Below are positions 1-64,000 of a stretch of DNA of 64,000 bases, piece by piece. Every line of letters starts with the position of its first letter. The stretch's first letter is position 1. The DNA lies in NCBI RefSeq assembly GCF_007860095.1, contig NZ_SJPT01000004.1, positions 62,001 through 126,000 of the forward strand, written 5' to 3'. The notes beneath the pieces were generated by a model. The model was not told the origin of the DNA and did not search any database. It saw only the letters and a program-made list of their open reading frames with translations. The position numbers were made by a program, and so were the translations under genes. The DNA comes from Novipirellula galeiformis. Its GTDB lineage: Bacteria > Planctomycetota > Planctomycetia > Pirellulales > Pirellulaceae.

Positions 1-499
1 CCATCTTTTTCAGCTCTTCGTCGTCGGCCAATTCGGCGACCAGCTTTTCGACGCTCTCCGAATCCGAGTCAAAGTGCTTGGTAATGTACTGCAGGATTTC
101 ACGCTCGGTCGTGATCACCATCGCGATGTCGTAGCCCAAAAAGGTCCGCAATTCATCTTGAATCGTCAGATTCTGAGGATCGCAAGTCGCCACGGTCAAG
201 CGATTCAATTCCTCGTCGAACTTGAGCGGCACGATCCGGTACAACTGGGCCATCGTCTCGGTGATCTTGCCGCGCACGTCGGCGGGAATCTCAGCATCCT
301 CCAACGACACCGTCTGCATTGACATTTGCTCGGCGAGCGCTTGGATCAACTGCTCGTCCGTGATCAATTGCATGTCTTGGGCGATCTTGCCGAACAAGGC
401 GCCCGGTTGCTGCTCTTGTTCTTCGAGCACAATCTCGAGCTGTTCGTCGGTCATAAAACCGAGGTCGACAAGGATCTGTCCGATTCGACGTGCAGCCAT
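1..499 (-). CDS. GspE/PilB-type ATPase, N-terminal part (cut by window edge)
   Basis: The 166 visible codons start at 499 with MAARRIGQILVDLGFMTDEQ and run off the left edge without a stop. The sequence matches the MshEN (GspE N-terminal) domain found at the start of type II secretion and type IV pilus assembly ATPases: a helical part with the LVDLGFMTDEQL pattern, then an alpha/beta part containing VPLKFDEELNRLTVATCDP. The ATPase core would lie outside the window. It is the third pilus-type motor gene in the same orientation, after 2200-3966 and 629-1747, with 129 bp between it and pilT. No strong Shine-Dalgarno site is present; the leader is pyrimidine-rich and resembles the leader of the gene at 26701. 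The family is secure; whether it serves a pilus or a secretion system cannot be judged here. Confidence 0.85.
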   Translation of the reverse strand, partial: MAARRIGQILVDLGFMTDEQLEIVLEEQEQQPGALFGKIAQDMQLITDEQLIQALAEQMSMQTVSLEDAEIPADVRGKITETMAQLYRIVPLKFDEELNRLTVATCDPQNLTIQDELRTFLGYDIAMVITTEREILQYITKHFDSDSESVEKLVAELADDEELKKM

Positions 500-504
500 A
501 GTGG

Positions 505-550
505 AGGTTCGAAAGGTTAAAGGTGAAATTGAAAAGGAAAAAGGTAATAG
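505..550 (-). promoter_or_regulatory. pyrimidine-rich leader upstream of the partial gspE/pilB gene
   Basis: Read on the minus strand, the 50 bases before the start codon are almost pure C/T with a few A. They contain TACCTTTTTCC, then TTTTCAATTTCACCTT. Nearly the same run precedes the start of the motor gene at 26701. It may be a 5' UTR element or a leftover from gene duplication; its function is unknown. Confidence 0.3.
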
Positions 551-628
551 GCTGCCGCATCCCGCGATCGCCTCGACGAGGCACCGTCCGCTAGCTGGGG
601 ATGCCGCCCGACGCGTGATCGACCACCG

Positions 629-1747
629 CTAATGGCCTCCGCCATCTTCCGGAACCGGAATCGGGGCGTCCCCCTCACCGTGCCGGAATTGGACAATCCG
701 CTTGGCCAAGTCATCCGGACGATGGGCCTTGCCCAACGCCTCTTCGACCGTGACCTTCTCGTCTCGCCATAAATTGAACAACGTGTCATCCATCAACTGC
801 ATCCCGAACTTGGCTCCGGTCTGCATCGAACTGTTGATCCGGAACGTTTTGTTTTCTCGAATCAAGTTGGCGATCCCTGGCGTGACCACCAAGATCTCGT
901 ATGCCGCCACTCGGCCGCCGCCAATCTTTGGCAACAACGTCTGCGCGACCACGCCGATCAACGTACTGGCCAACTGCGTTCGAATCTGGTCCTGCAAGTT
1001 TCCTGGGAACGCGTCGATGATGCGGTTAACGGTCCCCTGAGCACTGTTGGTATGCAGCGTGCCAAACACCACGTGGCCCGTTTCCGCCGCGCTGATCGCC
1101 GCTTCAATGGTCTCCAAGTCGCGAAGCTCACCGACCAGGATCACGTCGGGGTCCTGCCGCAACGCACGCCGAATCGCTTCGGAAAAACTGGGCACGTCCA
1201 CGCCCACTTCACGCTGATTGATCGTGCTCTCTTTATGATCGTGATAAAACTCGATCGGGTCTTCGATCGTGATGATGTGGTGATCCACCGTCTCGTTGAG
1301 CAGGTTGATCAAACTTGCCAACGTCGTACTTTTTCCCGAACCCGTCGGCCCGGTCACCAAAAACAATCCCCGGGGCCGGTGGATCATTTTGACGACAGAC
1401 TCGGGAATCCCGAGTTGCTCCGGAGTCAATTTGTCGTTGGGAATCTGACGCAGCACCATCGAGATGAAGCCGCGTTGCTTGAATACCGAGACACGGAACC
1501 GAGCCAGTTCGCCAAACGCGAACCCAAAGTCAGCACTTCCGGTCTCTTGCAGTTCTCGTTGACAACGTTCCGGCGTAATGCTCTTCATCAACCCCACCGC
1601 GTCGGCCGCATCAAGCGTCTTGGTATCGAGCTTGCGCATCCGGCCGTGCAACCGGAACACCGGCGGTTGACCGACCACGATATGAATGTCGCTAACGCCT
1701 TGCTTGATTGCCGCCTGAAGCAGCTTGTCAATGAGCACCGTGGCCAT
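629..1747 (-). CDS. pilT: PilT, type IV pilus retraction ATPase
   Basis: This 372-residue protein has the usual PilT length and architecture. The N-terminal PAS-like part contains GVSDIHIVVGQPP. The RecA-like core carries Walker A GPTGSGKST (residues 133-141), an Asp box at IEDPIEF (161-167), Walker B VILVGELRD (202-210) and the His box HVVFGTLHT (225-233). PilT is a cytoplasmic hexamer that hydrolyses ATP to depolymerise pilin and retract the pilus. It lies between two GspE/PilB-type genes on the same strand, which fits a pilus-motor operon, although the gap to the upstream gene is 452 bp. The C-terminal tail is acidic and proline-rich and slightly longer than usual. The start is the first in-frame ATG, with GAGGAGG about 20 bases upstream. 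Confidence 0.95.
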   Translation of the reverse strand: MATVLIDKLLQAAIKQGVSDIHIVVGQPPVFRLHGRMRKLDTKTLDAADAVGLMKSITPERCQRELQETGSADFGFAFGELARFRVSVFKQRGFISMVLRQIPNDKLTPEQLGIPESVVKMIHRPRGLFLVTGPTGSGKSTTLASLINLLNETVDHHIITIEDPIEFYHDHKESTINQREVGVDVPSFSEAIRRALRQDPDVILVGELRDLETIEAAISAAETGHVVFGTLHTNSAQGTVNRIIDAFPGNLQDQIRTQLASTLIGVVAQTLLPKIGGGRVAAYEILVVTPGIANLIRENKTFRINSSMQTGAKFGMQLMDDTLFNLWRDEKVTVEEALGKAHRPDDLAKRIVQFRHGEGDAPIPVPEDGGGH

Positions 1748-2199
1748 GAAGCGGATGTCTAATTGTGAGGAGGAAATTTGAAAGGCAGGTCCGCCGCCCC
1801 ACGCTCGCTGTTTGCCACGCGAGCCCGTTGGGAGCGATTTACGTCAACATGGCTTCATTGCCAAATTGACGACGCCTAAATCTAAAAATAAAAAGTTCGA
1901 TCGAAAAGATGCCGCTAGAGCAAGAATAATCGCGGCGGTAGCTCCATTATCACACTCGATTGCTCGCATTCAAAGAAATCGCCGAAAACGATGCCTTCGG
2001 CGCCTCCTATCCCCCCCACTGCCAAGACGAGTCCGCGCGACGCGACGTCGCTAAACCGGCGGGGTTTGATGCTAGCTAGCAAGTATTGCCCCCGGCGCGG
2101 CCTCGCTCGATCACGATTGGCCGGCGGAACGGCAACAACGTCCAATTTTGGCGTCTGTCCCCGCCAGAAACGGGGACAGATTGCCAGCAAAATTGCCGC
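1748..2199. other. non-coding gap between pilT and pilB-type gene
   Basis: No convincing gene is visible in these 452 bp. The end nearest 2199 carries the inverted repeat at 2154-2180. The short stretch before pilT is rich in pyrimidines on the minus strand and contains CCTGCCTTTC, which also occurs upstream of the 3966 gene near 4230. Confidence 0.5.
2154..2180. repeat. perfect 10-bp inverted repeat after the pilB-type gene
   Basis: TCTGTCCCCG at 2154-2163 pairs with CGGGGACAGA at 2171-2180 around a 7-base loop. It begins 20 bp past the stop at 2200. The hairpin is GC-rich but no T-run follows on either strand, so it is not a classic intrinsic terminator. It could still block or stabilise transcript ends. 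Confidence 0.55.
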
Positions 2200-3966
2200 T
2201 TACAAAGACGCCAAATCTTTGCTGATATGGCTCAGGGCGATGTCTTCGAGTTCGGTGCGTTTGGCGACTCGATAGACCTCTTCAAAGGTCGTCACGCCGC
2301 GTATCACCTTCAGCATCCCATCGGCGTAAAGTGTTGACATACCGTTCCTTATCGCTGCATTGCGAAGCTCCTGAGTGCTGGCGCCCTTGAACATCAACTC
2401 ACGCAGCTTGCTGTTGACCAGCATCAACTCGTAGATCCCGATTCGGCCGCGGTATCCGGTCCGCCCACAGAACGAACATCCCTTGCCCCGCGTGAACTCG
2501 GCCTGCTTGACCATTTCGGGCGGCAGCAAGGAGTCGGCAATGACGCTTTCAGTCGGCTGGTACCTCACCTTACAGCGGGGGCAAATCGTCCTCACCAAAC
2601 GCTGGGCCAAGACCGCAATGACACTACTCGCCACCATATAGCCTGGTACACCGATGTCCACCATTCGCGATATCGCACTGGGCGCATCGTTCGTGTGCAA
2701 TGTACTGAAAACCAGGTGTCCAGTAAGACTGGCCTCGATTCCAGTCGCTGCGGTTTCATGATCTCGCATTTCCCCGACGAGAATAATATTGGGGGCTTGC
2801 CGCAACATCGCGCGAATGATGCGAGCGAAGTCGAGCCCGATGCCGTGCTTCACTTCGACTTGGTTGATCCCCGGCAAGTAGTACTCCACGGGATCCTCGG
2901 CCGTGATCACTTTGCGATCGGGTCGATTGAGCGCGTTGAGCGAAGCGTAGAGCGTCGTTGTCTTGCCTGAACCGGTCGGGCCGGTGACGAGGATAATGCC
3001 GTTGGGGCGGCGGATCAGCGAGTTGAAGTTGCGGAAGTCGCGTTCGGAAAGCCCCAATTGGCGGACCCCAACCTTGATGTTGTCCTTGTCCAACAACCGC
3101 ATCACGCACGATTGGCCGTGATTGGTCGGAATGATACTGACCCGCAAATCGAGCTGTTTGTCCCCCACCGTGATTTTGATCCGACCGTCGGTGGGCCGCC
3201 GTTTTTCGGAAATATCGATCTTCGAGAGAATCTTGATCCGCGCGATCACCGAGGCGAGCATTCGGCGAGGGACGTTTTCACGTTCAACCAAAACGCCGTC
3301 AATTCGATAACGGATGCGAACGCGATGTTCGAACGGTTCGACATGAATATCACTCGCCCGCAACTGGACCGCTTCTTGGATCATCAAATTGACCAAGCGG
3401 ATCACTGGGGCACTGCTATCATCGACCGTTTCATCCGCCCCGCCGCCGTCACCATCATCGGCGGTTTCGGTAAAGTCGATCGCCGTGTCGGTGAATTCTT
3501 GCAGCATCGAGTCAGCCGATTCCCCTTCGACCTGACCGTAATACTGGTTAATCGCTCCGATGATGGCCGATTTGGGGGCCAAGGCGGTTTCGATTTTACG
3601 GTTCAAGATGAACCGCAATTTTTCAATGGTGGCAAAGTCAAAGGGGTCCGCGATCAGGATGCGGAGCGTTCCATCCTCCTCCTCGCTGAACGGCAAGATG
3701 GTGTTTTCGCGGGCGACCGATTCGGGAATCAGTTCGATCACCGATTCAGAGATCCGTTCCTCCCGCAAATCGACGAAGGGGATCTTATGGAATTCAGCAA
3801 CCGCCAATGCGACTTCTTCGGGCGTCGCATACTCCATCTGGATCAAGACGTCGCCGACATCCATCTTGCTGGTTTTGGCAACCCCCTCGGCTTCGGTGAG
3901 TTGATCAAGGCTGATAACGCCTTTCTTGAGTAGCAAATCGGTGAATTCGCGGGTGGCTTGGCTCAT
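2200..3966 (-). CDS. pilB: PilB/GspE-type assembly ATPase
   Basis: This 588-residue hexameric ATPase would power pilus or pseudopilus extension. From the chosen start MSQATREFTDLLLKKGV, an MshEN N-terminal domain covers about residues 1-150. An acidic linker (about 165-185) contains FTETADDGDGGG. The ATPase core has Walker A GPTGSGKTT (329-337), an Asp box AEDPVEYY, Walker B IILVGEMRD and the His box HLVFSTLHTND. A four-cysteine zinc site follows (CPRC 462-465 and CSFC 497-500), typical of PilB/GspE and absent from PilT. An in-frame ATG 93 bases upstream (4059) would add 31 residues rich in P, R and S that do not look like the family; I prefer 3966. Its neighbour is pilT downstream on the same strand. 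Confidence 0.92.
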   Translation of the reverse strand: MSQATREFTDLLLKKGVISLDQLTEAEGVAKTSKMDVGDVLIQMEYATPEEVALAVAEFHKIPFVDLREERISESVIELIPESVARENTILPFSEEEDGTLRILIADPFDFATIEKLRFILNRKIETALAPKSAIIGAINQYYGQVEGESADSMLQEFTDTAIDFTETADDGDGGGADETVDDSSAPVIRLVNLMIQEAVQLRASDIHVEPFEHRVRIRYRIDGVLVERENVPRRMLASVIARIKILSKIDISEKRRPTDGRIKITVGDKQLDLRVSIIPTNHGQSCVMRLLDKDNIKVGVRQLGLSERDFRNFNSLIRRPNGIILVTGPTGSGKTTTLYASLNALNRPDRKVITAEDPVEYYLPGINQVEVKHGIGLDFARIIRAMLRQAPNIILVGEMRDHETAATGIEASLTGHLVFSTLHTNDAPSAISRMVDIGVPGYMVASSVIAVLAQRLVRTICPRCKVRYQPTESVIADSLLPPEMVKQAEFTRGKGCSFCGRTGYRGRIGIYELMLVNSKLRELMFKGASTQELRNAAIRNGMSTLYADGMLKVIRGVTTFEEVYRVAKRTELEDIALSHISKDLASL

Positions 3967-4410
3967 GAATGAGATCTCTACACGTTTAGGGGGATCGACG
4001 CGCGATGAGGGGATCGGCACACGATCTAGATAAGGGGTTTGCGGGAACATGTCCGACATTGGCTCCGCTAGCCCTAGAATACCAGGAGCAGGCTAGGAAA
4101 GCAGTATGAAGTTGCCTGCTTTTCACAATGGGCCTCGCGAGGCAACGGTTCACGAACGGGCTCGACAGGAAAGCGAGGTTAGCCAAATTGAAAAAGTTAA
4201 ATTGAGAATTAAAAACTGAAAAAGGAAAGGCAGGAAATACGACGAGCGACGTGAGACGCTTCCTCGCATCATCCGAACATTCGGCCAACCCGCCGAACGA
4301 GCCTTCCAAACCGCTCCCTCAATCAAGCGCCGGGTGGTGATGGCCATGTCTCCATGTCTCCGTGTCTCCATGTCTCCATGTCTCCATGTCGCCGTGTCCC
4401 CCCCCGCCGC
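3967..4410. other. non-coding gap with pyrimidine-rich stretch and 8-bp tandem repeat
   Basis: No gene is apparent. On the minus strand, 4180-4235 is a long C/T-rich run (CCTGCCTTTCCTTTTTCAG and onward) resembling the leaders of the other pilus-motor genes, about 220 bp upstream of the 3966 start. The distal end holds the 8-bp tandem repeat at 4344-4399. Confidence 0.5.
4344..4399. repeat. 8-bp tandem repeat, seven copies
   Basis: The unit CATGTCTC recurs seven times in direct tandem with single-base changes in copies three, six and seven. A run of C follows. It lies just beyond the stop codon of the membrane protein gene at 4411, so it could vary in copy number without affecting a protein. 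Confidence 0.9.
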
Positions 4411-4839
4411 TCAGCCACCGATCGCGACACCGACTGCCATCAGCCCGATTACCCCCAGGATGACTAAGCCATTAAAGACCAACCCGAGGATGGCAAAGAT
4501 TCGCGAGCGATCAGCCTGGCATACCCCGGCGACGCCGAGTCCGATGCCTAGAATATTCAACCCCACCATTCCGAAAATACTCAAGCCCATGATCAGCGCG
4601 AGTGCCGATTCTTCGTTGATGCCCTCGGGCGTCGAGGCTTCGGCGAAACTGGCCAGCAGGATGACGATGAACGCACCGATTCCGACCAAGATCGAGATCA
4701 GGAACGAGGCGATACCGAATCCCGAGTGCGACAATGCAGGCAACTCATCGAGCGTCTGCGATCCGCGTCCCTGCGGCGGCGCGTACGGCGATGTTGGCAA
4801 ATTGCCTGAATCGATACTCACGGTTCTTCGCCTTTCCAC
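4411..4839 (-). CDS. small polytopic membrane protein, DUF4190-like
   Basis: The 142-residue protein has a hydrophilic N-terminus rich in P, S and G (about residues 1-38), then about three hydrophobic segments: FGIASFLISILVGIGAFIVI, the region around LALIMGLSIFGMVGLNILGI, and a last one around FAILGLVFNGLVILGVIGLM. The arrangement, with a short polar CQADRSR loop before the last segment, resembles the DUF4190-type proteins common in planctomycetes. No function can be assigned. It reads toward the pilus genes but is 445 bp away from the nearest. Confidence 0.7.
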   Translation of the reverse strand: MERRRTVSIDSGNLPTSPYAPPQGRGSQTLDELPALSHSGFGIASFLISILVGIGAFIVILLASFAEASTPEGINEESALALIMGLSIFGMVGLNILGIGLGVAGVCQADRSRIFAILGLVFNGLVILGVIGLMAVGVAIGG

Positions 4840-5096
4840 GCGACAAGATCAAACGGTCCTCAGCGAACTTACGCCAACATTCTAACTGCGGCATGCTATG
4901 CCTGCCACTCGACCCTATAACCCGAATGACCCTCCCGATGGGACGCCTGGATGAGCTGAATCCCTCGCTGCGGCCCACCGCCGCCTCAGCTAGACATCGC
5001 GTCAAAAACCGATCGCACGGTAGTAGGATCGCACGGTAGTTGGAACGAGAACCGACCATCCGATGGTCCTTGCCGATACGAATGCAACCGACACGA

Positions 5097-6185
5097 TTAC
5101 TTGGCCGCGCGCGATACTTCGCTGAGCAGACGTTCGTAGGCATCGACCATCGATTCAAAGTCAAATCGCTCGATGACCTCCGTTGCCGCGATTCCAAGCC
5201 GCACTCGCTCGGATTCGTCTTCCGCTAATCGCAAGATCGCAGCGGCGAGCGCTTCGACGGAGTCCTCGACCAACACCCCATTTTCGTTGTCCGCAACGAT
5301 TTCGCACGATCCGCTTTGGCACTTCATCGCAATGCAGGGCAGTCCAGTTGCCATCGCTTCGAGCAGCGCCGAGGGGAACCCCTCATACCGACTTGGGAGC
5401 ACAAAGAGGGTAGCACACTCGTACTCCGGAGCGATCGGCCGCAACCACCCGGGCATCGACAAACGCTTGCTGATCCCCGCCTCGTCGGCTTGCTGTTGCA
5501 AGGCTTCACGCATCGCGCCTTCGCCAAGAATTTTCAGCGACCACGCGGGGATTTGATCCGCGATTTGCGAGAATGCTTCGATCAATCGGTCAAAGCCCTT
5601 TTCGGGTGCCAGCCGACCGACCCCCAGCAGAATACGGTTCTCGTGCTCGATCTCTCGCCGCCGAGGAGGCAACACCGCCGAGGGGATCACCACGACGCGA
5701 CGGGGACTAAGCGGAGCGAGCGTCTGCGCGATCGAGTCGGTCAATGCGACCACGCGTGCGGCTCGTTTGTAGGACCGTCGCCGCATGTTTTCCCAAAACA
5801 GACCGAGTTTTTGTTGAGCCGGGTCGCTTCGTTCGCTGACCACGATCGGAACCTTCATCCCAATCGTGGAAAGCAAGACGTCAAGGTTGGTACGATCACA
5901 AAACGACAACACGACATCAGGCTTTTCGCTGGCAATCGCCTTGCGGATCGCTTTGTGCCGGCGATGCAGGTTCATCATTTTGTCGACTCGCCCACGGCTC
6001 GCCCGCATCACGCGAAGCGGGACTCGGCGCACGGTTTCGGCGACCTCGTGTCGATCGGTACGGGCATCATCAAACGTCACCAGGACAATCTCGTGACCGC
6101 GCGTGGAAAGCCGCGAAGCGAGTGCCGCCATCACACGCTCGGCGCCCCCGCCGCTAAGAGAATGGATAATACAAACGATTTTCAC
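5097..6185 (-). CDS. GT4 family glycosyltransferase
   Basis: The 362-residue protein starts MKIVCIIHSLSGGGAERVM, the typical N-terminal glycine loop of GT-B retaining glycosyltransferases. The C-terminal Rossmann half has GVGRLAPEKGFDRLIEAF and the donor-binding signature around FVLPSRYEGFPSALLEAMA, whose EGFPSALLEAM stretch is the GT4 E-x7-E motif. Such enzymes transfer a sugar from a nucleotide donor to a lipid-linked glycan at the cytoplasmic face of the membrane. It lies about 2.2 kb downstream of, and in the same direction as, the exopolysaccharide locus and may work with it; donor and acceptor cannot be predicted. Confidence 0.9.
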   Translation of the reverse strand: MKIVCIIHSLSGGGAERVMAALASRLSTRGHEIVLVTFDDARTDRHEVAETVRRVPLRVMRASRGRVDKMMNLHRRHKAIRKAIASEKPDVVLSFCDRTNLDVLLSTIGMKVPIVVSERSDPAQQKLGLFWENMRRRSYKRAARVVALTDSIAQTLAPLSPRRVVVIPSAVLPPRRREIEHENRILLGVGRLAPEKGFDRLIEAFSQIADQIPAWSLKILGEGAMREALQQQADEAGISKRLSMPGWLRPIAPEYECATLFVLPSRYEGFPSALLEAMATGLPCIAMKCQSGSCEIVADNENGVLVEDSVEALAAAILRLAEDESERVRLGIAATEVIERFDFESMVDAYERLLSEVSRAAK

Positions 6186-6827
6186 GGCGAAGCGTCACTC
6201 AAGGTAGATGGTTTGAAGTTGCCCAATCGCTGTTTTCCAAAGAAAACCACACCCCGACGCGTCAGCGAGGGACCGAGCCAGGCATGTTGATTTAATCATA
6301 GTCACCTTTCGTTCCGCGAAAGCGACGTCCTGTCACCCCGCTTTCGCGGAGAGGCTGTGAATTGATTTCCGTGAGCGACTCCGTGAGCGACAAGGCGTCA
6401 GCCCCTCATCCAACGACCGCTCTCCGATGAAATGCCCAACCGGTCAAGTTCCCAGCCCTGCGGCGAACGACGACCTTATTTTGTTTGGAGCGACTGAATC
6501 AACACGCTGGCACACTTCGGGGTTATGAAAAACGCGGAACCTCAAAAGTAGGGCGGCGATTAGACGCGTGATTCCGGTGGTCCGGGGTCGCGAGGATTTA
6601 ACGATTTGTAGGAATGAATCAGTTGAAAGGGGGGCCCCAGGCGATTAGCGTAGGGATTGTGAGCAAACGCGGGATTGTACCGCGCCAAGGCTGCCAAGGG
6701 CCAAGGGCTGCACAGGCCAAGAACGCACACGCTAAGAGTGCGTGAAGAACCTGTCCTTCTCCTCTGCGAGCGTCGCAGATCCGTGGCGCCGGTCCTAGCC
6801 CTCCATCCTGTTCCGCTGAGGTTTTCG
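6186..6827. other. non-coding gap of 642 bp between divergent genes
   Basis: This gap must hold the promoters of both divergent flanking genes, but no clear -35/-10 pair stands out. It contains the inverted repeat at 6313-6350. Around 6513-6545 the string CTTCGGGGTTATGAAAAACG resembles one end of the palindromic repeats at 58502 and 63490. Confidence 0.5.
6313..6350. repeat. perfect 11-bp inverted repeat
   Basis: TCCGCGAAAGC (6313-6323) pairs with GCTTTCGCGGA (6340-6350) across a 16-base loop. No T-run follows on either strand. It could be a hairpin in a leader RNA or a protein-binding palindrome. Confidence 0.6.
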
Positions 6828-7292
6828 ATGAAAAGTATTCTTGTCGCCGTTGTGTTCGTTTTCACCGCCGCTGTCTCCACATCGGGAACCGCCTCCGCCC
6901 AGTTTCCTGGCGGTTACGGAATGTTTCCGTTTGGAGGATACGGATTCTACAGCCCTTACGGATCGCATTACGGAACGACGCTCCGTACGCCGCCCTACTT
7001 TGCCACCAATCCGCCCGTTTACTACGGCGCTCGCCACACCCGCCCCTACGGGATCAGTCCCTTTGCGGCACCACCGATGGTCAATGCCCCGGCGAATTAT
7101 CGCAGCCGTTTGGACACCGATTCGGTAGCACCACCTCCATCGTTGGGTGCTCCGATGTGGAACCCGTGCGTCACGTACTCGCAATCGGTCAAACCGGCTG
7201 CCCATACGAAGGATCCCGTGACGATGGGACCAGTACGAGAAAACCCCTACTTCACCGACCACGACGACGCCGACAAACTGGCTAAGAAGTAG
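6828..7292 (+). CDS. small secreted Gly/Tyr/Pro-rich protein
   Basis: The start at 6828 gives a clear signal peptide (MKSILVAVVFVFTAAVSTSG, then TASAQ with likely cleavage after ASA). The mature part of about 125 residues is rich in G, Y, F and P with loose repeats such as GGYGMFPFGGYGFYSPYG, and ends in an acidic-basic tail. An upstream in-frame ATG at 6675 adds a non-homologous arginine-rich stretch before the signal peptide and is rejected; TGAGG lies 8 bases before the chosen ATG. The role is unknown; the composition suggests a structural cell-envelope or matrix protein. Confidence 0.75.
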   Translation: MKSILVAVVFVFTAAVSTSGTASAQFPGGYGMFPFGGYGFYSPYGSHYGTTLRTPPYFATNPPVYYGARHTRPYGISPFAAPPMVNAPANYRSRLDTDSVAPPPSLGAPMWNPCVTYSQSVKPAAHTKDPVTMGPVRENPYFTDHDDADKLAKK

Positions 7293-8357
7293 TCGACCGC
7301 CCGGTCCGCTTCCCGATTGCAAACTGATTGCCTGTGGTGCGTCAGGCTGTATCGAAGCAGGCTGTATCAATGCCGACGGATCAATGCCGACGGATCAATG
7401 CCGACGGATCAATGCCGACGGGGAGCGGAGTCTCACGCGGCACCAGACCGAGTGTTCCGTTTCGCAAACCGCACCATCGAGCCTGAGATCGTGCCGGATC
7501 ACCGAAGCCACGAAAGCCGACCATGGCGGCCTCATTGATCGCCAGTACGGCAAGGCAATTTGCCGAATCTAACGGCACCTCTTCGATCACGGCGAAGGCC
7601 CTAGAGATACCCTCGGGCGAACCGGGCCGCCGTTGCCCCTCTTAAATTCTCAGGCCAATCTTTGGCCCCGTTTGCAAACATCACCCGCTAGGGCCATCCC
7701 ATTCGCAAACCGCGATATTCGCCCGCAGGAATCAGAATCGAAGACCGGCAGAAAGTTGAGTGACTCCACTCTCTAGAATTCGAGTTATCGTTTCATGCCA
7801 GCCAGCCCCGATTACCATCTCAGAGAGCTCTTGCTGGACGCATCCGCGACCTTGTTCACACATATCTATTACTCGCGATCGATCAGACAATTCCAACGTT
7901 GCATCGAAAACCTCATCAAGATTGAACTACTACAACAGTTGAATGACGTCCCCTGGAATTTTGCATCAGTAATGGATACCAGAAAAAACTCGTTCTCCGC
8001 GGCGACAGTAGGGGATTTCGATTAAACGGGCAAAAGGCCGCCGCCACATGACGCCAAACGACTTTGCGTTGCGGTGAAATGAAGCTGACGCGATCATTTT
8101 CATTCCAGCGAAGCCGGCAGCCACTGGATCCGTTACAGAACATTGCCCTGAGGCCATTTGAAAATAGCCGGCAACCACAAAACACGGAAGACAAAGGCTT
8201 TCGAGAGACGAAGTTTCTACAGCGGAAATGAGACGCTCCCATCATTTTGGCAAAGGTCTGAGGAGACACAGCTCAACTGTGAGTCGAGTTATTACCCGCG
8301 AGCTTCGCCCCGATGTAAACCGGAGTCGCGAAACGGCTGAATTCAGACGATCAACGA
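7293..8357. other. 1.07-kb non-coding gap, AT-richer toward the glycan locus
   Basis: No supported gene is present. It begins with the 14-bp tandem repeat at 7366-7421 and becomes clearly AT-richer beyond about 7700. A 76-codon frame at 7795-8025 (plus) has varied composition but no recognisable motif or ribosome site; it may be a gene remnant. No terminator hairpin with a T-run is visible after the Wzy-like gene. Confidence 0.45.
7366..7421. repeat. 14-bp perfect tandem repeat, four copies
   Basis: ATCAATGCCGACGG occurs four times back to back with no mismatch (7366, 7380, 7394, 7408). It is intergenic, 74 bp past the stop of the secreted protein gene. Perfect identity suggests recent expansion. 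Confidence 0.95.
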
Positions 8358-9758
8358 TTACGACATCGCCCGATGATTAATGCTCTGAAATGAACGAATG
8401 CGACTACAGAACTTTAAAAAGATAGCCGCTGAAATTGACGCGGTGAGATAGTAGAAACCATAGAACATGTTCAAGAAACAGATAATGGGACAGACTAGCA
8501 CAACGGTGTATAGGTACAAATAAAGAGGAACTAGCACGGCGTCTCGCTTGGCAAAATTGTAAACAAATACAAACGAAACACCGATCGACAACGTCACCAG
8601 TACACTGGCGAAACCGAAGTCGAAAAAGAGCGGACCAAACAGAGTTGAATAGATATAGGTGCGTGGCGGAACCTCCGCGGTTGCCTTCGCATCATAATGA
8701 ATATCGCTAAAGTACGAGCTAAATTTTGCCACAAGGGAAAACGTGAATTTTCCGTGTTGGTATTCGGAACTATCAAAGTTTTCAATGGCAAACAAATATT
8801 CAGGAACGGCGTGTACAACATACGCTTGGATCACGGACCAGTCGTAGAACGTTGCTCGAAGCGAGTCTGGCATTGCGCTGTGCCTAGCAACGGATCGATA
8901 GTTGGGGCTCATTACTAGCAGGTCAGTAAAACGCCCCGCTTCAACTGCGGCCTCCGTTGATGCCCCCATATACTCGAGGCGATAACTTAACATTCGCGTG
9001 GAAAATACGAAAAGCGCAAACGCCACTAGGGTCGCCGCTAGCATCGTTCTTTTTCGCAGTCGAATTCCGGAATAGTAAGATGCGAGCGCAGCCAGAATCG
9101 TGACTGAAAACACCGCTCCACGTTTGCCGAGCATGACCGCATTCAGTGGCGCAACCAGACATGCAAGTATGGATAGGATGATAGCAACTTTCCAGATTTG
9201 CTTAGCACTTGGTTTAGCGGACTGATGCAGGGCCAATGAGATTATCAGCGTTGGAAACGCCAAGGGGTAAAGCAATGACGACACAAGGCCCGCCATTGAC
9301 GAACTGATTTCCGAGTTCTGCTCGTATAGCTCATTTACATTAGACGTTACGGAAAACCCACGAGCGACGAAGAGGTCATAGCACTTTAGAATCGTCCCAA
9401 GAAGTGCTAACCCTATCAGCAGCCAAACGCCAAGCTGCAAGAACCACGAGTCGGTTGGGATGCCGGAGCCTATCTGAGATCGCTGCTTGGCGCCGTAACG
9501 GCTGAAGCGATAAAGGATTGCGGGAAGCGAGATCGCAATGATGTTTAGAAACAGGAAAAACCAAGTTTGGTAGTCGTATTCAAGGGCGAACGAGAAGGGG
9601 CTTGTCAGATGAAAGAACCCGAATACGGCAGCGGAAATCAGGCAGGCTGACAATGGAGTGGGGAGCTGCAGGTTCGATCCGTCGCCGGTTGCCGCTGTGC
9701 TCATTTTATCCTCACGCCAGTGGATTAAGATCGGAAGCAGTTGTTCACTATTTGTCAT
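8358..9758 (-). CDS. Wzy-like polysaccharide polymerase (polytopic membrane protein)
   Basis: The predicted 466-residue protein has about ten hydrophobic segments with short polar loops and a large loop in the last third (around VARHSAMPDSLRATFYDWS to ATAEVPPRTYIYSTLFGP), the usual layout of O-antigen/repeat-unit polymerases. Its position as the last gene of a locus with a flippase, initiating transferase and Wzc agrees. I chose the ATG at 9758 because it overlaps the stop of the acetyltransferase gene (ATGACAAATAG), pointing to translational coupling; an in-frame ATG at 9875 lies inside that gene, and one at 9704 is also possible. The gene is noticeably AT-richer than most of the window. Wzy proteins are poorly conserved, so the call rests on topology and context. 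Confidence 0.7.
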   Translation of the reverse strand: MTNSEQLLPILIHWREDKMSTAATGDGSNLQLPTPLSACLISAAVFGFFHLTSPFSFALEYDYQTWFFLFLNIIAISLPAILYRFSRYGAKQRSQIGSGIPTDSWFLQLGVWLLIGLALLGTILKCYDLFVARGFSVTSNVNELYEQNSEISSSMAGLVSSLLYPLAFPTLIISLALHQSAKPSAKQIWKVAIILSILACLVAPLNAVMLGKRGAVFSVTILAALASYYSGIRLRKRTMLAATLVAFALFVFSTRMLSYRLEYMGASTEAAVEAGRFTDLLVMSPNYRSVARHSAMPDSLRATFYDWSVIQAYVVHAVPEYLFAIENFDSSEYQHGKFTFSLVAKFSSYFSDIHYDAKATAEVPPRTYIYSTLFGPLFFDFGFASVLVTLSIGVSFVFVYNFAKRDAVLVPLYLYLYTVVLVCPIICFLNMFYGFYYLTASISAAIFLKFCSRIRSFQSINHRAMS

Positions 9759-10383
9759 TCGGCTGATCTCGGTAGCGCTGCGCAATTTTGCGTCCAGGAT
9801 TGCCCCGTATGACCGAAAAAGCCTCGATGTTATCCGTGACAATCGATCCCGCCGTAATGACTGCATCGGTTTCAATCGTTAACCCCGGCCCCACAAACGC
9901 CATGCATCCCACCCACACTCCGTCGCGAATGGTAATTGGGGCATTGCGATAACTCATTGCAGGATCCCGATAGTCGTGGTTCCCCGCACAGATAGTTGCT
10001 CGTTGCGAAACGCAGCAATGATTGCCAATCGCAACCGGCTCAAAATTAATGATGCAAACTTCTTCGCCAATCCAGGTGCAGTCCCCAATTTTCAGTTTCC
10101 AAGGAAAGTGGACGTTGACTCGAGGTTTGATATAGACATCGCGACCAATCTCAGCCCCAAACAGTCGAAGGCACGCTACTTTAAACCTAGAGGGCCAAGG
10201 AAGCGGTGACAGGAAGACAAAGCATTTTAGGACGCACCAAATCAAGAATGCAAAGGTACTTGCACCACGCGTAAAGTTCTTGCTTCGATCAAATTGGTCA
10301 TTACGGACTCGGCTCTCAGCCATCATAAATTTCTCGGCGTGCGCGTTAGCGGTGGGCATTTGCGAAGGGTGATGTTCGTGCAT
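9748..10383 (-). CDS. WcaF-like acetyltransferase, hexapeptide-repeat
   Basis: The 211-residue protein shows the left-handed beta-helix repeats of LbetaH acyltransferases: GAEIGRDVYIKPRVNV, IGDCTWIGEEVCI and IGNHCCVSQRATICAGNHDY, then the GVWVGCMAFVGPGLTI coil and the terminal GSIVTDNIEAFSVIRGNPG. The GNHDY stretch is typical of the WcaF/NodL-type group that moves an acetyl group from acetyl-CoA to a sugar hydroxyl. It would O-acetylate the glycan made by the surrounding locus. The N-terminal 50 residues carry a hydrophobic stretch (FAFLIWCVLKCFVFLSPL), as in WcaF relatives. It starts 11 bp after the flippase fusion stop and overlaps the polymerase start. Confidence 0.88.
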   Translation of the reverse strand: MHEHHPSQMPTANAHAEKFMMAESRVRNDQFDRSKNFTRGASTFAFLIWCVLKCFVFLSPLPWPSRFKVACLRLFGAEIGRDVYIKPRVNVHFPWKLKIGDCTWIGEEVCIINFEPVAIGNHCCVSQRATICAGNHDYRDPAMSYRNAPITIRDGVWVGCMAFVGPGLTIETDAVITAGSIVTDNIEAFSVIRGNPGRKIAQRYRDQPNDK

Positions 10384-10394
10384 GATGAGCGTCC

Positions 10395-12809
10395 CTATCG
10401 CAAATATTTAGCCAAAGTATCCTCAAGCGCATTTAGCTGCACACAGGATGTTTCCAGCCCTGTTTCGTCAAACACGATGCGACGATCATCGATGTTGACG
10501 AAAATTACGGGGCGTCCATTTAACGCGAATTCGAGGCCAAGCGTCGAGAAGGCAGTGACAAAAACCAACGAATCTTTGTAGCGGTGGACACGATCCACGA
10601 TGGCAATTTCGGCAACTCTCTTGCAAGCTGATTCAGACTCTCGGGGATGTGGGTAGACGATTAATTCGATGTGAAACTTTTTACAAACCCTACTGACGAT
10701 CTCCAACATCATCCAATTTGCGGGACAGTCTTTCCCTTGAAATCCCAATGCGACGTGAGGAATCCCTCGCGATTGCCATGAGATTGATTTGCTCAGATCG
10801 CTTGCTTCGATAACAACATCTGGGTTGCCACTGAGATAGGTCTTAAAGCAGTGTTCGAATCTTTTGTCGAGCAAGTGGTAGCGATCAAAATACAGACGTC
10901 GCTGAATCTTCTTGAGCGGACGCAATTCCCAAGCACCGTGCTGGTGACCGGTAAATGACTCGACAAAGTTCTTGCGGCGAAGTTCGCTTAAAAGCACGAC
11001 ATACGGTTGAAAATGAGCCGCGACATGAAACGAGTGAACTCGGTGATGTTCCGACAAGAAATTGATGCAGGCGAGATCGAGAAGCGTCAACCGTGCCAGA
11101 GGACTCGTCGGTTTCAGGACGCGTGCCAGACCACGATATTGACGAACCAGTGCCACAACAACGGACGGTTGAATTGCTAACAGTCGAATCGACTTAGGCG
11201 AAGTACAAACACGGAATGATTCCGCCGTATCAAAACGGCTCAGTCGTGGATCGTGGATGTAATGACAGATCCGGCTTGGGGAGTCTTGGGTTTTGGCGGG
11301 AAGAGAGCAAGCCATCGCAAGGGTTCTCAGCACGAACTCAACAAGAGACCGCAGGTGACGGTTCTTGGCTTCAAGTTCTTCGCAAACTTCTGCGCATTCA
11401 TTGACGATCGCGTGAAAATCAACATGATCCAAAGGGATTTGATCCTGGGCTAATGGTCTCGACGGTAAGTTTGACGATTCCTGCGCCTTTGAAGTCAGAT
11501 GAAAGGCAATCAAGTTGACTAAAGCCGCTTGGCAAAGCATCCCTGCGACCATCGCAATGACCAATCCAATCTCGCCGTACCAAAGGCAGCCAAAATAGGA
11601 GACCGCGATCGTAACACTTCCCGCAATGATCGTGGAAGCAGCAAGTGATGAGGTTCGCTTCAATCCGCTGAGCGTATTGACGCCGATCAAGTAGGTGCAA
11701 TGAAAAACATTGAACAAACAGAAGCATCCGAGCGTCAGTTTGCTGGGAATGTACTGAGCCGGTAACCAATCTGCGCCCCAATAGAGACACATGAAAGTCA
11801 TTGCGTAAACGGCAACGATTACCGCTATCGCTAGAGCCATACAGCGGCGAAGAATCGCGATGGCTTGGGAATAGTCGTGTCTGCCAAATGCAGAATTGTA
11901 TCTAGGAAGCCTTGCTTCCAATAACGCGACGGGGAAGCCCATCAACAGGGAAGCGATTGCAGAAAAAAGAGTGAACGAAGCCATCTCTTCCAAGGTTTGG
12001 CTAATCGTTCCAATCCAGCGTCCACTGGCATTAATTGCCCACAGTCCGATCAGATGCAACGATACGGGGATGGAGTAACCGAGCAATGACTTCAATAGCC
12101 CCGCTTCGGGTGCCGCCGAGAGAATGCGTCGAAAATCTCCATGCATTGCGATCAGAAACGCGCCGAGCAGCCCCGAGGCCATCGATGCGGAAATCACGAT
12201 CAGCGGTTCTGTAGTTGTCCACAACAGAAATGGCAGGGCAATGAAAAAGGGGGCGCATGCATAGATGCATGCTGCAAGGGCAAAACGCACCGCTTGCCCT
12301 TTTACTCGCAGCAGCGAGAATGCAAATTCGCTCAGAATTGCGGCCAAGATTTGAAACGCGATACAGGATCTCAGCAGGATTGCCCCGTGAGTCAGTGGGT
12401 CTGAGGGGACGGCAATTTGCAGTGCTGCAAGTGTTAGCGAAAGCCCGATTCCCGCGATTGCAATCGTGGTTAATAGCGTGGTTCGAAATAGAGAATCGCG
12501 TTTTGCTCCTTGGGGGTGATCGAATGCAAGCCGCATCGGCGCGAACACGATACCAAGGCTGAGCATTGGCACAAGCAAGTTGACAGCAGCCAGCAGCATT
12601 CCATAGCGAGTAAAGTCCGCAGGCGAAACAAGTGCCAAAAGAACGGGGATCCAAACTGCGCTGCCAAATTTGCGCAGCACTGCAGCCGCGAGAAACGCAG
12701 CGGTCGAGCGGATATCCGAGCGTCCCCTGCTCGACGCCACCGACGCCGAACGGGGGTTCTGCGAATTCGCGGCTACATCGATTGGTGCTGGTTGAACCGA
12801 GGGGCTCAT
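10395..12809 (-). CDS. Wzx-like flippase fused to putative GT-B (polysialyltransferase-like) domain
   Basis: An 804-residue fusion. Residues about 35-440 hold about a dozen hydrophobic segments in the pattern of polysaccharide flippases (MOP/Wzx superfamily). A polar linker follows with a heptad-like stretch around 455-490. The soluble C-terminal domain (about 520-804) contains FTGHQHGAWE, IELIVYPHPRE (HP at 721-722) and FVTAFSTLGLE (S755, T756). That HP motif followed by an S/T motif is the pattern of bacterial sialyl- and polysialyltransferases and related capsule GT-B enzymes. Since the two genes just upstream make and activate a sialate-type sugar, a transferase using that donor is a reasonable guess. 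The start overlaps the neuA-type stop (TAATG). The flippase half is likely; the transferase call is tentative. Confidence 0.72.
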   Translation of the reverse strand: MSPSVQPAPIDVAANSQNPRSASVASSRGRSDIRSTAAFLAAAVLRKFGSAVWIPVLLALVSPADFTRYGMLLAAVNLLVPMLSLGIVFAPMRLAFDHPQGAKRDSLFRTTLLTTIAIAGIGLSLTLAALQIAVPSDPLTHGAILLRSCIAFQILAAILSEFAFSLLRVKGQAVRFALAACIYACAPFFIALPFLLWTTTEPLIVISASMASGLLGAFLIAMHGDFRRILSAAPEAGLLKSLLGYSIPVSLHLIGLWAINASGRWIGTISQTLEEMASFTLFSAIASLLMGFPVALLEARLPRYNSAFGRHDYSQAIAILRRCMALAIAVIVAVYAMTFMCLYWGADWLPAQYIPSKLTLGCFCLFNVFHCTYLIGVNTLSGLKRTSSLAASTIIAGSVTIAVSYFGCLWYGEIGLVIAMVAGMLCQAALVNLIAFHLTSKAQESSNLPSRPLAQDQIPLDHVDFHAIVNECAEVCEELEAKNRHLRSLVEFVLRTLAMACSLPAKTQDSPSRICHYIHDPRLSRFDTAESFRVCTSPKSIRLLAIQPSVVVALVRQYRGLARVLKPTSPLARLTLLDLACINFLSEHHRVHSFHVAAHFQPYVVLLSELRRKNFVESFTGHQHGAWELRPLKKIQRRLYFDRYHLLDKRFEHCFKTYLSGNPDVVIEASDLSKSISWQSRGIPHVALGFQGKDCPANWMMLEIVSRVCKKFHIELIVYPHPRESESACKRVAEIAIVDRVHRYKDSLVFVTAFSTLGLEFALNGRPVIFVNIDDRRIVFDETGLETSCVQLNALEDTLAKYLR

Positions 12810-13957
12810 TATCGGCTCTCGATCAGAACTTCACAAATTTCCCGAACCGCGCCACTGCCGCCTGGTAGGGTTGCCACATAAGATGCAATCTGCCGGACCT
12901 GCTTGACTGCGTCTGCCGGGCACGCTGAAAACGCGGATCGTTGCATGATCTCAATATCGTTAAAATCATCTCCAATCATCGCGACGTTTGAGGGGCTCAC
13001 ATCGTGTTGATCACATAGCGTTGCCAAAAACGTCCCCTTGTCCATTACCCCCAGATGGATAGGGATGCCAATCTTCTTGGCTCGTGCTGCAGCCACCGCG
13101 GAGTTTTCTCGCGTGACAATGGCGACTTCGATTCCCTGGTTTCTTAACAGCGACAACCCATGGGCGTCTCGTGTGTTGAATTTCTTCAACGCTTCACCGT
13201 TGGCGTCATAATACATTCCGCCATCGGTTAACGTACCATCGACATCGCAGATGACTAACTGGATGCCTCGTAGTACTTCGACATAGTCACCTTCGAAAGC
13301 GCGGCGTCGAAGCAGTGATTCGCAAACCGCCCAATCATCCGGTTCATCGATTTCAAACGCGGTGCGGGGTTCCATTTCAAAGACACCGATTTTGCCTCCA
13401 AGACGGCATTGGTAATGTTCGAGGATTTCTCGACGCGTAATATAGAACGCACCGTTTTCTACCAACGTGCCTTTCCAGTCCTGGCGACGCGGACGGTGAA
13501 CGGGATCGTAGTTGAGCGGTTTACCGTCGGGGCTCCACACAAATCGTTTTTCAATGACGCCCGTCACCATGCTGTCGTAGGCTTCGGAACGAAGCGTGCC
13601 AATTGCCCGATCCAAGTCGCTCGCGGTGGTCAACGGCGATGTGGCTTGGATCGTTACGAGCGTCTTGAAATCAATCCTATTTGCAAAATCGATCATCACG
13701 GATTCAGTGGAAGCCGTATTGGTCGCGTACTCAGCGGGACGGTCGACGATCTCAATAGGCAACTCAAAAGAGTTGACAATTTGCTTAATCTTTTCACTGT
13801 CCGTCGAAACGAAGACCCGGTCGATGAGCGAGCTCTCACAAGCCGCTTCAAGCGACCAGCGACAGAGCGGCTTTCCCGCGATTGGTTTGACGTTTTTGCC
13901 GGGAATTCCCTGCGATCCACCGCGAAGAGGAATCAGTGCAACGGTTGAATTAGCCAT
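12809..13957 (-). CDS. neuA: CMP-sialate synthetase (NeuA) fused to HAD phosphatase (KdsC-like)
   Basis: Residues 1 to about 220 are an acylneuraminate cytidylyltransferase: ALIPLRGGSQGIPGKNVKPI is the CTP-binding loop, followed by VFVSTDSEKI, ATSPLT and FEIDEPDDW. Residues about 228-382 are a HAD phosphatase of the KdsC/KDN-9-P phosphatase type with CDVDGTLTDGG (nucleophile D238, acid D240), VTRENS, K307 and the acidic motif GDDFND (329-334), all intact. The first domain couples CTP to a nonulosonic acid; the second could dephosphorylate the 9-phosphate made by a NeuB-type enzyme. The layout resembles vertebrate CMAS, which also carries a C-terminal HAD domain. It overlaps the NeuB-type gene by 8 bp upstream and the flippase fusion by one base downstream. 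Confidence 0.9.
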   Translation of the reverse strand: MANSTVALIPLRGGSQGIPGKNVKPIAGKPLCRWSLEAACESSLIDRVFVSTDSEKIKQIVNSFELPIEIVDRPAEYATNTASTESVMIDFANRIDFKTLVTIQATSPLTTASDLDRAIGTLRSEAYDSMVTGVIEKRFVWSPDGKPLNYDPVHRPRRQDWKGTLVENGAFYITRREILEHYQCRLGGKIGVFEMEPRTAFEIDEPDDWAVCESLLRRRAFEGDYVEVLRGIQLVICDVDGTLTDGGMYYDANGEALKKFNTRDAHGLSLLRNQGIEVAIVTRENSAVAAARAKKIGIPIHLGVMDKGTFLATLCDQHDVSPSNVAMIGDDFNDIEIMQRSAFSACPADAVKQVRQIASYVATLPGGSGAVREICEVLIESR

Positions 13958-14807
13958 TCACTTTCCTCTTCAGCTTTTCGCGTTGGACTTTTTCAATCGG
14001 CAAAATTTCTTCCGATTTGTAGGTCAAGCCTTTGCCCACACTCCTGAGGTCACGCGCAAGACGTCGCATCCCGTCCGGTTCGAGACTGGCGGCATGGTCG
14101 GTGCCCCGCCAAGTTCGATCCAGCGTGAAGTGACGCTCAAATACAGTGGCGCCCAGCGCCAACGCCGCAATGTCCGCTGCGATTCCGAGGTGATGTCCCG
14201 AGAACCCCACGGCTTTAACGTTGGTTCCGTAATCCTCAATCAGTCGCCTAATTTCGTAGAGTCCGAGATCTTCGAACGGCACAGGGTAACCCGAGGTGCA
14301 GGCATAAATTACCAAGTCCTTTCCGCGACCCTTCTTCTCGTAGAATTCAACAATTTTGGATTCCTCCGCGCGAGTCGACATGCCCATCGAAACATGGATT
14401 TCACCGGCGAAGGAATCACACAAAAATCCCGCCATTTCAAAATCGACATTACAGGCCGAAGGGACCTTCAACAGCTTGGGAGACAGTTGCACCATTTCCT
14501 GCGCAGCGGTGAGATCCCAGACCGAGGTCGAATATTCCACCTCAAAGTGCTCGCACCACTCTTTCAACTGGCGATGTTGATTAACATCGAATTCGAGGAA
14601 GTCACGATGCTGACCGTAGGTTTCCCCGTAACTATTGTGGGGATTGGGGTGGGGGCGGTCATACTCTTGTGGCGACAACAATTCACGGTTGGTGCGTTTT
14701 TGGAACTTGATTACGTCGACTTGGCAAAAAACACTTGCCATTTTGATCAGCTCGTGAGCGATCTCCATCTCGCCTTTGTGATTGCACCCGACTTCAGCAA
14801 TTAACAT
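13950..14807 (-). CDS. neuB: NeuB-family nonulosonic acid synthase lacking the SAF domain
   Basis: From the start MLIAEVGCNHKGEMEIAHEL the protein is 285 residues: the TIM barrel only. Family motifs include AEVGCNHKG, DVIKFQKR, PSACNVDF, HVSMGMST, VGFSGHHLG, FERHFTLDR and GTDHAASLEP. Such enzymes condense phosphoenolpyruvate with an N-acylmannosamine or mannose, or their 6-phosphates. Most NeuB proteins reach about 340 residues because of a C-terminal SAF (antifreeze-like) domain; here the frame ends soon after the barrel. An in-frame ATG at 14918 adds 37 arginine-rich residues and looks too long. There is no neuC-type epimerase in the window, so the substrate is open; the HAD domain in the next gene hints at a 6-phosphate substrate. 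Confidence 0.85.
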   Translation of the reverse strand: MLIAEVGCNHKGEMEIAHELIKMASVFCQVDVIKFQKRTNRELLSPQEYDRPHPNPHNSYGETYGQHRDFLEFDVNQHRQLKEWCEHFEVEYSTSVWDLTAAQEMVQLSPKLLKVPSACNVDFEMAGFLCDSFAGEIHVSMGMSTRAEESKIVEFYEKKGRGKDLVIYACTSGYPVPFEDLGLYEIRRLIEDYGTNVKAVGFSGHHLGIAADIAALALGATVFERHFTLDRTWRGTDHAASLEPDGMRRLARDLRSVGKGLTYKSEEILPIEKVQREKLKRKVNG

Positions 14808-15015
14808 ATCCGTTCCTGGCTGGGAGTAGTTTGAGAAGGGCTTGTCTATTCGTAAGAGCGCACCCCTGGAAAACCATCGACCTGAGATCGCTCGAAAGCG
14901 AAGCCTAATTGCCCGCAATCCGATGTTCAGGAAGATGCAGATCTGAGAATCGTTGTGATTGGCAGCAACAAGATAAGCGATGAAAACGGAACCGAAGTAC
15001 GATCGAATATGTCGC

Positions 15016-16224
15016 TCATCCGTGCAAGCGATTCAACACGGTCTCGTAGCGATCAAGAGCAGCCTCACGCGTGTAGTAGACCGCTCGTGATAAGCAATTT
15101 GCAGAAAAGGTCTGCATTTTGAGATGGCTTAGTTCGGAGACACGACAGGGCAGCCGATCAATGTCTTCCCAACTACAGTGCAGACCGAGCCGATGTTCAA
15201 TCGTTTCCTGCCCCAGAGGACTCGTAGCATCGGATATCACCAGCAACGGCGTGCCGATTGAGATCGCAGGGATCAACTTGCTCGGTATAAATGAAAAACC
15301 CGATCCAGGCTTTTCAGTCAGTACAAACAAGTCGGTTGCCGCGATGGCCGAAACAAATTCCTGATCATCCAAGAATCCCTTGAGTTCAAAACGGCGATCC
15401 GATTTTTCGTTAATCCATTGCCTCAGCTTATCCATCGCAGCGCCATCGCCGCGGATTTGAAACCGAAAATCAATTTCAGTCTCGTGGAGTGCACTGCAGA
15501 ACTCGAGCAACCCTTGCTTGTGTCCGATGTTTCCACAGTAAAGTAAGTCGATCGTCTTTTTTGAGGCGTCTGCGACAAATACTTTTTCGTCATTTTTCAA
15601 TGGTTTGTATTCGGAAATCAACCAATTCGAGCAGACGTCGATAGTTCGATCAGGCCCAATTAATTCCTCTAACCGTGATTGCATTGCGTTGCTAATCGTA
15701 GAGATTGCGTTACCGCGACGAAAAAGCCATCGTTGAAAGGATTGAGCAATCGATTGAAACACTCCAGGCTTTGATATCCCCGCTGCGATTGATGCGTCGG
15801 TTGGGATATCTTGAATATTGATCCACAGCAACTCGCGACGCAACAGCTTGCGTACAACGGCAAAGATGACGGCACCGAGAAGGGGGCAAAACACGATCGT
15901 GACATCACTTCGCGAACCACGAAACAGACTTCGGAACAATACGACCGCGAAGGACAACTCATAACACAACCTGGGGACCAATCGCGAGGGATTGCCTGGC
16001 ACGTAAAGCCCATGCCGAACGACGTTCACTCCGTCGACCCTCTCAGGTTTCAACGCGAAGAAACCGTAATCCGATTTTTTTACCCACTCGGGGTAGTAGG
16101 GAAATGCAGTAAAGACTTCGACCTCATGGCCACGCTGGAGTAGACCTTTGGCCAAATCCGTGAATTGAGCAGCGCCACCACAGAAATCAGGAGCGAATAG
16201 ATTGGATACGATGAGAATCTTCAT
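15016..16224 (-). CDS. GT4 glycosyltransferase, WcaI-like
   Basis: The 402-residue protein begins MKILIVSNLFAPDFCGGAAQ and continues with HEVEVFTAFPYYPEW, features of the WcaI-like glycosyltransferases in colanic-acid-type loci. The second half has LLYCGNIGHKQGL (donor-domain entry), FELKGFLDDQEF and LFVLTEKPGSGFSFIPSKLI, which takes the place of the usual E-x7-E region. Two hydrophobic stretches around residues 90-125 may sit on the membrane. It lies in the glycan operon, 71 bp after the WbaP-type gene and 208 bp before the NeuB-type gene. Donor and acceptor are unknown. Confidence 0.88.
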   Translation of the reverse strand: MKILIVSNLFAPDFCGGAAQFTDLAKGLLQRGHEVEVFTAFPYYPEWVKKSDYGFFALKPERVDGVNVVRHGLYVPGNPSRLVPRLCYELSFAVVLFRSLFRGSRSDVTIVFCPLLGAVIFAVVRKLLRRELLWINIQDIPTDASIAAGISKPGVFQSIAQSFQRWLFRRGNAISTISNAMQSRLEELIGPDRTIDVCSNWLISEYKPLKNDEKVFVADASKKTIDLLYCGNIGHKQGLLEFCSALHETEIDFRFQIRGDGAAMDKLRQWINEKSDRRFELKGFLDDQEFVSAIAATDLFVLTEKPGSGFSFIPSKLIPAISIGTPLLVISDATSPLGQETIEHRLGLHCSWEDIDRLPCRVSELSHLKMQTFSANCLSRAVYYTREAALDRYETVLNRLHG

Positions 16225-16295
16225 GATTCGCTATTGGTTATTTGATAATCCGTCGGTGAAGCAATGTCGTCGGTAAAGTCAGTGAGACCGTATGC

Positions 16296-17852
16296 CTAAT
16301 AAGCCCCATCGCTCTTAAGAACGGCATAGGGGGTCCGCACTAAGATCCAAATGTCTAGCCAAGGCGACCAATTTCTAGCGTAGAAACCGTCAAGCTTCAC
16401 TCGCTCGGCATACGTCGTATCGTTGCGTCCCGAGACTTGCCATAACCCTGTTAATCCCGGCACCATATGCGAATAGGCGAAATAGCCTTCGGAATACTTC
16501 GCAATTTCGGCCTCGATAATAGGGCGCGGCCCCACTAGACTCATTTCACCTTTGACGATGTTCCATAACTGGGGGAATTCGTCAATGCTCCATTTGCGCA
16601 ACAGGGTTCCGATGCCTCGAATGACGCGAGGATCGTCTCGAAGCTTATGATCGGCTTCCCATTCCGCCTTTAATTCGGGATGTTTCTGCAGATACTCCTG
16701 AAGCACATTTTCGGCATCGACTACCATACTACGAAATTTCCAGGCTCGAAACTTCTTGCCATGCTGCCCGACTCGCTCATGGCCAAAAAACACCGGCCCT
16801 GGATCACCTCTACGAATTAAGTAGCCGATCAAAAATGCGATGGGACACAGTAAAAGAATCGCGGGGACACAAATCGCCAAATCACAGAATCGCTTGAACA
16901 GCCTGGGAACCAATTTTAACAATGGCGAATTAAAATGTGTCGCGAACGTACAAGGAGATTGAAAGGGGTTGTTACAAAGCAGCGGCGATTTCATGGATTG
17001 AAAACTAACCACCGCTGGACACTGGAAGGCCAGACGCTCAATTACCCACGAAAGATCGGCTTCGCCTGAGGCAATGACGATCACCGGTGCGCGGTGTCGA
17101 ATGGCAGTCTCGACCCCGTCGGTAATGGGGCCAGCGTAAAGCTCATCGGGCCCCCATCGCTTCTTTTGATCATCGGAATCACAACCATAGCCGATCGGTC
17201 GAAACCCCCAATTTAGGTTTTGAGACAGCTCTTGGCACGTTTGCAGAGCACTAAACCTGTCCCCCAACACTAACACCCGCAGTCCCCACCAAGTGGTCTT
17301 TGCTAACGCTCGGCGACCCATCCAACGAGCAAACGGCAACAGCACACATACCAGCGTCCCTGAGATGACGAACGAGGCAAACTCGTATCGCGGGAGTTCC
17401 CCGAACCAGGCGTTCAGTAACGCCAATAATATAAAGCTGCAGACGGTAGCGCGAGTCAGGCCTCGGAGTTCAAATACGTTACCGACACCGACCCCGGGAT
17501 ATAGCTGATGAAGCGATAAAAATAACCACTGCAGAACCAAAATTGCAGGAAGCTGGTTCCACGTCCCGGGATGAAAAGGCTGCCCGACGTAATAAATATC
17601 TACCAATAAAGCAGTCGTGACTAAGCAACTTGACGTAACCGCTAAATCAATCATTAGCAGGGGAATCCCTGTAATGAAGGACTGCATTGCGTACGCAACA
17701 CTGAGGCGGCGACTCGGGCGCACCGCCGTATGAGCCCGCAAAATCTCCTCCACACTAGGCTTTTGCGAAACGGTGGCGTCAACCGTTGAAACCGCTTCCG
17801 TGACCGGCGTGTCGCAGTGCAGTTCAGGGGTATGTTCGATTTGCATAGACAC
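16296..17852 (-). CDS. polyprenyl glycosylphosphotransferase (WbaP/WcaJ type)
   Basis: This 518-residue protein has four to five N-terminal membrane segments (about residues 50-165), a central CoA-binding-like Rossmann domain starting at LRVLVLGDRFSAL, and a C-terminal bacterial sugar transferase domain (about 310-518). The last has a membrane helix, then RKW and KFRSM motifs, LLRKWSIDEFPQLWNI, GEMSLVGPRP and PGLTGLWQVSGR, the classic signature. It would start each repeat unit by moving a sugar-1-phosphate from UDP- or GDP-sugar to undecaprenyl phosphate at the inner membrane. It lies 98 bp downstream of the Wzc-type gene. The family call is secure; the sugar is not predictable. Confidence 0.94.
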   Translation of the reverse strand: MSMQIEHTPELHCDTPVTEAVSTVDATVSQKPSVEEILRAHTAVRPSRRLSVAYAMQSFITGIPLLMIDLAVTSSCLVTTALLVDIYYVGQPFHPGTWNQLPAILVLQWLFLSLHQLYPGVGVGNVFELRGLTRATVCSFILLALLNAWFGELPRYEFASFVISGTLVCVLLPFARWMGRRALAKTTWWGLRVLVLGDRFSALQTCQELSQNLNWGFRPIGYGCDSDDQKKRWGPDELYAGPITDGVETAIRHRAPVIVIASGEADLSWVIERLAFQCPAVVSFQSMKSPLLCNNPFQSPCTFATHFNSPLLKLVPRLFKRFCDLAICVPAILLLCPIAFLIGYLIRRGDPGPVFFGHERVGQHGKKFRAWKFRSMVVDAENVLQEYLQKHPELKAEWEADHKLRDDPRVIRGIGTLLRKWSIDEFPQLWNIVKGEMSLVGPRPIIEAEIAKYSEGYFAYSHMVPGLTGLWQVSGRNDTTYAERVKLDGFYARNWSPWLDIWILVRTPYAVLKSDGAY

Positions 17853-17950
17853 CAGGCAAACTCGTTGGGGGAGGTCATCAACGTGGGGAATCAGTAGTTA
17901 AGTATTGCCCCATCGGAGGAAACAGGCCGGAAATGGATCATCCCGATCAA

Positions 17951-20347
17951 TTAGAATGTCGCAGACTTTGCACTCTTTAACGAATCGATCGGCAATGCCG
18001 ATTGTCGTGATCGAACAGCGCCTTTCGGTTGTTCCAACGAATACTCGCGGTAGTACCCGACATAGCTGTACTCTTCGCTTGAATAACCGTTGGAGTACCC
18101 ATAGGTCCCCTGACCGCTCTTCTCGGTCGCATTGATAATCAACGCAGTCGGGGCGACATCGATTTCTTGCAAAATGCGAACCGCACGTTCGACAGGACGT
18201 CGTCCGTTTTTGCGAATGCGTACGGTCAGCATCACTGCGTCCACGATGGGCGCGATGATCGCCGGGTCCGCCACCGCAAGTAGCGGCGGTGCATCAACCA
18301 GCACCACATCAAAATGTCGCTCACAGTAGGCAAGCAACTTTGCCAACTGACCGGACTCAAGCAGTTCTGCAGGGCTATGTGTTCGCACACCATGCGGCAT
18401 GATCGTCAAGTTTGCTACTTCCGATGGATGGAAGCAATCCTGCAGCTTGGACGTTTCGAGTAACGCATCACTTAGCCCTGGGCTAGCCTCGATCCCAAAC
18501 AATCCACCGATGACAGGACGTCGCATATCCGCATCAATCAGCAACACCTTCTTGCCTGCTTGAGCGAACGAAATTGCAAGGTTCGAGATGGTCGTTGACT
18601 TTCCGTCTCCAGGGTGAGGGCTTGTCATCATCAACTTCGTCGCGCCCGATGCGCGGGTTTTGACCATCATGGATGTGCGTGCGACACGATACAGTTCGGA
18701 CTCGGGCGAACGTGGCGTATGAAATGCAACCAGCGAGGGATCGAGCATCGTTTCTTTGCTTAGTTCCTTCTTGACTTTCTTCAAGTCGATGCGAGGAATG
18801 TGAGCAATTGCCGGGGCACCCAGCGTGTATTCCAGATCATGAGCGTCCCGGAACGTGGCGTCGAACATTTCGGAAGCCACGGCAAGCGAGCCACCAATGA
18901 TCAACCCAAGGATCCCGCCGAGAGCTACGACAATAGGGATCTTAGGCCAAGCTGCTTCTTTTTCGATTTCGGGATGTGCCAGCAGGTCGGTGGAGAATCC
19001 AGCGTAGGATCCGGAAAGATTAATTTCTTGTAATCGCCGGATCACTTCGTCATAGCGAGCTTGTGCGCGAGTGAGTTGCGCTTTTAACGCGGCGCCTTTC
19101 AGAAAATCAGCTTCAACTCCTTTGGCGAGACGTAGCTCGTTGGCGGAATCAGAAATTAAGATCTGCTCGCGTTTTTCCAGCTCCGCAATGTCGTGCTCAA
19201 GTAGCATCGAGTACGTTGTCAGCATCTCCTTGGGATCAAGCTTGCGACCCTGTTTCGCCGTTGCCCTTGGTGCGTTGGCGGTGATGAATTCTTGAATGAC
19301 TTGGATTTCTTTCTGCGTTGCCGCAACCAAGGGATGATTCGGACCGAAGTCTTCCGCCAGAGTGCGTTCGGTTTGTAGCAGTGACAACAGCCGAGTGTAC
19401 TGAGCCCGAGCGGCTTCTTCTCGAGCGGGTTGTTCGGCTTGGAATTCCTCGCTCTGGGCCTCCCCACGAGTTACGTCCAAGAACAACTGCAACCGCTCCA
19501 CTTCTTTTTGACTCAGCAATGCGAGATGTGCGGTATCGTTAGATTCAAGTAATTCAGGGCGATTCAAGTAAGTCCGAATCAACTCAAGTCGCGAGGTTTG
19601 TTGGGCCAAGTTGGAGCGAACTTCGTTGAGTTCCTTTTCAAGGTTCTCCAAGCGATCTCTGTGAATGTCACGAACGGTGTCGCCCTCGAGCAAAACAGGA
19701 ACGGAGCTAATGAACGTTCGATATTCATCGTCAGCATGCGCCAACTCGTCCTCGTGCGTCTTGCGAGCTGCTTCGATCAATACGATGGCTTCTTCCCCAC
19801 TATTCTCTCCGTGGGACTCAACATAGTTACGGTAACTTTCATACACGGCTTGCAGAACCTTCGCCGCATCCTCTGCCTTGGGATCGCTGTAGGTCGCTCG
19901 AATCACCATCGCATCGCGAGCCGACCCCTTACCTCCACGCTGGACGTCGAGATTGTTGAGCAAGTGATCGATGGGATGAGTATTCTTCTTGATTGCTTTC
20001 TGGAAGGAGTCTAATTTTTCCAAACCGTTGTTCTCAATTGCATCGGCCAGATTACGACGGCTTGTAAACAATTGCATATGAGTCGCAAGCTGGTCCGTCG
20101 CAATCGCATCGCCGCTCGCGGCGGCTGAGGACGCGGTCCCGCTAGAAGTCATTTCCGATGAACGTTGGCCCACCAGGACCTCGACCTTCGACTCATAGAT
20201 CTTGGTCGCTGTAAACTGGTACAGCAGCGAAAGCGCAATGCCAAATCCAAATCCAAATGCGATCAACGCCCAACGACGTCGGATCACGCCGATAAGATCC
20301 AAATCCAGTTGAGTTTCTTCCCTTGAGCTCGTTACTTCTTTTGCCAT
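17951..20347 (-). CDS. Wzc-type polysaccharide co-polymerase with BY-kinase domain
   Basis: The 798-residue protein joins a Wzz chain-length domain (membrane helices about 27-45 and 468-490, with a large coiled-coil periplasmic part between) to a cytoplasmic bacterial tyrosine kinase. Kinase motifs are Walker A SPHPGDGKST (576-585), Walker A' VLLIDADMRRP (601-611) and Walker B VVLVDAPP (681-688). Eight tyrosines between 749 and 769 form the autophosphorylation cluster. The FGPNHPLV element near 334 belongs to the Wzz part. It would control polymer length and export through phosphorylation cycles. No cognate phosphatase and no outer-membrane Wza-type exporter is found in the window. Confidence 0.94.
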   Translation of the reverse strand: MAKEVTSSREETQLDLDLIGVIRRRWALIAFGFGFGIALSLLYQFTATKIYESKVEVLVGQRSSEMTSSGTASSAAASGDAIATDQLATHMQLFTSRRNLADAIENNGLEKLDSFQKAIKKNTHPIDHLLNNLDVQRGGKGSARDAMVIRATYSDPKAEDAAKVLQAVYESYRNYVESHGENSGEEAIVLIEAARKTHEDELAHADDEYRTFISSVPVLLEGDTVRDIHRDRLENLEKELNEVRSNLAQQTSRLELIRTYLNRPELLESNDTAHLALLSQKEVERLQLFLDVTRGEAQSEEFQAEQPAREEAARAQYTRLLSLLQTERTLAEDFGPNHPLVAATQKEIQVIQEFITANAPRATAKQGRKLDPKEMLTTYSMLLEHDIAELEKREQILISDSANELRLAKGVEADFLKGAALKAQLTRAQARYDEVIRRLQEINLSGSYAGFSTDLLAHPEIEKEAAWPKIPIVVALGGILGLIIGGSLAVASEMFDATFRDAHDLEYTLGAPAIAHIPRIDLKKVKKELSKETMLDPSLVAFHTPRSPESELYRVARTSMMVKTRASGATKLMMTSPHPGDGKSTTISNLAISFAQAGKKVLLIDADMRRPVIGGLFGIEASPGLSDALLETSKLQDCFHPSEVANLTIMPHGVRTHSPAELLESGQLAKLLAYCERHFDVVLVDAPPLLAVADPAIIAPIVDAVMLTVRIRKNGRRPVERAVRILQEIDVAPTALIINATEKSGQGTYGYSNGYSSEEYSYVGYYREYSLEQPKGAVRSRQSALPIDSLKSAKSATF

Positions 20348-20756
20348 CAGTGTGGACCCGATTCAATCACATAAGAGTGGGAACGTTGACACCACATGAG
20401 TCGTCGCAACCGCAACACTTGCAAACTCACGCACTGCGCACATCCATGTTTCTCGGCGGATCCGGATCCCGCTAAAGAGTGAGGCCTATTCTTTTCGTCT
20501 TCTGCATATTGTGCAGAATGTGCATGCTGTGAGTATTGAAGGCATTAGGGAATGGTTTGACAGCACCTAGACCGCGTAAGTTCCCTAAAACTGCGTTTCG
20601 AACACGGGACGAAGAGCAGGCCTATGGCCGGGTGCTCGTTGCAACTGCGTACTCTTCCAGGACACTGGCACAAGTCAACGCACCAAAAGAAGATTGAGGA
20701 AAAGATCCCCCCCCCCTTCCTTGCGTTGCAGCCAAATACAGTATCGTTAACCCATA
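20348..20756. other. non-coding gap of 409 bp upstream of the Wzc-type gene
   Basis: The gap separates the ligase-like gene from the Wzc-type gene on the same strand and may hold a promoter for the latter. It has a run of ten C at 20707-20716 and a short dyad around 20505-20530 (GCATATTGTGC facing ATGTGCATGC). No small gene or terminator is convincing. Confidence 0.45.
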
Positions 20757-23699
20757 CTAGAGAAGCGCTTTTCGAGACTCCGCTTCCAACCTCTTTTTAA
20801 TCAACTCGATTGTTTTCGCAGATCGTTCGGTCGCGGGTTCCAGTGCACGCAAAAGCGTCGCTTGATCAAGTGCTTCGTTGAGTTGGCCGTCGTGATATAA
20901 CGCTCGACAATGATAATAGCGATAGTCAAGGTTATGCGGTTGCGATCGAACCGCAAGGTTCCAATAGCTTGCGGCTTCGCCCCAATTTTCTCCCGTCTCT
21001 TCCACTCTCGCTGACAAGGCCATTTTCTCAGCTTCCTCAAGACGCACATCCGATTCAATTCGCGTCAGCACTTGGTTGCGAAGTCGTTGAAGTGTGTGCT
21101 GATTGATGGTGAATTTACCCGCATCGCTAACGAATCGAACCGCTAAGTCATTGCGTTCGGTGGGGATAATCTCCCGCAAGAATTCTTCAAGCGACAATTT
21201 GCGACCGGCAAGCTGAAGCACGGCGGGATAATATTCCGCGCCAAATTTAAGTGATCGATGCCAAAGATCGATCATGTTGTCTCGGTCACCTGCAAAGTAC
21301 GCTACCAATCCTCCGGCATACTGCAAGCTTCGACTACTGTGCGAAAGTCTCGCAATGTTCTCTTCCCACATTGCAGTGTCGCGTTTCATCAATGGTGTCA
21401 GCATCGCGCACGACAGATAGGCATTTGGACTAAGTGGATTAAATCGAAGTGTACTTTCTTGGTCAGCAACCGCCCTCTGCAACGACTCTTGCAATGCAGG
21501 AACGACAAGAACGTTGGCAATCAACTCGTCACGATCCGACTGCGGGATCGTGAACAGGCTTTGGAACAGAGTGGATTGCGATGTTTGTTCCCATTTCAAT
21601 GGTGATTCGTCGGCGGACGCCTGCTTTAATAATTCGACTCGGTACTCTGCGAAATGCCACAAACTACGCCGGCGATAGAGTTCCCAGCTCTTGGGTTCAC
21701 GTTCGATTGCATCGGAGAGAAGTTGCAGGTTGAATTCGATTTCTTCAGGACTGGGTTCGTATTCTTCGGACGAAAATTGAGTTTTCGCTAAGACGTTCTC
21801 GGTATGCAGCTTTTTGTCAATTGCGATGAAAGCCAATAAGACCACAACCGAAGTGACAAGGCACCATGTTAGCGGGCGATTAGCGATTCGATTCAGACGG
21901 TCACGTAGGGGCGTAGGCGCGGCTTCAGCAGGCGTTAATTCAGACGCTTTTTGAGATACAATTTGCCCCGATCGTCGACGCATCACTTTGCTCAGCGAAA
22001 GGTCTCGAGTGTAGACCGCAGCCATGCATCCCAGCAGGATTGCTTGCGTAAACATGACACCAGGAATTAACACGACAAAATCGACGAAACTCTGCGTCAC
22101 GATCGATGCCAAGCTGAATAGTCCGATGATTCCCCAACTGAAATGTTCCTGGCTTGGTGATTTTCGGATTAGAAAAACAGCGGATTTAGCAAGTAGAACG
22201 ATCACAACCAAAATCGCTAGTACGCCAAAAACACCTGTTTCGACAATGATCTCTAAGTATTGGTTGTGCGCTTCACGAAACCACTGCTCTGTATCCTTTT
22301 CCTGGTGTGGCAGATGAGCGTAACCGAAGGTGCCTAGCCCGCTTCCCAAGGGCAAGTGAGCGATGGCGGTTTCGATGCCGTCGAGCCAATGGGTAAACCG
22401 GGCGTCCGTCGAGACTTGGTCCATGTTCAAACGTTGTGACTGCTTCACAAGTTCATTTCGTAGCCCTGTCAAGGCGATCAAACCAATGCAGCAAACTGCG
22501 ATGAATGCGGCCGCCATAAACGACTTGCCGGAAAAGCGAGACGGGACTGTTATGAACAATGCCAACCCGGCTACCACACCGCTGATCCACACGCCTCTTG
22601 ATGACGAGGCTAATAAACCGGCTGCTAGCAATCCGATGAAACACATCAGTGAAAGAAAACGTGGCGCCGTCCATTTGGGCCTTGGGTGATAGGAATCAAT
22701 TCCTCGCGACGACCGTTTTGACGTTCGAATCCCCTTCGCGGAATGACGTTGAATCCCTATCAACCCAATGAGACACGCAAGTCCAGGGATCAGAGCGGCT
22801 GCACCGGCATTTTTGTAGACAAAGGTCGAGAACGGCAAGGTAACGAAGTCTTTGGTCATGCCCGGCAACAATTCGTTTGATCCAGAGGCACGTTGGACCA
22901 ACCCCCAAAACGCCAGTCCCGCCGCGTTGATAGCCAGTGTCCATGCCAGGACATTGCGAGACTGACGCGTGAAGAACAATGTGGTCGAGATTGCGAAAAA
23001 AACGAATCCAAGTTGCCATAATGCCAACCGGGTCTGGCTCGATGACGGGACGATACTAATCGTTGCAGAATGATTGACTGAGGATGAAGACGTGTTCTGA
23101 CGGTGGTCCGCTAACTGCTGGCGGGCGGACTGAAGTTCGCTGATTGCCGGTGATGAAAACTCGTTTAGAACCGTCTCAGTACCCGGTGCGATCCACTCAA
23201 CAACCTCTCTAGGAAGTTCAACGGTTTGCAGCATTGGAAACGTCACGCAGAATAGCCCGAATAGCAATGCGGGAGTGGGCAATGGTTGTTGGCGGCTGGA
23301 TTTTCGCCACACGATTGCGGCCATCGCAATGCTTGCGGCCAACATAATGGCAACGTGATACCAAACGATCACGTCCGTTCCACCAAAACGCCAGCAGGTG
23401 TAAATGAATGCTGCGATCGTTGTCGCGCGAGCTAAATTTAAGAGTCCCCATTCCCAACGAGCAAAGTCACTCGTAGGGTTGTGGCCTCGACGATTACTGC
23501 CGCGAGACGAGGATGAGGAGGTCGTCCGCATGGGCTGGATCCCACTGGCCAACGATTTGCTTTGCGCTGAATCAGGTCGTACCGAGCAGGCTTTCCGCTG
23601 CGTTGGCTTTGCGGACGCTCGCTGAGGCTGCGCCGTGTTCTCCTGCGATGGGGTGGGCTGATCCGTCGGCAAGGGTTCCGGGGACTGGTTCGCATCCAT
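20757..23699 (-). CDS. O-antigen ligase/polymerase-like protein with long helical C-terminal extension
   Basis: From the ATG at 23699 the protein is 980 residues. A disordered, Q/S/P-rich N-terminus (about 80 residues) is followed by ten or more membrane segments and the O-antigen ligase (Wzy_C/WaaL) core around LGSGLGTFGYAHLPHQEKD and REAHNQYLEIIVETGVFGVL, where the HNxYLE motif is characteristic. After a last helix (LTWCLVTSVVVLLAFIAI) a soluble region of about 340 residues ends in TPR-like helical repeats (ENWGEAASYWNLAVRSQPHN). It would join glycan units in the periplasm, with the tail docking partners. It is the first gene of the glycan locus. The longer ATG at 23810 is possible but less family-like. 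Confidence 0.88.
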   Translation of the reverse strand: MDANQSPEPLPTDQPTPSQENTAQPQRASAKPTQRKACSVRPDSAQSKSLASGIQPMRTTSSSSSRGSNRRGHNPTSDFARWEWGLLNLARATTIAAFIYTCWRFGGTDVIVWYHVAIMLAASIAMAAIVWRKSSRQQPLPTPALLFGLFCVTFPMLQTVELPREVVEWIAPGTETVLNEFSSPAISELQSARQQLADHRQNTSSSSVNHSATISIVPSSSQTRLALWQLGFVFFAISTTLFFTRQSRNVLAWTLAINAAGLAFWGLVQRASGSNELLPGMTKDFVTLPFSTFVYKNAGAAALIPGLACLIGLIGIQRHSAKGIRTSKRSSRGIDSYHPRPKWTAPRFLSLMCFIGLLAAGLLASSSRGVWISGVVAGLALFITVPSRFSGKSFMAAAFIAVCCIGLIALTGLRNELVKQSQRLNMDQVSTDARFTHWLDGIETAIAHLPLGSGLGTFGYAHLPHQEKDTEQWFREAHNQYLEIIVETGVFGVLAILVVIVLLAKSAVFLIRKSPSQEHFSWGIIGLFSLASIVTQSFVDFVVLIPGVMFTQAILLGCMAAVYTRDLSLSKVMRRRSGQIVSQKASELTPAEAAPTPLRDRLNRIANRPLTWCLVTSVVVLLAFIAIDKKLHTENVLAKTQFSSEEYEPSPEEIEFNLQLLSDAIEREPKSWELYRRRSLWHFAEYRVELLKQASADESPLKWEQTSQSTLFQSLFTIPQSDRDELIANVLVVPALQESLQRAVADQESTLRFNPLSPNAYLSCAMLTPLMKRDTAMWEENIARLSHSSRSLQYAGGLVAYFAGDRDNMIDLWHRSLKFGAEYYPAVLQLAGRKLSLEEFLREIIPTERNDLAVRFVSDAGKFTINQHTLQRLRNQVLTRIESDVRLEEAEKMALSARVEETGENWGEAASYWNLAVRSQPHNLDYRYYHCRALYHDGQLNEALDQATLLRALEPATERSAKTIELIKKRLEAESRKALL

Positions 23700-23876
23700 T
23701 GCGGCTATCAATCGATTCTGGTTTCGAGTCTCGCTGGCCTGCGGAAATGCATTGCCAGTGGCAATCGACGAAGTTATCGTCCGTGTTAAACGGGGACAGT
23801 CCCGCTTCACTATCGCCTAATGTACGAGTAATCTCGTAGCCGTAACACAGCAAACCTGAACTACGAAACAACGAAA

Positions 23877-23921
23877 AAAGCCCGCTTCGATTGCACGAAG
23901 CGGGCTTTCGTTTGTTTTTTT
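23877..23921 (-). terminator. strong Rho-independent terminator
   Basis: AAAGCCCGCTTCG (23877-23889) pairs perfectly with CGAAGCGGGCTTT (23896-23908) around a 6-base loop. On the minus strand the stem is followed by CTTTTTTCG; on the plus strand by GTTTGTTTTTTT. It sits 39 bp past the stop of the glycine-rich gene and insulates it from the glycan locus. It could work in both directions. Confidence 0.92.
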
Positions 23922-23946
23922 CAAGCAAGTTGCCGTTAAAGGCGAC

Positions 23947-24588
<642 letters not shown>

Positions 24589-25208
24589 TAAACCTTAACT
24601 ATGAAGTTGTTCGATTCCACGGTGTCTGGATGATCTTGATCGTTCTAGCCACCTCGGCTCGATCCTATTTGTCTTATCGGTGCAATCTCTATCAAAGTCT
24701 ATCTGACGATAGCAAATAGACAACAGAAAAAAGCCCCCAAAGCAAAAAAACCTCCTACATTACCACCCTTGGAGGATTCGCCCCCATCCGCCTGGGCTGG
24801 TTATGACGGTAAAAATCGCTTGCGACAACCTCTTCCAGGCGGACTGGCACCAGCTCTTCGGTGTTGCACCAAGCTATCACTGCCCCCCCAATCGCTGTTG
24901 CGAGCAGACCATCAGGTCGTATTTTGCCCCCCCGCACGTTCGCGGCTACGTGTTCGCGGCCACCCCAGCACGCTGGCGGCCTGAGGGGGGGCTCAGGGTC
25001 GCCACGGAAAACGAATTCCGAGCGCTGGTATGCTCGGCACAACACGAACGAGCTGCATTTATCAATCGAGAAATAGCTGTGTTGAGTGGATTTGGCATTT
25101 GCCTAGAATGCACTCCAGACACGAGGGGTAAACTGGAGTGCCGTCGCGGCGTGTTGCTCAGCTTTCAATCCCTTGGGCCCTTTTCATTCCTGTCGATCGA
25201 TCACGCAA
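24589..25208. other. non-coding gap of 620 bp between divergent genes, with C7/G7 tracts
   Basis: This gap must contain the promoters of the two flanking genes. The stretch from about 24730 to 25060 is unusual: runs of seven C at 24884-24890 and 24927-24933, a run of seven G at 24984-24990 inside a CCTGAG/CTCAGG dyad, and A-rich runs near 24725-24752. A 96-codon minus-strand frame (24755-25045) crosses it but has no recognisable domain or signal. A structured non-coding RNA is possible but unproven. Confidence 0.4.
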
Positions 25209-26411
25209 ATGTCACACAAACCTTCCGCTCCACCGACCACGACCGCCCCGCTGGACAGCTCACGCGAAGCGGTCATGGCACGATTGAAAACGACGTTGTT
25301 GCAAGAGAAGCAGGAACTGGAGGTCGACAAGATTTTCCGAGCCTTGGTCAAGTTAGAGGGATCCGACTTGCACATGAAAACGGGGCAACCGCCGATGATT
25401 CGCGTGCGGGGTGAACTAAAACCGTTAAATCGTCCGCCGATTGACAACGAAGAAATGGTCAACCTGCTGATCCCGATGATGGATGACCGCAATTTGCTGA
25501 TTTTTGAACAAGAGGGCGGTGCTGACTTTTCCTATCAATGTGTCGTCGATGGCGTGAATTGGCGGTTCCGTATCAATATGCTCAAAGCGCTCGGCAGCAT
25601 CGGTTTGGTGGCACGCCGGATCAGTAATTGGATTCCTGACTTCAAAGGGCTGTTCTTGCCCGACTCGGTCGAGCACCTCTGTCACCATGAACAAGGGATG
25701 GTCTTGATCGCGGGTGTGACAGGATCCGGTAAGAGTACCACGATTGGATCGATGCTGAATTACATCAACAGCATCTACCGCAAGCACATCCTAACGCTGG
25801 AGGATCCAATTGAATTCATGTTCACCGAGGACAAGTGTCTGATCAACCAGCGAGAAATTGGTCAGGACGTCAAGGATTTTTCGATTGGAATGAAGCATGC
25901 GGTTCGTGAAGACCCTGACATCATTTTGGTAGGGGAACTTCGCGACGAAGAAACATTCATGACGGCGATCCATGCCGCGGAAACGGGGCACTTGGTGTTC
26001 GGCACAATTCACGCGGCCAGTGCATCGACAACCATCGGTCGTATTTTGGACTTGTTCCCCGAAGAGATGCACAACGCCATCCGCTCGGCCATTGCGTTCA
26101 ACATGAAGGGAATCATCTCGCAAAAATTGCTCAAGTCGATCCGCCCCGGCGTCCCCCGAGTTCCCACGGTTGAGGTGATGACCTTTAACCCGATGATTCG
26201 CAAATTGGTACTGGAGGGTCAGGACAATAAACTGCCTGATGCGATTCGCATTGGGGCGGAAGACGGAATGCAAGACTTTACGATGAGCTTGAAGCAATTG
26301 ATCGATGACGAATTGATCGATCGCCCCACGGCGTTTGCGGTCGCGCCGAACAAGGAGGCCTTAAAAATGGCCCTCAAGGGCATCGATGTTAAAGCGCCTG
26401 GTATCATTTAG
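25209..26411 (+). CDS. PilT-like ATPase, second copy
   Basis: A 400-residue RecA-type motor ATPase with an intact catalytic core: Walker A GVTGSGKST (169-177), Asp box LEDPIEFMF, Walker B DPDIILVGELRDEET and His box GHLVFGTIHA. The N-terminal domain has LEGSDLHMKTGQPPMIRVRG, as in PilT, and there is no four-cysteine zinc site, which separates it from PilB/GspE. It differs clearly from the protein at 629-1747, for example in its C-terminal tail and in the FRIN/NMLKALGSIGLV region, so it is a paralogue. I chose MSHKPSAPP at 25209; the ATG at 25173 is an alternative. It is followed 289 bp later by a degenerate GspE homologue. Confidence 0.88.
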   Translation: MSHKPSAPPTTTAPLDSSREAVMARLKTTLLQEKQELEVDKIFRALVKLEGSDLHMKTGQPPMIRVRGELKPLNRPPIDNEEMVNLLIPMMDDRNLLIFEQEGGADFSYQCVVDGVNWRFRINMLKALGSIGLVARRISNWIPDFKGLFLPDSVEHLCHHEQGMVLIAGVTGSGKSTTIGSMLNYINSIYRKHILTLEDPIEFMFTEDKCLINQREIGQDVKDFSIGMKHAVREDPDIILVGELRDEETFMTAIHAAETGHLVFGTIHAASASTTIGRILDLFPEEMHNAIRSAIAFNMKGIISQKLLKSIRPGVPRVPTVEVMTFNPMIRKLVLEGQDNKLPDAIRIGAEDGMQDFTMSLKQLIDDELIDRPTAFAVAPNKEALKMALKGIDVKAPGII

Positions 26412-26700
26412 CCCTACCTCACGTGTTTTTGAAGTTGCGGCAATCGTTGTTGATCCCAGGAAACCTTCCTCTGCTGCGTCACTTCGCAACTCACGCGTCA
26501 CGAATCGCAATTCGTTGACGCTCGATCCATCGCCCCCAAGACGGGTCGCGAAAACATGAATCGATCCGCATCGTCAGACATCGCACGCTTTTGACGGCTG
26601 CGGAAGGCCCTTGGTTCGGATTGATCCGCATCGCGACCGCCTGCCTGATTGACTATACCTTTCCCCTTCTCAATTCACCTTCTCACTTTAAACGTTTCTA
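26412..26700 (+). promoter_or_regulatory. gap with pyrimidine-rich leader before the GspE-like gene
   Basis: The last 45 bases before 26701 are C/T-rich with TACCTTT, CCCCTTCTCAATT and CACCTT in order, matching the leader of the partial gspE/pilB gene at 505-550. No purine-rich ribosome site is visible before the ATG. The rest of the gap shows no recognisable signal. Confidence 0.3.
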
Positions 26701-28038
26701 ATGGCCAAATCAGAAGAGCCCGTTCAACTTTGGCAAACGGTTTCCCCCGTTGAATTCGTTCCGCAAATCAAGGAGCGCAACGAAGCCCAAGCCCTGCTGA
26801 TCTCGACCCGCCAGGGGGTTGGATATCAAATTGCGGGTGGTCAATTAGGGCACGCGGTCCAATCGCGGGCCACGCACATTTTGATGGATTTTTCGCAATC
26901 CGCTTGCGCGATGCGTTACCAGATCGATGGCAATTGGGAGCAATTGCCGGCGTTGGATCGCGAAACCGGTGACGCCATGCTGTATGCATTGAAGCAGCTC
27001 TGTTTGCTGAACCCGGCCGATCGCCGCAGCGCGCAAACCGGAAAGCTCGGCTTGAAGGTTGCCAAAGAAAAAATCACGTTGACGCTACAGACTCAGGGCG
27101 TCCCGACCGGCGAACGTGTACTGGCACGACTCGAATCCGAAAACGTTCCGTTTGAAAAACTCGCCGACCTTGGCATGCGTGACAAGATGTACGCGGCATT
27201 CAAAGAGAAGCTTGATACCAGTGGCAATATCGTTTTGGTGACGGCCCCCAAGAGTGAGGGTTTGACGACAACGTGGGTGGTCACCGTCAACGCGTCGGAT
27301 CGTTTGATCCGGGACTTTCAGTCGTTTGAAGAACAGTCCAAGCCAGAACCGGACATCATCAACATCAATCCCAATTTCTACGGCGGCGACACCGGATTAA
27401 CGCTGATCGATTTGGTCAACAAAATGATTTTGCGTGAACCCGACGTGTTGATGTTCCCCGAGTTGCCCGATGACGCCGTGATGACCGTTGCCGCGCACCA
27501 TGTCGCGAACACCGAAAAGAGCGTGATGACGCGAATGAATGCGTCTTCGGCGATGGAAGCGTACGTGCAATTTGTTTCGAAGTATCAATCCTCGGCAAAA
27601 GAAGTAGCGTCGCTAACCAATGCGGTTCTAAGCCAACGATTGGTTCGTCGGTTATGTGACCATTGCAAAGTCGGGTTTGAGCCGCCGGCAAAGCTGTTGA
27701 CCCAGCTCGGCATTCCGCAGGGCCGAGTCGCGATGTTGTACCAACCGTTTGTTCCCCCGCCAATCGAACAACAGGTTGATGAGCAAGGAAAACCGGCCCC
27801 GATCACCCCCTGTCACGTTTGTGAAGGGCGTGGGTACATCGGCCGCATCGCAATTTTTGAACTGCTGATGCCAGGCGATCAATTGAAAGCCGCCGTGATG
27901 AAGACTCGCGACATCGGTCAATTGAACAAGATTGCCCGAACCGAGGGACATCGCGGGTTACAAGCCGAAGCGGTGTTGACGGTGGCGCGGGGACTGACCA
28001 GCCTGGATGAACTCAAACGAGTGTTCGCCAAGCGATAA
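26701..28038 (+). CDS. GspE/PilB homologue with degenerate Walker A (probable pseudo-ATPase)
   Basis: The 445-residue protein aligns with GspE/PilB over its C-terminal two thirds: LRLD-type N2-like domain, RecA fold, then the four-cysteine zinc site (C319, C322 and C371, C374) and the RGYIGRIAIFELL element. The nucleotide loop is not functional by sequence: where GspE has TGPTGSGKTTTL this protein has TAPKSEGLTTTW (181-192), so the lysine is leucine and two glycines are lost. Walker B reads DVLMFPELPDD, retaining only the glutamate (E254). Codon usage and length look intact, so it is a maintained gene rather than a pseudogene. It may be a structural or regulatory partner of the PilT-like ATPase encoded upstream. 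Confidence 0.82.
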   Translation: MAKSEEPVQLWQTVSPVEFVPQIKERNEAQALLISTRQGVGYQIAGGQLGHAVQSRATHILMDFSQSACAMRYQIDGNWEQLPALDRETGDAMLYALKQLCLLNPADRRSAQTGKLGLKVAKEKITLTLQTQGVPTGERVLARLESENVPFEKLADLGMRDKMYAAFKEKLDTSGNIVLVTAPKSEGLTTTWVVTVNASDRLIRDFQSFEEQSKPEPDIININPNFYGGDTGLTLIDLVNKMILREPDVLMFPELPDDAVMTVAAHHVANTEKSVMTRMNASSAMEAYVQFVSKYQSSAKEVASLTNAVLSQRLVRRLCDHCKVGFEPPAKLLTQLGIPQGRVAMLYQPFVPPPIEQQVDEQGKPAPITPCHVCEGRGYIGRIAIFELLMPGDQLKAAVMKTRDIGQLNKIARTEGHRGLQAEAVLTVARGLTSLDELKRVFAKR

Positions 28039-28470
28039 TCAGGACGCCATCCTCCGCTTCTCCGACATCCTCCGCTCGGCGATCACCTCACACCGCTAAC
28101 TCAAAGGTTCAAAACGGTTAGTGGTACGGGCTTGGGGTCTCGCCCGCGATTTTTGCGATGCAACGACGCCCGACGGCGAAAACACTCTCGCGGTGCTCGT
28201 CATAGAGCGAGCCCCAATGATTCATCGCCTCAATGATTCATCGCACGATTGATTCTTGTTGCGATGGGATTGATAACCACCGAGCTTTTTCGGCAACGTT
28301 CAAACCGAGTCGTCCCTCGCTATCCTGTTTTCCCATTTTGAAGTTGATTGTTTTTCCTAACCCGCTGCATCCGCGAGGAAAAATCAGACTCCAACTCGGT
28401 CCCGCGCTGGCGCTTCGAGTTATGTTTTCCCAGAGAAATGTTCCAGGGCCAGGGGGAAACGGATGGGATA
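28039..28470. other. non-coding gap of 432 bp between convergent genes
   Basis: No gene is supported. It contains a duplicated TCAATGATTCATCGC-type string near 28215-28245 and, around 28366-28440, a degraded relative of the palindromic repeat family (GGCGCTTCGAGTTATG). A clear intrinsic terminator is not visible. Confidence 0.4.
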
Positions 28471-29190
28471 CTATTTTTGCACCCGTGACATACCGCCATC
28501 CACCCCAACGACCTGGCCTGTGATCCAACTGCTCTCGTCGGAGAGCAAGAAACGGGCCATCGAAGCGACATCCTGTACGCATCCAATCCGTCCCAGCGGA
28601 TACATCGCCGCCATCGCTTTGCGTTTCGCATCCCCCGCAAGCAATCGTGCGCTGAGCGGAGTGTCGATCAATGCCGGTGCAACACAGTTGACACGAATGT
28701 TCGGTGCAAGCTCTGCGGCCCAGGTTCGCATGACCCCTTCGATGGCGCCCTTGCACGCCGATACCGAGGTATGCATCGCCATTCCCCGTCCCACCGCGAC
28801 GGTGCTAAACAAGACCACGCTCGACGTCTCCGCCGCTTTTAACGCAGGCAGAACACGCTGCATGATTCTTAGCGCCGCGACCACATTCAATTCAAAATCG
28901 TCGCGCACCGTTTCCAACTTGGTCATCCGCAGCGACGACAAGTGCAGCGACCCAGCACAATACGCCACCCCGTCGATCCGTGCGGGCAACTCGATCGCAT
29001 CGATCTCGTCAGTCGTCACATCGACACGATGATGCACGCAACGCGGCAAGAGCGACGCATCGAGACGGTCGAGTTCTCCAGGCGTGCGAGAAACCACAAC
29101 GACCGAGGCTCCCTGCTGAAGCAATTGCTCGCTCAGCCCCAAACCGATTCCGTGACTGCCGCCGACGACTAAAAACGTTTTATCATGCAT
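28471..29190 (-). CDS. SDR-family oxidoreductase lacking the canonical Tyr
   Basis: From MHDKTFLVVGGSHGIGLG (GGSHGIG nucleotide loop, residues 10-16) the protein is 239 residues, a normal size for a classical short-chain dehydrogenase. Other family elements are AYCAGSLH (the NAG-type motif), LFSTVAV (Ser129), IRVNCVAPALIDTPL and ITGQVVGVDGGM. The catalytic YxxxK motif reads VSACK (V143, K147), so the tyrosine is missing; a subgroup of SDR proteins with HxSVxxxK in this place exists. It likely binds NAD(P), but the reaction is unknown and the canonical proton relay is altered. An upstream ATG at 29235 adds 15 residues without family support. Confidence 0.85.
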   Translation of the reverse strand: MHDKTFLVVGGSHGIGLGLSEQLLQQGASVVVVSRTPGELDRLDASLLPRCVHHRVDVTTDEIDAIELPARIDGVAYCAGSLHLSSLRMTKLETVRDDFELNVVAALRIMQRVLPALKAAETSSVVLFSTVAVGRGMAMHTSVSACKGAIEGVMRTWAAELAPNIRVNCVAPALIDTPLSARLLAGDAKRKAMAAMYPLGRIGCVQDVASMARFLLSDESSWITGQVVGVDGGMSRVQK

Positions 29191-29622
29191 CTCAGAGGCT
29201 TGCAAAAGAGAGATTCGTTGCCGCGTGTAGTTCACTGTAGCGGGAAGGCAACGTCGGAACTCGAGCCCCTCCTTTGCGTTTGCGAATCAAGCCATCTCGT
29301 CAACAAGCCGTCTCGTGGTCAAGGTGTTTCGTGGTCAAGGTGTAACGCGATTCCAGCGAGTCGACGCTATTTCACTCGCAGGCTAGCATTCCGCCGCAGC
29401 TTGATTTCCGCTTATCAGAACTCGCCGGTGAGCCGCCTTCACTGCGCCGAACCGCGAAAGTCTTGGCAACTTCCGTTACGCCCTGCCCCCCCCCCGGGTT
29501 CTTAAGGGGGATCAAACGTTCGAGCCCATTGATACATGACGTGGGATTCAAGCCGTAGCGGCGTGCCTGGGAACGTGGTCCCCCCATCGGGCGACGTTAG
29601 CGACATCAAAATTAAAAATGCG
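29191..29622. other. non-coding gap of 432 bp with poly(C) run
   Basis: The gap has a run of ten C at 29486-29495 and a direct repeat of TCGTGGTCAAGGTGT near 29310-29345. No gene or clear promoter is visible. Confidence 0.4.
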
Positions 29623-30060
29623 TTAGGAACCGCTGCCGCGGATAGCACCGAGCAACTCGTTTAGATTCCGCGGGTTTTGGCCGAGGTCGCCTTTCCCCAG
29701 CCTTGATTGACTCTCCGCCTTGACCGTGGTCCCGCTATCGGAACTCGCTAGCCGCACCTTCACATCGTCGACAAACCGGAACAGGGGGGTGGTGCGAGTG
29801 AGCCGATACTCCCACCCTCCTTCGAGTTCGCGTTTTGATTCAATTTTCCAACGGCTCGCGTTGTCGGCCCAATGATCGATTTTGGACGCCACCGCCGTGA
29901 TCGGTTCGGAAACCGTGGTCTCGACCGCTGCGGAATTTTCGTTCAGATCGCGACTCCAGTTGTCAATCTTCGACAATGCCGCCACGATAAAGATTAGCGA
30001 GATGGTCAGAGTGATTGTCACAGCAACCAACATGGTTCGTTTTCCTAATTTCGGTTCCAA
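29623..30060 (-). CDS. DUF1499 family protein, membrane-anchored
   Basis: 145 residues with one N-terminal membrane helix (MLVAVTITLTISLIFIVAAL), then a soluble domain. The segment SRWKIES, FRFVDDVKVRLASS and VKAESQSRLGKGDLGQNPRN near the C-terminus is the conserved signature of DUF1499, a family of unknown function found in many Gram-negative bacteria and chloroplasts. The protein is probably tethered on the outer face of the inner membrane. The gene is divergent from rarA with only 17 bp between start codons, so their promoters must overlap each other's coding region. Confidence 0.78.
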   Translation of the reverse strand: MEPKLGKRTMLVAVTITLTISLIFIVAALSKIDNWSRDLNENSAAVETTVSEPITAVASKIDHWADNASRWKIESKRELEGGWEYRLTRTTPLFRFVDDVKVRLASSDSGTTVKAESQSRLGKGDLGQNPRNLNELLGAIRGSGS

Positions 30061-30077
30061 CGCAGAGCTCCTTCATT

Positions 30078-31400
30078 ATGCCTGAAAGTCGTTCCCTTTT
30101 TGCCGATGCCGAAGAGGATAACCTTAAATTGGCTCAACCGCTTGCCGCCCGCATGCGTCCTCAAACACTCAGCGAGTTTATCGGACAGCACCAAATCTTG
30201 GGCGCTGGGAAACTACTGCGTCGAATGATCGATGCGCGGCGACTCGGGTCGATCATTCTTTACGGCCCGCCGGGGACCGGCAAGACGACGCTCGCTCATT
30301 TGTTGGCGCATGAAACGGGCAGCCAATTACGAATGGTCAGCGCGGTGACGAGTGGCGTCAAGGAGTTGCGTGAAGTCTTGTCATGGGCGCGCGACATTGT
30401 CACCACCGGGGGTGCCCGTCCCGTCTTGTTCGTCGATGAAATCCATCGCTTTAGCAAAAGTCAACAAGACGCACTCTTGCCCGATGTCGAGGAAGGTGTT
30501 GTGGCGTTGATTGGTGCGACGACAAGCAACCCGTATTTTGCCGTCAACGGAGCATTGCTTTCTCGCAGCCAATTGTTTGGACTCGAATCATTGACTCCCG
30601 ACGAGATCCGCAGCTTGATCCAACGAGCACTGACGGATCGCGAACGCGGGCTCGGTGATGTATCGCCACAAGTCGATGAGGATGCCATCGCGTATTTGAG
30701 CGAAGCGTGCGAAGGGGATGCCCGTCGCGCCCTCTCGACGCTGGAAATCGCCGTTCGCAGCAGCGGGCACAAGAATCCCACCGTCACGCGTGAAACGATC
30801 GTCGAGTCGATCGGCAGCCGATTGAGTGGTTACGATGCGACGGGCGACGATCACTATGATCTGGCGAGTGCGTTAATCAAAAGTATCCGCGGCAGCGATG
30901 CCGACGCGAGCGTGTACTGGTTGGCACGCATGCTCGAAGGCGGCGAAGACATTCGCTTTCTCTGTCGACGTTTGGTGATCTTGGCAAGCGAGGATATTGG
31001 CAACGCAGATCCTACGGCGTTGACGATTGCGGTTTCCGCGATGCAAGCATGTGAGTTTGTGGGGCTGCCCGAAAGCCAATTGACGTTAAGCCAAACGGTG
31101 GCCTACTTGGCCTTGGCTCCCAAAAGCAATGCGGCAACCGCGGCGATCAGCGCGGCGAGAAAGGACGTGCGAGAAAAACAAGTCGTACCGGTGCCAAAGC
31201 ATCTTCGCTGTGCCCACTACGGAGGCGCCAAATCACTCGGCCATGGCGAAGGTTATCAATACAGCCACGATGCCGAAGAGGGGATTGCGGCACAAGAATA
31301 CCTCGGCGTGGATCGCAAGTATTACGAACCAGTCGACCGAGGATTTGAACAGACGCTGCGAGCCCGAATGGACGAGATTCGCCAGCGGTTGGGAAAGTGA
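30078..31400 (+). CDS. rarA: RarA/MgsA, replication-associated recombination ATPase
   Basis: A 440-residue clamp-loader-like AAA+ protein from the start MPESRSLFADAEED. Motifs are RPQTLSEFIGQ, Walker A GPPGTGKTT (63-71), Walker B LFVDEIHRF (117-125), sensor 1 IGATTSNPYF and arginine finger LLSRSQLF, then GDARRALSTLE (sensor 2). The C-terminal RarA oligomerisation region includes ALIKSIRGSDADASVYWLARML, RRLVILASEDIGNADP and the HLR...YGGAKSLGHGEGY...H end. RarA acts at stalled replication forks. The in-frame ATG at 30015 lies inside the start of the opposite gene and adds a hydrophobic stretch not found in the family. Confidence 0.96.
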   Translation: MPESRSLFADAEEDNLKLAQPLAARMRPQTLSEFIGQHQILGAGKLLRRMIDARRLGSIILYGPPGTGKTTLAHLLAHETGSQLRMVSAVTSGVKELREVLSWARDIVTTGGARPVLFVDEIHRFSKSQQDALLPDVEEGVVALIGATTSNPYFAVNGALLSRSQLFGLESLTPDEIRSLIQRALTDRERGLGDVSPQVDEDAIAYLSEACEGDARRALSTLEIAVRSSGHKNPTVTRETIVESIGSRLSGYDATGDDHYDLASALIKSIRGSDADASVYWLARMLEGGEDIRFLCRRLVILASEDIGNADPTALTIAVSAMQACEFVGLPESQLTLSQTVAYLALAPKSNAATAAISAARKDVREKQVVPVPKHLRCAHYGGAKSLGHGEGYQYSHDAEEGIAAQEYLGVDRKYYEPVDRGFEQTLRARMDEIRQRLGK

Positions 31401-31560
31401 TTGCAATCCGTCCACGGGGGCCGAAAGGACTGGACTGGTCAGGTCTTGCGTGGCCTGGACTTGCCTGGACTGGACTTCTGGATTGGCGAATGGCAAGAAC
31501 CGACAGGCCAGACGGTCCAAGAGACCAGCCAGTCCAAGCGACAAAGCGAGGCCGGTCTAA
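31401..31560. repeat. CTGGACT-rich degenerate direct repeats after rarA
   Basis: Between about 31428 and 31490 the strings GGACTGGACTGG, GCCTGGACTTGCC and TGGACTGGACTTC recur, and complementary GGTCCAAG and CCAGTCCAAG strings follow near 31515-31540. Short opposing repeats could fold into a hairpin. No gene lies in this gap. Confidence 0.45.
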
Positions 31561-31589
31561 AACGCAGTCGCGTGCGAACGTATCGCTAC

Positions 31590-31772
31590 TTAGCTCTTGG
31601 TTGCGGCCACGCGCAGTTCTTCGAGCTCGACACTCAAGCGATGTCGAAGTGGACTCTCGGCACGCAGCTCATCCTCGAGCAGTTCTTCGGCCTTGTCGAA
31701 GTTTTCTTCGCTACGGTTTGGATCGTTCATCAATGTACGAAACATTTTCTCGATTGTCGCTTCAGTAAGCAA
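31590..31772 (-). CDS. 60-residue acidic helical protein, unknown
   Basis: MLTEATIEKMFRTLMNDPNR is followed by a charged helical stretch (EENFDKAEELLEDELRAESP) and a short tail ending in VAATKS. Composition and codon use look coding, and no cysteine, signal or membrane segment is present. The gene lies downstream of the large acyl-ligase fusion in reverse order and on the same strand (stop of the fusion at 32015, 242 bp away), so it could be its distal operon partner. Homology is not recognised. Confidence 0.55.
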   Translation of the reverse strand: MLTEATIEKMFRTLMNDPNRSEENFDKAEELLEDELRAESPLRHRLSVELEELRVAATKS

Positions 31773-32014
31773 TGCAGTCTCCTCAGTTGAATTTTTGGCG
31801 AGTCAAAATGTCTGGAGGAACTCGCCCGAACGAGCGCCAAAATCGCCATTTCCAAACATCGTCGCTATCACCTGATTCTAAGCGACACGATTGGCGTCGC
31901 AAGTGCAAACCGGGTGTTCACACGTACGAAACCAATGATGGAGTCCATTGCCGCCCCTGGATTCCCTACCGTTTGGGTGGACACCCATCGAAAGTCTGCG
32001 ACTCTCGCGTCCCT

Positions 32015-35000
32015 TTAACTGGTCGCTGCGACGACTTGGCGATCAAACCCGAGTTCGGACAAATGGGCTGCGGTGCGAGCGACCGTAAACCGAATTTGCT
32101 CTTCACTGTGCTCCGAAGTGATAAAGAACCGCAACCTCGCCGCCGATTCATCCACCGCCGGATACAAGATCGGTTGCACATTGATCCCGTCCCCCTTCAG
32201 CCGATGCGACAATCGCAGTGCGACCATTGAGTTACCGGTGATAATCGGAATCACAGGCGTCCCTTCGCTATCGCCCGTATCGAGCCCCGCTTCGCGACAC
32301 AGCGACAAAAATAATTCACTGCGCTTGCGGAGTGTGACGACGCGTTCGGGTTCATCTCGCAAGGTTTGGATCGAGGCCAACGCCGCTGCCACCTGGGCCG
32401 GCGGCATCCCCACGCTGAACACAAATCCGGGCGCGGTGTACTTCAGTAGCTCAATCAATGCCGAACTTCCTGCGATGTAGCCACCGCATGACGCAGCGGA
32501 CTTGCTCAGCGTTCCCATCCAAATATCGACATCACGGGCGTCCATATGAAAATGTTCGGCGATCCCGCGTCCCGTTTCACCCATCGTGCCAAAACTATGC
32601 GCCTCGTCGACCATTAACAACGCGCGATGTTTTTTCTTGACTTCGACAAACTGAGGCACGTCCGCAAAGTCGCCATCCATGCTGTAGACGCCTTCGATCA
32701 CGATCAACACTCGGCGATACTGCGATCGCATTTCGGTCAACATCCGATCCAAAGCTTCGAAATCATTGTGGGGAAAGGGTCGTCGGCGTGCGCCGGACAA
32801 CAACGCCCCTTGGACGATACTGTTGTGTGCCAAGGCATCGTGCAGAATCAAGTCGCCCGACCCCACCAAATGGCCGATCGTCGTTTCGTTGGTCGCATGG
32901 CCGCCGACCATCAAGATCGAGGCATCGACGCCAACCCACTCGGCGATTGCATTTTCAAGCTCGCGATGGATCGGCTTTTCACCCGACACCAACCGGCTTG
33001 CCGAAACACTCGTCCCGTACTTGCGAACCGCATCGGCCGCGGCCTCGGTGACGCGTGGATGACCGCTCAGACCCAAGTAATTGTAGCTAGCAAAGCTAAT
33101 GTATTCTTTTCCGTCGATAATCGTTGTATCGCGAACGATGTTGTCATGCACGGTGAAGTACGGGTTCGGCACTCCGGTCATCTGCATTTGCTGAATGGTC
33201 GTTTTCAGTCGACGGTATTCAGCGAACTGCGAGAAATCGTCCTCGGGCTCGACCGCGGCGACGGCGTTGGCGTATCCACCCAACGAGGCCTTGGCTTCGG
33301 CAGAGGCACCGACGGGGAATTCACCGCTGTCCAAAAACGCCACCGCACGAACTTCGCCGCCGGGCGGCAAGTAACGCTGGATCGCTAATGCGGTTTGCCC
33401 GACGGTTTCGATTTCGTCGAGCACTTGCTCGGGAAAGCGGCCCCCGAAGGTGCGTTCGATGTTCCGTGCGATTTCGAGACGTTCGAGACTATCGAGCCCC
33501 AGATCCAACACAATATTGGTATCGATGTCCAGCACGCGGGCGCGCTCACCGGCGACTTGGCGAATGTGTTGCTTGATCGCTTCGACCACCGAATCGTTGA
33601 GATCGTCCAGGTTGATCTTGCCGGTCCGGCCGCCCGCCGCAGCGGCTTGCATCATCGGTTGCAGCACGCCGTCGTCGTGAGTCGTTTCCTCTTCCCAACG
33701 CACCCATTTGGCAATCATCTTCATGTCGCCATCGCGAACCGCGTGCAGACACGCATGGCGTTGAATCTTGCCACTGCTGGTTTTCGGAACGCTGCTATTG
33801 CGAACCAGGTAAACCGCGTCGGGTGGCAATTCGTGATCTAACGTCACGGCGCGGCGAATCGCCTGAAGGTGTGCATCCCAATCGAGATCTCGCAAGCGAA
33901 CCGTTTCCGCCACGATTACCAATTGTTCGCGTCCCTCATACTCCATTGCGAAGGCGGCAACCGAACCGGCTTGCACCGCGTCGCTGGCGTGCTCGACCGT
34001 TTCTTCGATGTCTTGCGGATAACGATTCACCCCGCGGACAATGATCATGTCCTTCAAGCGACCCGAAACGTAAAGTTGGTTCTCGCACAAAAAGCCCAAG
34101 TCACCCGATCGCAAAAACGGACCTTTGTGGTCCGCCGTGCGGGCGAAAAAGGTTTCCTCAGTCGCGTCGCCGCGTTGGTAATACCCTTGTCCGACCGATG
34201 GACTTTGTATCCAGATCTCGCCGATCTGGTCATCCGCCAGCGGCATGCGGGTCTCGGGATCAACGATCACGATCGTTTCTTCGGGCAACACTCGTCCACA
34301 ACCGACCAATCGCCGCGCCGAAACGTCGTTCTCGTCGACAAGCTCGACTTTCTTCGCATCCAAGGCGCTGCCGTTGAACGTCGTCACGACAGGTCGAGTT
34401 TCGATCGGTCCGCCGGTGACAAGCAATGTCGTTTCCGCCATCCCGTAACAGGGCAAAAACGCCTCACGGCGAAAACCAAACTTGGCAAAACGCTCCGAAA
34501 ATGCATCTATGGTCGAGATCCGAATCGGTTCAGCGCCGTTAAATGCGATCTCCCATTTGGAAAGATCGACCCCTTCCATCTCTTCGTCCGCGATCTTGTC
34601 GACACACAATTGGAAGGCAAAATTAGGACCGCCACTGATCGTAACGCCGTACTTCGAAATGCCTTGCAACCATCGCGCGGGCCGCTGCAGGAAGGTCATC
34701 GGACTCATCAAAACGTCGCGGCGGCCAATGAACATCGGCATCAAAATGCCGCCCACTAAGCCCATGTCGTGATATGTCGGCAACCATGACATGCCAATCA
34801 CGTCGGCCCGAGGCTGGAACGCTTGCAGAATCAACTCGCTGTTGGCAATCAAATTGCCCTGCGTCAACATCACCCCCTTGGGTGAACCGGTCGAACCCGA
34901 CGTGTACTGCAACACTCCGAGCGAGTCACGATTGATCTTTGGCATCCGCCACTTTTCTGCCAACCGGCAAGCGGGATCGTCGGTCCCGAGCAATTGCAAA

Positions 35001-35464
35001 CCGACCAAATCGTCGTGCTTTTGGTCTCCCGACAACTGCTCCACAATCGCCTTTGTCGAAAGCGCCCAACGCGTGTCGGCATCGACCACGATCGAACGAA
35101 TTCGCGACGCCTTGCGATTGCGCCGCGGCGGATAGGCCGGGACAGCGATCGCGCCCGCGGCGTGACAAGCGAAAAAGCCAATCACAAACTCGAGACAAGG
35201 CGGATACAACAACAAGATCCGGTCGCCACTGCGAATGCGGCAACGATCTTGCAAATATCCCGCCAACGCACGAACTTCTTCCCACAGTTCCGAATACGTA
35301 ATCGTCTGTTCCGACGACTCTACGTCGGTGAAAAGAAACGCAGGCTCATGGGGACGTTGCTCAGCCCAGAACCTTAGAATCGAGACATAATGATCTCTCG
35401 GTGGCGACTGCTTGCCAAAGAATTCTTTCAGGTCCACTTGCGCATCACCGCCAAGAAGGTTCAT
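32015..35464 (-). CDS. fatty-acyl-AMP ligase / acyl carrier protein / alpha-oxoamine synthase fusion
   Basis: A 1149-residue three-module enzyme. Residues 1 to about 590 are an FAAL-type adenylate-forming ligase (P-loop YTSGSTGSPKG 187-197, GPNFAFQLC, YGMAETTL 340-347, RSGDLGF, RGVNRYPQDIE, catalytic K566 in SSGKIQR). Residues about 625-700 are an acyl carrier protein with LGLDSLERLE, phosphopantetheine site S659. Residues about 760-1140 are a class II PLP aminotransferase-fold oxoamine synthase (FASYNYLGLSGHP, HDALAHNS, DEAHSFGTMGETGRG, PLP lysine K988 in LSKSAASCGG). It should adenylate a fatty acid, load it on its own carrier and condense the thioester with an amino acid, releasing CO2, to give a long-chain aminoketone. 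Serine would give a sphingoid-like base, but the amino acid is unknown. Confidence 0.9.
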   Translation of the reverse strand: MNLLGGDAQVDLKEFFGKQSPPRDHYVSILRFWAEQRPHEPAFLFTDVESSEQTITYSELWEEVRALAGYLQDRCRIRSGDRILLLYPPCLEFVIGFFACHAAGAIAVPAYPPRRNRKASRIRSIVVDADTRWALSTKAIVEQLSGDQKHDDLVGLQLLGTDDPACRLAEKWRMPKINRDSLGVLQYTSGSTGSPKGVMLTQGNLIANSELILQAFQPRADVIGMSWLPTYHDMGLVGGILMPMFIGRRDVLMSPMTFLQRPARWLQGISKYGVTISGGPNFAFQLCVDKIADEEMEGVDLSKWEIAFNGAEPIRISTIDAFSERFAKFGFRREAFLPCYGMAETTLLVTGGPIETRPVVTTFNGSALDAKKVELVDENDVSARRLVGCGRVLPEETIVIVDPETRMPLADDQIGEIWIQSPSVGQGYYQRGDATEETFFARTADHKGPFLRSGDLGFLCENQLYVSGRLKDMIIVRGVNRYPQDIEETVEHASDAVQAGSVAAFAMEYEGREQLVIVAETVRLRDLDWDAHLQAIRRAVTLDHELPPDAVYLVRNSSVPKTSSGKIQRHACLHAVRDGDMKMIAKWVRWEEETTHDDGVLQPMMQAAAAGGRTGKINLDDLNDSVVEAIKQHIRQVAGERARVLDIDTNIVLDLGLDSLERLEIARNIERTFGGRFPEQVLDEIETVGQTALAIQRYLPPGGEVRAVAFLDSGEFPVGASAEAKASLGGYANAVAAVEPEDDFSQFAEYRRLKTTIQQMQMTGVPNPYFTVHDNIVRDTTIIDGKEYISFASYNYLGLSGHPRVTEAAADAVRKYGTSVSASRLVSGEKPIHRELENAIAEWVGVDASILMVGGHATNETTIGHLVGSGDLILHDALAHNSIVQGALLSGARRRPFPHNDFEALDRMLTEMRSQYRRVLIVIEGVYSMDGDFADVPQFVEVKKKHRALLMVDEAHSFGTMGETGRGIAEHFHMDARDVDIWMGTLSKSAASCGGYIAGSSALIELLKYTAPGFVFSVGMPPAQVAAALASIQTLRDEPERVVTLRKRSELFLSLCREAGLDTGDSEGTPVIPIITGNSMVALRLSHRLKGDGINVQPILYPAVDESAARLRFFITSEHSEEQIRFTVARTAAHLSELGFDRQVVAATS

Positions 35465-35947
35465 AGTTGATTAAGACGGCCCCAGCTTTGGAATCACTTT
35501 TCATGCGATCATCCCTCGAATGGAAACATCTAGCGAATGAGGGTCGAGTTATTACAAACAAGTATTTCGAGCATACTCGAAACATCCCTCTAGGATAGCG
35601 AACGTCGTCCTGAGGCAATGCTTGCATTGAAGTTTTCGGTTCAAACCACCCCTAAATGACGATAACAACGCTTTTCGAGAAGTTTTAACCGTCATATTCG
35701 ATGTGGTAGTCAAGACATCACAACATTCACGGGCGAATCTTGCCAGACCTTGTTCACGGGGGGACCGGACCTGCCACCACCGTAAATCGTCATGTCTCGG
35801 GGGAAATCGCACGGCCACATGGAGTGGGGGATACATCCTCCTCGCTGGGCAAGCCGTTCCTCTCGGGGACACGGATGCAACCCTAACGCGTTGCACCCCA
35901 ACCTTCGTTCCCCGTGCGATGGAGGGATCCGCTGGATCCCAATTGGG
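35465..35947. other. non-coding gap of 483 bp before the fusion gene
   Basis: It lies between pyrD and the fusion gene, which share a strand. It holds the dyad at 35565-35582, AT-rich sequence close to the fusion start, and GC-rich, G/C-run-containing sequence near 35755-35930. No gene is supported. Confidence 0.4.
35565..35582. promoter_or_regulatory. perfect 7-bp dyad, candidate operator
   Basis: TTTCGAG, a four-base CATA spacer and CTCGAAA form a compact, perfectly symmetrical site about 100 bp upstream of the acyl-ligase fusion start. The size suits a dimeric regulator, but no regulator gene is nearby and no promoter was identified with confidence. Confidence 0.3.
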
Positions 35948-36856
35948 TCACTTGCCCAGTGTTCCCACGATTTCGGCGACGCCGGTGGCTCCAAGCTCGC
36001 TCAGGGCGGCGGGCAATTGGTCGACCAAGCGGGTTGAAACGGTCGGGTCATAGTAGTTTGCCGTGCCGATTTGAATGGCGCTGGCGCCCGCCACTAAAAA
36101 TTGCATCACGTCGTCGATCGTCGCAATCCCGCCAATCCCGATGATGGGAATATTCACTGCGGAGGCAACTTGGTGAACACATCGCAGCGCGATCGGTTTA
36201 ATCGCAGGCCCACTCAACCCGCCCATGCCATTACCGAGCATCGGTTTGCGGCGCCGCCAATCGATGGCCATCCCGAGCACGGTATTGATCAAACAAACCG
36301 CGTCGGCGCCGCCATCGGAAGCGGCCTGGGCGATGTCGGCAATGCGAGTGACGTTGGGCGTCAACTTCGCCAAAATCGGCACCTTGCATGATCGCCGTGC
36401 CGCTTCGACGACGTTGCGACAGGAGTTCGCGTCGGTTCCAAAATCGATTCCGCCACTGACATTCGGGCAGGACAAATTCAATTCGACAGCGGCGACCCCC
36501 GCTTCGTTTCCGATGCGTTCGGCGAGCGACACAAACTCGTCCTGCGTCCGTCCGGCCACACTAACAACGACCGCAGTTTCGAGCGTTCTCAGATAGGGGA
36601 GATGATTTTCGAGAAACGCATCGACACCGTCGTTATCCAAGCCGATTGCATTGAGCAATCCGGCAGAGGTCTCGACCGTTCGCCACGGCGCGTTGCCGAT
36701 TCGCGGTTCGGCGGTGATCGTTTTTGGCAGGACGGCACCGAGTCGAGGAATATCGACGATGCCTTCCATCTCGCGCGCGTAGCCGAACGTTCCTGAAGCA
36801 ACCATAATGGGGTTTTTCAGGGTCAAACGGCCCAGAGTGGTAGATAAATCGGTCAT
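35948..36856 (-). CDS. pyrD: dihydroorotate dehydrogenase, class 1B type catalytic subunit
   Basis: From [20 protein letters not shown] the protein is 302 residues. It shows the FMN barrel signature [26 protein letters not shown], the active loop [18 protein letters not shown] (class 1 catalytic Cys), [17 protein letters not shown] and [12 protein letters not shown], with [12 protein letters not shown] at the end. It oxidises dihydroorotate to orotate in pyrimidine synthesis. Lack of an N-terminal membrane helix and the Cys loop place it in class 1, and NAD-type 1B is likely. A PyrK partner is not visible in the window. The gene follows coaB; an alternative ATG at 36922 abuts the coaB stop with no gap. 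Confidence 0.94.
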
Positions 36857-36922
36857 TGCTAATTCGTTATTCGAGACTCCATCCTCAGCCTCGCGTCTGG
36901 CAAAGGAGGGGTTAAACTTCAT

Positions 36923-37558
36923 TCACGTTCGACACGTCACGTGTTCACCGATGTGTCGGATTAATTCTTTAGCAACGTACTCTTTCTCGCCATGGATCTC
37001 AGCGATTACGTTGCCTTTGGCGTCGAGCAATTCCACGTCGTTTTGATTGGAATCGATCGCCTGGGGGCCATTGCTCACCATCAGATCGCAGTGCTTGGTT
37101 TCCAGCTTCACGGTGGCGCGAAAGCGACGATCTTCGGTTTCTAATGCGAATCCGACGACCCATTGATCGCGGCGTTTGGTTTGCCCCAACGTCGCGACGA
37201 CGTCGGCGGTTTCGATCAATTCCAGCTTCAGTGGTTCGCCGGTCTTGGCCATTTTCTGCGACAGCACCAAATGGGGCATGTAGTCACACGGCGCAGCCGC
37301 ACCGATGGCTCCATCGCAATCTTCGAATGCGTTTACCGCCGCGACCAGCATTTCGTCGGTCGTGATCACGGGGATCACTGTCGCCGCAGCGGGATACGCG
37401 ACACTGACCGGTCCCGAGACGATGACCACCTCGTGACCGGCGTGGATTGCGGCAGCGGCCAGCGCCGCCCCCATCCGACCACTGGACGCATTGGTCAGAT
37501 AGCGAACCGGGTCAAGGTATTGCCGCGTCGGGCCTGAGGTAATGAGAATGCGAGCCAC
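36923..37558 (-). CDS. coaB: CoaB, phosphopantothenoylcysteine synthetase (stand-alone)
   Basis: 211 residues matching the C-terminal half of Dfp/CoaBC: MARILITSGPTRQYLDPVRY, NASSGRMGAALA, VSGPVS, AAPCDYMP, VVGFALETED and NDVELLDAKG. CoaB joins cysteine to 4'-phosphopantothenate using CTP, an early step to coenzyme A. The decarboxylase half (CoaC) is absent, so it must be a separate gene elsewhere. The gene leads directly into pyrD (no gap if the longer pyrD start is used). Confidence 0.93.
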   Translation of the reverse strand: MARILITSGPTRQYLDPVRYLTNASSGRMGAALAAAAIHAGHEVVIVSGPVSVAYPAAATVIPVITTDEMLVAAVNAFEDCDGAIGAAAPCDYMPHLVLSQKMAKTGEPLKLELIETADVVATLGQTKRRDQWVVGFALETEDRRFRATVKLETKHCDLMVSNGPQAIDSNQNDVELLDAKGNVIAEIHGEKEYVAKELIRHIGEHVTCRT

Positions 37559-37591
37559 AGATTTAGACTGCTCTACGATGGATGCTTTGGA

Positions 37592-37975
37592 TTACGGATG
37601 CTTGGGATTACGGTGATTCTCGAGCGTACGGCTGATGATTTCGTCGACCTCTTTGTCGGTCAACTCCATCCTCACTGCGGTCAGCGCGAACAACCGTTTT
37701 TCCGATTCGTCCAAAATCCCATCGGCAGCCATCATGCGGATCAAATCCGCCAACAACTCACCACGTTGCTCCTTGTCGCTGGGCAGTTCCAGCACCGCCT
37801 CGTCACGAAGTCCGAATTCGACCGCCTGTTGCAGGTCGAGTTCGTTAAGTCCGAGGTCGGCGCAGCGGTCGGCGACGAGATTCACTTCGCGTTCGCCAAG
37901 CGATCCATCCGCAAACGCCATCACCACTAGGTTGCGCAAGGCAAGGCGACGTTTCTTCAGATTGTCTTCGTTCAT
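37592..37975 (-). CDS. TerB-like acidic helical protein
   Basis: The start MNEDNLKKRRLALRNL gives 127 residues. It has two TerB-type helical repeats: VVMAFADGSLGEREVNLVAD and LIRMMAADGILDESEKRLFA, each with the A-DG-L-EE acidic loop typical of TerB/DjlA-like domains. No membrane segment or signal peptide is present. The molecular function of such proteins is mostly unknown. It lies 33 bp upstream of coaB on the same strand and may be co-transcribed. An ATG at 38011 adds 12 residues and is less likely. Confidence 0.8.
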   Translation of the reverse strand: MNEDNLKKRRLALRNLVVMAFADGSLGEREVNLVADRCADLGLNELDLQQAVEFGLRDEAVLELPSDKEQRGELLADLIRMMAADGILDESEKRLFALTAVRMELTDKEVDEIISRTLENHRNPKHP

Positions 37976-38119
37976 GCGGAGAATGTTACCCGCGACAACG
38001 GGGGCGAACAAGTATCGAGCATTTCAGCCGATCTCAGGCTACCAATCTCAGGCGGGTGCCTTTTTGAGAGAATTCCTCCCCCCCGACTCCAGCCCCGGCT
38101 AAATGAAATTCGAGCCCGA

Positions 38120-38392
38120 TTAAAAGAAGGCGTGTCCACAATCGCAAACTTTCTTGCGAACATGCGACTCGTTAGCACACTTTGGGCACTTCTTTTTGGA
38201 CCACGATGACTCTTTGGGCGTTTCCGCATCCAATTTTCGCTGCGCCTTCAACTCCTCGGTGCGTGCCGCGTCGGCTTGCAACACGGCGCATTGGGGATGG
38301 ATACCACCCTTGGAATAGGCTCGTTTGCCACACATTGGGCAAATATTGCCATTGGCTTGAGCCGCGGAGGTGGTCGATTTATTCTCGCTCAT
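38120..38392 (-). CDS. small zinc-ribbon protein
   Basis: From MSENKSTTSAAQANGN the protein is 90 residues. It has CPMC near residue 18 with HPQC about 15 residues later, a charged linker (RTEELKAQRKLDAETPKESS) and CPKC with CDCG at the C-terminus, enough cysteines for two small zinc sites. No enzyme motif is seen. Function is unknown. An in-frame ATG at 38422 adds ten residues. Confidence 0.7.
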   Translation of the reverse strand: MSENKSTTSAAQANGNICPMCGKRAYSKGGIHPQCAVLQADAARTEELKAQRKLDAETPKESSWSKKKCPKCANESHVRKKVCDCGHAFF

Positions 38393-39679
38393 ATTTCTCG
38401 CTACTTTTCGTTTGACGAGCAACGTGGCTCAAAAATGAATGAGCATCCGAGCTCGCCTAACCGTGCAACCAAGAAACGCTTTGTAGAGAGTCACGACGTC
38501 GATTGCATTTGGTTGATTGCATTTGAACGTCGCTCACGCATCGCATGCGATTGAAAACGAATGAACGAGAAGAAGTGTGTGGAGACAGAGCAGGGCCACC
38601 CTCTCGCTCCCACCTGCTTAGCACTATGGTACGCGAGATCTGCTGCGAAGTCCACTTAGTGTTCAGGGGGATGGCCGTTAGGGTTGCCAATCACGCCCCA
38701 ACGGTTTCCCCCCGAAGTACCGCGTTGGAAACAAATACAGGCCACTAAAATCAGCACGAAATACGCAAACGCAGCCTCCGGTGAATGTAGTAAACGCTCG
38801 CTTGGAGCAGCGTTTTCACTGCACTTAACGCCTGTTTCACTCGTTTGAATCGGTTTTCCTTCGTCCGCTGCGGAGCGTTCGCTTCGTCGGCAGCGCTGAG
38901 TGCCCCGTCGCTTCGCCGATCGGGCCCGCTTCATGGCACAACGGCGTCGGCGTGTTACTTAACGAATCGCTTGAGATTGCCGACTTCACTCCCTCGGAGC
39001 TGCAATTCACTGAAACGGGGCGATGTTTCAATCCGATCGATTGGGCACGGACGAGCTTCCCCTTCCCCAACCAATCTCCTGCCCAACCAAGTCCATGAAC
39101 GTTTCATACCGGTTGATTGTCCACAAATACGCTGGAAACCGAAGGCGTCAGCCAAGACTCGCCGGCGGCCGTGCGTACCGCCCCCCGCAGAAACTGTCAT
39201 AACGCAAACAAAACTTTCATAACGCCAACATCAGGCCGCCAACATCAGGCCGCAAACATCGGGACATCAGATAAGACGGGCCAAAACGAAGGCACGTCCG
39301 AAGGGGCGTAACACCGAAGCGGGGGTAACAAGAATCGCTTTGACGGATGACCGCAGGTGGTGCAGCGCATCCCTACGGCGGATGTCCGCGTTGCCCGCGG
39401 GATCGTGGTGACGAATCAACCGTATTCACAAGATCTTCCACATCTTCCACGCCTATCCTTCCCGATGCGTCCCGAAAGCGAGTCCGATTTGGCAAGTCCG
39501 CTGGCCCTACGGCCCAGCGAATAAGGCCAGCGTTTGCTGCCCTCTGGCCCCCCCCCCCCACAATTGAGTTGCTTTCTCTCCCCTTGCTCGGATAGAATGG
39601 GACTCTCGCCTCCCATTACCATCGCGGTTTCCTACAACCGTGGTTGCCTTCCTCCATCCTACCGCAGGTCGATTGGCTC
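38393..39679. other. 1.29-kb non-coding gap with repeats and poly(C)
   Basis: I see no gene in this gap between divergent operons. Short frames on both strands are arginine- or serine-rich and lack motifs. It contains a 14-bp direct repeat CCAACATCAGGCCG at 39225 and 39239, a run of 12 C at 39548-39559, and must contain the promoter for the 39680 operon. Confidence 0.45.
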
Positions 39680-41068
39680 ATGATGTTGTCAATACTTGGC
39701 CCGAAATATGGCTCCGCGAAAGTGGGCAAGCAAAGTCAGGATCGCTCCGCCGCATTTTGCGATGGCGTGTCTCGGCGTGGCTTCTTAAAAGTCGGCGCGT
39801 TCGCGATGGGGGGCAGCAGTTTGACGCTGGCCGACCTGATGCGAGCCGAGGCGGCTGCTGGAAAATCTCATTCGCATAAAGCGGTGATCAATATTTTCCT
39901 CGCTGGCGGCGCCCCGCACCAAGACATGTGGGACATCAAGAGCGACGCCCCCAGCGAGGTGCGAGGCGACTTCAAGGCGATCAAGACGAATGTCTCGGGG
40001 ATCGAAATTTGCGAGGTATTTCCCAAACTCGCTGGCATGATGGACAAGGCGGCAATCCTGCGCAGCGTGGTCGGGTGTAGCGGCGGTCACGACGCGTTCC
40101 AATGCATGACCGGTTGGAACCACAATGATTTGAAGAGCATCGGCGGACGTCCGGCCGTGGGCGCGGCGGTCTCTAAATTGTTAGGTCCCGTGGATGCATC
40201 CGTTCCTCCAAACATTGGGCTCGCCGCTCGGACCCGTCACGTGCCTTGGTCGGATTCGGGTTCCTCCGGATTCCTTGGCGCGGCGTACGCGCCGTTTAAA
40301 CCCGACGGGCCGGGCATGAAAAACATGACGCTTGGTGGGATCACCTTGGACCGACTCGCCGACCGACGAAAATTGCTCGGTGAAATCGATACCCTGCGGC
40401 GCGACATCGATGTCACCGGAGCGATGGAAGGGATGGACGCCTTCGGTCAACGAGCGCTCGATGTACTGACCAGTAGCAAGTTGGTCGATGCACTCGATTT
40501 GTCAAAAGAGGACCCCAAGCTTGTCGAGCGATACGGTGACGGCAAACCGTATCAATACCAATACGATGGTTCTCCTACCGTCAACGACCAATTGTTAATC
40601 GCGCGACGTTTGGTCGAAGCGGGCGCGAGGGTGGTGAGTTTGAGCTACGGACGCTGGGACGCCCACAGTGCCAACTTCGATTTGGTCCGCGACCATGGCC
40701 CCAAACTCGACCAATGCCTCAGTGCTCTGATCGAAGATCTCGCGGTGCGAGGAATGCTCGACGATGTCACCGTCGCGGTATGGGGCGAGTTTGGACGCAC
40801 GCCCAAAATCAATGCCAACGCGGGGCGTGATCATTGGCCTCGCGTCAATTCCGCATTCTTAGTCGGCGGCGGGATGCGGACCGGACAAGTGATCGGAGCG
40901 ACCAATCGCTTGGGTGAAGAACCGAGCGAACGCCCCATTCATATGCAAGAGATTGTCGCCACGATGTACCATAATCTCGGGCTCGATACCGCATCGACAA
41001 CCTTAATCGACCCCACCGGGCGTCCCCAGTTCTTAGTCGACCACGAGCCGATAGGTGAGCTGATCTAA
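39680..41068 (+). CDS. DUF1501 protein with Tat signal
   Basis: 462 residues from MMLSILGPKYGS. A twin-arginine signal (SRRGFLKVGAFAMGG) predicts export in folded form. The body has the DUF1501 motifs: INIFLAGGAPHQDMWDIK near the N-terminus, LRSVVG, WNHNDLKSIGGRPAVGAAV, LLIARRLVEAGARVVSLSYGRWDAHSANF and WGEFGRTPKINANAGRDHWP. DUF1501 belongs to the alkaline phosphatase/sulfatase superfamily; which substrate it attacks is not known. It is followed by and overlaps (TAATG) the DUF1549/DUF1553 gene, the standard planctomycete pairing. An ATG at 39644 would add 12 residues. Confidence 0.93.
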   Translation: MMLSILGPKYGSAKVGKQSQDRSAAFCDGVSRRGFLKVGAFAMGGSSLTLADLMRAEAAAGKSHSHKAVINIFLAGGAPHQDMWDIKSDAPSEVRGDFKAIKTNVSGIEICEVFPKLAGMMDKAAILRSVVGCSGGHDAFQCMTGWNHNDLKSIGGRPAVGAAVSKLLGPVDASVPPNIGLAARTRHVPWSDSGSSGFLGAAYAPFKPDGPGMKNMTLGGITLDRLADRRKLLGEIDTLRRDIDVTGAMEGMDAFGQRALDVLTSSKLVDALDLSKEDPKLVERYGDGKPYQYQYDGSPTVNDQLLIARRLVEAGARVVSLSYGRWDAHSANFDLVRDHGPKLDQCLSALIEDLAVRGMLDDVTVAVWGEFGRTPKINANAGRDHWPRVNSAFLVGGGMRTGQVIGATNRLGEEPSERPIHMQEIVATMYHNLGLDTASTTLIDPTGRPQFLVDHEPIGELI

Positions 41069-43596
41069 TGACGATCCTACGAATTGATCCAGCGTGCCGG
41101 CGGAACTCCTCCACCGCCGATTCGGATCGCGGGGCGACGCGATCTCGCGCCACCGCGGGGCTTATTATCGCGTTTGGCATCCTCACCTTCCTGCCTCGCT
41201 CCTTTGCGGGTGAATCGCTGAGCATCGAGAATGCGGAGGCCGATCGCACGCTGCTTGGGCGTGATGCACGGATCCAATTGGTCGTCTCACGACACCATGC
41301 CGGTGAAGTTCATCGCACCGATGAAGATGTGACCGGCGACGTCGTCTACTCCGTAGAACCGGCCGGAATTTTCAGTGTGGATCGTGATGGGTTCGTGATT
41401 CCCATCGCCGATGGACAAGCCACCCTGACCGCCAAACATGCCTCGGGCGCGACCTCCAACGCGACATTCACGGTCAGCGGAATGAGCGAAGATCAAGCGG
41501 TTAGCTTTCCGGGGCAAGTGGTTCCGATCTTCACCAAGCTCGGCTGCAACGGCGGCGGATGCCATGGCAAGGCGGCGGGCCAAAATGGGTTCAAGTTGTC
41601 TTTGTTGGGTTTTGAGCCGCGTGAAGATTACGAGCACTTGATTGGCGAGTCCCGAGGACGTCGAATTTCACCCGCAATCCCCGACCAAAGCTTGCTGTTG
41701 CTCAAAGCGATCAACGCCTCACCCCACGGCGGCGGACAACGTCTCGAGGCGGACAGTCACGAGTATCGCGTGATGCGCCGCTGGATCGCCCAAGGAACGA
41801 ACTTTGGTGACGGAAAGGAACCCTCGGTCGTGTCGATCGAAGTGCTGCCCGCTCATCGACGGTTGGCCCCAGGGGCCAGTCAACAATTGTCCGTCGTCGC
41901 CGTCTATTCTGATGGCGCGCGAGAAGATGTAACACGCGCGGCCCTCTACGAGGCCAACGATACCGAGATGGCCGAGGTCGATGCCAAAGGCAAAGTGACC
42001 TTGAACAAGCACGTGGGTGATGTCGCCGTGATGGCTCGCTACCAAGGGCACGTCACGGTGTTCCGTGCGGATATCCCTCAAACGATCGAGTCGTCGCCGG
42101 AGTCGTTGACACCGCAGCCAGCCAACGTCGTCGACGTTCACGTCTTTGCCAAGCTTCAATCGCTGGGGATTCCCGCCTCGGAAACCTGCGACGACGCGAC
42201 CTTTTTGCGACGAGCAACGCTCGACATCGCAGGCCGTTTACCAACGCCTGAGGAAAGCTCTCAGTTCAACAGCGACCAAAGTGCGAATAAGCGTGAGGTG
42301 CTCGTCGACCAATTGCTGGCCAGCGAGGATCATGCCGATTATTTTGCCAGTAAATGGAACGCGATTCTGCGCAACAAACGCCAAGGTGGCAACCTGGAAT
42401 TCGCCACGATCGCGTTCCATCAATGGATCCGCGACAGCATTGCCGAAAACAAACCGTATGACCAATTTGTTCGTGAGATCGTGACCGCGTCCGGGAGCGT
42501 CGCGAACCATCCTCCGGTCGTTTGGTTCCAACAAGTGCCCGACAAGAGCAGTCGCGTCGAAGACGCCGCACAACTTTTTTTGGCGCAACGTGTCGCCTGT
42601 GCTCACTGTCACCATCACCCCTACGAAAAGTGGAGCCAAGCGGATTACGCTCAACTCTCCGCCTTCTTTGCCACCGTCACCAAGAAGGCGGGCAGCGAGC
42701 CGTTGGAGCCTGATTTCATTGCGGAGGTCGGCGCCGCTACGTCACCTCACCCCAAAACCGGCCAACCGCTGACCGCCGCGGGACTCGACGCAGAATCCGC
42801 TGCCATCGATCCAAGCGAAGATGCTCGAGTCCATTTGGCTCAATGGATGACCGATCCGGCGAATCCCTTTTTTGCCCGCGCGTTGGTGAACCGTTATTGG
42901 AAACATTTCATGGGTCGCGGTTTGGTCGAGCCCGAAGACGACATGCGGATCACCAACCCTCCCTCCAACCCGGAACTGCTCGATGCGATGGCGGCATCGT
43001 TTGTGGAGTCCCACTTTGATCTACGCGCTCTGATTCGTCTGATCGTGTTGTCGAAAACCTATGGGCTCAGTAGCGAGCCGGCCGCAGGCAATCTTGGTGA
43101 TCGACGCAGTTACTCGCGTTATTATCCCAAACGACTGCAGGCCGAAGTGTTGTTAGACGCGATTGACGATGTCTCAGGTAACCAAACCAAGTTCGCCGGA
43201 ATGCCCGCGGGAACCAGGGCGGTGGCGCTGCCCGATACCGAGTTCGATTCGTATTTCCTTAGTGTGTTTGGCATCCCCGACTCTGTGACCGCATGTGAGT
43301 GCGAACGTTCCCAAGAGGCCAACTTGGCTCAGAGTCTGCACCTGATCAACTCGGACGAAATCCAAGAAAAACTGGGGAACGATGCGGCCCGGGCCGCCAA
43401 ACTAGCCGTCGATGGTGATCTGACGGATGAAGCAAAATTGCAGCAGCTATACACGCTCGCGTTCAGTCGCGAAGCAACCGATACGGAACGGAAAGCCATG
43501 CTTGGCTACTTGAGCAGCAAAGAAAATCGCCGAGAAGCCTTCGAAGACATCCTTTGGTCGTTAGTCAATTCCAAAGAGTTTTTGTTCAACCACTAG
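41068..43596 (+). CDS. PSCyt1/DUF1549/DUF1553 secreted cytochrome-like protein
   Basis: An 842-residue exported protein. A hydrophobic segment (about 31-47) is followed by a Big-2-like domain (about 50-140) with NATFTVSGMS. The first cytochrome-like motif CNGGGCHG lies in LGCNGGGCHGKAAGQNGFKL and the second as CAHCHHHPYEKWSQADY, both characteristic of PSCyt1/DUF1549 proteins. A further Ig-like domain (about 245-350) precedes DUF1549 (TFLRRATLDIAGRLPTPEE) and DUF1553 (FFARALVNRYWKHFMGRGLVEP, FDLRALIRLIVLSKTY). These proteins occur in planctomycetes, often paired with DUF1501; they are thought to use haem, but their reaction is unproven. It overlaps the upstream DUF1501 gene by one base. Confidence 0.94.
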   Translation: MTILRIDPACRRNSSTADSDRGATRSRATAGLIIAFGILTFLPRSFAGESLSIENAEADRTLLGRDARIQLVVSRHHAGEVHRTDEDVTGDVVYSVEPAGIFSVDRDGFVIPIADGQATLTAKHASGATSNATFTVSGMSEDQAVSFPGQVVPIFTKLGCNGGGCHGKAAGQNGFKLSLLGFEPREDYEHLIGESRGRRISPAIPDQSLLLLKAINASPHGGGQRLEADSHEYRVMRRWIAQGTNFGDGKEPSVVSIEVLPAHRRLAPGASQQLSVVAVYSDGAREDVTRAALYEANDTEMAEVDAKGKVTLNKHVGDVAVMARYQGHVTVFRADIPQTIESSPESLTPQPANVVDVHVFAKLQSLGIPASETCDDATFLRRATLDIAGRLPTPEESSQFNSDQSANKREVLVDQLLASEDHADYFASKWNAILRNKRQGGNLEFATIAFHQWIRDSIAENKPYDQFVREIVTASGSVANHPPVVWFQQVPDKSSRVEDAAQLFLAQRVACAHCHHHPYEKWSQADYAQLSAFFATVTKKAGSEPLEPDFIAEVGAATSPHPKTGQPLTAAGLDAESAAIDPSEDARVHLAQWMTDPANPFFARALVNRYWKHFMGRGLVEPEDDMRITNPPSNPELLDAMAASFVESHFDLRALIRLIVLSKTYGLSSEPAAGNLGDRRSYSRYYPKRLQAEVLLDAIDDVSGNQTKFAGMPAGTRAVALPDTEFDSYFLSVFGIPDSVTACECERSQEANLAQSLHLINSDEIQEKLGNDAARAAKLAVDGDLTDEAKLQQLYTLAFSREATDTERKAMLGYLSSKENRREAFEDILWSLVNSKEFLFNH

Positions 43597-43641
43597 CCAC
43601 GAGCTTCTTTCCCCCTCTCCCTCTGCCCCTCCCCCACCTCA

Positions 43642-45762
43642 ATGCCTTCCTTCATCGTTCGACTTAGTCTCGCTTGGCTATGCATGGCCTCGATCGCTCA
43701 GGCCCAGTTCCTGGCGATTGAATTGCGCACCATCGATCCGCCACTTGCGACCATCGGGCAAAAGGCTAGCGTGTCGGTCGCCGGCGAGAACATGGACGAA
43801 GTGGACCAACTTTGGTTTTCTCACCCTGGGATCACGGCCACGATCCAATCGGTCGAGCCAGCCACTCCTGCGCCGCTGCTTGAGCCGACCCCAAAATACG
43901 GAAACTTCCACGTCACGGTCGCTGCGGATGTTTCGCCGGGACGGTACGAGGTCCGCGCCGTTGGCAGGCATGGTGTCTCGAATCCTCGCACCTTTTGGGT
44001 CACGTCACTGCCGATCGGTAACGCGACGATCAGCCACGATCGCAGCGTCCCCACTCCCCTGCCTCGGGACACCTGGGTGCATGCGACGTCGTTGGCAAAC
44101 GCGATCCATTATTACGCTGTCGAAATCGCTGCCCCATCGACCACGATTTGTTACCGATCACAAACCAGTGACTCGCCGATGATTGGGCAATGCAAACTTT
44201 ACAACTCCGCAGGGAAAGTCGTCGCGTCGGCACGGGGAGCCGACGGGTTTGATCCCGAGATGGTCATCACCGATCAACCGGCCGGGCAATACGTGCTCGC
44301 GGTCCGTGAATTCCTTTATCGCTCGGGTCCCCCGTACGCTTACCAATTGTCGGTTCAATCGACCCCCGAATTGGCCAACCCCGAACATCAAGCCCATGCC
44401 GCGTTCGCATTTCCTCACGCCGCCACCGCACTGAACGTCGTTTCCGATCCCCAACCGGGGCGGACCGACACCGACATGCCGCAACGCATCGACCTACCGC
44501 ATCAAGCGACATGGTGGTTCGCCTCGGCCAACGAAGTCAACACCTTCGAATTCGAAGTCACCGAATCCGAATCGATTGCGATCGACGTCATTTCAGACCG
44601 CTTAGGCCAACCGACCGATGCGCGGATCATCGTCGATCGGATTTCCCGTGACGAAGCAGGTGCGGTCACGTATCACCCCGTCACGCGAGTCGACGATAGC
44701 CAAGTTGAAACCGATGGAGTGGTATCGCTGCGTACCAAGGACCCCTCGATGGTCTTCACCGCGCCCGCCACCGCAACGTATCGATTGACGGTTCAAGATT
44801 TAGATATCGGAACCTCCCTGCGTGAGGACCAGTGGTTTGTGCTTCGCGTTGGTAAGCCCAATCCGGGATTCACCTTGGTGGCTTACCGTGTCTATCCGCA
44901 TAAAGACAACAACCAATCCAAACCTCATGGTTCGAAGTTGTTTCGTGGCGGAGCAGAGCACATCCGCGTGTTTGCGCTTCGGCGTGATGGATGGACCGGA
45001 TCCATCGAAGTCTCGGCGGAAAACTTGCCCGCCGGCGTGCATTGTGAACCGGTCACGATTGCTGCGAATCAAACTCAAGCGGACTTAACGTTATCAGCCG
45101 CTGAGGATGCCGCCGGCGGTGTCACGTCGATTCGCGTGGTAGGTCACAACGTCGACAAAACCATCACGGAAACCGCCGTTGCCACCACGTTACAGCTCGC
45201 TCGCGGCGGCGGACGCGATTCGATCCGTTCGCGGATCACATCCGAGGTCGTCGTGGCGGTTTCTGAGGAAGACGTTTCGCCGCTAACGATGCGATTGGGC
45301 GACGCTAGCGTGGCAGACGTCAAAGTCGCTGAGGCGCTGTCAGTCGGAATCCAATTGACGCGTCGCGAAGGGGGCAACGACGCCTGCGTCTTGCGGCCAA
45401 TCTCCTTGCCCCCCGGTGTGACGATCGCGGAGGTGACCGTTCCAGCCGACCAATCCGAGGCCACCTGCACGATCCAAACGAGCGCGAAGACGCCCGCCGG
45501 AATTTACTCGCTCTCGCTAATGGCAGAAACTAAAATAAAGGTTCGGCCCAACCCGCAATCGCTGGCCCAGGCCGAAGAAGCTCGCGCTCAGCTCCAATCG
45601 CTTCACGATGATCCCACCCAAGCGGCAAATCTCGATGCCATCAAGGCCGCCATCGTGGAGGCCGATAAGCGAGTGGAAGCTGCGAAAAAGGCTGCGGCTG
45701 AACAAACATTGACCGTCTTTATCCCCACCAATCTAGTGACGTTTCGAGTCGTTGTGCCATGA
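43642..45762 (+). CDS. secreted multi-domain beta-sandwich (PPC-like) protein
   Basis: 706 residues with a signal peptide (MPSFIVRLSLAWLCMASIAQ, cleavage after AQA). An IPT/TIG-like Ig fold comes first (PPLATIGQKASVSVAGENMD and PGRYEVRAVGRHG), then two pre-peptidase C-terminal-like domains (YYAVEIAAPSTTICYRSQ and NTFEFEVTESESIAIDVIS), further Ig-like modules (HIRVFALRRDGWTGSIEVSA) and a coiled-coil tail (AQAEEARAQLQSLHDDP). No enzymatic motif is seen. It likely binds partners or carbohydrate outside the membrane. It overlaps the WD40 gene by four bases (ATGA). Confidence 0.82.
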   Translation: MPSFIVRLSLAWLCMASIAQAQFLAIELRTIDPPLATIGQKASVSVAGENMDEVDQLWFSHPGITATIQSVEPATPAPLLEPTPKYGNFHVTVAADVSPGRYEVRAVGRHGVSNPRTFWVTSLPIGNATISHDRSVPTPLPRDTWVHATSLANAIHYYAVEIAAPSTTICYRSQTSDSPMIGQCKLYNSAGKVVASARGADGFDPEMVITDQPAGQYVLAVREFLYRSGPPYAYQLSVQSTPELANPEHQAHAAFAFPHAATALNVVSDPQPGRTDTDMPQRIDLPHQATWWFASANEVNTFEFEVTESESIAIDVISDRLGQPTDARIIVDRISRDEAGAVTYHPVTRVDDSQVETDGVVSLRTKDPSMVFTAPATATYRLTVQDLDIGTSLREDQWFVLRVGKPNPGFTLVAYRVYPHKDNNQSKPHGSKLFRGGAEHIRVFALRRDGWTGSIEVSAENLPAGVHCEPVTIAANQTQADLTLSAAEDAAGGVTSIRVVGHNVDKTITETAVATTLQLARGGGRDSIRSRITSEVVVAVSEEDVSPLTMRLGDASVADVKVAEALSVGIQLTRREGGNDACVLRPISLPPGVTIAEVTVPADQSEATCTIQTSAKTPAGIYSLSLMAETKIKVRPNPQSLAQAEEARAQLQSLHDDPTQAANLDAIKAAIVEADKRVEAAKKAAAEQTLTVFIPTNLVTFRVVVP

Positions 45763-48700
45763 TCCGACCTTCCTCTGTGCTCTCGTTTGCAATCCTCTCG
45801 CTGGCGATCACTTCGACATCGTTGGCCGAGGAATCGCCGGTCAAACCGGTCGACTTCGCCACTCAGGTGATGCCGATCCTGAAACGCAACTGTTTGGCGT
45901 GCCACCACCAACAGGAAGCGGAAGGCGGCCTCGTGCTCGAAACGTTAGCGTCGATCCATGCCGGAGGCGACAGCGGGCCGGGGGCGACGCCAAAGGACCT
46001 CGAGTCGAGTTCGTTGTGGACGCGGGCCAGCGGCGAAGAAGATCCGATCATGCCACCGCCCGACAATTCCGTCGGTGCATCGCCATTGACCGCTGAAGAG
46101 CTTGCCTTGCTTCGTTTGTGGATCGAGCAAGGAGCCACAGGCACGGATGCGAGCGCCAGCGAAAAAATCGTCTGGCAACCGATTCCCGCTTCGATTCGCG
46201 CGACGTATGCGATGGATGTGTCCCCTGACAATCGCATCGCCGCCGTCGCACGTGCCAACCGTGTCCTAATCGTCGACCTGCAATCGACCACCGAGGTGGC
46301 TCGATTATCCGACCCCTCGCTGGCCGATCTCGCGGTCGATGGCGGAATCGCCGACGTCGACCTGATCCAATCGATTGCCTTCTCGCCCGACGGAGACCGT
46401 ATCGCGACAGGAGGTTTCCGTACGGTCCGCATTTGGAAACGCACCCCTGCACCCGTTTCACAGCCTCCCTCTCCGTTGGCAAACGCGAGCGGACCGATCG
46501 CGATCTCGCAGGATCAAACTCGAGCCGCTTTCGTCAATGCGATTGGTGACGTCGAGATCTGGGACTTAAACGCCCCACAGAAACAACACACCCTGACGAG
46601 CCCCGCTGGATTGGTCACTTCGCTCGGTTGGGCCAACACCGCAGGCGAAGACGAGCGATTGTTCGTGGCGCGACAAGACGGACACCTCGCCGTCTGGAAC
46701 GGCACAACCGGCGCCATCGTTTGCGAGTTACAAACGGACACGTCGATCGCAGAGATGGCGATCGCTCGCGACGCATCGACCTTGGTGACATTGACATCTG
46801 CGAAGCAGGTTCGCGCTTATCAATGCGCCGCCACCGAATCGGTCTGGAAGATCACTCCCGTCCACGAATCGGTCGGCGCGATTGCCGACGCCACCGCGAT
46901 TGCGGCCACGCCGACCTTGATTGCAATTGCCAGCGAATCAGCCGGAGTCCTCTTGGTCGATCCCAAAGCAAACACCGTCGTCCGCAAAATCGATCATGGT
47001 GCGGTAGTCGAGGCATTGGCCGTATCCTTGGACGACACGCAACTCGCCACAGCAGGACGCGACGGCAAGACGCGAAGCTGGAATCTAGCCGATGGCAAAG
47101 CCTTGATCACGATGCAGGGCACCCGCAAACAGCAATTGCGTCTAAACCAAGCGGACCAGGATGTCGTCCGGCAAAACGCAATCGTCGCGGCATTGAACGC
47201 AAAAACGGCGACGCTTGAAGCGTTGCTGAAGACCGAAAACGAGGCGCTCGCCAAAGTCACCCAGGCGAAGAACGAAGCCACCGAAGCGTTGGCGGCCGCA
47301 ACCAAGAAGCACGCGGATGCTGTGGCACTTGTGGCCACGACCCAAGCGACCCTAAAAAAGGCCAACGAAGACGCCGCGGCCGCTGAACCCTTGATCGCTA
47401 CCGTCACCAAGCAATTGCAGGAAGCCAAAGCAAAAGTCGAGTTAGTGGCAAAACAACTCGCCGAACAACAAGCAGCGAAGGTGACCGCCGACGCCGAAGT
47501 CGCCAAGGCCCAAGCCGAAGTAGACGCCGCGACGAAAAAAGCGGCAGAAGCTAAAGCGGCAGAAGCTAAAGCCGCAGAAGCTAAAGCCGCAGAAGCCAAA
47601 GCCGCTGAAGCCAAAGCCGCTGAAGCCAAAGCCGCAGAAGCCAAAGCCGCAGAAGCCAAAGCCGCAGAAGCCAAAGCCGCTGAAGCTAAAGAGGGCGAGA
47701 GCGAGCCCGCGAAAGCCAACGTGGAAACGACTCCGGAAACCGGGAAGGAGGACGTGAAAGCAGCCGAAGCCTTGATCGCCGCTGCGACCAAGCAACTGCA
47801 GGATGCGAAAGCAAAATTGGATTTGGTGGCCAAGGAGATCGCAGCGAAGCAAGCTGAAAAAACGGCCACGGAAGCTCAAGTCACCAAGCTGCAAGCCGAA
47901 TTGGACGCCGCGATGAAAAAAGCGGTCGATGCGAAGGCGTTGAGCGAAAAATCCACCAAGGATTTAGTGGCGCAAAACAAAGCGGTCACCGATACCGAAG
48001 CAGCCAAGACAAAAAGTGAGAGCGACCTCGCTAATCGCCAACAAGCGCTCGCATCGGCCACCAGTGCACAGCAATTCGCTGCTGCGAGCATTCCCAAGCA
48101 TCAAGCGATTGTCGCCTCTGAAACGCGACACGGCGAAGTCCTTACCAAGATCGCCGCCGCGGAACTTGGGCACAGCAACGCAGCCAGCAACGGTGTGATC
48201 GACGTAGACTTTCATGGCGACAACGTCGCCACCGCTCATCGCGATGGTTCACTTCGCTGGTACAGTGCGGGCACCGGAACCCCGCTGGGATCCCGCCAAG
48301 GGATCGGGCATGACCATGTGGCCATCATTGCCGATCAACTCGTTGGTTTTTCACAGCGATCCACCGCAACCATCGTGTCGACGGCATTCACATGGCAACT
48401 TGAACGCACGATTGGTGCGATGGACTCCGATACGTTTGCCGACCGAGTGACGGCACTCGACTTTCGCCGCGACGGATTGACGTTAGCAGTGGGAGGCGGG
48501 GCACCAAGTCGCTCCGGCGAAATCAAAATCTTTGCCGTTGAAACCGGTGAACTGCTTCGCGACTTCGGCTCGATCCATAGCGATACGGTACTCGGACTCG
48601 ACTTTTCACCCGATGGCACGATGCTCGCTTCGGCATCGGCTGACAAGACCATTCGTTTGTTGGACATCGCCACCCAGACCCAAATCCGTACCCTCGAAGG

Positions 48701-49079
48701 CCACACTCACCACGTGTTGGCGGTTGCATGGCAACAGAATGGCAGCAACATCGTCTCGGCCAGCGCCGACCAAACGATCAAGGCCTGGGATTCTGAAACC
48801 GGCCAATCAACGCGTACCGTTGGCGGCTTTCCGAAAGAGATCTCGGCCCTGGATTTTGTCCAAGCGACCGATCAAGTCGCTGCAGCCGGATCCCACGGGG
48901 AAGTCCGTTTGGTGAAGACCAGCAATGGAGGCGTTGTGCGAACCTTCAAGGCGCCGAACGACTTTCTGTATACCACACGGGTCACGCCCGATGGCGGCAA
49001 GGTGTTAGCGAGCGGCCAAAACGGCCACCTGCTAATTTGGAACCTCGCCGATGGAAAGTTGATCGGAGAAATGCCCTAG
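45759..49079 (+). CDS. cytochrome/WD40/coiled-coil protein
   Basis: A 1106-residue exported protein. After a signal peptide ending near SLAEE comes a PSCyt1-like cytochrome domain with CLACHH (45-50) and PIMPPPDNSVGASPLTAEE. WD40 repeats fill about 145-460 (WKITPV, LLVDPKANTVV, QLATAGRDGKTRSWNL). A long coiled coil (about 460-820) contains ten AEAKA units (595-644). A second set of WD40 repeats closes the protein (VLGLDFSPDGTMLASASADK, IRTLEGHTHHVLAVAW, AWDSETGQS). It may be a scaffold tethering the electron-transfer proteins of this operon. It overlaps the preceding gene by ATGA, so it is translationally coupled. Confidence 0.92.
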   Translation: MIRPSSVLSFAILSLAITSTSLAEESPVKPVDFATQVMPILKRNCLACHHQQEAEGGLVLETLASIHAGGDSGPGATPKDLESSSLWTRASGEEDPIMPPPDNSVGASPLTAEELALLRLWIEQGATGTDASASEKIVWQPIPASIRATYAMDVSPDNRIAAVARANRVLIVDLQSTTEVARLSDPSLADLAVDGGIADVDLIQSIAFSPDGDRIATGGFRTVRIWKRTPAPVSQPPSPLANASGPIAISQDQTRAAFVNAIGDVEIWDLNAPQKQHTLTSPAGLVTSLGWANTAGEDERLFVARQDGHLAVWNGTTGAIVCELQTDTSIAEMAIARDASTLVTLTSAKQVRAYQCAATESVWKITPVHESVGAIADATAIAATPTLIAIASESAGVLLVDPKANTVVRKIDHGAVVEALAVSLDDTQLATAGRDGKTRSWNLADGKALITMQGTRKQQLRLNQADQDVVRQNAIVAALNAKTATLEALLKTENEALAKVTQAKNEATEALAAATKKHADAVALVATTQATLKKANEDAAAAEPLIATVTKQLQEAKAKVELVAKQLAEQQAAKVTADAEVAKAQAEVDAATKKAAEAKAAEAKAAEAKAAEAKAAEAKAAEAKAAEAKAAEAKAAEAKAAEAKEGESEPAKANVETTPETGKEDVKAAEALIAAATKQLQDAKAKLDLVAKEIAAKQAEKTATEAQVTKLQAELDAAMKKAVDAKALSEKSTKDLVAQNKAVTDTEAAKTKSESDLANRQQALASATSAQQFAAASIPKHQAIVASETRHGEVLTKIAAAELGHSNAASNGVIDVDFHGDNVATAHRDGSLRWYSAGTGTPLGSRQGIGHDHVAIIADQLVGFSQRSTATIVSTAFTWQLERTIGAMDSDTFADRVTALDFRRDGLTLAVGGGAPSRSGEIKIFAVETGELLRDFGSIHSDTVLGLDFSPDGTMLASASADKTIRLLDIATQTQIRTLEGHTHHVLAVAWQQNGSNIVSASADQTIKAWDSETGQSTRTVGGFPKEISALDFVQATDQVAAAGSHGEVRLVKTSNGGVVRTFKAPNDFLYTTRVTPDGGKVLASGQNGHLLIWNLADGKLIGEMP
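47541..47690 (+). repeat. in-frame 15-bp tandem repeat, ten copies
   Basis: Each 15-bp unit (GCCGCAGAAGCCAAA and close variants) encodes AAEAK and recurs ten times without frame loss. The unit length keeps the coiled coil in frame, so copy number can change without truncating the protein. The opposite strand is stop-free here, which creates a long false frame at 46994-47869. Confidence 0.95.
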
Positions 49080-49326
49080 AGCGTGCTCCTTTTGATGTAG
49101 CGATCGTCGCCCGATGGTGGACCACTGTCGGGCGAACGTAGCAACAACTCGGATCCCACATCATGGCTCAGAGCTGCCCTCAGCGACTCGCGAATGATGT
49201 ACGGATCAAAATCATCAGCCGATGCGGACGATTTGTAGTCGCGTTTTTTAACCCGAAGGACAAGCGAACGAATATCAAGCTTGATTCGGTCTCTCGTTAA
49301 CGCATCGGGTTAGGCAAGACGCCTGA

Positions 49327-50049
49327 CTAGGCGTTTAGCACCCCTTCGAATAATCGGGACCCGATCCGTACCATGGTCGCCCCTTCGGCGATCGCGACAG
49401 CAAAATCGCCGCTCATCCCCATCGACAACTCAGGCAGTGCCACACCGGTGTGAAGTTGCAATTCGTCACGAAGTTGGCGCGTCTCGGCGAATTGGCGGCG
49501 GGCCGACTCGGAATCCGTGCCCCAACCGGCCATCGCCATCAACCCCCGCACTTTGACAACGTCATTGCCTGGCTCGGCAAGGTGACGCTCTAGGATCGGC
49601 TCGATCGCCTCGGGCATCAAACCCGTCTTATCGGGCTCGCCGCTGATATTTACCTCTAACAACACCTCAGTCGGCTGCTTGAGAACGCTTGCTTCTTCGA
49701 CAATCGCATGGAGCAATCGTTCACTGTCGACCGAGTGAATCCACGGCCGAAATGGCATCGATCGCCGCAGCTTGTTGCGTTGCAGATGGCCAATCAAGTG
49801 CCATTGGACCTGATCGGGAAACTCCACTTCGGCCGCCTTTTTCCACAGCACTTGCGGACGGTTTTCTCCGAGCTGATGGCATCCCGCCTCGACCAGGGCG
49901 AGAGTCGTTTCCGCGTCAACGTACTTGCTAACGCCAATGATTTGGACCGAGTCGGACGGCCGCTTCGCAGCCGTCGTTGCGGCTTGCACGTCATCGACAA
50001 CCGATTTCCAATTTTCCGCCAGACGCGTACGCATTTGGTCCTCAATCAT
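49327..50049 (-). CDS. yggS: YggS/PLPBP family PLP homeostasis protein
   Basis: 240 residues with the fold-III PLP signature: GVSKYVDAETTLALVEAG (PLP lysine K42), HQLGENRPQ, WHLIGHLQRNK, HSVDSERLL, EVLLEVNISGEPDKTG, RGLMAMAG and ELSMGMSGDFAVAIAEGATMVRIGSRLFEG. The protein binds PLP and affects vitamin B6 and amino acid homeostasis rather than acting as a racemase. The gene overlaps the stop of the large unknown gene by eight bases, so the two are probably co-translated. Confidence 0.94.
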   Translation of the reverse strand: MIEDQMRTRLAENWKSVVDDVQAATTAAKRPSDSVQIIGVSKYVDAETTLALVEAGCHQLGENRPQVLWKKAAEVEFPDQVQWHLIGHLQRNKLRRSMPFRPWIHSVDSERLLHAIVEEASVLKQPTEVLLEVNISGEPDKTGLMPEAIEPILERHLAEPGNDVVKVRGLMAMAGWGTDSESARRQFAETRQLRDELQLHTGVALPELSMGMSGDFAVAIAEGATMVRIGSRLFEGVLNA

Positions 50050-52009
50050 CGTTCGCCTCGCTATCGTCCACCGTTACCAATTCGTCGTAGTCTCCCTCGC
50101 CGGTGTCAAAGCGTGCGGCAAAGAAATCTGCGATCAAATGCTTGCCTAGAACCGTTCGGCAGCGGCGTTGGCCGAGCGAACGATAAATCATCCACTGTTC
50201 GGACCCGACCTGGACGCGGAATCCCACCGCTTCATGCCGATCGCACAAGCGACGCTCGTCGCCGACCGTCAATTGTCGCCACGTCCGCTTGCGCCGGAAT
50301 CGCCGCTGTTGCAAATCAAACCAAAGTGGCATGTAGAGCGCCCCATTGCCCTGAGCCGTCCAGACCAAGTGGTCATCTTCGCTTGCCGAAAGCTTCGTCG
50401 TCGTCGGACCAATACGCCATTCCGATGCCGACAAAGGCATCACCAACGCGCGAGGCTGGCCGTCACTCAAAAACAGTTCGCGAGTCTCATTTTCGAGCTC
50501 GGCCGAGATGCCCGCAGCGACCGGAATCCGAGTCGAGTAGCGGATCGACTTTAGCGGAGTTGCGGCATCCGATTCCGAGTCCTGACACGGCAGCACCCCA
50601 TCGGCCATCATCAAACAACGATCGTCCCGAATCAACATCAGCTGCCGCTGCAGCACAACGCCGCCTGTCCACGGTTGCTCGATTTCAATGAAGTGCACGT
50701 CGTCATCGGTGTACTCGCAAACCAGCGACCAATCGCCCGAGGGTTGTTGGTCGACTCCGTCGATCTCGATCGACGTTTGCACGGTCCCCGATACCACTCG
50801 CGTTCGCCCCGCATAGATCTCGAGCTCGTTATGTTCGCCACGGTAACTCAGGTGAGTACGCCCACGACGCACATCCCATTCGGGCAGCATGATCGCAAGC
50901 TTGGCATCTTCGCAGTGATGAAATGCATCAGGCAAACAAACCTCCCAAGCCAACCGTCCACCGCTATGACTGAGCCCGAGTGCGGCTTCAGTCGCCGGGC
51001 GAAGGGTCTCGGGATCAAACGCCATGGCATACTCGAGCAAGCCGCCTTGGCCCCGATCGTCTTTGACCTCTTTACGCGTCAGCGGGCTGAACGCAGACGT
51101 ACCGTGATGCGTCGTCATCGCGGCGACCCAAGTGGCCAATTGGTCGCCAATGGACGTCCACGACTTCAAAAAGGTCTTCTTCGTAGTCGCTTTCAATAGT
51201 TCTTGACAACGGAGTAGCGAACCGAGGACCAGTCGCGTCGCGGCGGGTTTGGCCAACACCGCGGGGATCGCTTCATCCTCGTGATCACACCACAGCGCGA
51301 GCGCATCGATGGCCGATTTTTGAGCCCGTTTGCACGACGGCAAATCGGCTAGTCTCCAGGCGAGCGTCAAACCAAGCTCCGCGCCGACGATCAAATGGGC
51401 GGGCGAATCGGGCCGGTGCGTCTGGAGCACCCCTTCGCGGAACTGTTGCAACGATCCGAGCAACTCCCACCAAAGTGCGGGCTCAAGATGTTGACTCAGC
51501 ATGGGCATCGCGCCAGCCCAAAGGATCGCATCGTGGCACGAGATCACGGACCGATCCCCATGATCAAGTTGGACAATCATTTCCGCCGTGGCCGCAACCC
51601 AATCGACCGGGCGAGTCGAACCGCGACGCCGAGGCGGTTGGTCACACGCCATTTGGCTCAGCCCTTGGCGCACCGGATCGACCGCAGTTTCGATCGACGT
51701 GGCGAGCCCCCATCGATAGACGGTTCCAGCCACCGCGGCGGGGCCGAACACCTTTTTTGCCGACTTCGTTTCACCACGCTCGGCGAACTTTTTGCAGAGT
51801 GTTTCCCAATTCGCCTCTGATACACGATCCCCATTTGGCAGCCTCTCGCCGCCGTCATGATCGACACCCCTGACGACGTCGTCCGGTACAGCTATCTTGG
51901 TCATGGACGATGACTTCGTTTGAGCCTCGGCTTGGTTCAAGGCCGCTTGACCGCGGGGGGCTGGTTTCTTGTTCAAGGCGTTTTCGGCCTCCGTGATTTT
52001 CGTCGACAT
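50042..52009 (-). CDS. 655-residue protein of unknown function
   Basis: The protein has no signal peptide or membrane helix. A polar N-terminus (about 60 residues) precedes a helical middle (about 110-330) rich in A, L and W, such as LEPALWWELLGSL and LGLTLAWRLADL. A beta-rich C-terminal part (about 370-655) has regular strands such as THLSYRGEHNELEIYAG and DVHFIEIEQPW. The layout, helical toroid then beta-sandwich, loosely resembles heparinase II/III-type or glycoside-hydrolase proteins, but no catalytic residues can be assigned. It precedes yggS on the same strand with an eight-base overlap. The start at 52009 is the first ATG; MTKIAVPDDV about 35 codons later is an alternative. Confidence 0.7.
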   Translation of the reverse strand: MSTKITEAENALNKKPAPRGQAALNQAEAQTKSSSMTKIAVPDDVVRGVDHDGGERLPNGDRVSEANWETLCKKFAERGETKSAKKVFGPAAVAGTVYRWGLATSIETAVDPVRQGLSQMACDQPPRRRGSTRPVDWVAATAEMIVQLDHGDRSVISCHDAILWAGAMPMLSQHLEPALWWELLGSLQQFREGVLQTHRPDSPAHLIVGAELGLTLAWRLADLPSCKRAQKSAIDALALWCDHEDEAIPAVLAKPAATRLVLGSLLRCQELLKATTKKTFLKSWTSIGDQLATWVAAMTTHHGTSAFSPLTRKEVKDDRGQGGLLEYAMAFDPETLRPATEAALGLSHSGGRLAWEVCLPDAFHHCEDAKLAIMLPEWDVRRGRTHLSYRGEHNELEIYAGRTRVVSGTVQTSIEIDGVDQQPSGDWSLVCEYTDDDVHFIEIEQPWTGGVVLQRQLMLIRDDRCLMMADGVLPCQDSESDAATPLKSIRYSTRIPVAAGISAELENETRELFLSDGQPRALVMPLSASEWRIGPTTTKLSASEDDHLVWTAQGNGALYMPLWFDLQQRRFRRKRTWRQLTVGDERRLCDRHEAVGFRVQVGSEQWMIYRSLGQRRCRTVLGKHLIADFFAARFDTGEGDYDELVTVDDSEANDD

Positions 52010-52013
52010 GGGG

Positions 52014-52019
52014 TATAAT
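52014..52019 (+). promoter_or_regulatory. candidate -10 (TATAAT) for the lipoprotein gene
   Basis: A perfect TATAAT lies 107 bp before the chosen lipoprotein start and just ahead of the start of the opposite gene at 52009. No good -35 hexamer is found at the usual spacing, so the assignment is weak. Confidence 0.25.
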
Positions 52020-52125
52020 GCGTTGGCTAGAAGTATCGTTTTTCATGCCTCGATTCGGCTGCTGTATACCTTACTCATTCAGCCGTTTGACGCTAGCACT
52101 TCCCAATCGACTCGACCGACGCCGC

Positions 52126-53322
52126 ATGACTGTAATCGCTATGTTCTCCCGCAGATTGACTCCCTTCTTCTTGTTGGCCATCACGATGGGGGTCGGGTGC
52201 AGCCGCAATGCGGAATCCCCCAACGCCGTGCCCGCACCGCAACCCCATCCTACCACGGGCGTCACCAGCGTTGAAAACACGGCAACCGTTGAAAACACGG
52301 CAAATCCGGAGCTCAGTGCGGTGCCTTCCCCCGCCCCTAAGGTTACCCCACCGCCCACTTCGCCCCCTGCTCCCTCCACGACGCCCCAGCCCCAGGCACA
52401 GCCCCAGGCACAGGCACCGCCGCCGACCGAGCCCCGGCAATTGCCAAGGGTCGACACGAAAGCGAAGCAGGACGATTCCGTGATGTCCACAAGCCCTCCC
52501 GATGACGAGGCGAACCGGTCCCCATCGCCCGCCGACGCGGCCGAGCCAGTGGCCGAAGAGGAAGAAAAGTCACCAAGGCAATATTTGAGCGAACAATTAT
52601 TGCCGCCCGCCGGAGCGAAACGGTTAAGCAAGGAATCATTGCTGTGGGTCGACCGCAATTTGAATCGCGTCTACATCGATGGGTATATCGCGATGGATCG
52701 CGGCGCCTTGGAAATGTTTGCCTGTCCGGTGGGAAGCAAGGAACACGAATCGATTGTCGCAGTGGTTGCCAAATCAAGTGAAGTCCACGCCGCACTGCTC
52801 GCCATCGGGGCCCAATCCGGAACGACGGCGATGTTCAATCCCAGTTTCGTGCCTCCGACCGGTCAAACCATTCGCGTTTGGGCATGTTGGCATGACAAGC
52901 AGGGCAAATTTCACGTCACCGATGCCCGTCGTTGGGTTCAAAACGTGGACACCAAGGAAGCGGTCGAAGCGGATTGGGTCTTCGCAGGCAGCGGATTCTA
53001 CAAAGATGAAGAGGATGGCCGCGAATATTATCGCGCCGACGGTGGCGACATGATTTGTGTGTCGAACTTCAGCACCGCGATGATGGACCTTTCGCTGGCG
53101 AGCAGCGCCGATGCCGACTCCTTGATGTTCCAACCATTCCAGGGCCGGGTGCCCGAACGCGGCACCCCGGTACGATTGATCTTGGTACCGATCCCCGTGC
53201 CGACCGACGCGCCCACACCGAAACTAACCCCTCAGCAAGATCCGAACGTTGCTCCAAGCGAAGAGGTGTTGCAGAAGCGAGCGCAAGCGCCGAAGACCGA
53301 CAGCGGCGAAGACGGAGAATGA
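52126..53322 (+). CDS. putative lipoprotein with P/Q-rich linker
   Basis: From MTVIAMFSRRLTPFFLLAIT the protein is 398 residues, with a lipobox-like TMGVGC followed by SRNAE. A low-complexity P/Q/A-rich stretch (about 35-150) would span the periplasm. The folded part (about 170-360) includes EQLLPPAGAKRLSKESLLWV, VGSKEHESIVAVVAKSSEVH, FNPSFVPPTGQTIRVWACWH and DADSLMFQPFQGRVPERGTP. The region resembles the planctomycete proteins annotated YdjY domain; I regard that as likely but unchecked. No enzyme motif is seen. Alternative ATGs exist at 52018 (too far upstream) and 52141. Confidence 0.75.
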   Translation: MTVIAMFSRRLTPFFLLAITMGVGCSRNAESPNAVPAPQPHPTTGVTSVENTATVENTANPELSAVPSPAPKVTPPPTSPPAPSTTPQPQAQPQAQAPPPTEPRQLPRVDTKAKQDDSVMSTSPPDDEANRSPSPADAAEPVAEEEEKSPRQYLSEQLLPPAGAKRLSKESLLWVDRNLNRVYIDGYIAMDRGALEMFACPVGSKEHESIVAVVAKSSEVHAALLAIGAQSGTTAMFNPSFVPPTGQTIRVWACWHDKQGKFHVTDARRWVQNVDTKEAVEADWVFAGSGFYKDEEDGREYYRADGGDMICVSNFSTAMMDLSLASSADADSLMFQPFQGRVPERGTPVRLILVPIPVPTDAPTPKLTPQQDPNVAPSEEVLQKRAQAPKTDSGEDGE

Positions 53323-53395
53323 CGGGTAACGTGATCCGAGAGGCGGCACTGAAAACGACGCGGCAGCGAGCATTTTAAGATAGGTCGCAGGGCCG

Positions 53396-53461
53396 CGAGT
53401 AGATCGCAGGGCCGGTTCGGGCCGAACCGTTTGTGATTGGCCGGTGGGAACGGGCCCTACA
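53396..53461. repeat. palindromic repeat, second family (copy 1)
   Basis: CAGGGCCGGTTCGGGCC (about 53407-53423) faces GGCCGGTGGGAACGGGCCCT (53439-53458) around TTTGTGATTGG. The right arm matches that of the element at 62421-62492 almost base for base, so both belong to one family of imperfect palindromes in gaps. Confidence 0.6.
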
Positions 53462-53498
53462 TCCCACATCCATTTCGAAGACACTCTTGGCAAAACGA

Positions 53499-53537
53499 AA
53501 CAAGGCCAGAACCGCGGATGCGAATTCTGGCCTTGTT
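53499..53537 (-). terminator. Rho-independent terminator after the TIM-barrel gene
   Basis: AACAAGGCCAGAA (53499-53511) pairs with TTCTGGCCTTGTT (53525-53537) in a 13-bp stem with a 13-base loop. On the minus strand the stem is followed by TCGTTTTG, a weak T-run, 53 bp past the stop at 53590. It lies between convergent genes, so it may act on both. Confidence 0.75.
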
Positions 53538-53589
53538 CGATGACGTTTTGATGTGGCGGAGCGATTGCTAAACCGCCCGAATGCCACAC

Positions 53590-54507
53590 TTAGATCGCTG
53601 GCGTTGGCTCGTAAGGAACGTCTTCGATCAAATCCATTGGCAACGGTGCGACGTGAACGCCCGCGTCCTTGGAGATCGAATCGATCGCTTCTTGGCCCTT
53701 CTGAACCGTGTTTTCACGGGTTTGCCCTTTGTAACGCGACGACGAGGCGGTCGGGCAAACCGGACCACTGTAGCTAACCGACTTCAGATGGCTGACCACG
53801 CTGACGTGAGCCAATGCGCCTTCTTTTTCTGGCAACACGCGATCGGTCGTCTTGGCGGTTTCGACGGTGGCGTCACTGGCAACCGATCCCAAACGTACCG
53901 CAACAATCTTCTCGGCATCGATGCTGGTCAATTGCTCAAGCGTGCCCTTGCCCACGACCCAATCGAACGTGTCGATGATGTAGCCGATGTTCGCAGCAGG
54001 AATGCTGCTGACCAACGCGATAAAGCCTTCGACATCGCGAATGAATTCGAACTCTTTGCCTTCGGCCAATTCCTTGCCCGCGGAGAACGAAACGCCTAAA
54101 CGGATTTCGCGAGGAGCCAAAACTTCCGCGATTTGGTTCAAACGAGCACGTTGAGTCTCGAAGTACTCTGGGTACGGCAAGCGGTCGGTAGCCACGGGCA
54201 AACGCAGGTACGCTCGCTTGACCAACAATTCCTTGGCGATTTCAGCCATCGGGTGAAGCGTCGCGACTTGGGCGGTAAACGTGTCGTCGTCCGCGTCCAA
54301 ATTGACACCGAGATCGAAGCCACCAATTTTAATGTCGGCTGCACGCAGATACTTGGTCGCGTCTTCCAAGCTGGTCCGTTGCGAGCGACGGAGCATGTCG
54401 GCCATATCGACATCCATTCCACGGAACCCGTAGGTCAACGCCAACTCGATTAATTCACTTTGACGGCCGTTGATTCCAAGTAACCAAGGAGAAAAATTCT
54501 TGAACAT
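53590..54507 (-). CDS. xylose-isomerase-like TIM-barrel protein
   Basis: The 305-residue protein resembles AP endonuclease family 2/sugar phosphate isomerase proteins: LALTYGFRGMDVDMADMLRR and IKIGGFDLGVNL at the start of the barrel, AYLRLPVATDR, IRLGVSFSAGKELAEGKEFE and IGYIIDTFDWVVGKGT. Metal-ligand residues in the usual HxD/E positions are not obvious (DTFDW is present, but HxH is not), so activity may be lost or altered. The C-terminal 70 residues have little family match. Function is unknown. It has its own terminator at 53499. Confidence 0.75.
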   Translation of the reverse strand: MFKNFSPWLLGINGRQSELIELALTYGFRGMDVDMADMLRRSQRTSLEDATKYLRAADIKIGGFDLGVNLDADDDTFTAQVATLHPMAEIAKELLVKRAYLRLPVATDRLPYPEYFETQRARLNQIAEVLAPREIRLGVSFSAGKELAEGKEFEFIRDVEGFIALVSSIPAANIGYIIDTFDWVVGKGTLEQLTSIDAEKIVAVRLGSVASDATVETAKTTDRVLPEKEGALAHVSVVSHLKSVSYSGPVCPTASSSRYKGQTRENTVQKGQEAIDSISKDAGVHVAPLPMDLIEDVPYEPTPAI

Positions 54508-54761
54508 TCAGTCTTCCTGCTTTTTTGATGACGATTAACGTGATTGGCTCAATATTGAGCTGATAAAAAACGGAGCCGATGGCGTTAGCCACGGGCCTCG
54601 ACGAGGCACCAAGATTGTGTAGGAAGGTCCGAGGCGATCGCCTGCGGCTCACGAAAACACATTGATTTCTATCAGCCAAGCATGAGAGTATCGCAGAAAC
54701 AGCCCTCTCCAGCCAAGGGGCTTATTGACAGCTTTCCGAATCGCTGAGAAGTTCAGCCACT

Positions 54762-55685
54762 ATGGCCAATCCTTCCCACCCGCCGACCCCCTCTAACGAC
54801 ACCTCGCAGCAAGCGACTCCGCCCCGGCATGCTAGCCAAAATCCGCGTCAAGCCGAAGTCGTTTTTCTTGGCACCGGAACCAGCGTCGGCGTGCCTGCAT
54901 TGGGCTGCCAATGCGCCGTCTGCACAAGCGATTCACCCCGCAATAACCGCACCCGATGTGCCATTGCCGTCCATTTACCCGCGGCCATCGCGGACCACGA
55001 TCCGGCGGTCGATCCCAACGCTCCTCAGCACGGCTCGCGAACCATCTTGATCGATACCCCGCCCGACCTGCGGACCCAATTGTTGAGGGAAAAAATCTCC
55101 CTCATCCACGCCGTTTTGTTTACCCACGAACACGCCGATCACCTGTTTGGCTTGGACGACCTGCGACTTTTCCCGTTCCGGCTTGGGCACCCAGTCCCCC
55201 TATACTGCCAAACCCGCGTCGAACAGCGGATTCGGCATTCGTTTGATTACGCCTTCTCCCATCGCGAGCCCACCCACCCTGGCGCGGTTCCCCAGCTGGA
55301 GTTTTGCAACATCGACGAGGCTCCGTTCGAGGTGTTGGGGGTCCGCGTGACGCCGATCCCCATGACCCACGGGCCCCGATTCCATGTGCTGGGATTCCGC
55401 ATCGGTGATTTTGCCTATTGTACCGATACCAATGGTATTCCCGATTCTTCGCTCGAGCGGCTGCGCGGGGTCCGAACGTTCGTGGTTGGAGCGCTTCGCC
55501 ATACGCCTCATCCGACGCACTTCAGTTTGCAGGAGGCGATCGACATGGCGACCAAGGTCGGTGCCGCGCAAACCTACTTAACCCATATCTCGCACGATCT
55601 GGACCACGAAAAAACAACGAGTCAGTTGCCCGCAGGCGTGGCGATGAGCTACGACGGTTTACGCGTGAAGATTAATTTTGATTGA
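54762..55685 (+). CDS. metallo-beta-lactamase fold hydrolase, PhnP-like
   Basis: 307 residues. After a P/S/T-rich N-terminus come VVFLGTGTSVGVPALGC and the cysteine cluster C49, C51, C54, C66 (GCQCAVC...RTRCA), which binds structural zinc in PhnP-type enzymes. The catalytic metals are held by HEHADH (122-127), and downstream PMTHGP, FAYCTDTNG and THISHDLDHE supply the other ligands. PhnP opens phosphoribosyl cyclic phosphate; family members also cut other cyclic nucleotides. No phn operon is near, so substrate and pathway stay open. Confidence 0.9.
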   Translation: MANPSHPPTPSNDTSQQATPPRHASQNPRQAEVVFLGTGTSVGVPALGCQCAVCTSDSPRNNRTRCAIAVHLPAAIADHDPAVDPNAPQHGSRTILIDTPPDLRTQLLREKISLIHAVLFTHEHADHLFGLDDLRLFPFRLGHPVPLYCQTRVEQRIRHSFDYAFSHREPTHPGAVPQLEFCNIDEAPFEVLGVRVTPIPMTHGPRFHVLGFRIGDFAYCTDTNGIPDSSLERLRGVRTFVVGALRHTPHPTHFSLQEAIDMATKVGAAQTYLTHISHDLDHEKTTSQLPAGVAMSYDGLRVKINFD

Positions 55686-55830
55686 GTTGCAGTGGAGTTC
55701 GGTTGCAAATGCCCACCCGCGACCACACACGCGATGAAGGAGCGGTTAAGATGGGCCTCGCGAATTCCACTGCGGCAGCGTTTCCCCCCCTCCTTCACTC
55801 TTCATTCTTCATTCTTGAATTTCTTAGCCC

Positions 55831-56145
55831 ATGCCTCATCCTTTGCCCAAGCCGGACGTGCCCACTGAGGCGCGCCAGTACAACTCACGACTCGGCATCG
55901 TGTTGTTCGTTATTTACTTGGTTCTCTATGCCGGGTTCGTGTTCATCAATGCATTTAACGCGTCCCAAATGGAAACGATTGTCGTCGCAGGACTGAACCT
56001 GGCGATCGTTTACGGATTTGGTTTGATCATCGCAGCGATCTTGATGGCACTGCTTTACGGAGTGATGTGTCGCAATGAACCGATCGTTGACGCTGCAACC
56101 GACCAAACCGCCAACAACGAATCAAGCGAAGGAGCGTCGAAATGA
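55831..56145 (+). CDS. DUF485 membrane protein (symporter partner)
   Basis: 104 residues with two membrane segments (IVLFVIYLVLYAGFVFINAF and VVAGLNLAIVYGFGLIIAAI) and the DUF485 charge pattern YNSRLG before the first helix. DUF485 genes normally precede the ActP-type acetate/solute symporter, and here the stop overlaps the symporter start by four bases (ATGA). A C/T-rich leader (TTCATTCTTCATTCTTG) is upstream. The protein probably helps assemble or regulate the transporter. Confidence 0.92.
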   Translation: MPHPLPKPDVPTEARQYNSRLGIVLFVIYLVLYAGFVFINAFNASQMETIVVAGLNLAIVYGFGLIIAAILMALLYGVMCRNEPIVDAATDQTANNESSEGASK

Positions 56146-58073
56146 TTTATGACCCTTCCTGGATCGCAGTCTTCGTTTTCCTCGCCTTCGTCGTCGTCAC
56201 CGTCGGACTTAGTTTCTTTCTGGGGCGTAAAGCAACCTCCAGTGAAGGTTACTTTGCCGCACACGGACAAATCCCCTGGTTCATCAACGGGGTCGCGTTT
56301 GCGGGCGATTATTTGTCTGCCGCGTCGTTTCTAGGCATTTGCGGGATGATCGCCGCCTATGGCTACGACGGTTTTCTATATTCCATCGGTTACTTAGCCG
56401 GTTGGATCGTGGCCCTCTTTGTAATCGCCGAGCCGATGAAACGACTCGGTCGATTCACGTTTGCCGACGCCCTGGATGCCCAATTCAATTCACGCGGAAT
56501 TAAACTTGCCGCCGGCATCAGCACGTTGGCCGTCAGCATTTTTTATCTGATCCCGCAAATGGTCGGGGCCGGTTCGTTAATCCAACCACTGCTAGGATTT
56601 CCGCATTGGGTCGGCGTCGTGATGGTCGGCGTCGTTGTAATCGTGATCGTCGTGACGGCGGGCATGGTTTCGACCACCTGGGTTCAATTCCTCAAAGGAT
56701 CGCTGTTGGTCTTCTTCAGTGCGATTTTGGTGGTGATGCTGTTGAGGCAAGGCTTCGTGGAGTCCGATGGCGGACTGCAATCAATCGGGCCGATCGATTC
56801 GGCGACTGTTTCAGCGCCCCAGATTGAGGGCCGCGATACGATTCCGGCAACCGACGCATGGGCTGAGCACCCCGAGTTCGTACGACTTGCGAACTCCGAA
56901 GGCGGATTCACGATCTTTCGTGTCGAAGCCTCCGCCGAGAACCCCAATCAAGTGATGTTGCGTCAGGCTCAAGCGATTTCCACCTCCGTCAATGGAGAAC
57001 AATTCGTCGATGGATTGCCGTTCGGTGCGAGCGAAGGACAACGTCAACTGTTACCGATTGGACATATCTCCAAACTTCCGTCGGACTACGAAGCCTCGAC
57101 TCCCCTCGGTCCCATTTCGTTTTTCACGACCCTCTCTAAAAGTGAGATTGTGCTGTGGGGCAACGAGGTGATCCGTCATCCCGACGGAGCGACGACCAAG
57201 GTCTACTTTCAAAAGCCGACCGCGGGCACGCAAGTTCTGCGACCGGGAGAGCACCCGATGTTTTCCGGGATTCGCGGAGGCCAACCGACCGACCGCATTA
57301 ACTTTTTGTCGTTGATGTTGGCGCTGTTCTGCGGAACCGCATCGCTACCCCACATTTTGATTCGTTACTACACGGTCAAAGATGGATCGGCGGCTCGTAA
57401 AAGCACGATTGTGGGAATCGCCAGCATCGGATTCTTCTATGTCTTGACGCTCTATCTCGGTCTCGGAGCGATGACCAGCAATGCACTCGATTTGACCGAC
57501 ACCAATATGGCTGCCCCACTCTTGGCACGCAGTATAAGCCAATGGTTGTTCGCCATCATCTCGGCAATCGCGTTCACCACCGTACTTGGGACGGTCAGCG
57601 GATTGATCTTGGCCAGTAGTGGTGCGGTGGCTCACGATTTGATCGGCGGCGTGTTGGGCATCGAATTGAGCGGACACACGCAAGTTCGCGTCGCGAAGCT
57701 GGCAGCCGTGTTCGTGGGCTTGATTGCGATCCTACTCGGTATCGCATTCAAAGAAATGAACGTCAGCTATCTGGTCGGTTGGGCGTTCAGCGTCGCTGCC
57801 AGTGCTAACTTGCCCGCACTCGTGATGCTGTTGTTCTGGAAACGCACGACCAAGGAAGGCATCATCTCCAGCGTGATCGTCGGCATGCTCAGCTCGCTGG
57901 GGTGGATTCTGCTATCGGCGGACACCTACGAGAAGGTCTTCGGATGGGACGGCGCGGATGCAATCGTGCCGTTCGCTCAACCCGGCATCGTCACGATCCC
58001 GTTAGCATTTGTTGCCTTGGTCGTGGTTTCTCTGCTGACAAAGCGAGAGACGCCGGAAGCTTCCCACGCGTAG
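56142..58073 (+). CDS. sodium:solute symporter (ActP-like) with large extracytoplasmic insert
   Basis: The 643-residue protein has the SSS-family core: GRKATSSEGYFAAHGQIPWF at the first helices, DYLSAASFLGICGMIA, FADALDAQF, LPHILIRYYTV and GTVSGLILASSGAVAHDL, as in acetate/short-chain acid permeases of the ActP group. It has about 13 membrane segments. Residues about 203-384 form a soluble insert far longer than in E. coli ActP (549 residues), between the helix ending FFSAILVVMLLRQGF and the helix starting RINFLSLMLALFCGTA. The DUF485 neighbour supports a carboxylate substrate, but the exact ligand is unknown. Confidence 0.92.
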   Translation: MIYDPSWIAVFVFLAFVVVTVGLSFFLGRKATSSEGYFAAHGQIPWFINGVAFAGDYLSAASFLGICGMIAAYGYDGFLYSIGYLAGWIVALFVIAEPMKRLGRFTFADALDAQFNSRGIKLAAGISTLAVSIFYLIPQMVGAGSLIQPLLGFPHWVGVVMVGVVVIVIVVTAGMVSTTWVQFLKGSLLVFFSAILVVMLLRQGFVESDGGLQSIGPIDSATVSAPQIEGRDTIPATDAWAEHPEFVRLANSEGGFTIFRVEASAENPNQVMLRQAQAISTSVNGEQFVDGLPFGASEGQRQLLPIGHISKLPSDYEASTPLGPISFFTTLSKSEIVLWGNEVIRHPDGATTKVYFQKPTAGTQVLRPGEHPMFSGIRGGQPTDRINFLSLMLALFCGTASLPHILIRYYTVKDGSAARKSTIVGIASIGFFYVLTLYLGLGAMTSNALDLTDTNMAAPLLARSISQWLFAIISAIAFTTVLGTVSGLILASSGAVAHDLIGGVLGIELSGHTQVRVAKLAAVFVGLIAILLGIAFKEMNVSYLVGWAFSVAASANLPALVMLLFWKRTTKEGIISSVIVGMLSSLGWILLSADTYEKVFGWDGADAIVPFAQPGIVTIPLAFVALVVVSLLTKRETPEASHA

Positions 58074-58113
58074 CTTCGCCATCGCAATAAACGATTCGCA
58101 ATGAACGATTCCC

Positions 58114-58143
58114 AACGCCACCCTCGCGGTGGCGTTTTTTTTT
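58114..58143 (+). terminator. Rho-independent terminator of the symporter operon
   Basis: AACGCCACC (58114-58122), loop CTCGC and GGTGGCGTT (58128-58136) form a stem followed by T9. It lies 41 bp past the symporter stop. An almost identical terminator follows the ceramidase-like gene at 62312-62341. Confidence 0.92.
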
Positions 58144-58501
58144 GCCTCCCCACAACGACTTGCCGCAGCCCCCTCTCTCTTTTTCACTCGACGACATCGC
58201 CCTCCGCCACACGCAAGCTCGACGATCGGCACAATCCGATCGCGATCACCCCATTCGCCCCCCTGATTTCTATCATTGGACTGGCGTTAACTCGTTTTGT
58301 GACGAAGACTTATCGCGGCTAACGTTGTTTTTGCTCCGACGGGAGACGCTGGAACGATGAAAGAGTCAGTCCCGATTGGAATCCGCTAAATGGATTTCCG
58401 TAACGGTGGCTAGCCCGGATATGGCATCCGAATGATCCAGAATCGTCTGAAGCGTTTACTCCGAAAAGCGTTACCACGTTTGCATGATGTGCGAAATCAA
58501 A

Positions 58502-58565
58502 ATCATAACGCCGAAGCGTAAGCGAGGAGTTTTAGGAAGCGTCCCTCGCTTACACTGCGGGTGAT
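58502..58565. repeat. palindromic repeat, first family (copy A)
   Basis: ATCATAACGCCGAAGCG with TAAGCGAGG (58502-58527) faces CCTCGCTTACACTGCGGGTGAT (58544-58565). The arms complement each other with a few mismatches. Related elements are at 60578-60649 and 63490-63584. It could be a REP- or MITE-like sequence. Confidence 0.65.
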
Positions 58566-59107
58566 GAAAAACCTGGGCTCGCGGCAAATTTCAACTGGTT
58601 TGATGCTCGCTTTCTGGGTCGCCTTGATACCTGGGCCGCCTCGATACCTGGGCCGCCTCGATACTTGACGTTGCAACTCCAAAGAGCGAGAGAATCATCG
58701 CTTCCCGACCTCCCTAACGAACCTAACGAGCTAATGCGAAATGAGTTTCCCGCCGTCGAGAGCGCTCCACCGAACAAGACCGGTATTGGCAGGAAACTCG
58801 CATTTCCGCCCGATCACTCCCGATCTCCGCTGCGTCGGTGCTGGAGAACACTGAGATCCGCCGGACGCAGGCGGCTGGCGATCCCAGAGCCCCATTCGTA
58901 GCCACCCCCATCCCGCGTCGGTCATGATCTCCGATCACCTCGTGAAGTTTGAGTCCCGCTCGACCTCCCTTCACCGTCGAGCCGATTATCCGCATGCTCC
59001 TCCGCAGCGATCAGAGAATGGACGTAGACGAAACGGGTTCGGAATAAGACGCACAAAGATCGGCCAACTCCATTCACACAAGACAACCTCACCGAGATCC
59101 CAACAAA

Positions 59108-60475
59108 ATGACCAACAACGTATTGCCGACTAAATCGTGCGAAGAAACCAATCGCTTCATGAAAGGGCTTGCACGCCGCAATCCAGGGGAAATCGAATTC
59201 CAACAAGCGGTTAATGAATTCGTCGAAACGTTGATGCCGTACGTCTTGGAAAATCGCAAGTACCGCGACGCTCAAATCCTTGAACGGATGACCGAGCCCG
59301 ACCGAATCATTACCTTTCGCGTGACCTGGGAAGACGACCGAGGCAACATTCGCGCCAACCGAGCATGGCGAGTTCAATTCAACAATTCGATTGGTCCCTA
59401 CAAGGGTGGATTGCGATTCCACTCCAACGTAACGCTTAGCGTGCTGAAGTTTCTCGGTTTTGAGCAAGTCTTTAAAAACAGCCTGACGGGCCTCCCGATG
59501 GGTGGCGCAAAAGGAGGGGCGAACTTCAACCCGAAAGGAAAAAGCGATCGCGAGGTGATGCGATTTTGCCAAGCGATGATGCTCGAGTTGCATCGCCATA
59601 TCGGCGAAGATACCGACGTCCCAGCCGGTGATATCGGGGTGGGCGGACGAGAGATCAGCTATCTGTTTGGCCAATATATCCGACTAGAGAATCGCTTTGC
59701 CGGAATTCTGACTGGCAAGGGACTGACGTTTGGCGGCAGCCTCGTCCGAACCGAAGCGACCGGTTACGGATGCGTCTACTTCTGTGAAAACATGTTCAAC
59801 CATATCGGCGATAGTTTGACAGGAAAAATCTGTACCGTCTCCGGTTCGGGTAACGTCGCGATCTACACCGTCGAAAAGGCCAACGAATTGGGCGCCAAGG
59901 TGATCACGATGTCGGATTCGTCGGGCTTTGTGCACGACCCAGCGGGGATCGACGCTGAAAAGCTTGCGTTCATCAAGGATCTGAAAGAGGTGCGCCGTGG
60001 CCGCATCTCGGAGTACGCCGAGCACTTCAAAGGCGTCACCTTTCATGCCAATGAGCGCCCTTGGTCGGTGCCTTGTGACGTCGCCTTTCCCTGTGCCACC
60101 CAAAACGAGATCAACTTGGATGACGCCAAGGTGTTGATCGCAAACGGCGTCAAGGCGGTCAGCGAGGGTGCCAACATGCCGACCGAACTCGACGGGACTC
60201 ACGCCTTCTTGAAGGCCAAGATCCTGTACGGTCCGTCCAAGGCAGCCAATGCCGGCGGCGTCGCGGTTTCGGGATTAGAGCTGAGCCAAAACGCGTTACG
60301 TCTGTCCTGGAACCACGAAGAGGTCGACACCAAGTTGAAGACCATCATGCGTGATATCCACGCCAAGTGTGTGATGCATGGCCAAAACGATGACATCGTC
60401 AACTACGTCCAAGGCTCGAACATCGCCGGATTCATCAAGGTCGCCGACGCCATGCTGGCTTACGGCGTCTCCTAA
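59108..60475 (+). CDS. gdhA: NADP-type glutamate dehydrogenase
   Basis: 455 residues, typical of hexameric bacterial GdhA. Landmarks include RVTWEDDRGNIRANRAWRVQ, GPYKGGLRFH (substrate-binding Lys), FKNSLTGLPMGGAKGGANF (catalytic Lys region), VPAGDIGVGGREISYLFG, SGSGNVAIYTVEKANELGAK (nucleotide domain), and AANAGGVAVSGLELSQNALRLSW at the end. It interconverts 2-oxoglutarate plus ammonium and glutamate. A serine at the end of the nucleotide beta-2 strand (TMSDSSGF) fits NADP preference. It stands alone behind a 1-kb gap. Confidence 0.97.
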   Translation: MTNNVLPTKSCEETNRFMKGLARRNPGEIEFQQAVNEFVETLMPYVLENRKYRDAQILERMTEPDRIITFRVTWEDDRGNIRANRAWRVQFNNSIGPYKGGLRFHSNVTLSVLKFLGFEQVFKNSLTGLPMGGAKGGANFNPKGKSDREVMRFCQAMMLELHRHIGEDTDVPAGDIGVGGREISYLFGQYIRLENRFAGILTGKGLTFGGSLVRTEATGYGCVYFCENMFNHIGDSLTGKICTVSGSGNVAIYTVEKANELGAKVITMSDSSGFVHDPAGIDAEKLAFIKDLKEVRRGRISEYAEHFKGVTFHANERPWSVPCDVAFPCATQNEINLDDAKVLIANGVKAVSEGANMPTELDGTHAFLKAKILYGPSKAANAGGVAVSGLELSQNALRLSWNHEEVDTKLKTIMRDIHAKCVMHGQNDDIVNYVQGSNIAGFIKVADAMLAYGVS

Positions 60476-60859
60476 CACGACACCCGGTGCACGGATACGT
60501 CGCTCCGCTCGCTAAATTCTGGGGATCGTTGAACGTCATCTCCATCGCGACGCATCCGTTTTAAAGTTGCGTGTTTTTCATGACCCAACGTATAAGCGAG
60601 GGAATCCCCCCGCTTGACTCAGTCCCTCACGGGCGCGACGGGATGTGAGTTCCTGAGCAACCAAGATTGCGCAGCTCCAAAACGCACAAGCGGAACTCCC
60701 AATGAAAACGTCTCGCTGAAATCTGTTTATACTGTCGGGGAAACCAATCTCTTGCTGCGTTTCCCCCTCGCCTGATCCAAACTCGAGCGAGCTCGCCAAA
60801 CGCGCCGTGAGATCAGGTCGAGTGCAGCAGTAACCAGAACCCAACCTTGGAATGAATTC
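60476..60859. other. non-coding gap of 384 bp with a palindromic repeat
   Basis: No gene. A third member of the first palindrome family lies at about 60578-60649. A promoter for the ceramidase-like gene is expected near 60730-60840 but is not identified. Confidence 0.4.
60578..60649. repeat. palindromic repeat, first family (copy B, degenerate)
   Basis: TCATGACCCAACGTATAAGC with GAGGGA opens the element, and TCCCTCACGGGCGCGACGGG with ATGTGA closes it. The stretch CTTGACTCAG before the right arm is shared with the copy at 63490-63584. Confidence 0.5.
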
Positions 60860-62251
60860 ATGCATAGACTTCTTTTTTTTGCGGCGGCGATTGCGGTATT
60901 GTTCAGTGGGAGCGAGTTTGTTGGCACGGCCAACTCCGGCGAACCCACTTGGAAGGTCGGCGCCGCGAAAATCACGATTACTCCTGACGAGCCTCTTTGG
61001 ATGGCCGGCTATGGCGGTCGCAACAAGCCATCCGAAGGAAAATTGACGGACCTGTGGGCCAAGGCGCTGGTCCTAGAGGATGCCAACGGACAACGCGGCG
61101 TCGTGCTGACGTTGGACCTCGTCGGCATCGATCGCACGCTGAGCGAAACCGTTTGCAACTCATTACAAAAAGCGTACGGCCTGTCACGCGAACAAATTAC
61201 AATCTGCTGTTCTCACACGCACACCGGCCCCGTCGTCGGACTCAACTTGGCCCCCTTGCACTACCTGGCCATTAGCCCGCCACAACAGCAAGCGGTTGAC
61301 GCATGGGTCGAGAAACTGCAAACCAAAATGGTGACCGCCGTTGGCGAAGCGATCGATAAACTTGAACCCAGCCAATTGTCGTGGGGCAGTGGGACGGCAA
61401 CCTTCGCGGTCAATCGTCGTGAAAATGTCCCGGAAGCCACCGTGCCACAATCGCGCGTCGCGGGAACCTTAAAAGGTCCGTCGGACCATGATGTCCCCGT
61501 CTTGGCCGCTCGCAACGCCGAAGGCAAATTGACCGCAGTCCTGTTCGGCTACGCTTGCCATGCGACCGTCTTGAGTTTCAATCAATGGTCGGGCGATTAC
61601 CCTGGTTTCGCTCAAATGGCATTGGAAGAGAATCACCCCGATTGTGTGGCTCTCTTCTTTGCCGGTTGTGGCGCGGACCAGAACCCACTGCCACGCCGAA
61701 CGGTTGAATTGGCACAGCACTATGGCCAACGGCTTGCGAACGCAGTCGATGCCGTTCTACTGACCTCCCAGATGCAGCCGGTTGCGGGAACGTTAACCAC
61801 GGCACTGAAGGAAATCGACCTGCCCTTGGCCGAGTTACCCAACCGTGAAGAAATCCAACGCAACGCGGAATCGTCCAATAAGTACGAGGTTTCACGAGCG
61901 AAGATGCTGTTGAAGCAAATCGATGGTGGAACACCACTCAGTCCGACGTACCCTTATCCCGTCGGCGTGTGGTCGATTGGCGATGCGGTCCAATTCGTTT
62001 CGCTGGGCGGCGAAGTGGTCGTCGACTACGCCAATCGACTGAAGTTCGAGCTGGGCGGCACACAAACCTGGGTCGCTGGGTACGCCAATGACGTGATGGC
62101 CTACATCCCTTCGCGGCGCGTTCTTGCCGAAGGGGGCTACGAGGGGGGCGGATCGATGGTCTACTACGGTCTGCCCGCTCATTGGGCGCCGGAAATCGAA
62201 AACAACATCGTTAACGAAGTGCATCGGCAAGTCAAAGCGGCTAAGAACTGA
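60860..62251 (+). CDS. secreted neutral-ceramidase-family protein
   Basis: 463 residues with an N-terminal signal peptide (MHRLLFFAAAIAVLFSGSEF, cleavage near TANSG). Domain motifs of the alkaline/neutral ceramidase N-terminal family are present: WKVGAAKITITPDEPLWMAG, CCSHTHTGP (116-124), YACHAT (231-236), SGDYPGF (244-250) and FAGCGADQNP (267-276), which includes zinc ligands and the GCGADQNP loop. The C-terminal Ig-like domain of true ceramidases is missing. Many planctomycete relatives are only annotated as neutral/alkaline non-lysosomal ceramidase; the substrate may be a lipid amide other than ceramide. Confidence 0.88.
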   Translation: MHRLLFFAAAIAVLFSGSEFVGTANSGEPTWKVGAAKITITPDEPLWMAGYGGRNKPSEGKLTDLWAKALVLEDANGQRGVVLTLDLVGIDRTLSETVCNSLQKAYGLSREQITICCSHTHTGPVVGLNLAPLHYLAISPPQQQAVDAWVEKLQTKMVTAVGEAIDKLEPSQLSWGSGTATFAVNRRENVPEATVPQSRVAGTLKGPSDHDVPVLAARNAEGKLTAVLFGYACHATVLSFNQWSGDYPGFAQMALEENHPDCVALFFAGCGADQNPLPRRTVELAQHYGQRLANAVDAVLLTSQMQPVAGTLTTALKEIDLPLAELPNREEIQRNAESSNKYEVSRAKMLLKQIDGGTPLSPTYPYPVGVWSIGDAVQFVSLGGEVVVDYANRLKFELGGTQTWVAGYANDVMAYIPSRRVLAEGGYEGGGSMVYYGLPAHWAPEIENNIVNEVHRQVKAAKN

Positions 62252-62311
62252 GCGAACGACTCGGTCTCTGCGACCTATCCACGTGTGATCCACGCGAAAA
62301 GTGCCATTCTC

Positions 62312-62341
62312 AACGCCACCCTAGCGGTGGCGTTTTTTTTT
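62312..62341 (+). terminator. Rho-independent terminator of the ceramidase-like gene
   Basis: AACGCCACC (62312-62320), loop CTAGC and GGTGGCGTT (62326-62334) followed by a T-run. It differs from the terminator at 58114 only by one loop base. Confidence 0.92.
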
Positions 62342-62420
62342 TGCAGCGCGGAGCGAAACCCGTGCGTGGCGCAACGGCGATAGAGCCGATCTCTAGAGCA
62401 GATTAATCATTGAATTGAGA

Positions 62421-62492
62421 TGTAGGGCTGGTTCCCAGCGGCCAACCACAAGCTCGCCAATCACAAGCCGGCCGGTGAGAATCAGCCCTACA
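62421..62492. repeat. palindromic repeat, second family (copy 2)
   Basis: TGTAGGGCTGGTTCCCAGCG with GCC (62421-62443) faces GGCCGGTGAGAATCAGCCCT with ACA (62470-62492), a 23-bp arm pair with a few mismatches around an AC-rich loop. It is the best preserved of the second family. Confidence 0.75.
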
Positions 62493-62574
62493 ATCTATCT
62501 AAAATGCTCTAGAGAAACCGAGCCCAAGGGATCCCATGAACAAAATGCACCTTTGGCGTTACGACACACTCGCC

Positions 62575-63201
62575 TTAAAGCAGACGATCATGTTCGGCTG
62601 GTAAGGACCGGATCGTTAGCGACAGCATCAACCAGTGGATGCCGCTGAAGATCAAATCGAGCCCAAGCATCAAACCGATCAACCACAGCGAGGCTTCGGG
62701 GAAATGGCGAATGACGACCACTCCGAACAACACCGAAACCAACCCGCTTAACAACATCCACCCCCATTGCGAAAAACGATAATTCAGAGCCGCAATGACG
62801 CGAAACGCCCCACCCACGATGGCAAACGAGGCGACCAACAAAGTCAACGCCGCCGCGCTGTTAAGCGGGGACTCCGCCATCATCAAACCGATCACGGTAT
62901 AGAAAATCCCCATCAACAATTGCACCAAAAACGCACTCCACTTCCCGGTGATGAACGAAGTGATGATGGTCGCCAATCCCGCAAACAGCAGTACGATGCC
63001 TAGCGCCATCACGACACCTAGCGTCGAGAACATGGGAAACGTCACCGCAAGCAAACCACAAAGGATCAAGACGATTCCCAGCAAAAACAGTAGGTACCAC
63101 GTCGTACGTAGGTGCTGCAGTTCGTGAACGATTAATTCTCCAATCTCGTTTGTGCCTCGGCTTGAATGTGACGTCGTGGGTGTGGAAGTGGACTCATTCA
63201 T
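62575..63201 (-). CDS. HdeD/DUF308 family membrane protein
   Basis: The start MNESTSTPTTSHSSRGTNEI gives 208 residues with six membrane segments in three pairs, such as WYLLFLLGIVLILCGLLAV, FSTLGVVMALGIVLLFAGLA and LIGLMLGLDLIFSGIHWLML. The G-L-x-x-G/F-x-G pattern repeats, typical of DUF308 (HdeD). E. coli HdeD helps acid resistance at high density; here the role is unknown. The ATG at 63456 lies far upstream and adds a non-homologous basic stretch. Confidence 0.88.
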   Translation of the reverse strand: MNESTSTPTTSHSSRGTNEIGELIVHELQHLRTTWYLLFLLGIVLILCGLLAVTFPMFSTLGVVMALGIVLLFAGLATIITSFITGKWSAFLVQLLMGIFYTVIGLMMAESPLNSAAALTLLVASFAIVGGAFRVIAALNYRFSQWGWMLLSGLVSVLFGVVVIRHFPEASLWLIGLMLGLDLIFSGIHWLMLSLTIRSLPAEHDRLL

Positions 63202-63878
63202 GGTATTGGTGCTTTGCAGACAAAAAGGGTGAAACGGGAAAAAACTCAGCTCATGGTGATCCCTCGGTGCCCGACCGTCGTCCCTGCAATTACTCGCCGG
63301 TAGTCGGCAACGCACTTGTCGTTTTTGCGATACGAAAAATGCTCTCTCGTAGTCGCGTTGCCTTCGAAACGAGAACCTGCAAATCACAATACTCGGGGGC
63401 AGTAGAAACTCGGGCCCACGTGAACTTTGGCCAACGTGAACTCGGGCCATGTCCATGCCCTGGGCTGCTGTCTTTGAAGTTGCCCGTTCATCATGGCCCG
63501 AAGCGTAAGCTCCTCATTGCGAGAAGCTTAACAGAGTGAATCTCGCTCTTGACTCAGCCCCTCCCTGACGCTTCGGGTTATGATTTGCTTAAACACGTGA
63601 CAGCAACGCAACTTCAAAGAATGACGTTCTATTTTGGAAGCAACGCTCGTACCAAACGCGTCGATTGCTTCAACTAGCTCATTTTTGCGTCGCTAAGCCA
63701 GTTCGCATTCGCCATGGTTCCCGCGTTAGGTCGATACAACCGTCGCAACGCCTAATCAAGCGAAAGCGGATCACCTCGAATGACTCTCGCCTCCCCTTTC
63801 ACCGCGAGCGATGCTGGTCACAAATCGGGCGTGTTTTGATTACATGTGACAAAATGGACCATCACGATCATCGCGTCC
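63202..63878. other. 677-bp non-coding gap with a palindromic repeat
   Basis: It contains the repeat at 63490-63584. Sequence at 63410-63450 has a duplicated CAACGTGAACT/CACGTGAACTT string (63416-63445 region). No gene is supported. The downstream gene starts outside the window. Confidence 0.4.
63490..63584. repeat. palindromic repeat, first family (copy C)
   Basis: ATCATGGCCCGAAGCGTAAG (63490-63509) faces CTGACGCTTCGGGTTATGAT (63565-63584): two mismatches over 20 bp. The centre has CTTGACTCAG as in the copy at 60578. This is the best-preserved copy of the first family. Confidence 0.75.
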
Positions 63879-64000
63879 CTAGGACCGCCTGAACTCCTTA
63901 GGAATGATCCGCTCCGGCCAGCAATGTTTGTAGACGCGGAATTTGCCTTCGTAACGCCAGTTGCCCAGCTCGACTCGCGGTTCCTGCACCGATCCAACCC
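63879..64000 (-). CDS. C-terminal end of an unknown protein (cut by window edge)
   Basis: Minus-strand frame open from the right edge to the stop at 63879-63881; 39 full codons are visible. The end reads VGSVQEPRVELGNWRYEGKF then RVYKHCWPERIIPKEFRRS, rich in charged and aromatic residues with coding-like codon use. I do not recognise the family. Confidence 0.6.
   Translation of the reverse strand, partial: VGSVQEPRVELGNWRYEGKFRVYKHCWPERIIPKEFRRS

Follow-up and report, generated by a model that had tools for sequence, protein, structure and literature searches.

A fatty acid ligase–ACP–oxoamine synthase fusion of Pirellulaceae as a probable single-chain sphingoid-base synthase

The window, which is the whole stretch of 64,000 nucleotides of Novipirellula galeiformis DNA analysed here, carries a reverse-strand gene that joins a FAAL-type fatty acid ligase, an ACP and an alpha-oxoamine synthase (AOS) in one chain. 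The host organism is a marine planctomycete. The features of the gene are the following.

32015–35464, minus strand: FAAL–ACP–AOS fusion gene, ATG start, 1149 aa plus stop
34178–35371, minus strand: FAAL large subdomain, aa 32–429 (Pfam AMP-binding PF00501, E 2.6e-69)
34298–34375, minus strand: 26-residue insertion within the FAAL, aa 364–389 (from the alignment; without counterpart in FadD)
33710–34051, minus strand: FAAL small C-terminal subdomain, aa 472–585 (Pfam DIP2-like AMP domain PF23024), with K566 at 33767–33769
33389–33580, minus strand: ACP domain, aa 629–692 (PP-binding PF00550, E 7.2e-11), with S659 at 33488–33490
33239–33367, minus strand: variable ACP–AOS linker, aa 700–742 (low identity, low pLDDT)
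32018–33250, minus strand: AOS, aa 739–1149 (Aminotran_1_2 PF00155 at 787–1125, E 2.2e-46)
32501–32503, 32825–32827, 32129–32131 and 32411–32413, minus strand: AOS residues K988, H880, R1112 and V1018, respectively

The preliminary description of this DNA had proposed that the three modules share one frame, and the open frame and Pfam domains bear this out. K566, S659 and K988 are found where it had numbered them, in the contexts GKIQR, DLGLDSLE and GTLSKSA. Compared with E. coli FadD, the ligase contains 26 additional residues (364–389), and the same site is occupied in three FAAL-like proteins and in E. coli AasR, in agreement with the FAAL character ascribed to it earlier. Insertions of this type hinder the use of CoA. 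Solved FAAL relatives include the fatty-acid–AMP ligases FadD23 and FadD32. Judged by its AMP-binding fold, the catalytic lysine K566 and the insertion, the ligase module is of the FAAL type. The model of the AOS has a pLDDT of 91.4, and its best structural match is the serine palmitoyltransferase (SPT) 8guh, with a TM score of 0.91 by query length. By its PLP lysine, stacking histidine, carboxylate-binding arginine and SPT-like fold, this module is an alpha-oxoamine synthase. No NCBIfam AOS model reached its own cut-off with it among the best 25 of 122 matches, in which the bioF model scored 356.9 bits against a cut-off of 426.45 and the SPT models fell well below theirs. The linker stretch 698–742 has a mean identity of 0.45 (20 of 43 relatives are filled there), and residues 715–752 have pLDDT values below 50 in the full-length structure model.

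The three-domain order, for which a homologue search had been suggested, occurs in a single frame in at least 92 of 119 Pirellulaceae genomes, 84 times as one match and eight times as two matches within one frame. In four of the 84 (G007, G040, G051 and G115) one stop was counted inside the match, yet the frame is open over 1128–1143 aa. Four genomes (G022, G085, G102 and G117), all drafts of 82–91% completeness, gave weak fusion matches (E 1e-44 to 4e-65). In seven others (G009, G024, G039, G060, G073, G089 and G104; four of the seven read) the best match lies in a frame of only 595–673 aa that encodes a ligase, so the ligase is unfused there. K566, S659, K988, H880 and R1112 are each unchanged in all 44 relatives, a set that includes the window's protein; this alignment comprises relatives with frames of at least 1000 aa and omits seven of 51 loci with shorter frames. 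Loss of the PLP lysine or the ACP serine, named beforehand as refuting, is thus not seen. Chance or misassembly as the origin of the frame is excluded.

The window genes nearest the fusion that have a family encode a dihydroorotate dehydrogenase, a DFP-domain protein and an MgsA-type AAA ATPase, and they fit the housekeeping character attributed to the neighbours before. Over 30 loci the neighbours of the fusion in the window do not recur, except in the near-identical L026 and for a DUF1501/PSD1 pair present in L030 and L032; groups of near relatives share fusion neighbours among themselves. An SDR gene at 28471–29235 (minus strand) was a candidate for a keto-sphinganine reductase; it shows 34% over 83 aa to the SDR of a Pseudomonas cluster and no match to that of Acidisoma, and because its similarity to the cluster SDRs is weak it was left out of the pathway. 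In eight of 52 loci, all from one group of relatives, a small same-strand gene with weak acyl-CoA hydrolase similarity follows the fusion. Profile searches with it (L040, L043 and L049) gave sub-threshold thioesterase matches only, and the solved-structure search found the acyl-CoA hydrolase 1vpm (E 1.9e-7). The product of this hydrolase-like gene may supply free fatty acid.

The phylogenetic position of the AOS module was derived from two trees. Near-copies (L012, L015, L016, L029, L053, L058, L132, L133, L138 and L139) were dropped between the first and the second, more careful tree, as were L140 and L160 (long-branched and bCerS-adjacent), L155 and L166. In the careful tree, the fusion AOS lies outside the clade of recognised bacterial SPTs (100/98), which counts against an SPT-type function. 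It falls into a group (100/99) with AOSs that polyketide synthases (PKSs) carry as a fused module or have as a partner, among them L176 and PKS–ACP–AOS chains, and eukaryotic LCB2, long-branched in the first tree, is the sister of the fusion clade (95/88). A CGGYIAG stretch after the PLP lysine is common to the fusion and Arabidopsis LCB2a. In AU tests, joining the fusion clade to Kbl/BioF gave p=0.254 and joining it to bacterial SPT gave p=0.061; holding LCB2 with bacterial SPT was not rejected either (p=0.176). By these tests, the deeper placement of the fusion clade is not settled, a joint clade with bacterial SPT is not firmly rejected, and the grouping with LCB2 is suggestive, not secure. 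Cysteate or sulfonolipid synthesis is ruled out by the site of SulA Lys281, where all 15 fusions compared have V or A and all three SulA-like rows have K.

The remainder of the genome is more informative about the product than the neighbourhood. It encodes a bCerS (YghO) homologue, the sole match to E. coli YghO (35% over 369 aa, E 2.6e-62), and one CerR-like epimerase (39%, E 1.2e-55; the next best match has E 9.4e-15), found with a query from a planctomycete operon that contains bCerS and an AOS. The other AOSs are Kbl, encoded beside Tdh, and BioF, which group with their E. coli namesakes; no AOS besides these and the fusion, and no stand-alone AOS of the bacterial SPT clade, was found in the genome. 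The presence of bCerS and CerR homologues, together with Kbl and BioF as the only other AOSs found, speaks for ceramide synthesis. The earlier view that context gives no hint of the product does not hold at this scale, and the sphingoid base, one of the products then suggested, gains support. Two PPTase-family genes also count in favour of an SPT-type function.

Across the family, bCerS matches are present in 118 of 119 genomes, and a nearer relative of stand-alone SPT (E≤1e-90) occurs in nine, N. galeiformis not among them. Since fusion and bCerS are both near universal in Pirellulaceae, their co-occurrence there mostly reflects shared ancestry. Where both bCerS and CerR-like genes are present (67 genomes), they lie within 3 kb of each other in at least 22. 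Several observations count against an SPT-type function: CerR-like genes reach E≤1e-40 in 68 of 119 genomes only, and their epimerase family is a broad one; one genome (G031) has the fusion without a bCerS match; bCerS is present in the four genomes with weak fusion matches and in the seven with an unfused ligase; and the fusion, bCerS and CerR genes are not adjacent in N. galeiformis.

In other planctomycete families at least 35 of 73 genomes have bCerS at a distance of 33–697 bp from an AOS, and a CerR-like gene stands alongside in nine of 20 such regions. Of these bCerS-adjacent AOSs, 17 of 19 group with known bacterial SPTs in the first tree and 13 of 13 kept in the careful tree fall within the bacterial SPT clade (100/98); L140 and L160, the exceptions in the first tree, speak against an SPT-type function and were omitted from the second. 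The bCerS of the fusion's own order (Pirellulales) nests among the planctomycete bCerSs of these regions. Some planctomycetes that gave no bCerS match (G142, G202 and G305) also encode AOSs from the fusion's wider clade, so the clade alone does not imply ceramide.

Taken together, the fusion is probably a carrier-loaded single-chain sphingoid-base synthase of the SPT type with bCerS and CerR acting downstream, and it most likely stands in for SPT in N. galeiformis. The FAAL would convert a free long-chain fatty acid and ATP to an acyl adenylate and hand the acyl group to the phosphopantetheine arm that S659 bears. From the tethered ACP, presumably loaded in cis, the acyl thioester would then reach the PLP domain, where its condensation with an amino acid (L-serine is the most likely one) would give a 3-keto sphingoid base and CO2. 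The genome-encoded bCerS may N-acylate this base, and the CerR-like epimerase may reduce the product to dihydroceramide. Literature searches within a limited collection found no lipid analysis of Pirellulaceae, which counts against an SPT-type function, and no published FAAL–AOS fusion; the words "fusion" and "fused" are absent from the main text of PMC9386255.

An inactive or vestigial AOS module, with acyl-ACP as the sole product of the chain, is very improbable given that none of the 44 aligned relatives departs from the PLP lysine, the stacking histidine or the carboxylate-binding arginine, and that the mean identity of 0.73 is the highest of the three modules (ACP 0.67, FAAL 0.64). With loading and condensation as proposed above, the chain could use glycine, alanine or another amino acid and make a non-serine aminoketone lipid, e.g. 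a 1-deoxy or lysine-headed sphingoid base, destined to be an unusual membrane lipid or a small natural product precursor. The position of the AOS outside the bacterial SPT clade would agree with this, as would its pocket, in which V1018 replaces an alanine found in three known SPT rows and 13 bCerS-adjacent SPT rows, and the related three-domain chain in G142, which has no bCerS match. Spt can take alanine and supposedly lysine, according to the available text of a Black Sea study (PMC11334938). We nevertheless regard a non-serine product as unlikely in view of the near-universal bCerS and of Kbl and BioF as the other AOSs found in N. galeiformis. In addition, a PKS-paired AOS of Pseudomonas, whose sequence lies outside the present comparison, has measured SPT activity and near-exclusive use of L-serine, as far as the available text of PMC12134224 reports; with the grouping of the fusion AOS among PKS-fed AOSs, this also favours the SPT-type reading.

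A sphingoid base could also anchor a surface polysaccharide and not enter ceramide, as may hold for PKS/AOS pairs in capsule clusters. The top-ranked plasmid-borne AOS (57%, Pseudomonas) has a type I PKS as its neighbour, together with capsule genes; a wider-clade AOS of Acidisoma is accompanied by an SDR, an LTA-synthase-family gene and capsule genes; and the rkp and wcb clusters combine a type I PKS with capsule genes (PMC3908369, available text). However, no capsule genes adjoin the fusion in the window, and the Acidisoma stretch contains a bCerS homologue separated from the AOS by the SDR alone. A fate as an anchor in place of ceramide is improbable here, and the Acidisoma arrangement implies that the two fates are not exclusive.

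If the fusion is indeed a sphingoid-base synthase, Pirellulaceae, which are common aquatic bacteria, would make sphingolipids via a one-protein entry step without CoA or separate partners. In the present tree such enzymes fall outside the SPT clade, so a survey limited to that clade may overlook them. Being compact, the chain lends itself to reconstitution, and it might serve as a tool for turning free fatty acids into sphingoid bases. The grouping with LCB2, if it holds, bears on the origin of eukaryotic SPT. In a much more speculative proposal, which we consider doubtful, carrier-fed AOSs (FAAL–ACP–AOS and PKS–ACP–AOS) would be the bacterial branch closest to LCB2, eukaryotic SPT would go back to a bacterial sphingoid-base synthase that depended on a carrier, and the whole family would use a self-loading, CoA-free SPT set aside by searches confined to the SPT clade.

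The closest functional parallel comes from Rhodobacteria. The available text of PMC9386255 describes an SPT that works with a dedicated acyl-ACP synthetase and ACP (AasR–AcpR–SPT; Caulobacter, E. coli B). There, as is proposed for the fusion, a dedicated ligase passes free fatty acid to a dedicated ACP and on to a PLP enzyme, and homologues of the later ceramide genes (bCerS, CerR) accompany both systems. Unlike these three separate proteins, the Pirellulaceae enzyme is one chain with an AOS from another branch; it is most likely a fused counterpart of the trio, in which ligase and ACP would feed the AOS. PfSgaAB of Pseudomonas fluorescens (PMC12134224, available text) likewise has a carrier-bearing enzyme that appears to supply the AOS, but its chain is built by an iterative type I PKS, whereas the FAAL would take a ready fatty acid. 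PfSgaB itself is outside the tree, and the fusion AOS groups with L176, a Pseudomonas AOS that also has a type I PKS as its partner. LCB2 of eukaryotic SPT resembles the fusion in its sister position and the shared CGGYIAG, a grouping that the AU tests do not secure. It uses acyl-CoA and works at the membrane with its partner LCB1. The cysteate acyl-ACP transferase SulA (PMC9304779) takes acyl-ACP, as the fusion AOS would. SulA belongs to a different clade and has the Lys281 that the fusion lacks. In PigH (prodigiosin) and SxtA (saxitoxin) an ACP is joined to an AOS, as in the fusion, but these chains act on short acyl substrates and lack the fatty acid ligase that the Pirellulaceae protein has.

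The fusion gene is a single ATG-started frame encoding 1149 residues, in which Pfam recognizes the parts of a fatty acyl-AMP ligase (FAAL), an acyl carrier protein (ACP) and an alpha-oxoamine synthase (AOS):

32015-35464, minus strand: FAAL-ACP-AOS fusion gene
residues 32-429 of the fusion: AMP-binding domain
residues 472-585: DIP2-like AMP C-domain
residues 629-692: PP-binding domain
residues 787-1125: Aminotran_1_2 domain

The preliminary description named K566, S659 and K988 as the catalytic or carrier residues of these modules, and their numbering is correct on the fusion sequence. The ligase carries a 26-residue insertion relative to E. coli FadD (residues 364-389), and alignment places an insertion at the same site in E. 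coli AasR and in FAAL-like proteins of Legionella, a mycobacterium and Diaphorobacter. Insertions of the FAAL type hinder the use of CoA. By sequence, the best solved relatives of the ligase include 7r7f (named polyketide synthase), 3kxw (Saframycin Mx1 synthetase B) and the fatty-acid–AMP ligases FadD23 and FadD32. The fusion is real, conserved and well-formed: among the 44 of 51 matching loci with frames of at least 1000 residues (the window's own counted), K566, S659, K988, H880 and R1112 are each present in all 44, and D953 in 43.

The 7.4 Mb genome carries a fusion 93% identical to its counterpart in Rhodopirellula maiorica SM1, and on that basis the family is taken to be Pirellulaceae. 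Some match to the protein is found in all 119 sampled genomes of the family, and the ligase-to-AOS span lies in one frame in at least 92; the other 27 are partial, contig-split, unfused or without the fusion, or not fully covered by the matches listed. Fusion is not a feature of every family member, since seven genomes hold the ligase in its own frame (four were read, L193-L196). The phylum sample contains the fusion in 4 of 196 genomes (G000, G018, G043 and G262), all of the window's order, and fusions are also matched in records titled Candidatus Kuenenia stuttgartiensis (title as recorded). The window neighbours of the gene (dihydroorotate dehydrogenase, a DFP-domain protein, an MgsA-type ATPase and others) are scarcely common to the loci of relatives. 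One group of relatives has conserved surroundings of its own, and a small same-strand gene directly follows the fusion there, in 8 of 52 searched loci (L040:5958-6512, L043:9603-10088, L049:9463-9981 and five more). Profile library searches gave this small gene no name, but among solved structures it is similar to acyl-CoA hydrolases (1vpm, E 1.9e-7) and, on that resemblance, would supply the free acid needed by the FAAL.

The AlphaFold2 model of the AOS module (pLDDT 91.4) has its best structural match in the serine palmitoyltransferase (SPT) of Sphingobacterium (8guh, E 2.1e-40, TM 0.91). Kbl-type and ALAS chains rank closely after it, so the fold alone is not decisive for the AOS type. A first tree included 19 planctomycete AOSs encoded next to a bacterial ceramide synthase (bCerS), and 17 of them group together with Sphingobacterium SPT; of the two long-branched ones, L140 is unplaced and L160 falls among SulA-like rows. 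A more careful tree of 64 AOSs, with L140 and L160 left out, unites the 13 kept bCerS-adjacent AOSs with the SPTs of Sphingomonas, E. coli and Sphingobacterium (100/98). The fusion AOS lies outside this recognized SPT clade, which counts against an SPT reading, and groups with AOSs that are either fused to a type I polyketide synthase (PKS) or paired with one, and with clostridial and Acidisoma AOSs (100/99). The sister of its clade is LCB2, the eukaryotic SPT subunit, of Arabidopsis and yeast (95/88); AU tests do not reject alternative deep placements (p 0.061 to 0.254), so the LCB2 link is a lead. A Pseudomonas plasmid member of the clade (L176, 57% identity) follows a type I PKS gene and, from gene arrangement rather than sequence, appears to be a relative of PfSgaB. 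The latter, a PKS-paired AOS of P. fluorescens, is described as a purified, dimeric enzyme that forms a serine aldimine, converts acyl-CoA surrogates to 3-ketodihydrosphinganines and uses L-serine near-exclusively (PMC12134224). A cysteate enzyme is unlikely, because the 15 fusions compared have V (12) or A (3) at the site of SulA Lys281 (residue roles from PMC9304779).

The E. coli B-type strains encode yghO (bCerS), AasR (a FAAL-like acyl-ACP synthetase), CerR (an epimerase, the ceramide reductase), AcpR (an ACP) and SPT in one stretch (roles after PMC9386255). The window's genome contains one YghO homologue (35% over 369 residues, E 2.6e-62, E. coli query). The E. coli queries also find epimerases there, and a CerR-like query from a planctomycete SPT operon finds one standout (39%, E 1.2e-55; next 9.4e-15). 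The only AOSs found in the genome are the fusion, Kbl (adjoining Tdh) and one BioF-like protein. With bCerS, the CerR-like protein and the fusion as the AOS that is neither Kbl nor BioF-like, the genome thus holds homologues of both later ceramide enzymes and a single candidate for the initial step.

In the family sample, 118 of 119 genomes have a bCerS match; in the phylum sample, 90 of 196 do. An AOS lies 33-697 bp from bCerS in at least 35 of the 73 genomes outside the window's order that match bCerS at E<=1e-40. CerR-like genes occur in 9 of 20 fetched bCerS-AOS regions (18 picked for visible adjacency and two more), several of which end at contig ends. In the bCerS tree, the window's order is represented by a single clade (100/100) nested in a planctomycete group, the rest of which adjoins an AOS, except for one second copy. 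In another family of the same class, none of the 11 genomes sampled showed a bCerS match or a fusion. Within the window's family, only 68 of 119 genomes have a CerR-like gene at E<=1e-40, and bCerS and the CerR-like gene are at most 3 kb apart in at least 22 of the 67 genomes with both. The simplest reading of these gene sets is that SPT, bCerS and CerR were all present in an ancestor, and that in the window's order bCerS and CerR were retained and SPT was replaced. Co-occurrence of bCerS and the fusion within the family is largely shared descent; in G031 the fusion comes without a bCerS match, and G022, G085, G102 and G117 have bCerS with only weak fusion matches. A second link between the fusion's AOS branch and bCerS is a stretch of Acidisoma, in which a bCerS homologue (36% over 381 residues to YghO), an SDR and a wider-clade AOS stand side by side. 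Three genomes with wider-clade AOSs and no bCerS match (G142, G202 and G305) count against the ceramide link.

The Acidisoma genes lie on a plasmid amid capsule genes (L177:7780-11113), with the bCerS homologue annotated as hypothetical. In many Pirellulaceae loci, the next gene downstream of bCerS is beta-ketoacyl-synthase-like (L078:11539-12927; L082, L083, L085-L090, L206, L208). A protein nearer to a stand-alone SPT query occurs in 9 of 119 family genomes, 8 of which also have the fusion; the five read are frames of 509-535 residues, and all three tested consist of an ACP and an AOS. Such ACP-AOS proteins of about 510-535 residues are found in a few Pirellulaceae (L181, L182, L184, L185, L187; Pfam run on L181, L182 and L185), and a CerR-like epimerase adjoins the ACP-AOS gene at L201:5989-9035 and L204:4855-7916. 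A Black Sea study reports Spt-like proteins in 138 Planctomycetota MAGs, with homologues outside its Spt clade set aside (PMC11334938).

The FAAL-ACP-AOS order was probably assembled more than once. A second FAAL-ACP-AOS chain in G018 (L152:2621-5950), whose AOS is on a different branch with ACP-AOS proteins (100/100), is a probable independent fusion; in a clostridial and a G142 chain, another AMP-binding domain is joined to ACP and AOS. G033 has a FAAL with a diverged AOS and no ACP match (L190:3008-6097), and an ACP-AOS gene on another contig (L191). Single Pirellulaceae chains of about 2550-2640 residues (L151:1419-9086, L164:3019-10722, L158:5497-13404, L209:3578-11329) include L151, the one with domains read, as KS-AT-DH-ER-KR-ACP-AOS, i.e. 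a PKS fused to a same-clade AOS. Myxococcota have chains of 2251-2406 residues with a terminal AOS (L055, where PKS domains were read, L058 and L063), and Smaragdicoccus has a KS-AT-ACP-AOS chain of 1390 residues (L056). On a Legionella lytica plasmid (L071:7863-12734), an AOS close to cysteate acyltransferases adjoins 2-phosphosulfolactate phosphatase and a long gene annotated as phosphosulfolactate synthase, a gene set that suggests sulfonolipid synthesis.

Taken from its sequence, the fusion is most likely a self-loading sphingoid-base synthase. The FAAL would adenylate a free fatty acid and then load S659, and the ACP would bring the acyl chain to the PLP domain, from which a 3-keto sphingoid base would be released. 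In the full-length model (pLDDT 78.7, pTM 0.50), residues 593-616 and 715-752 are under pLDDT 50, which would fit an ACP swinging between its partner domains. With both on one chain, ligase and ACP would be paired automatically, and acyl chains would not enter the CoA pool. Rhodobacteria are described as using three proteins for the same job, with a ligase whose acylation is restricted to its own kind of ACP (PMC9386255). The Rhodobacterial proteins are separate, and Novipirellula encodes the corresponding modules in one chain.
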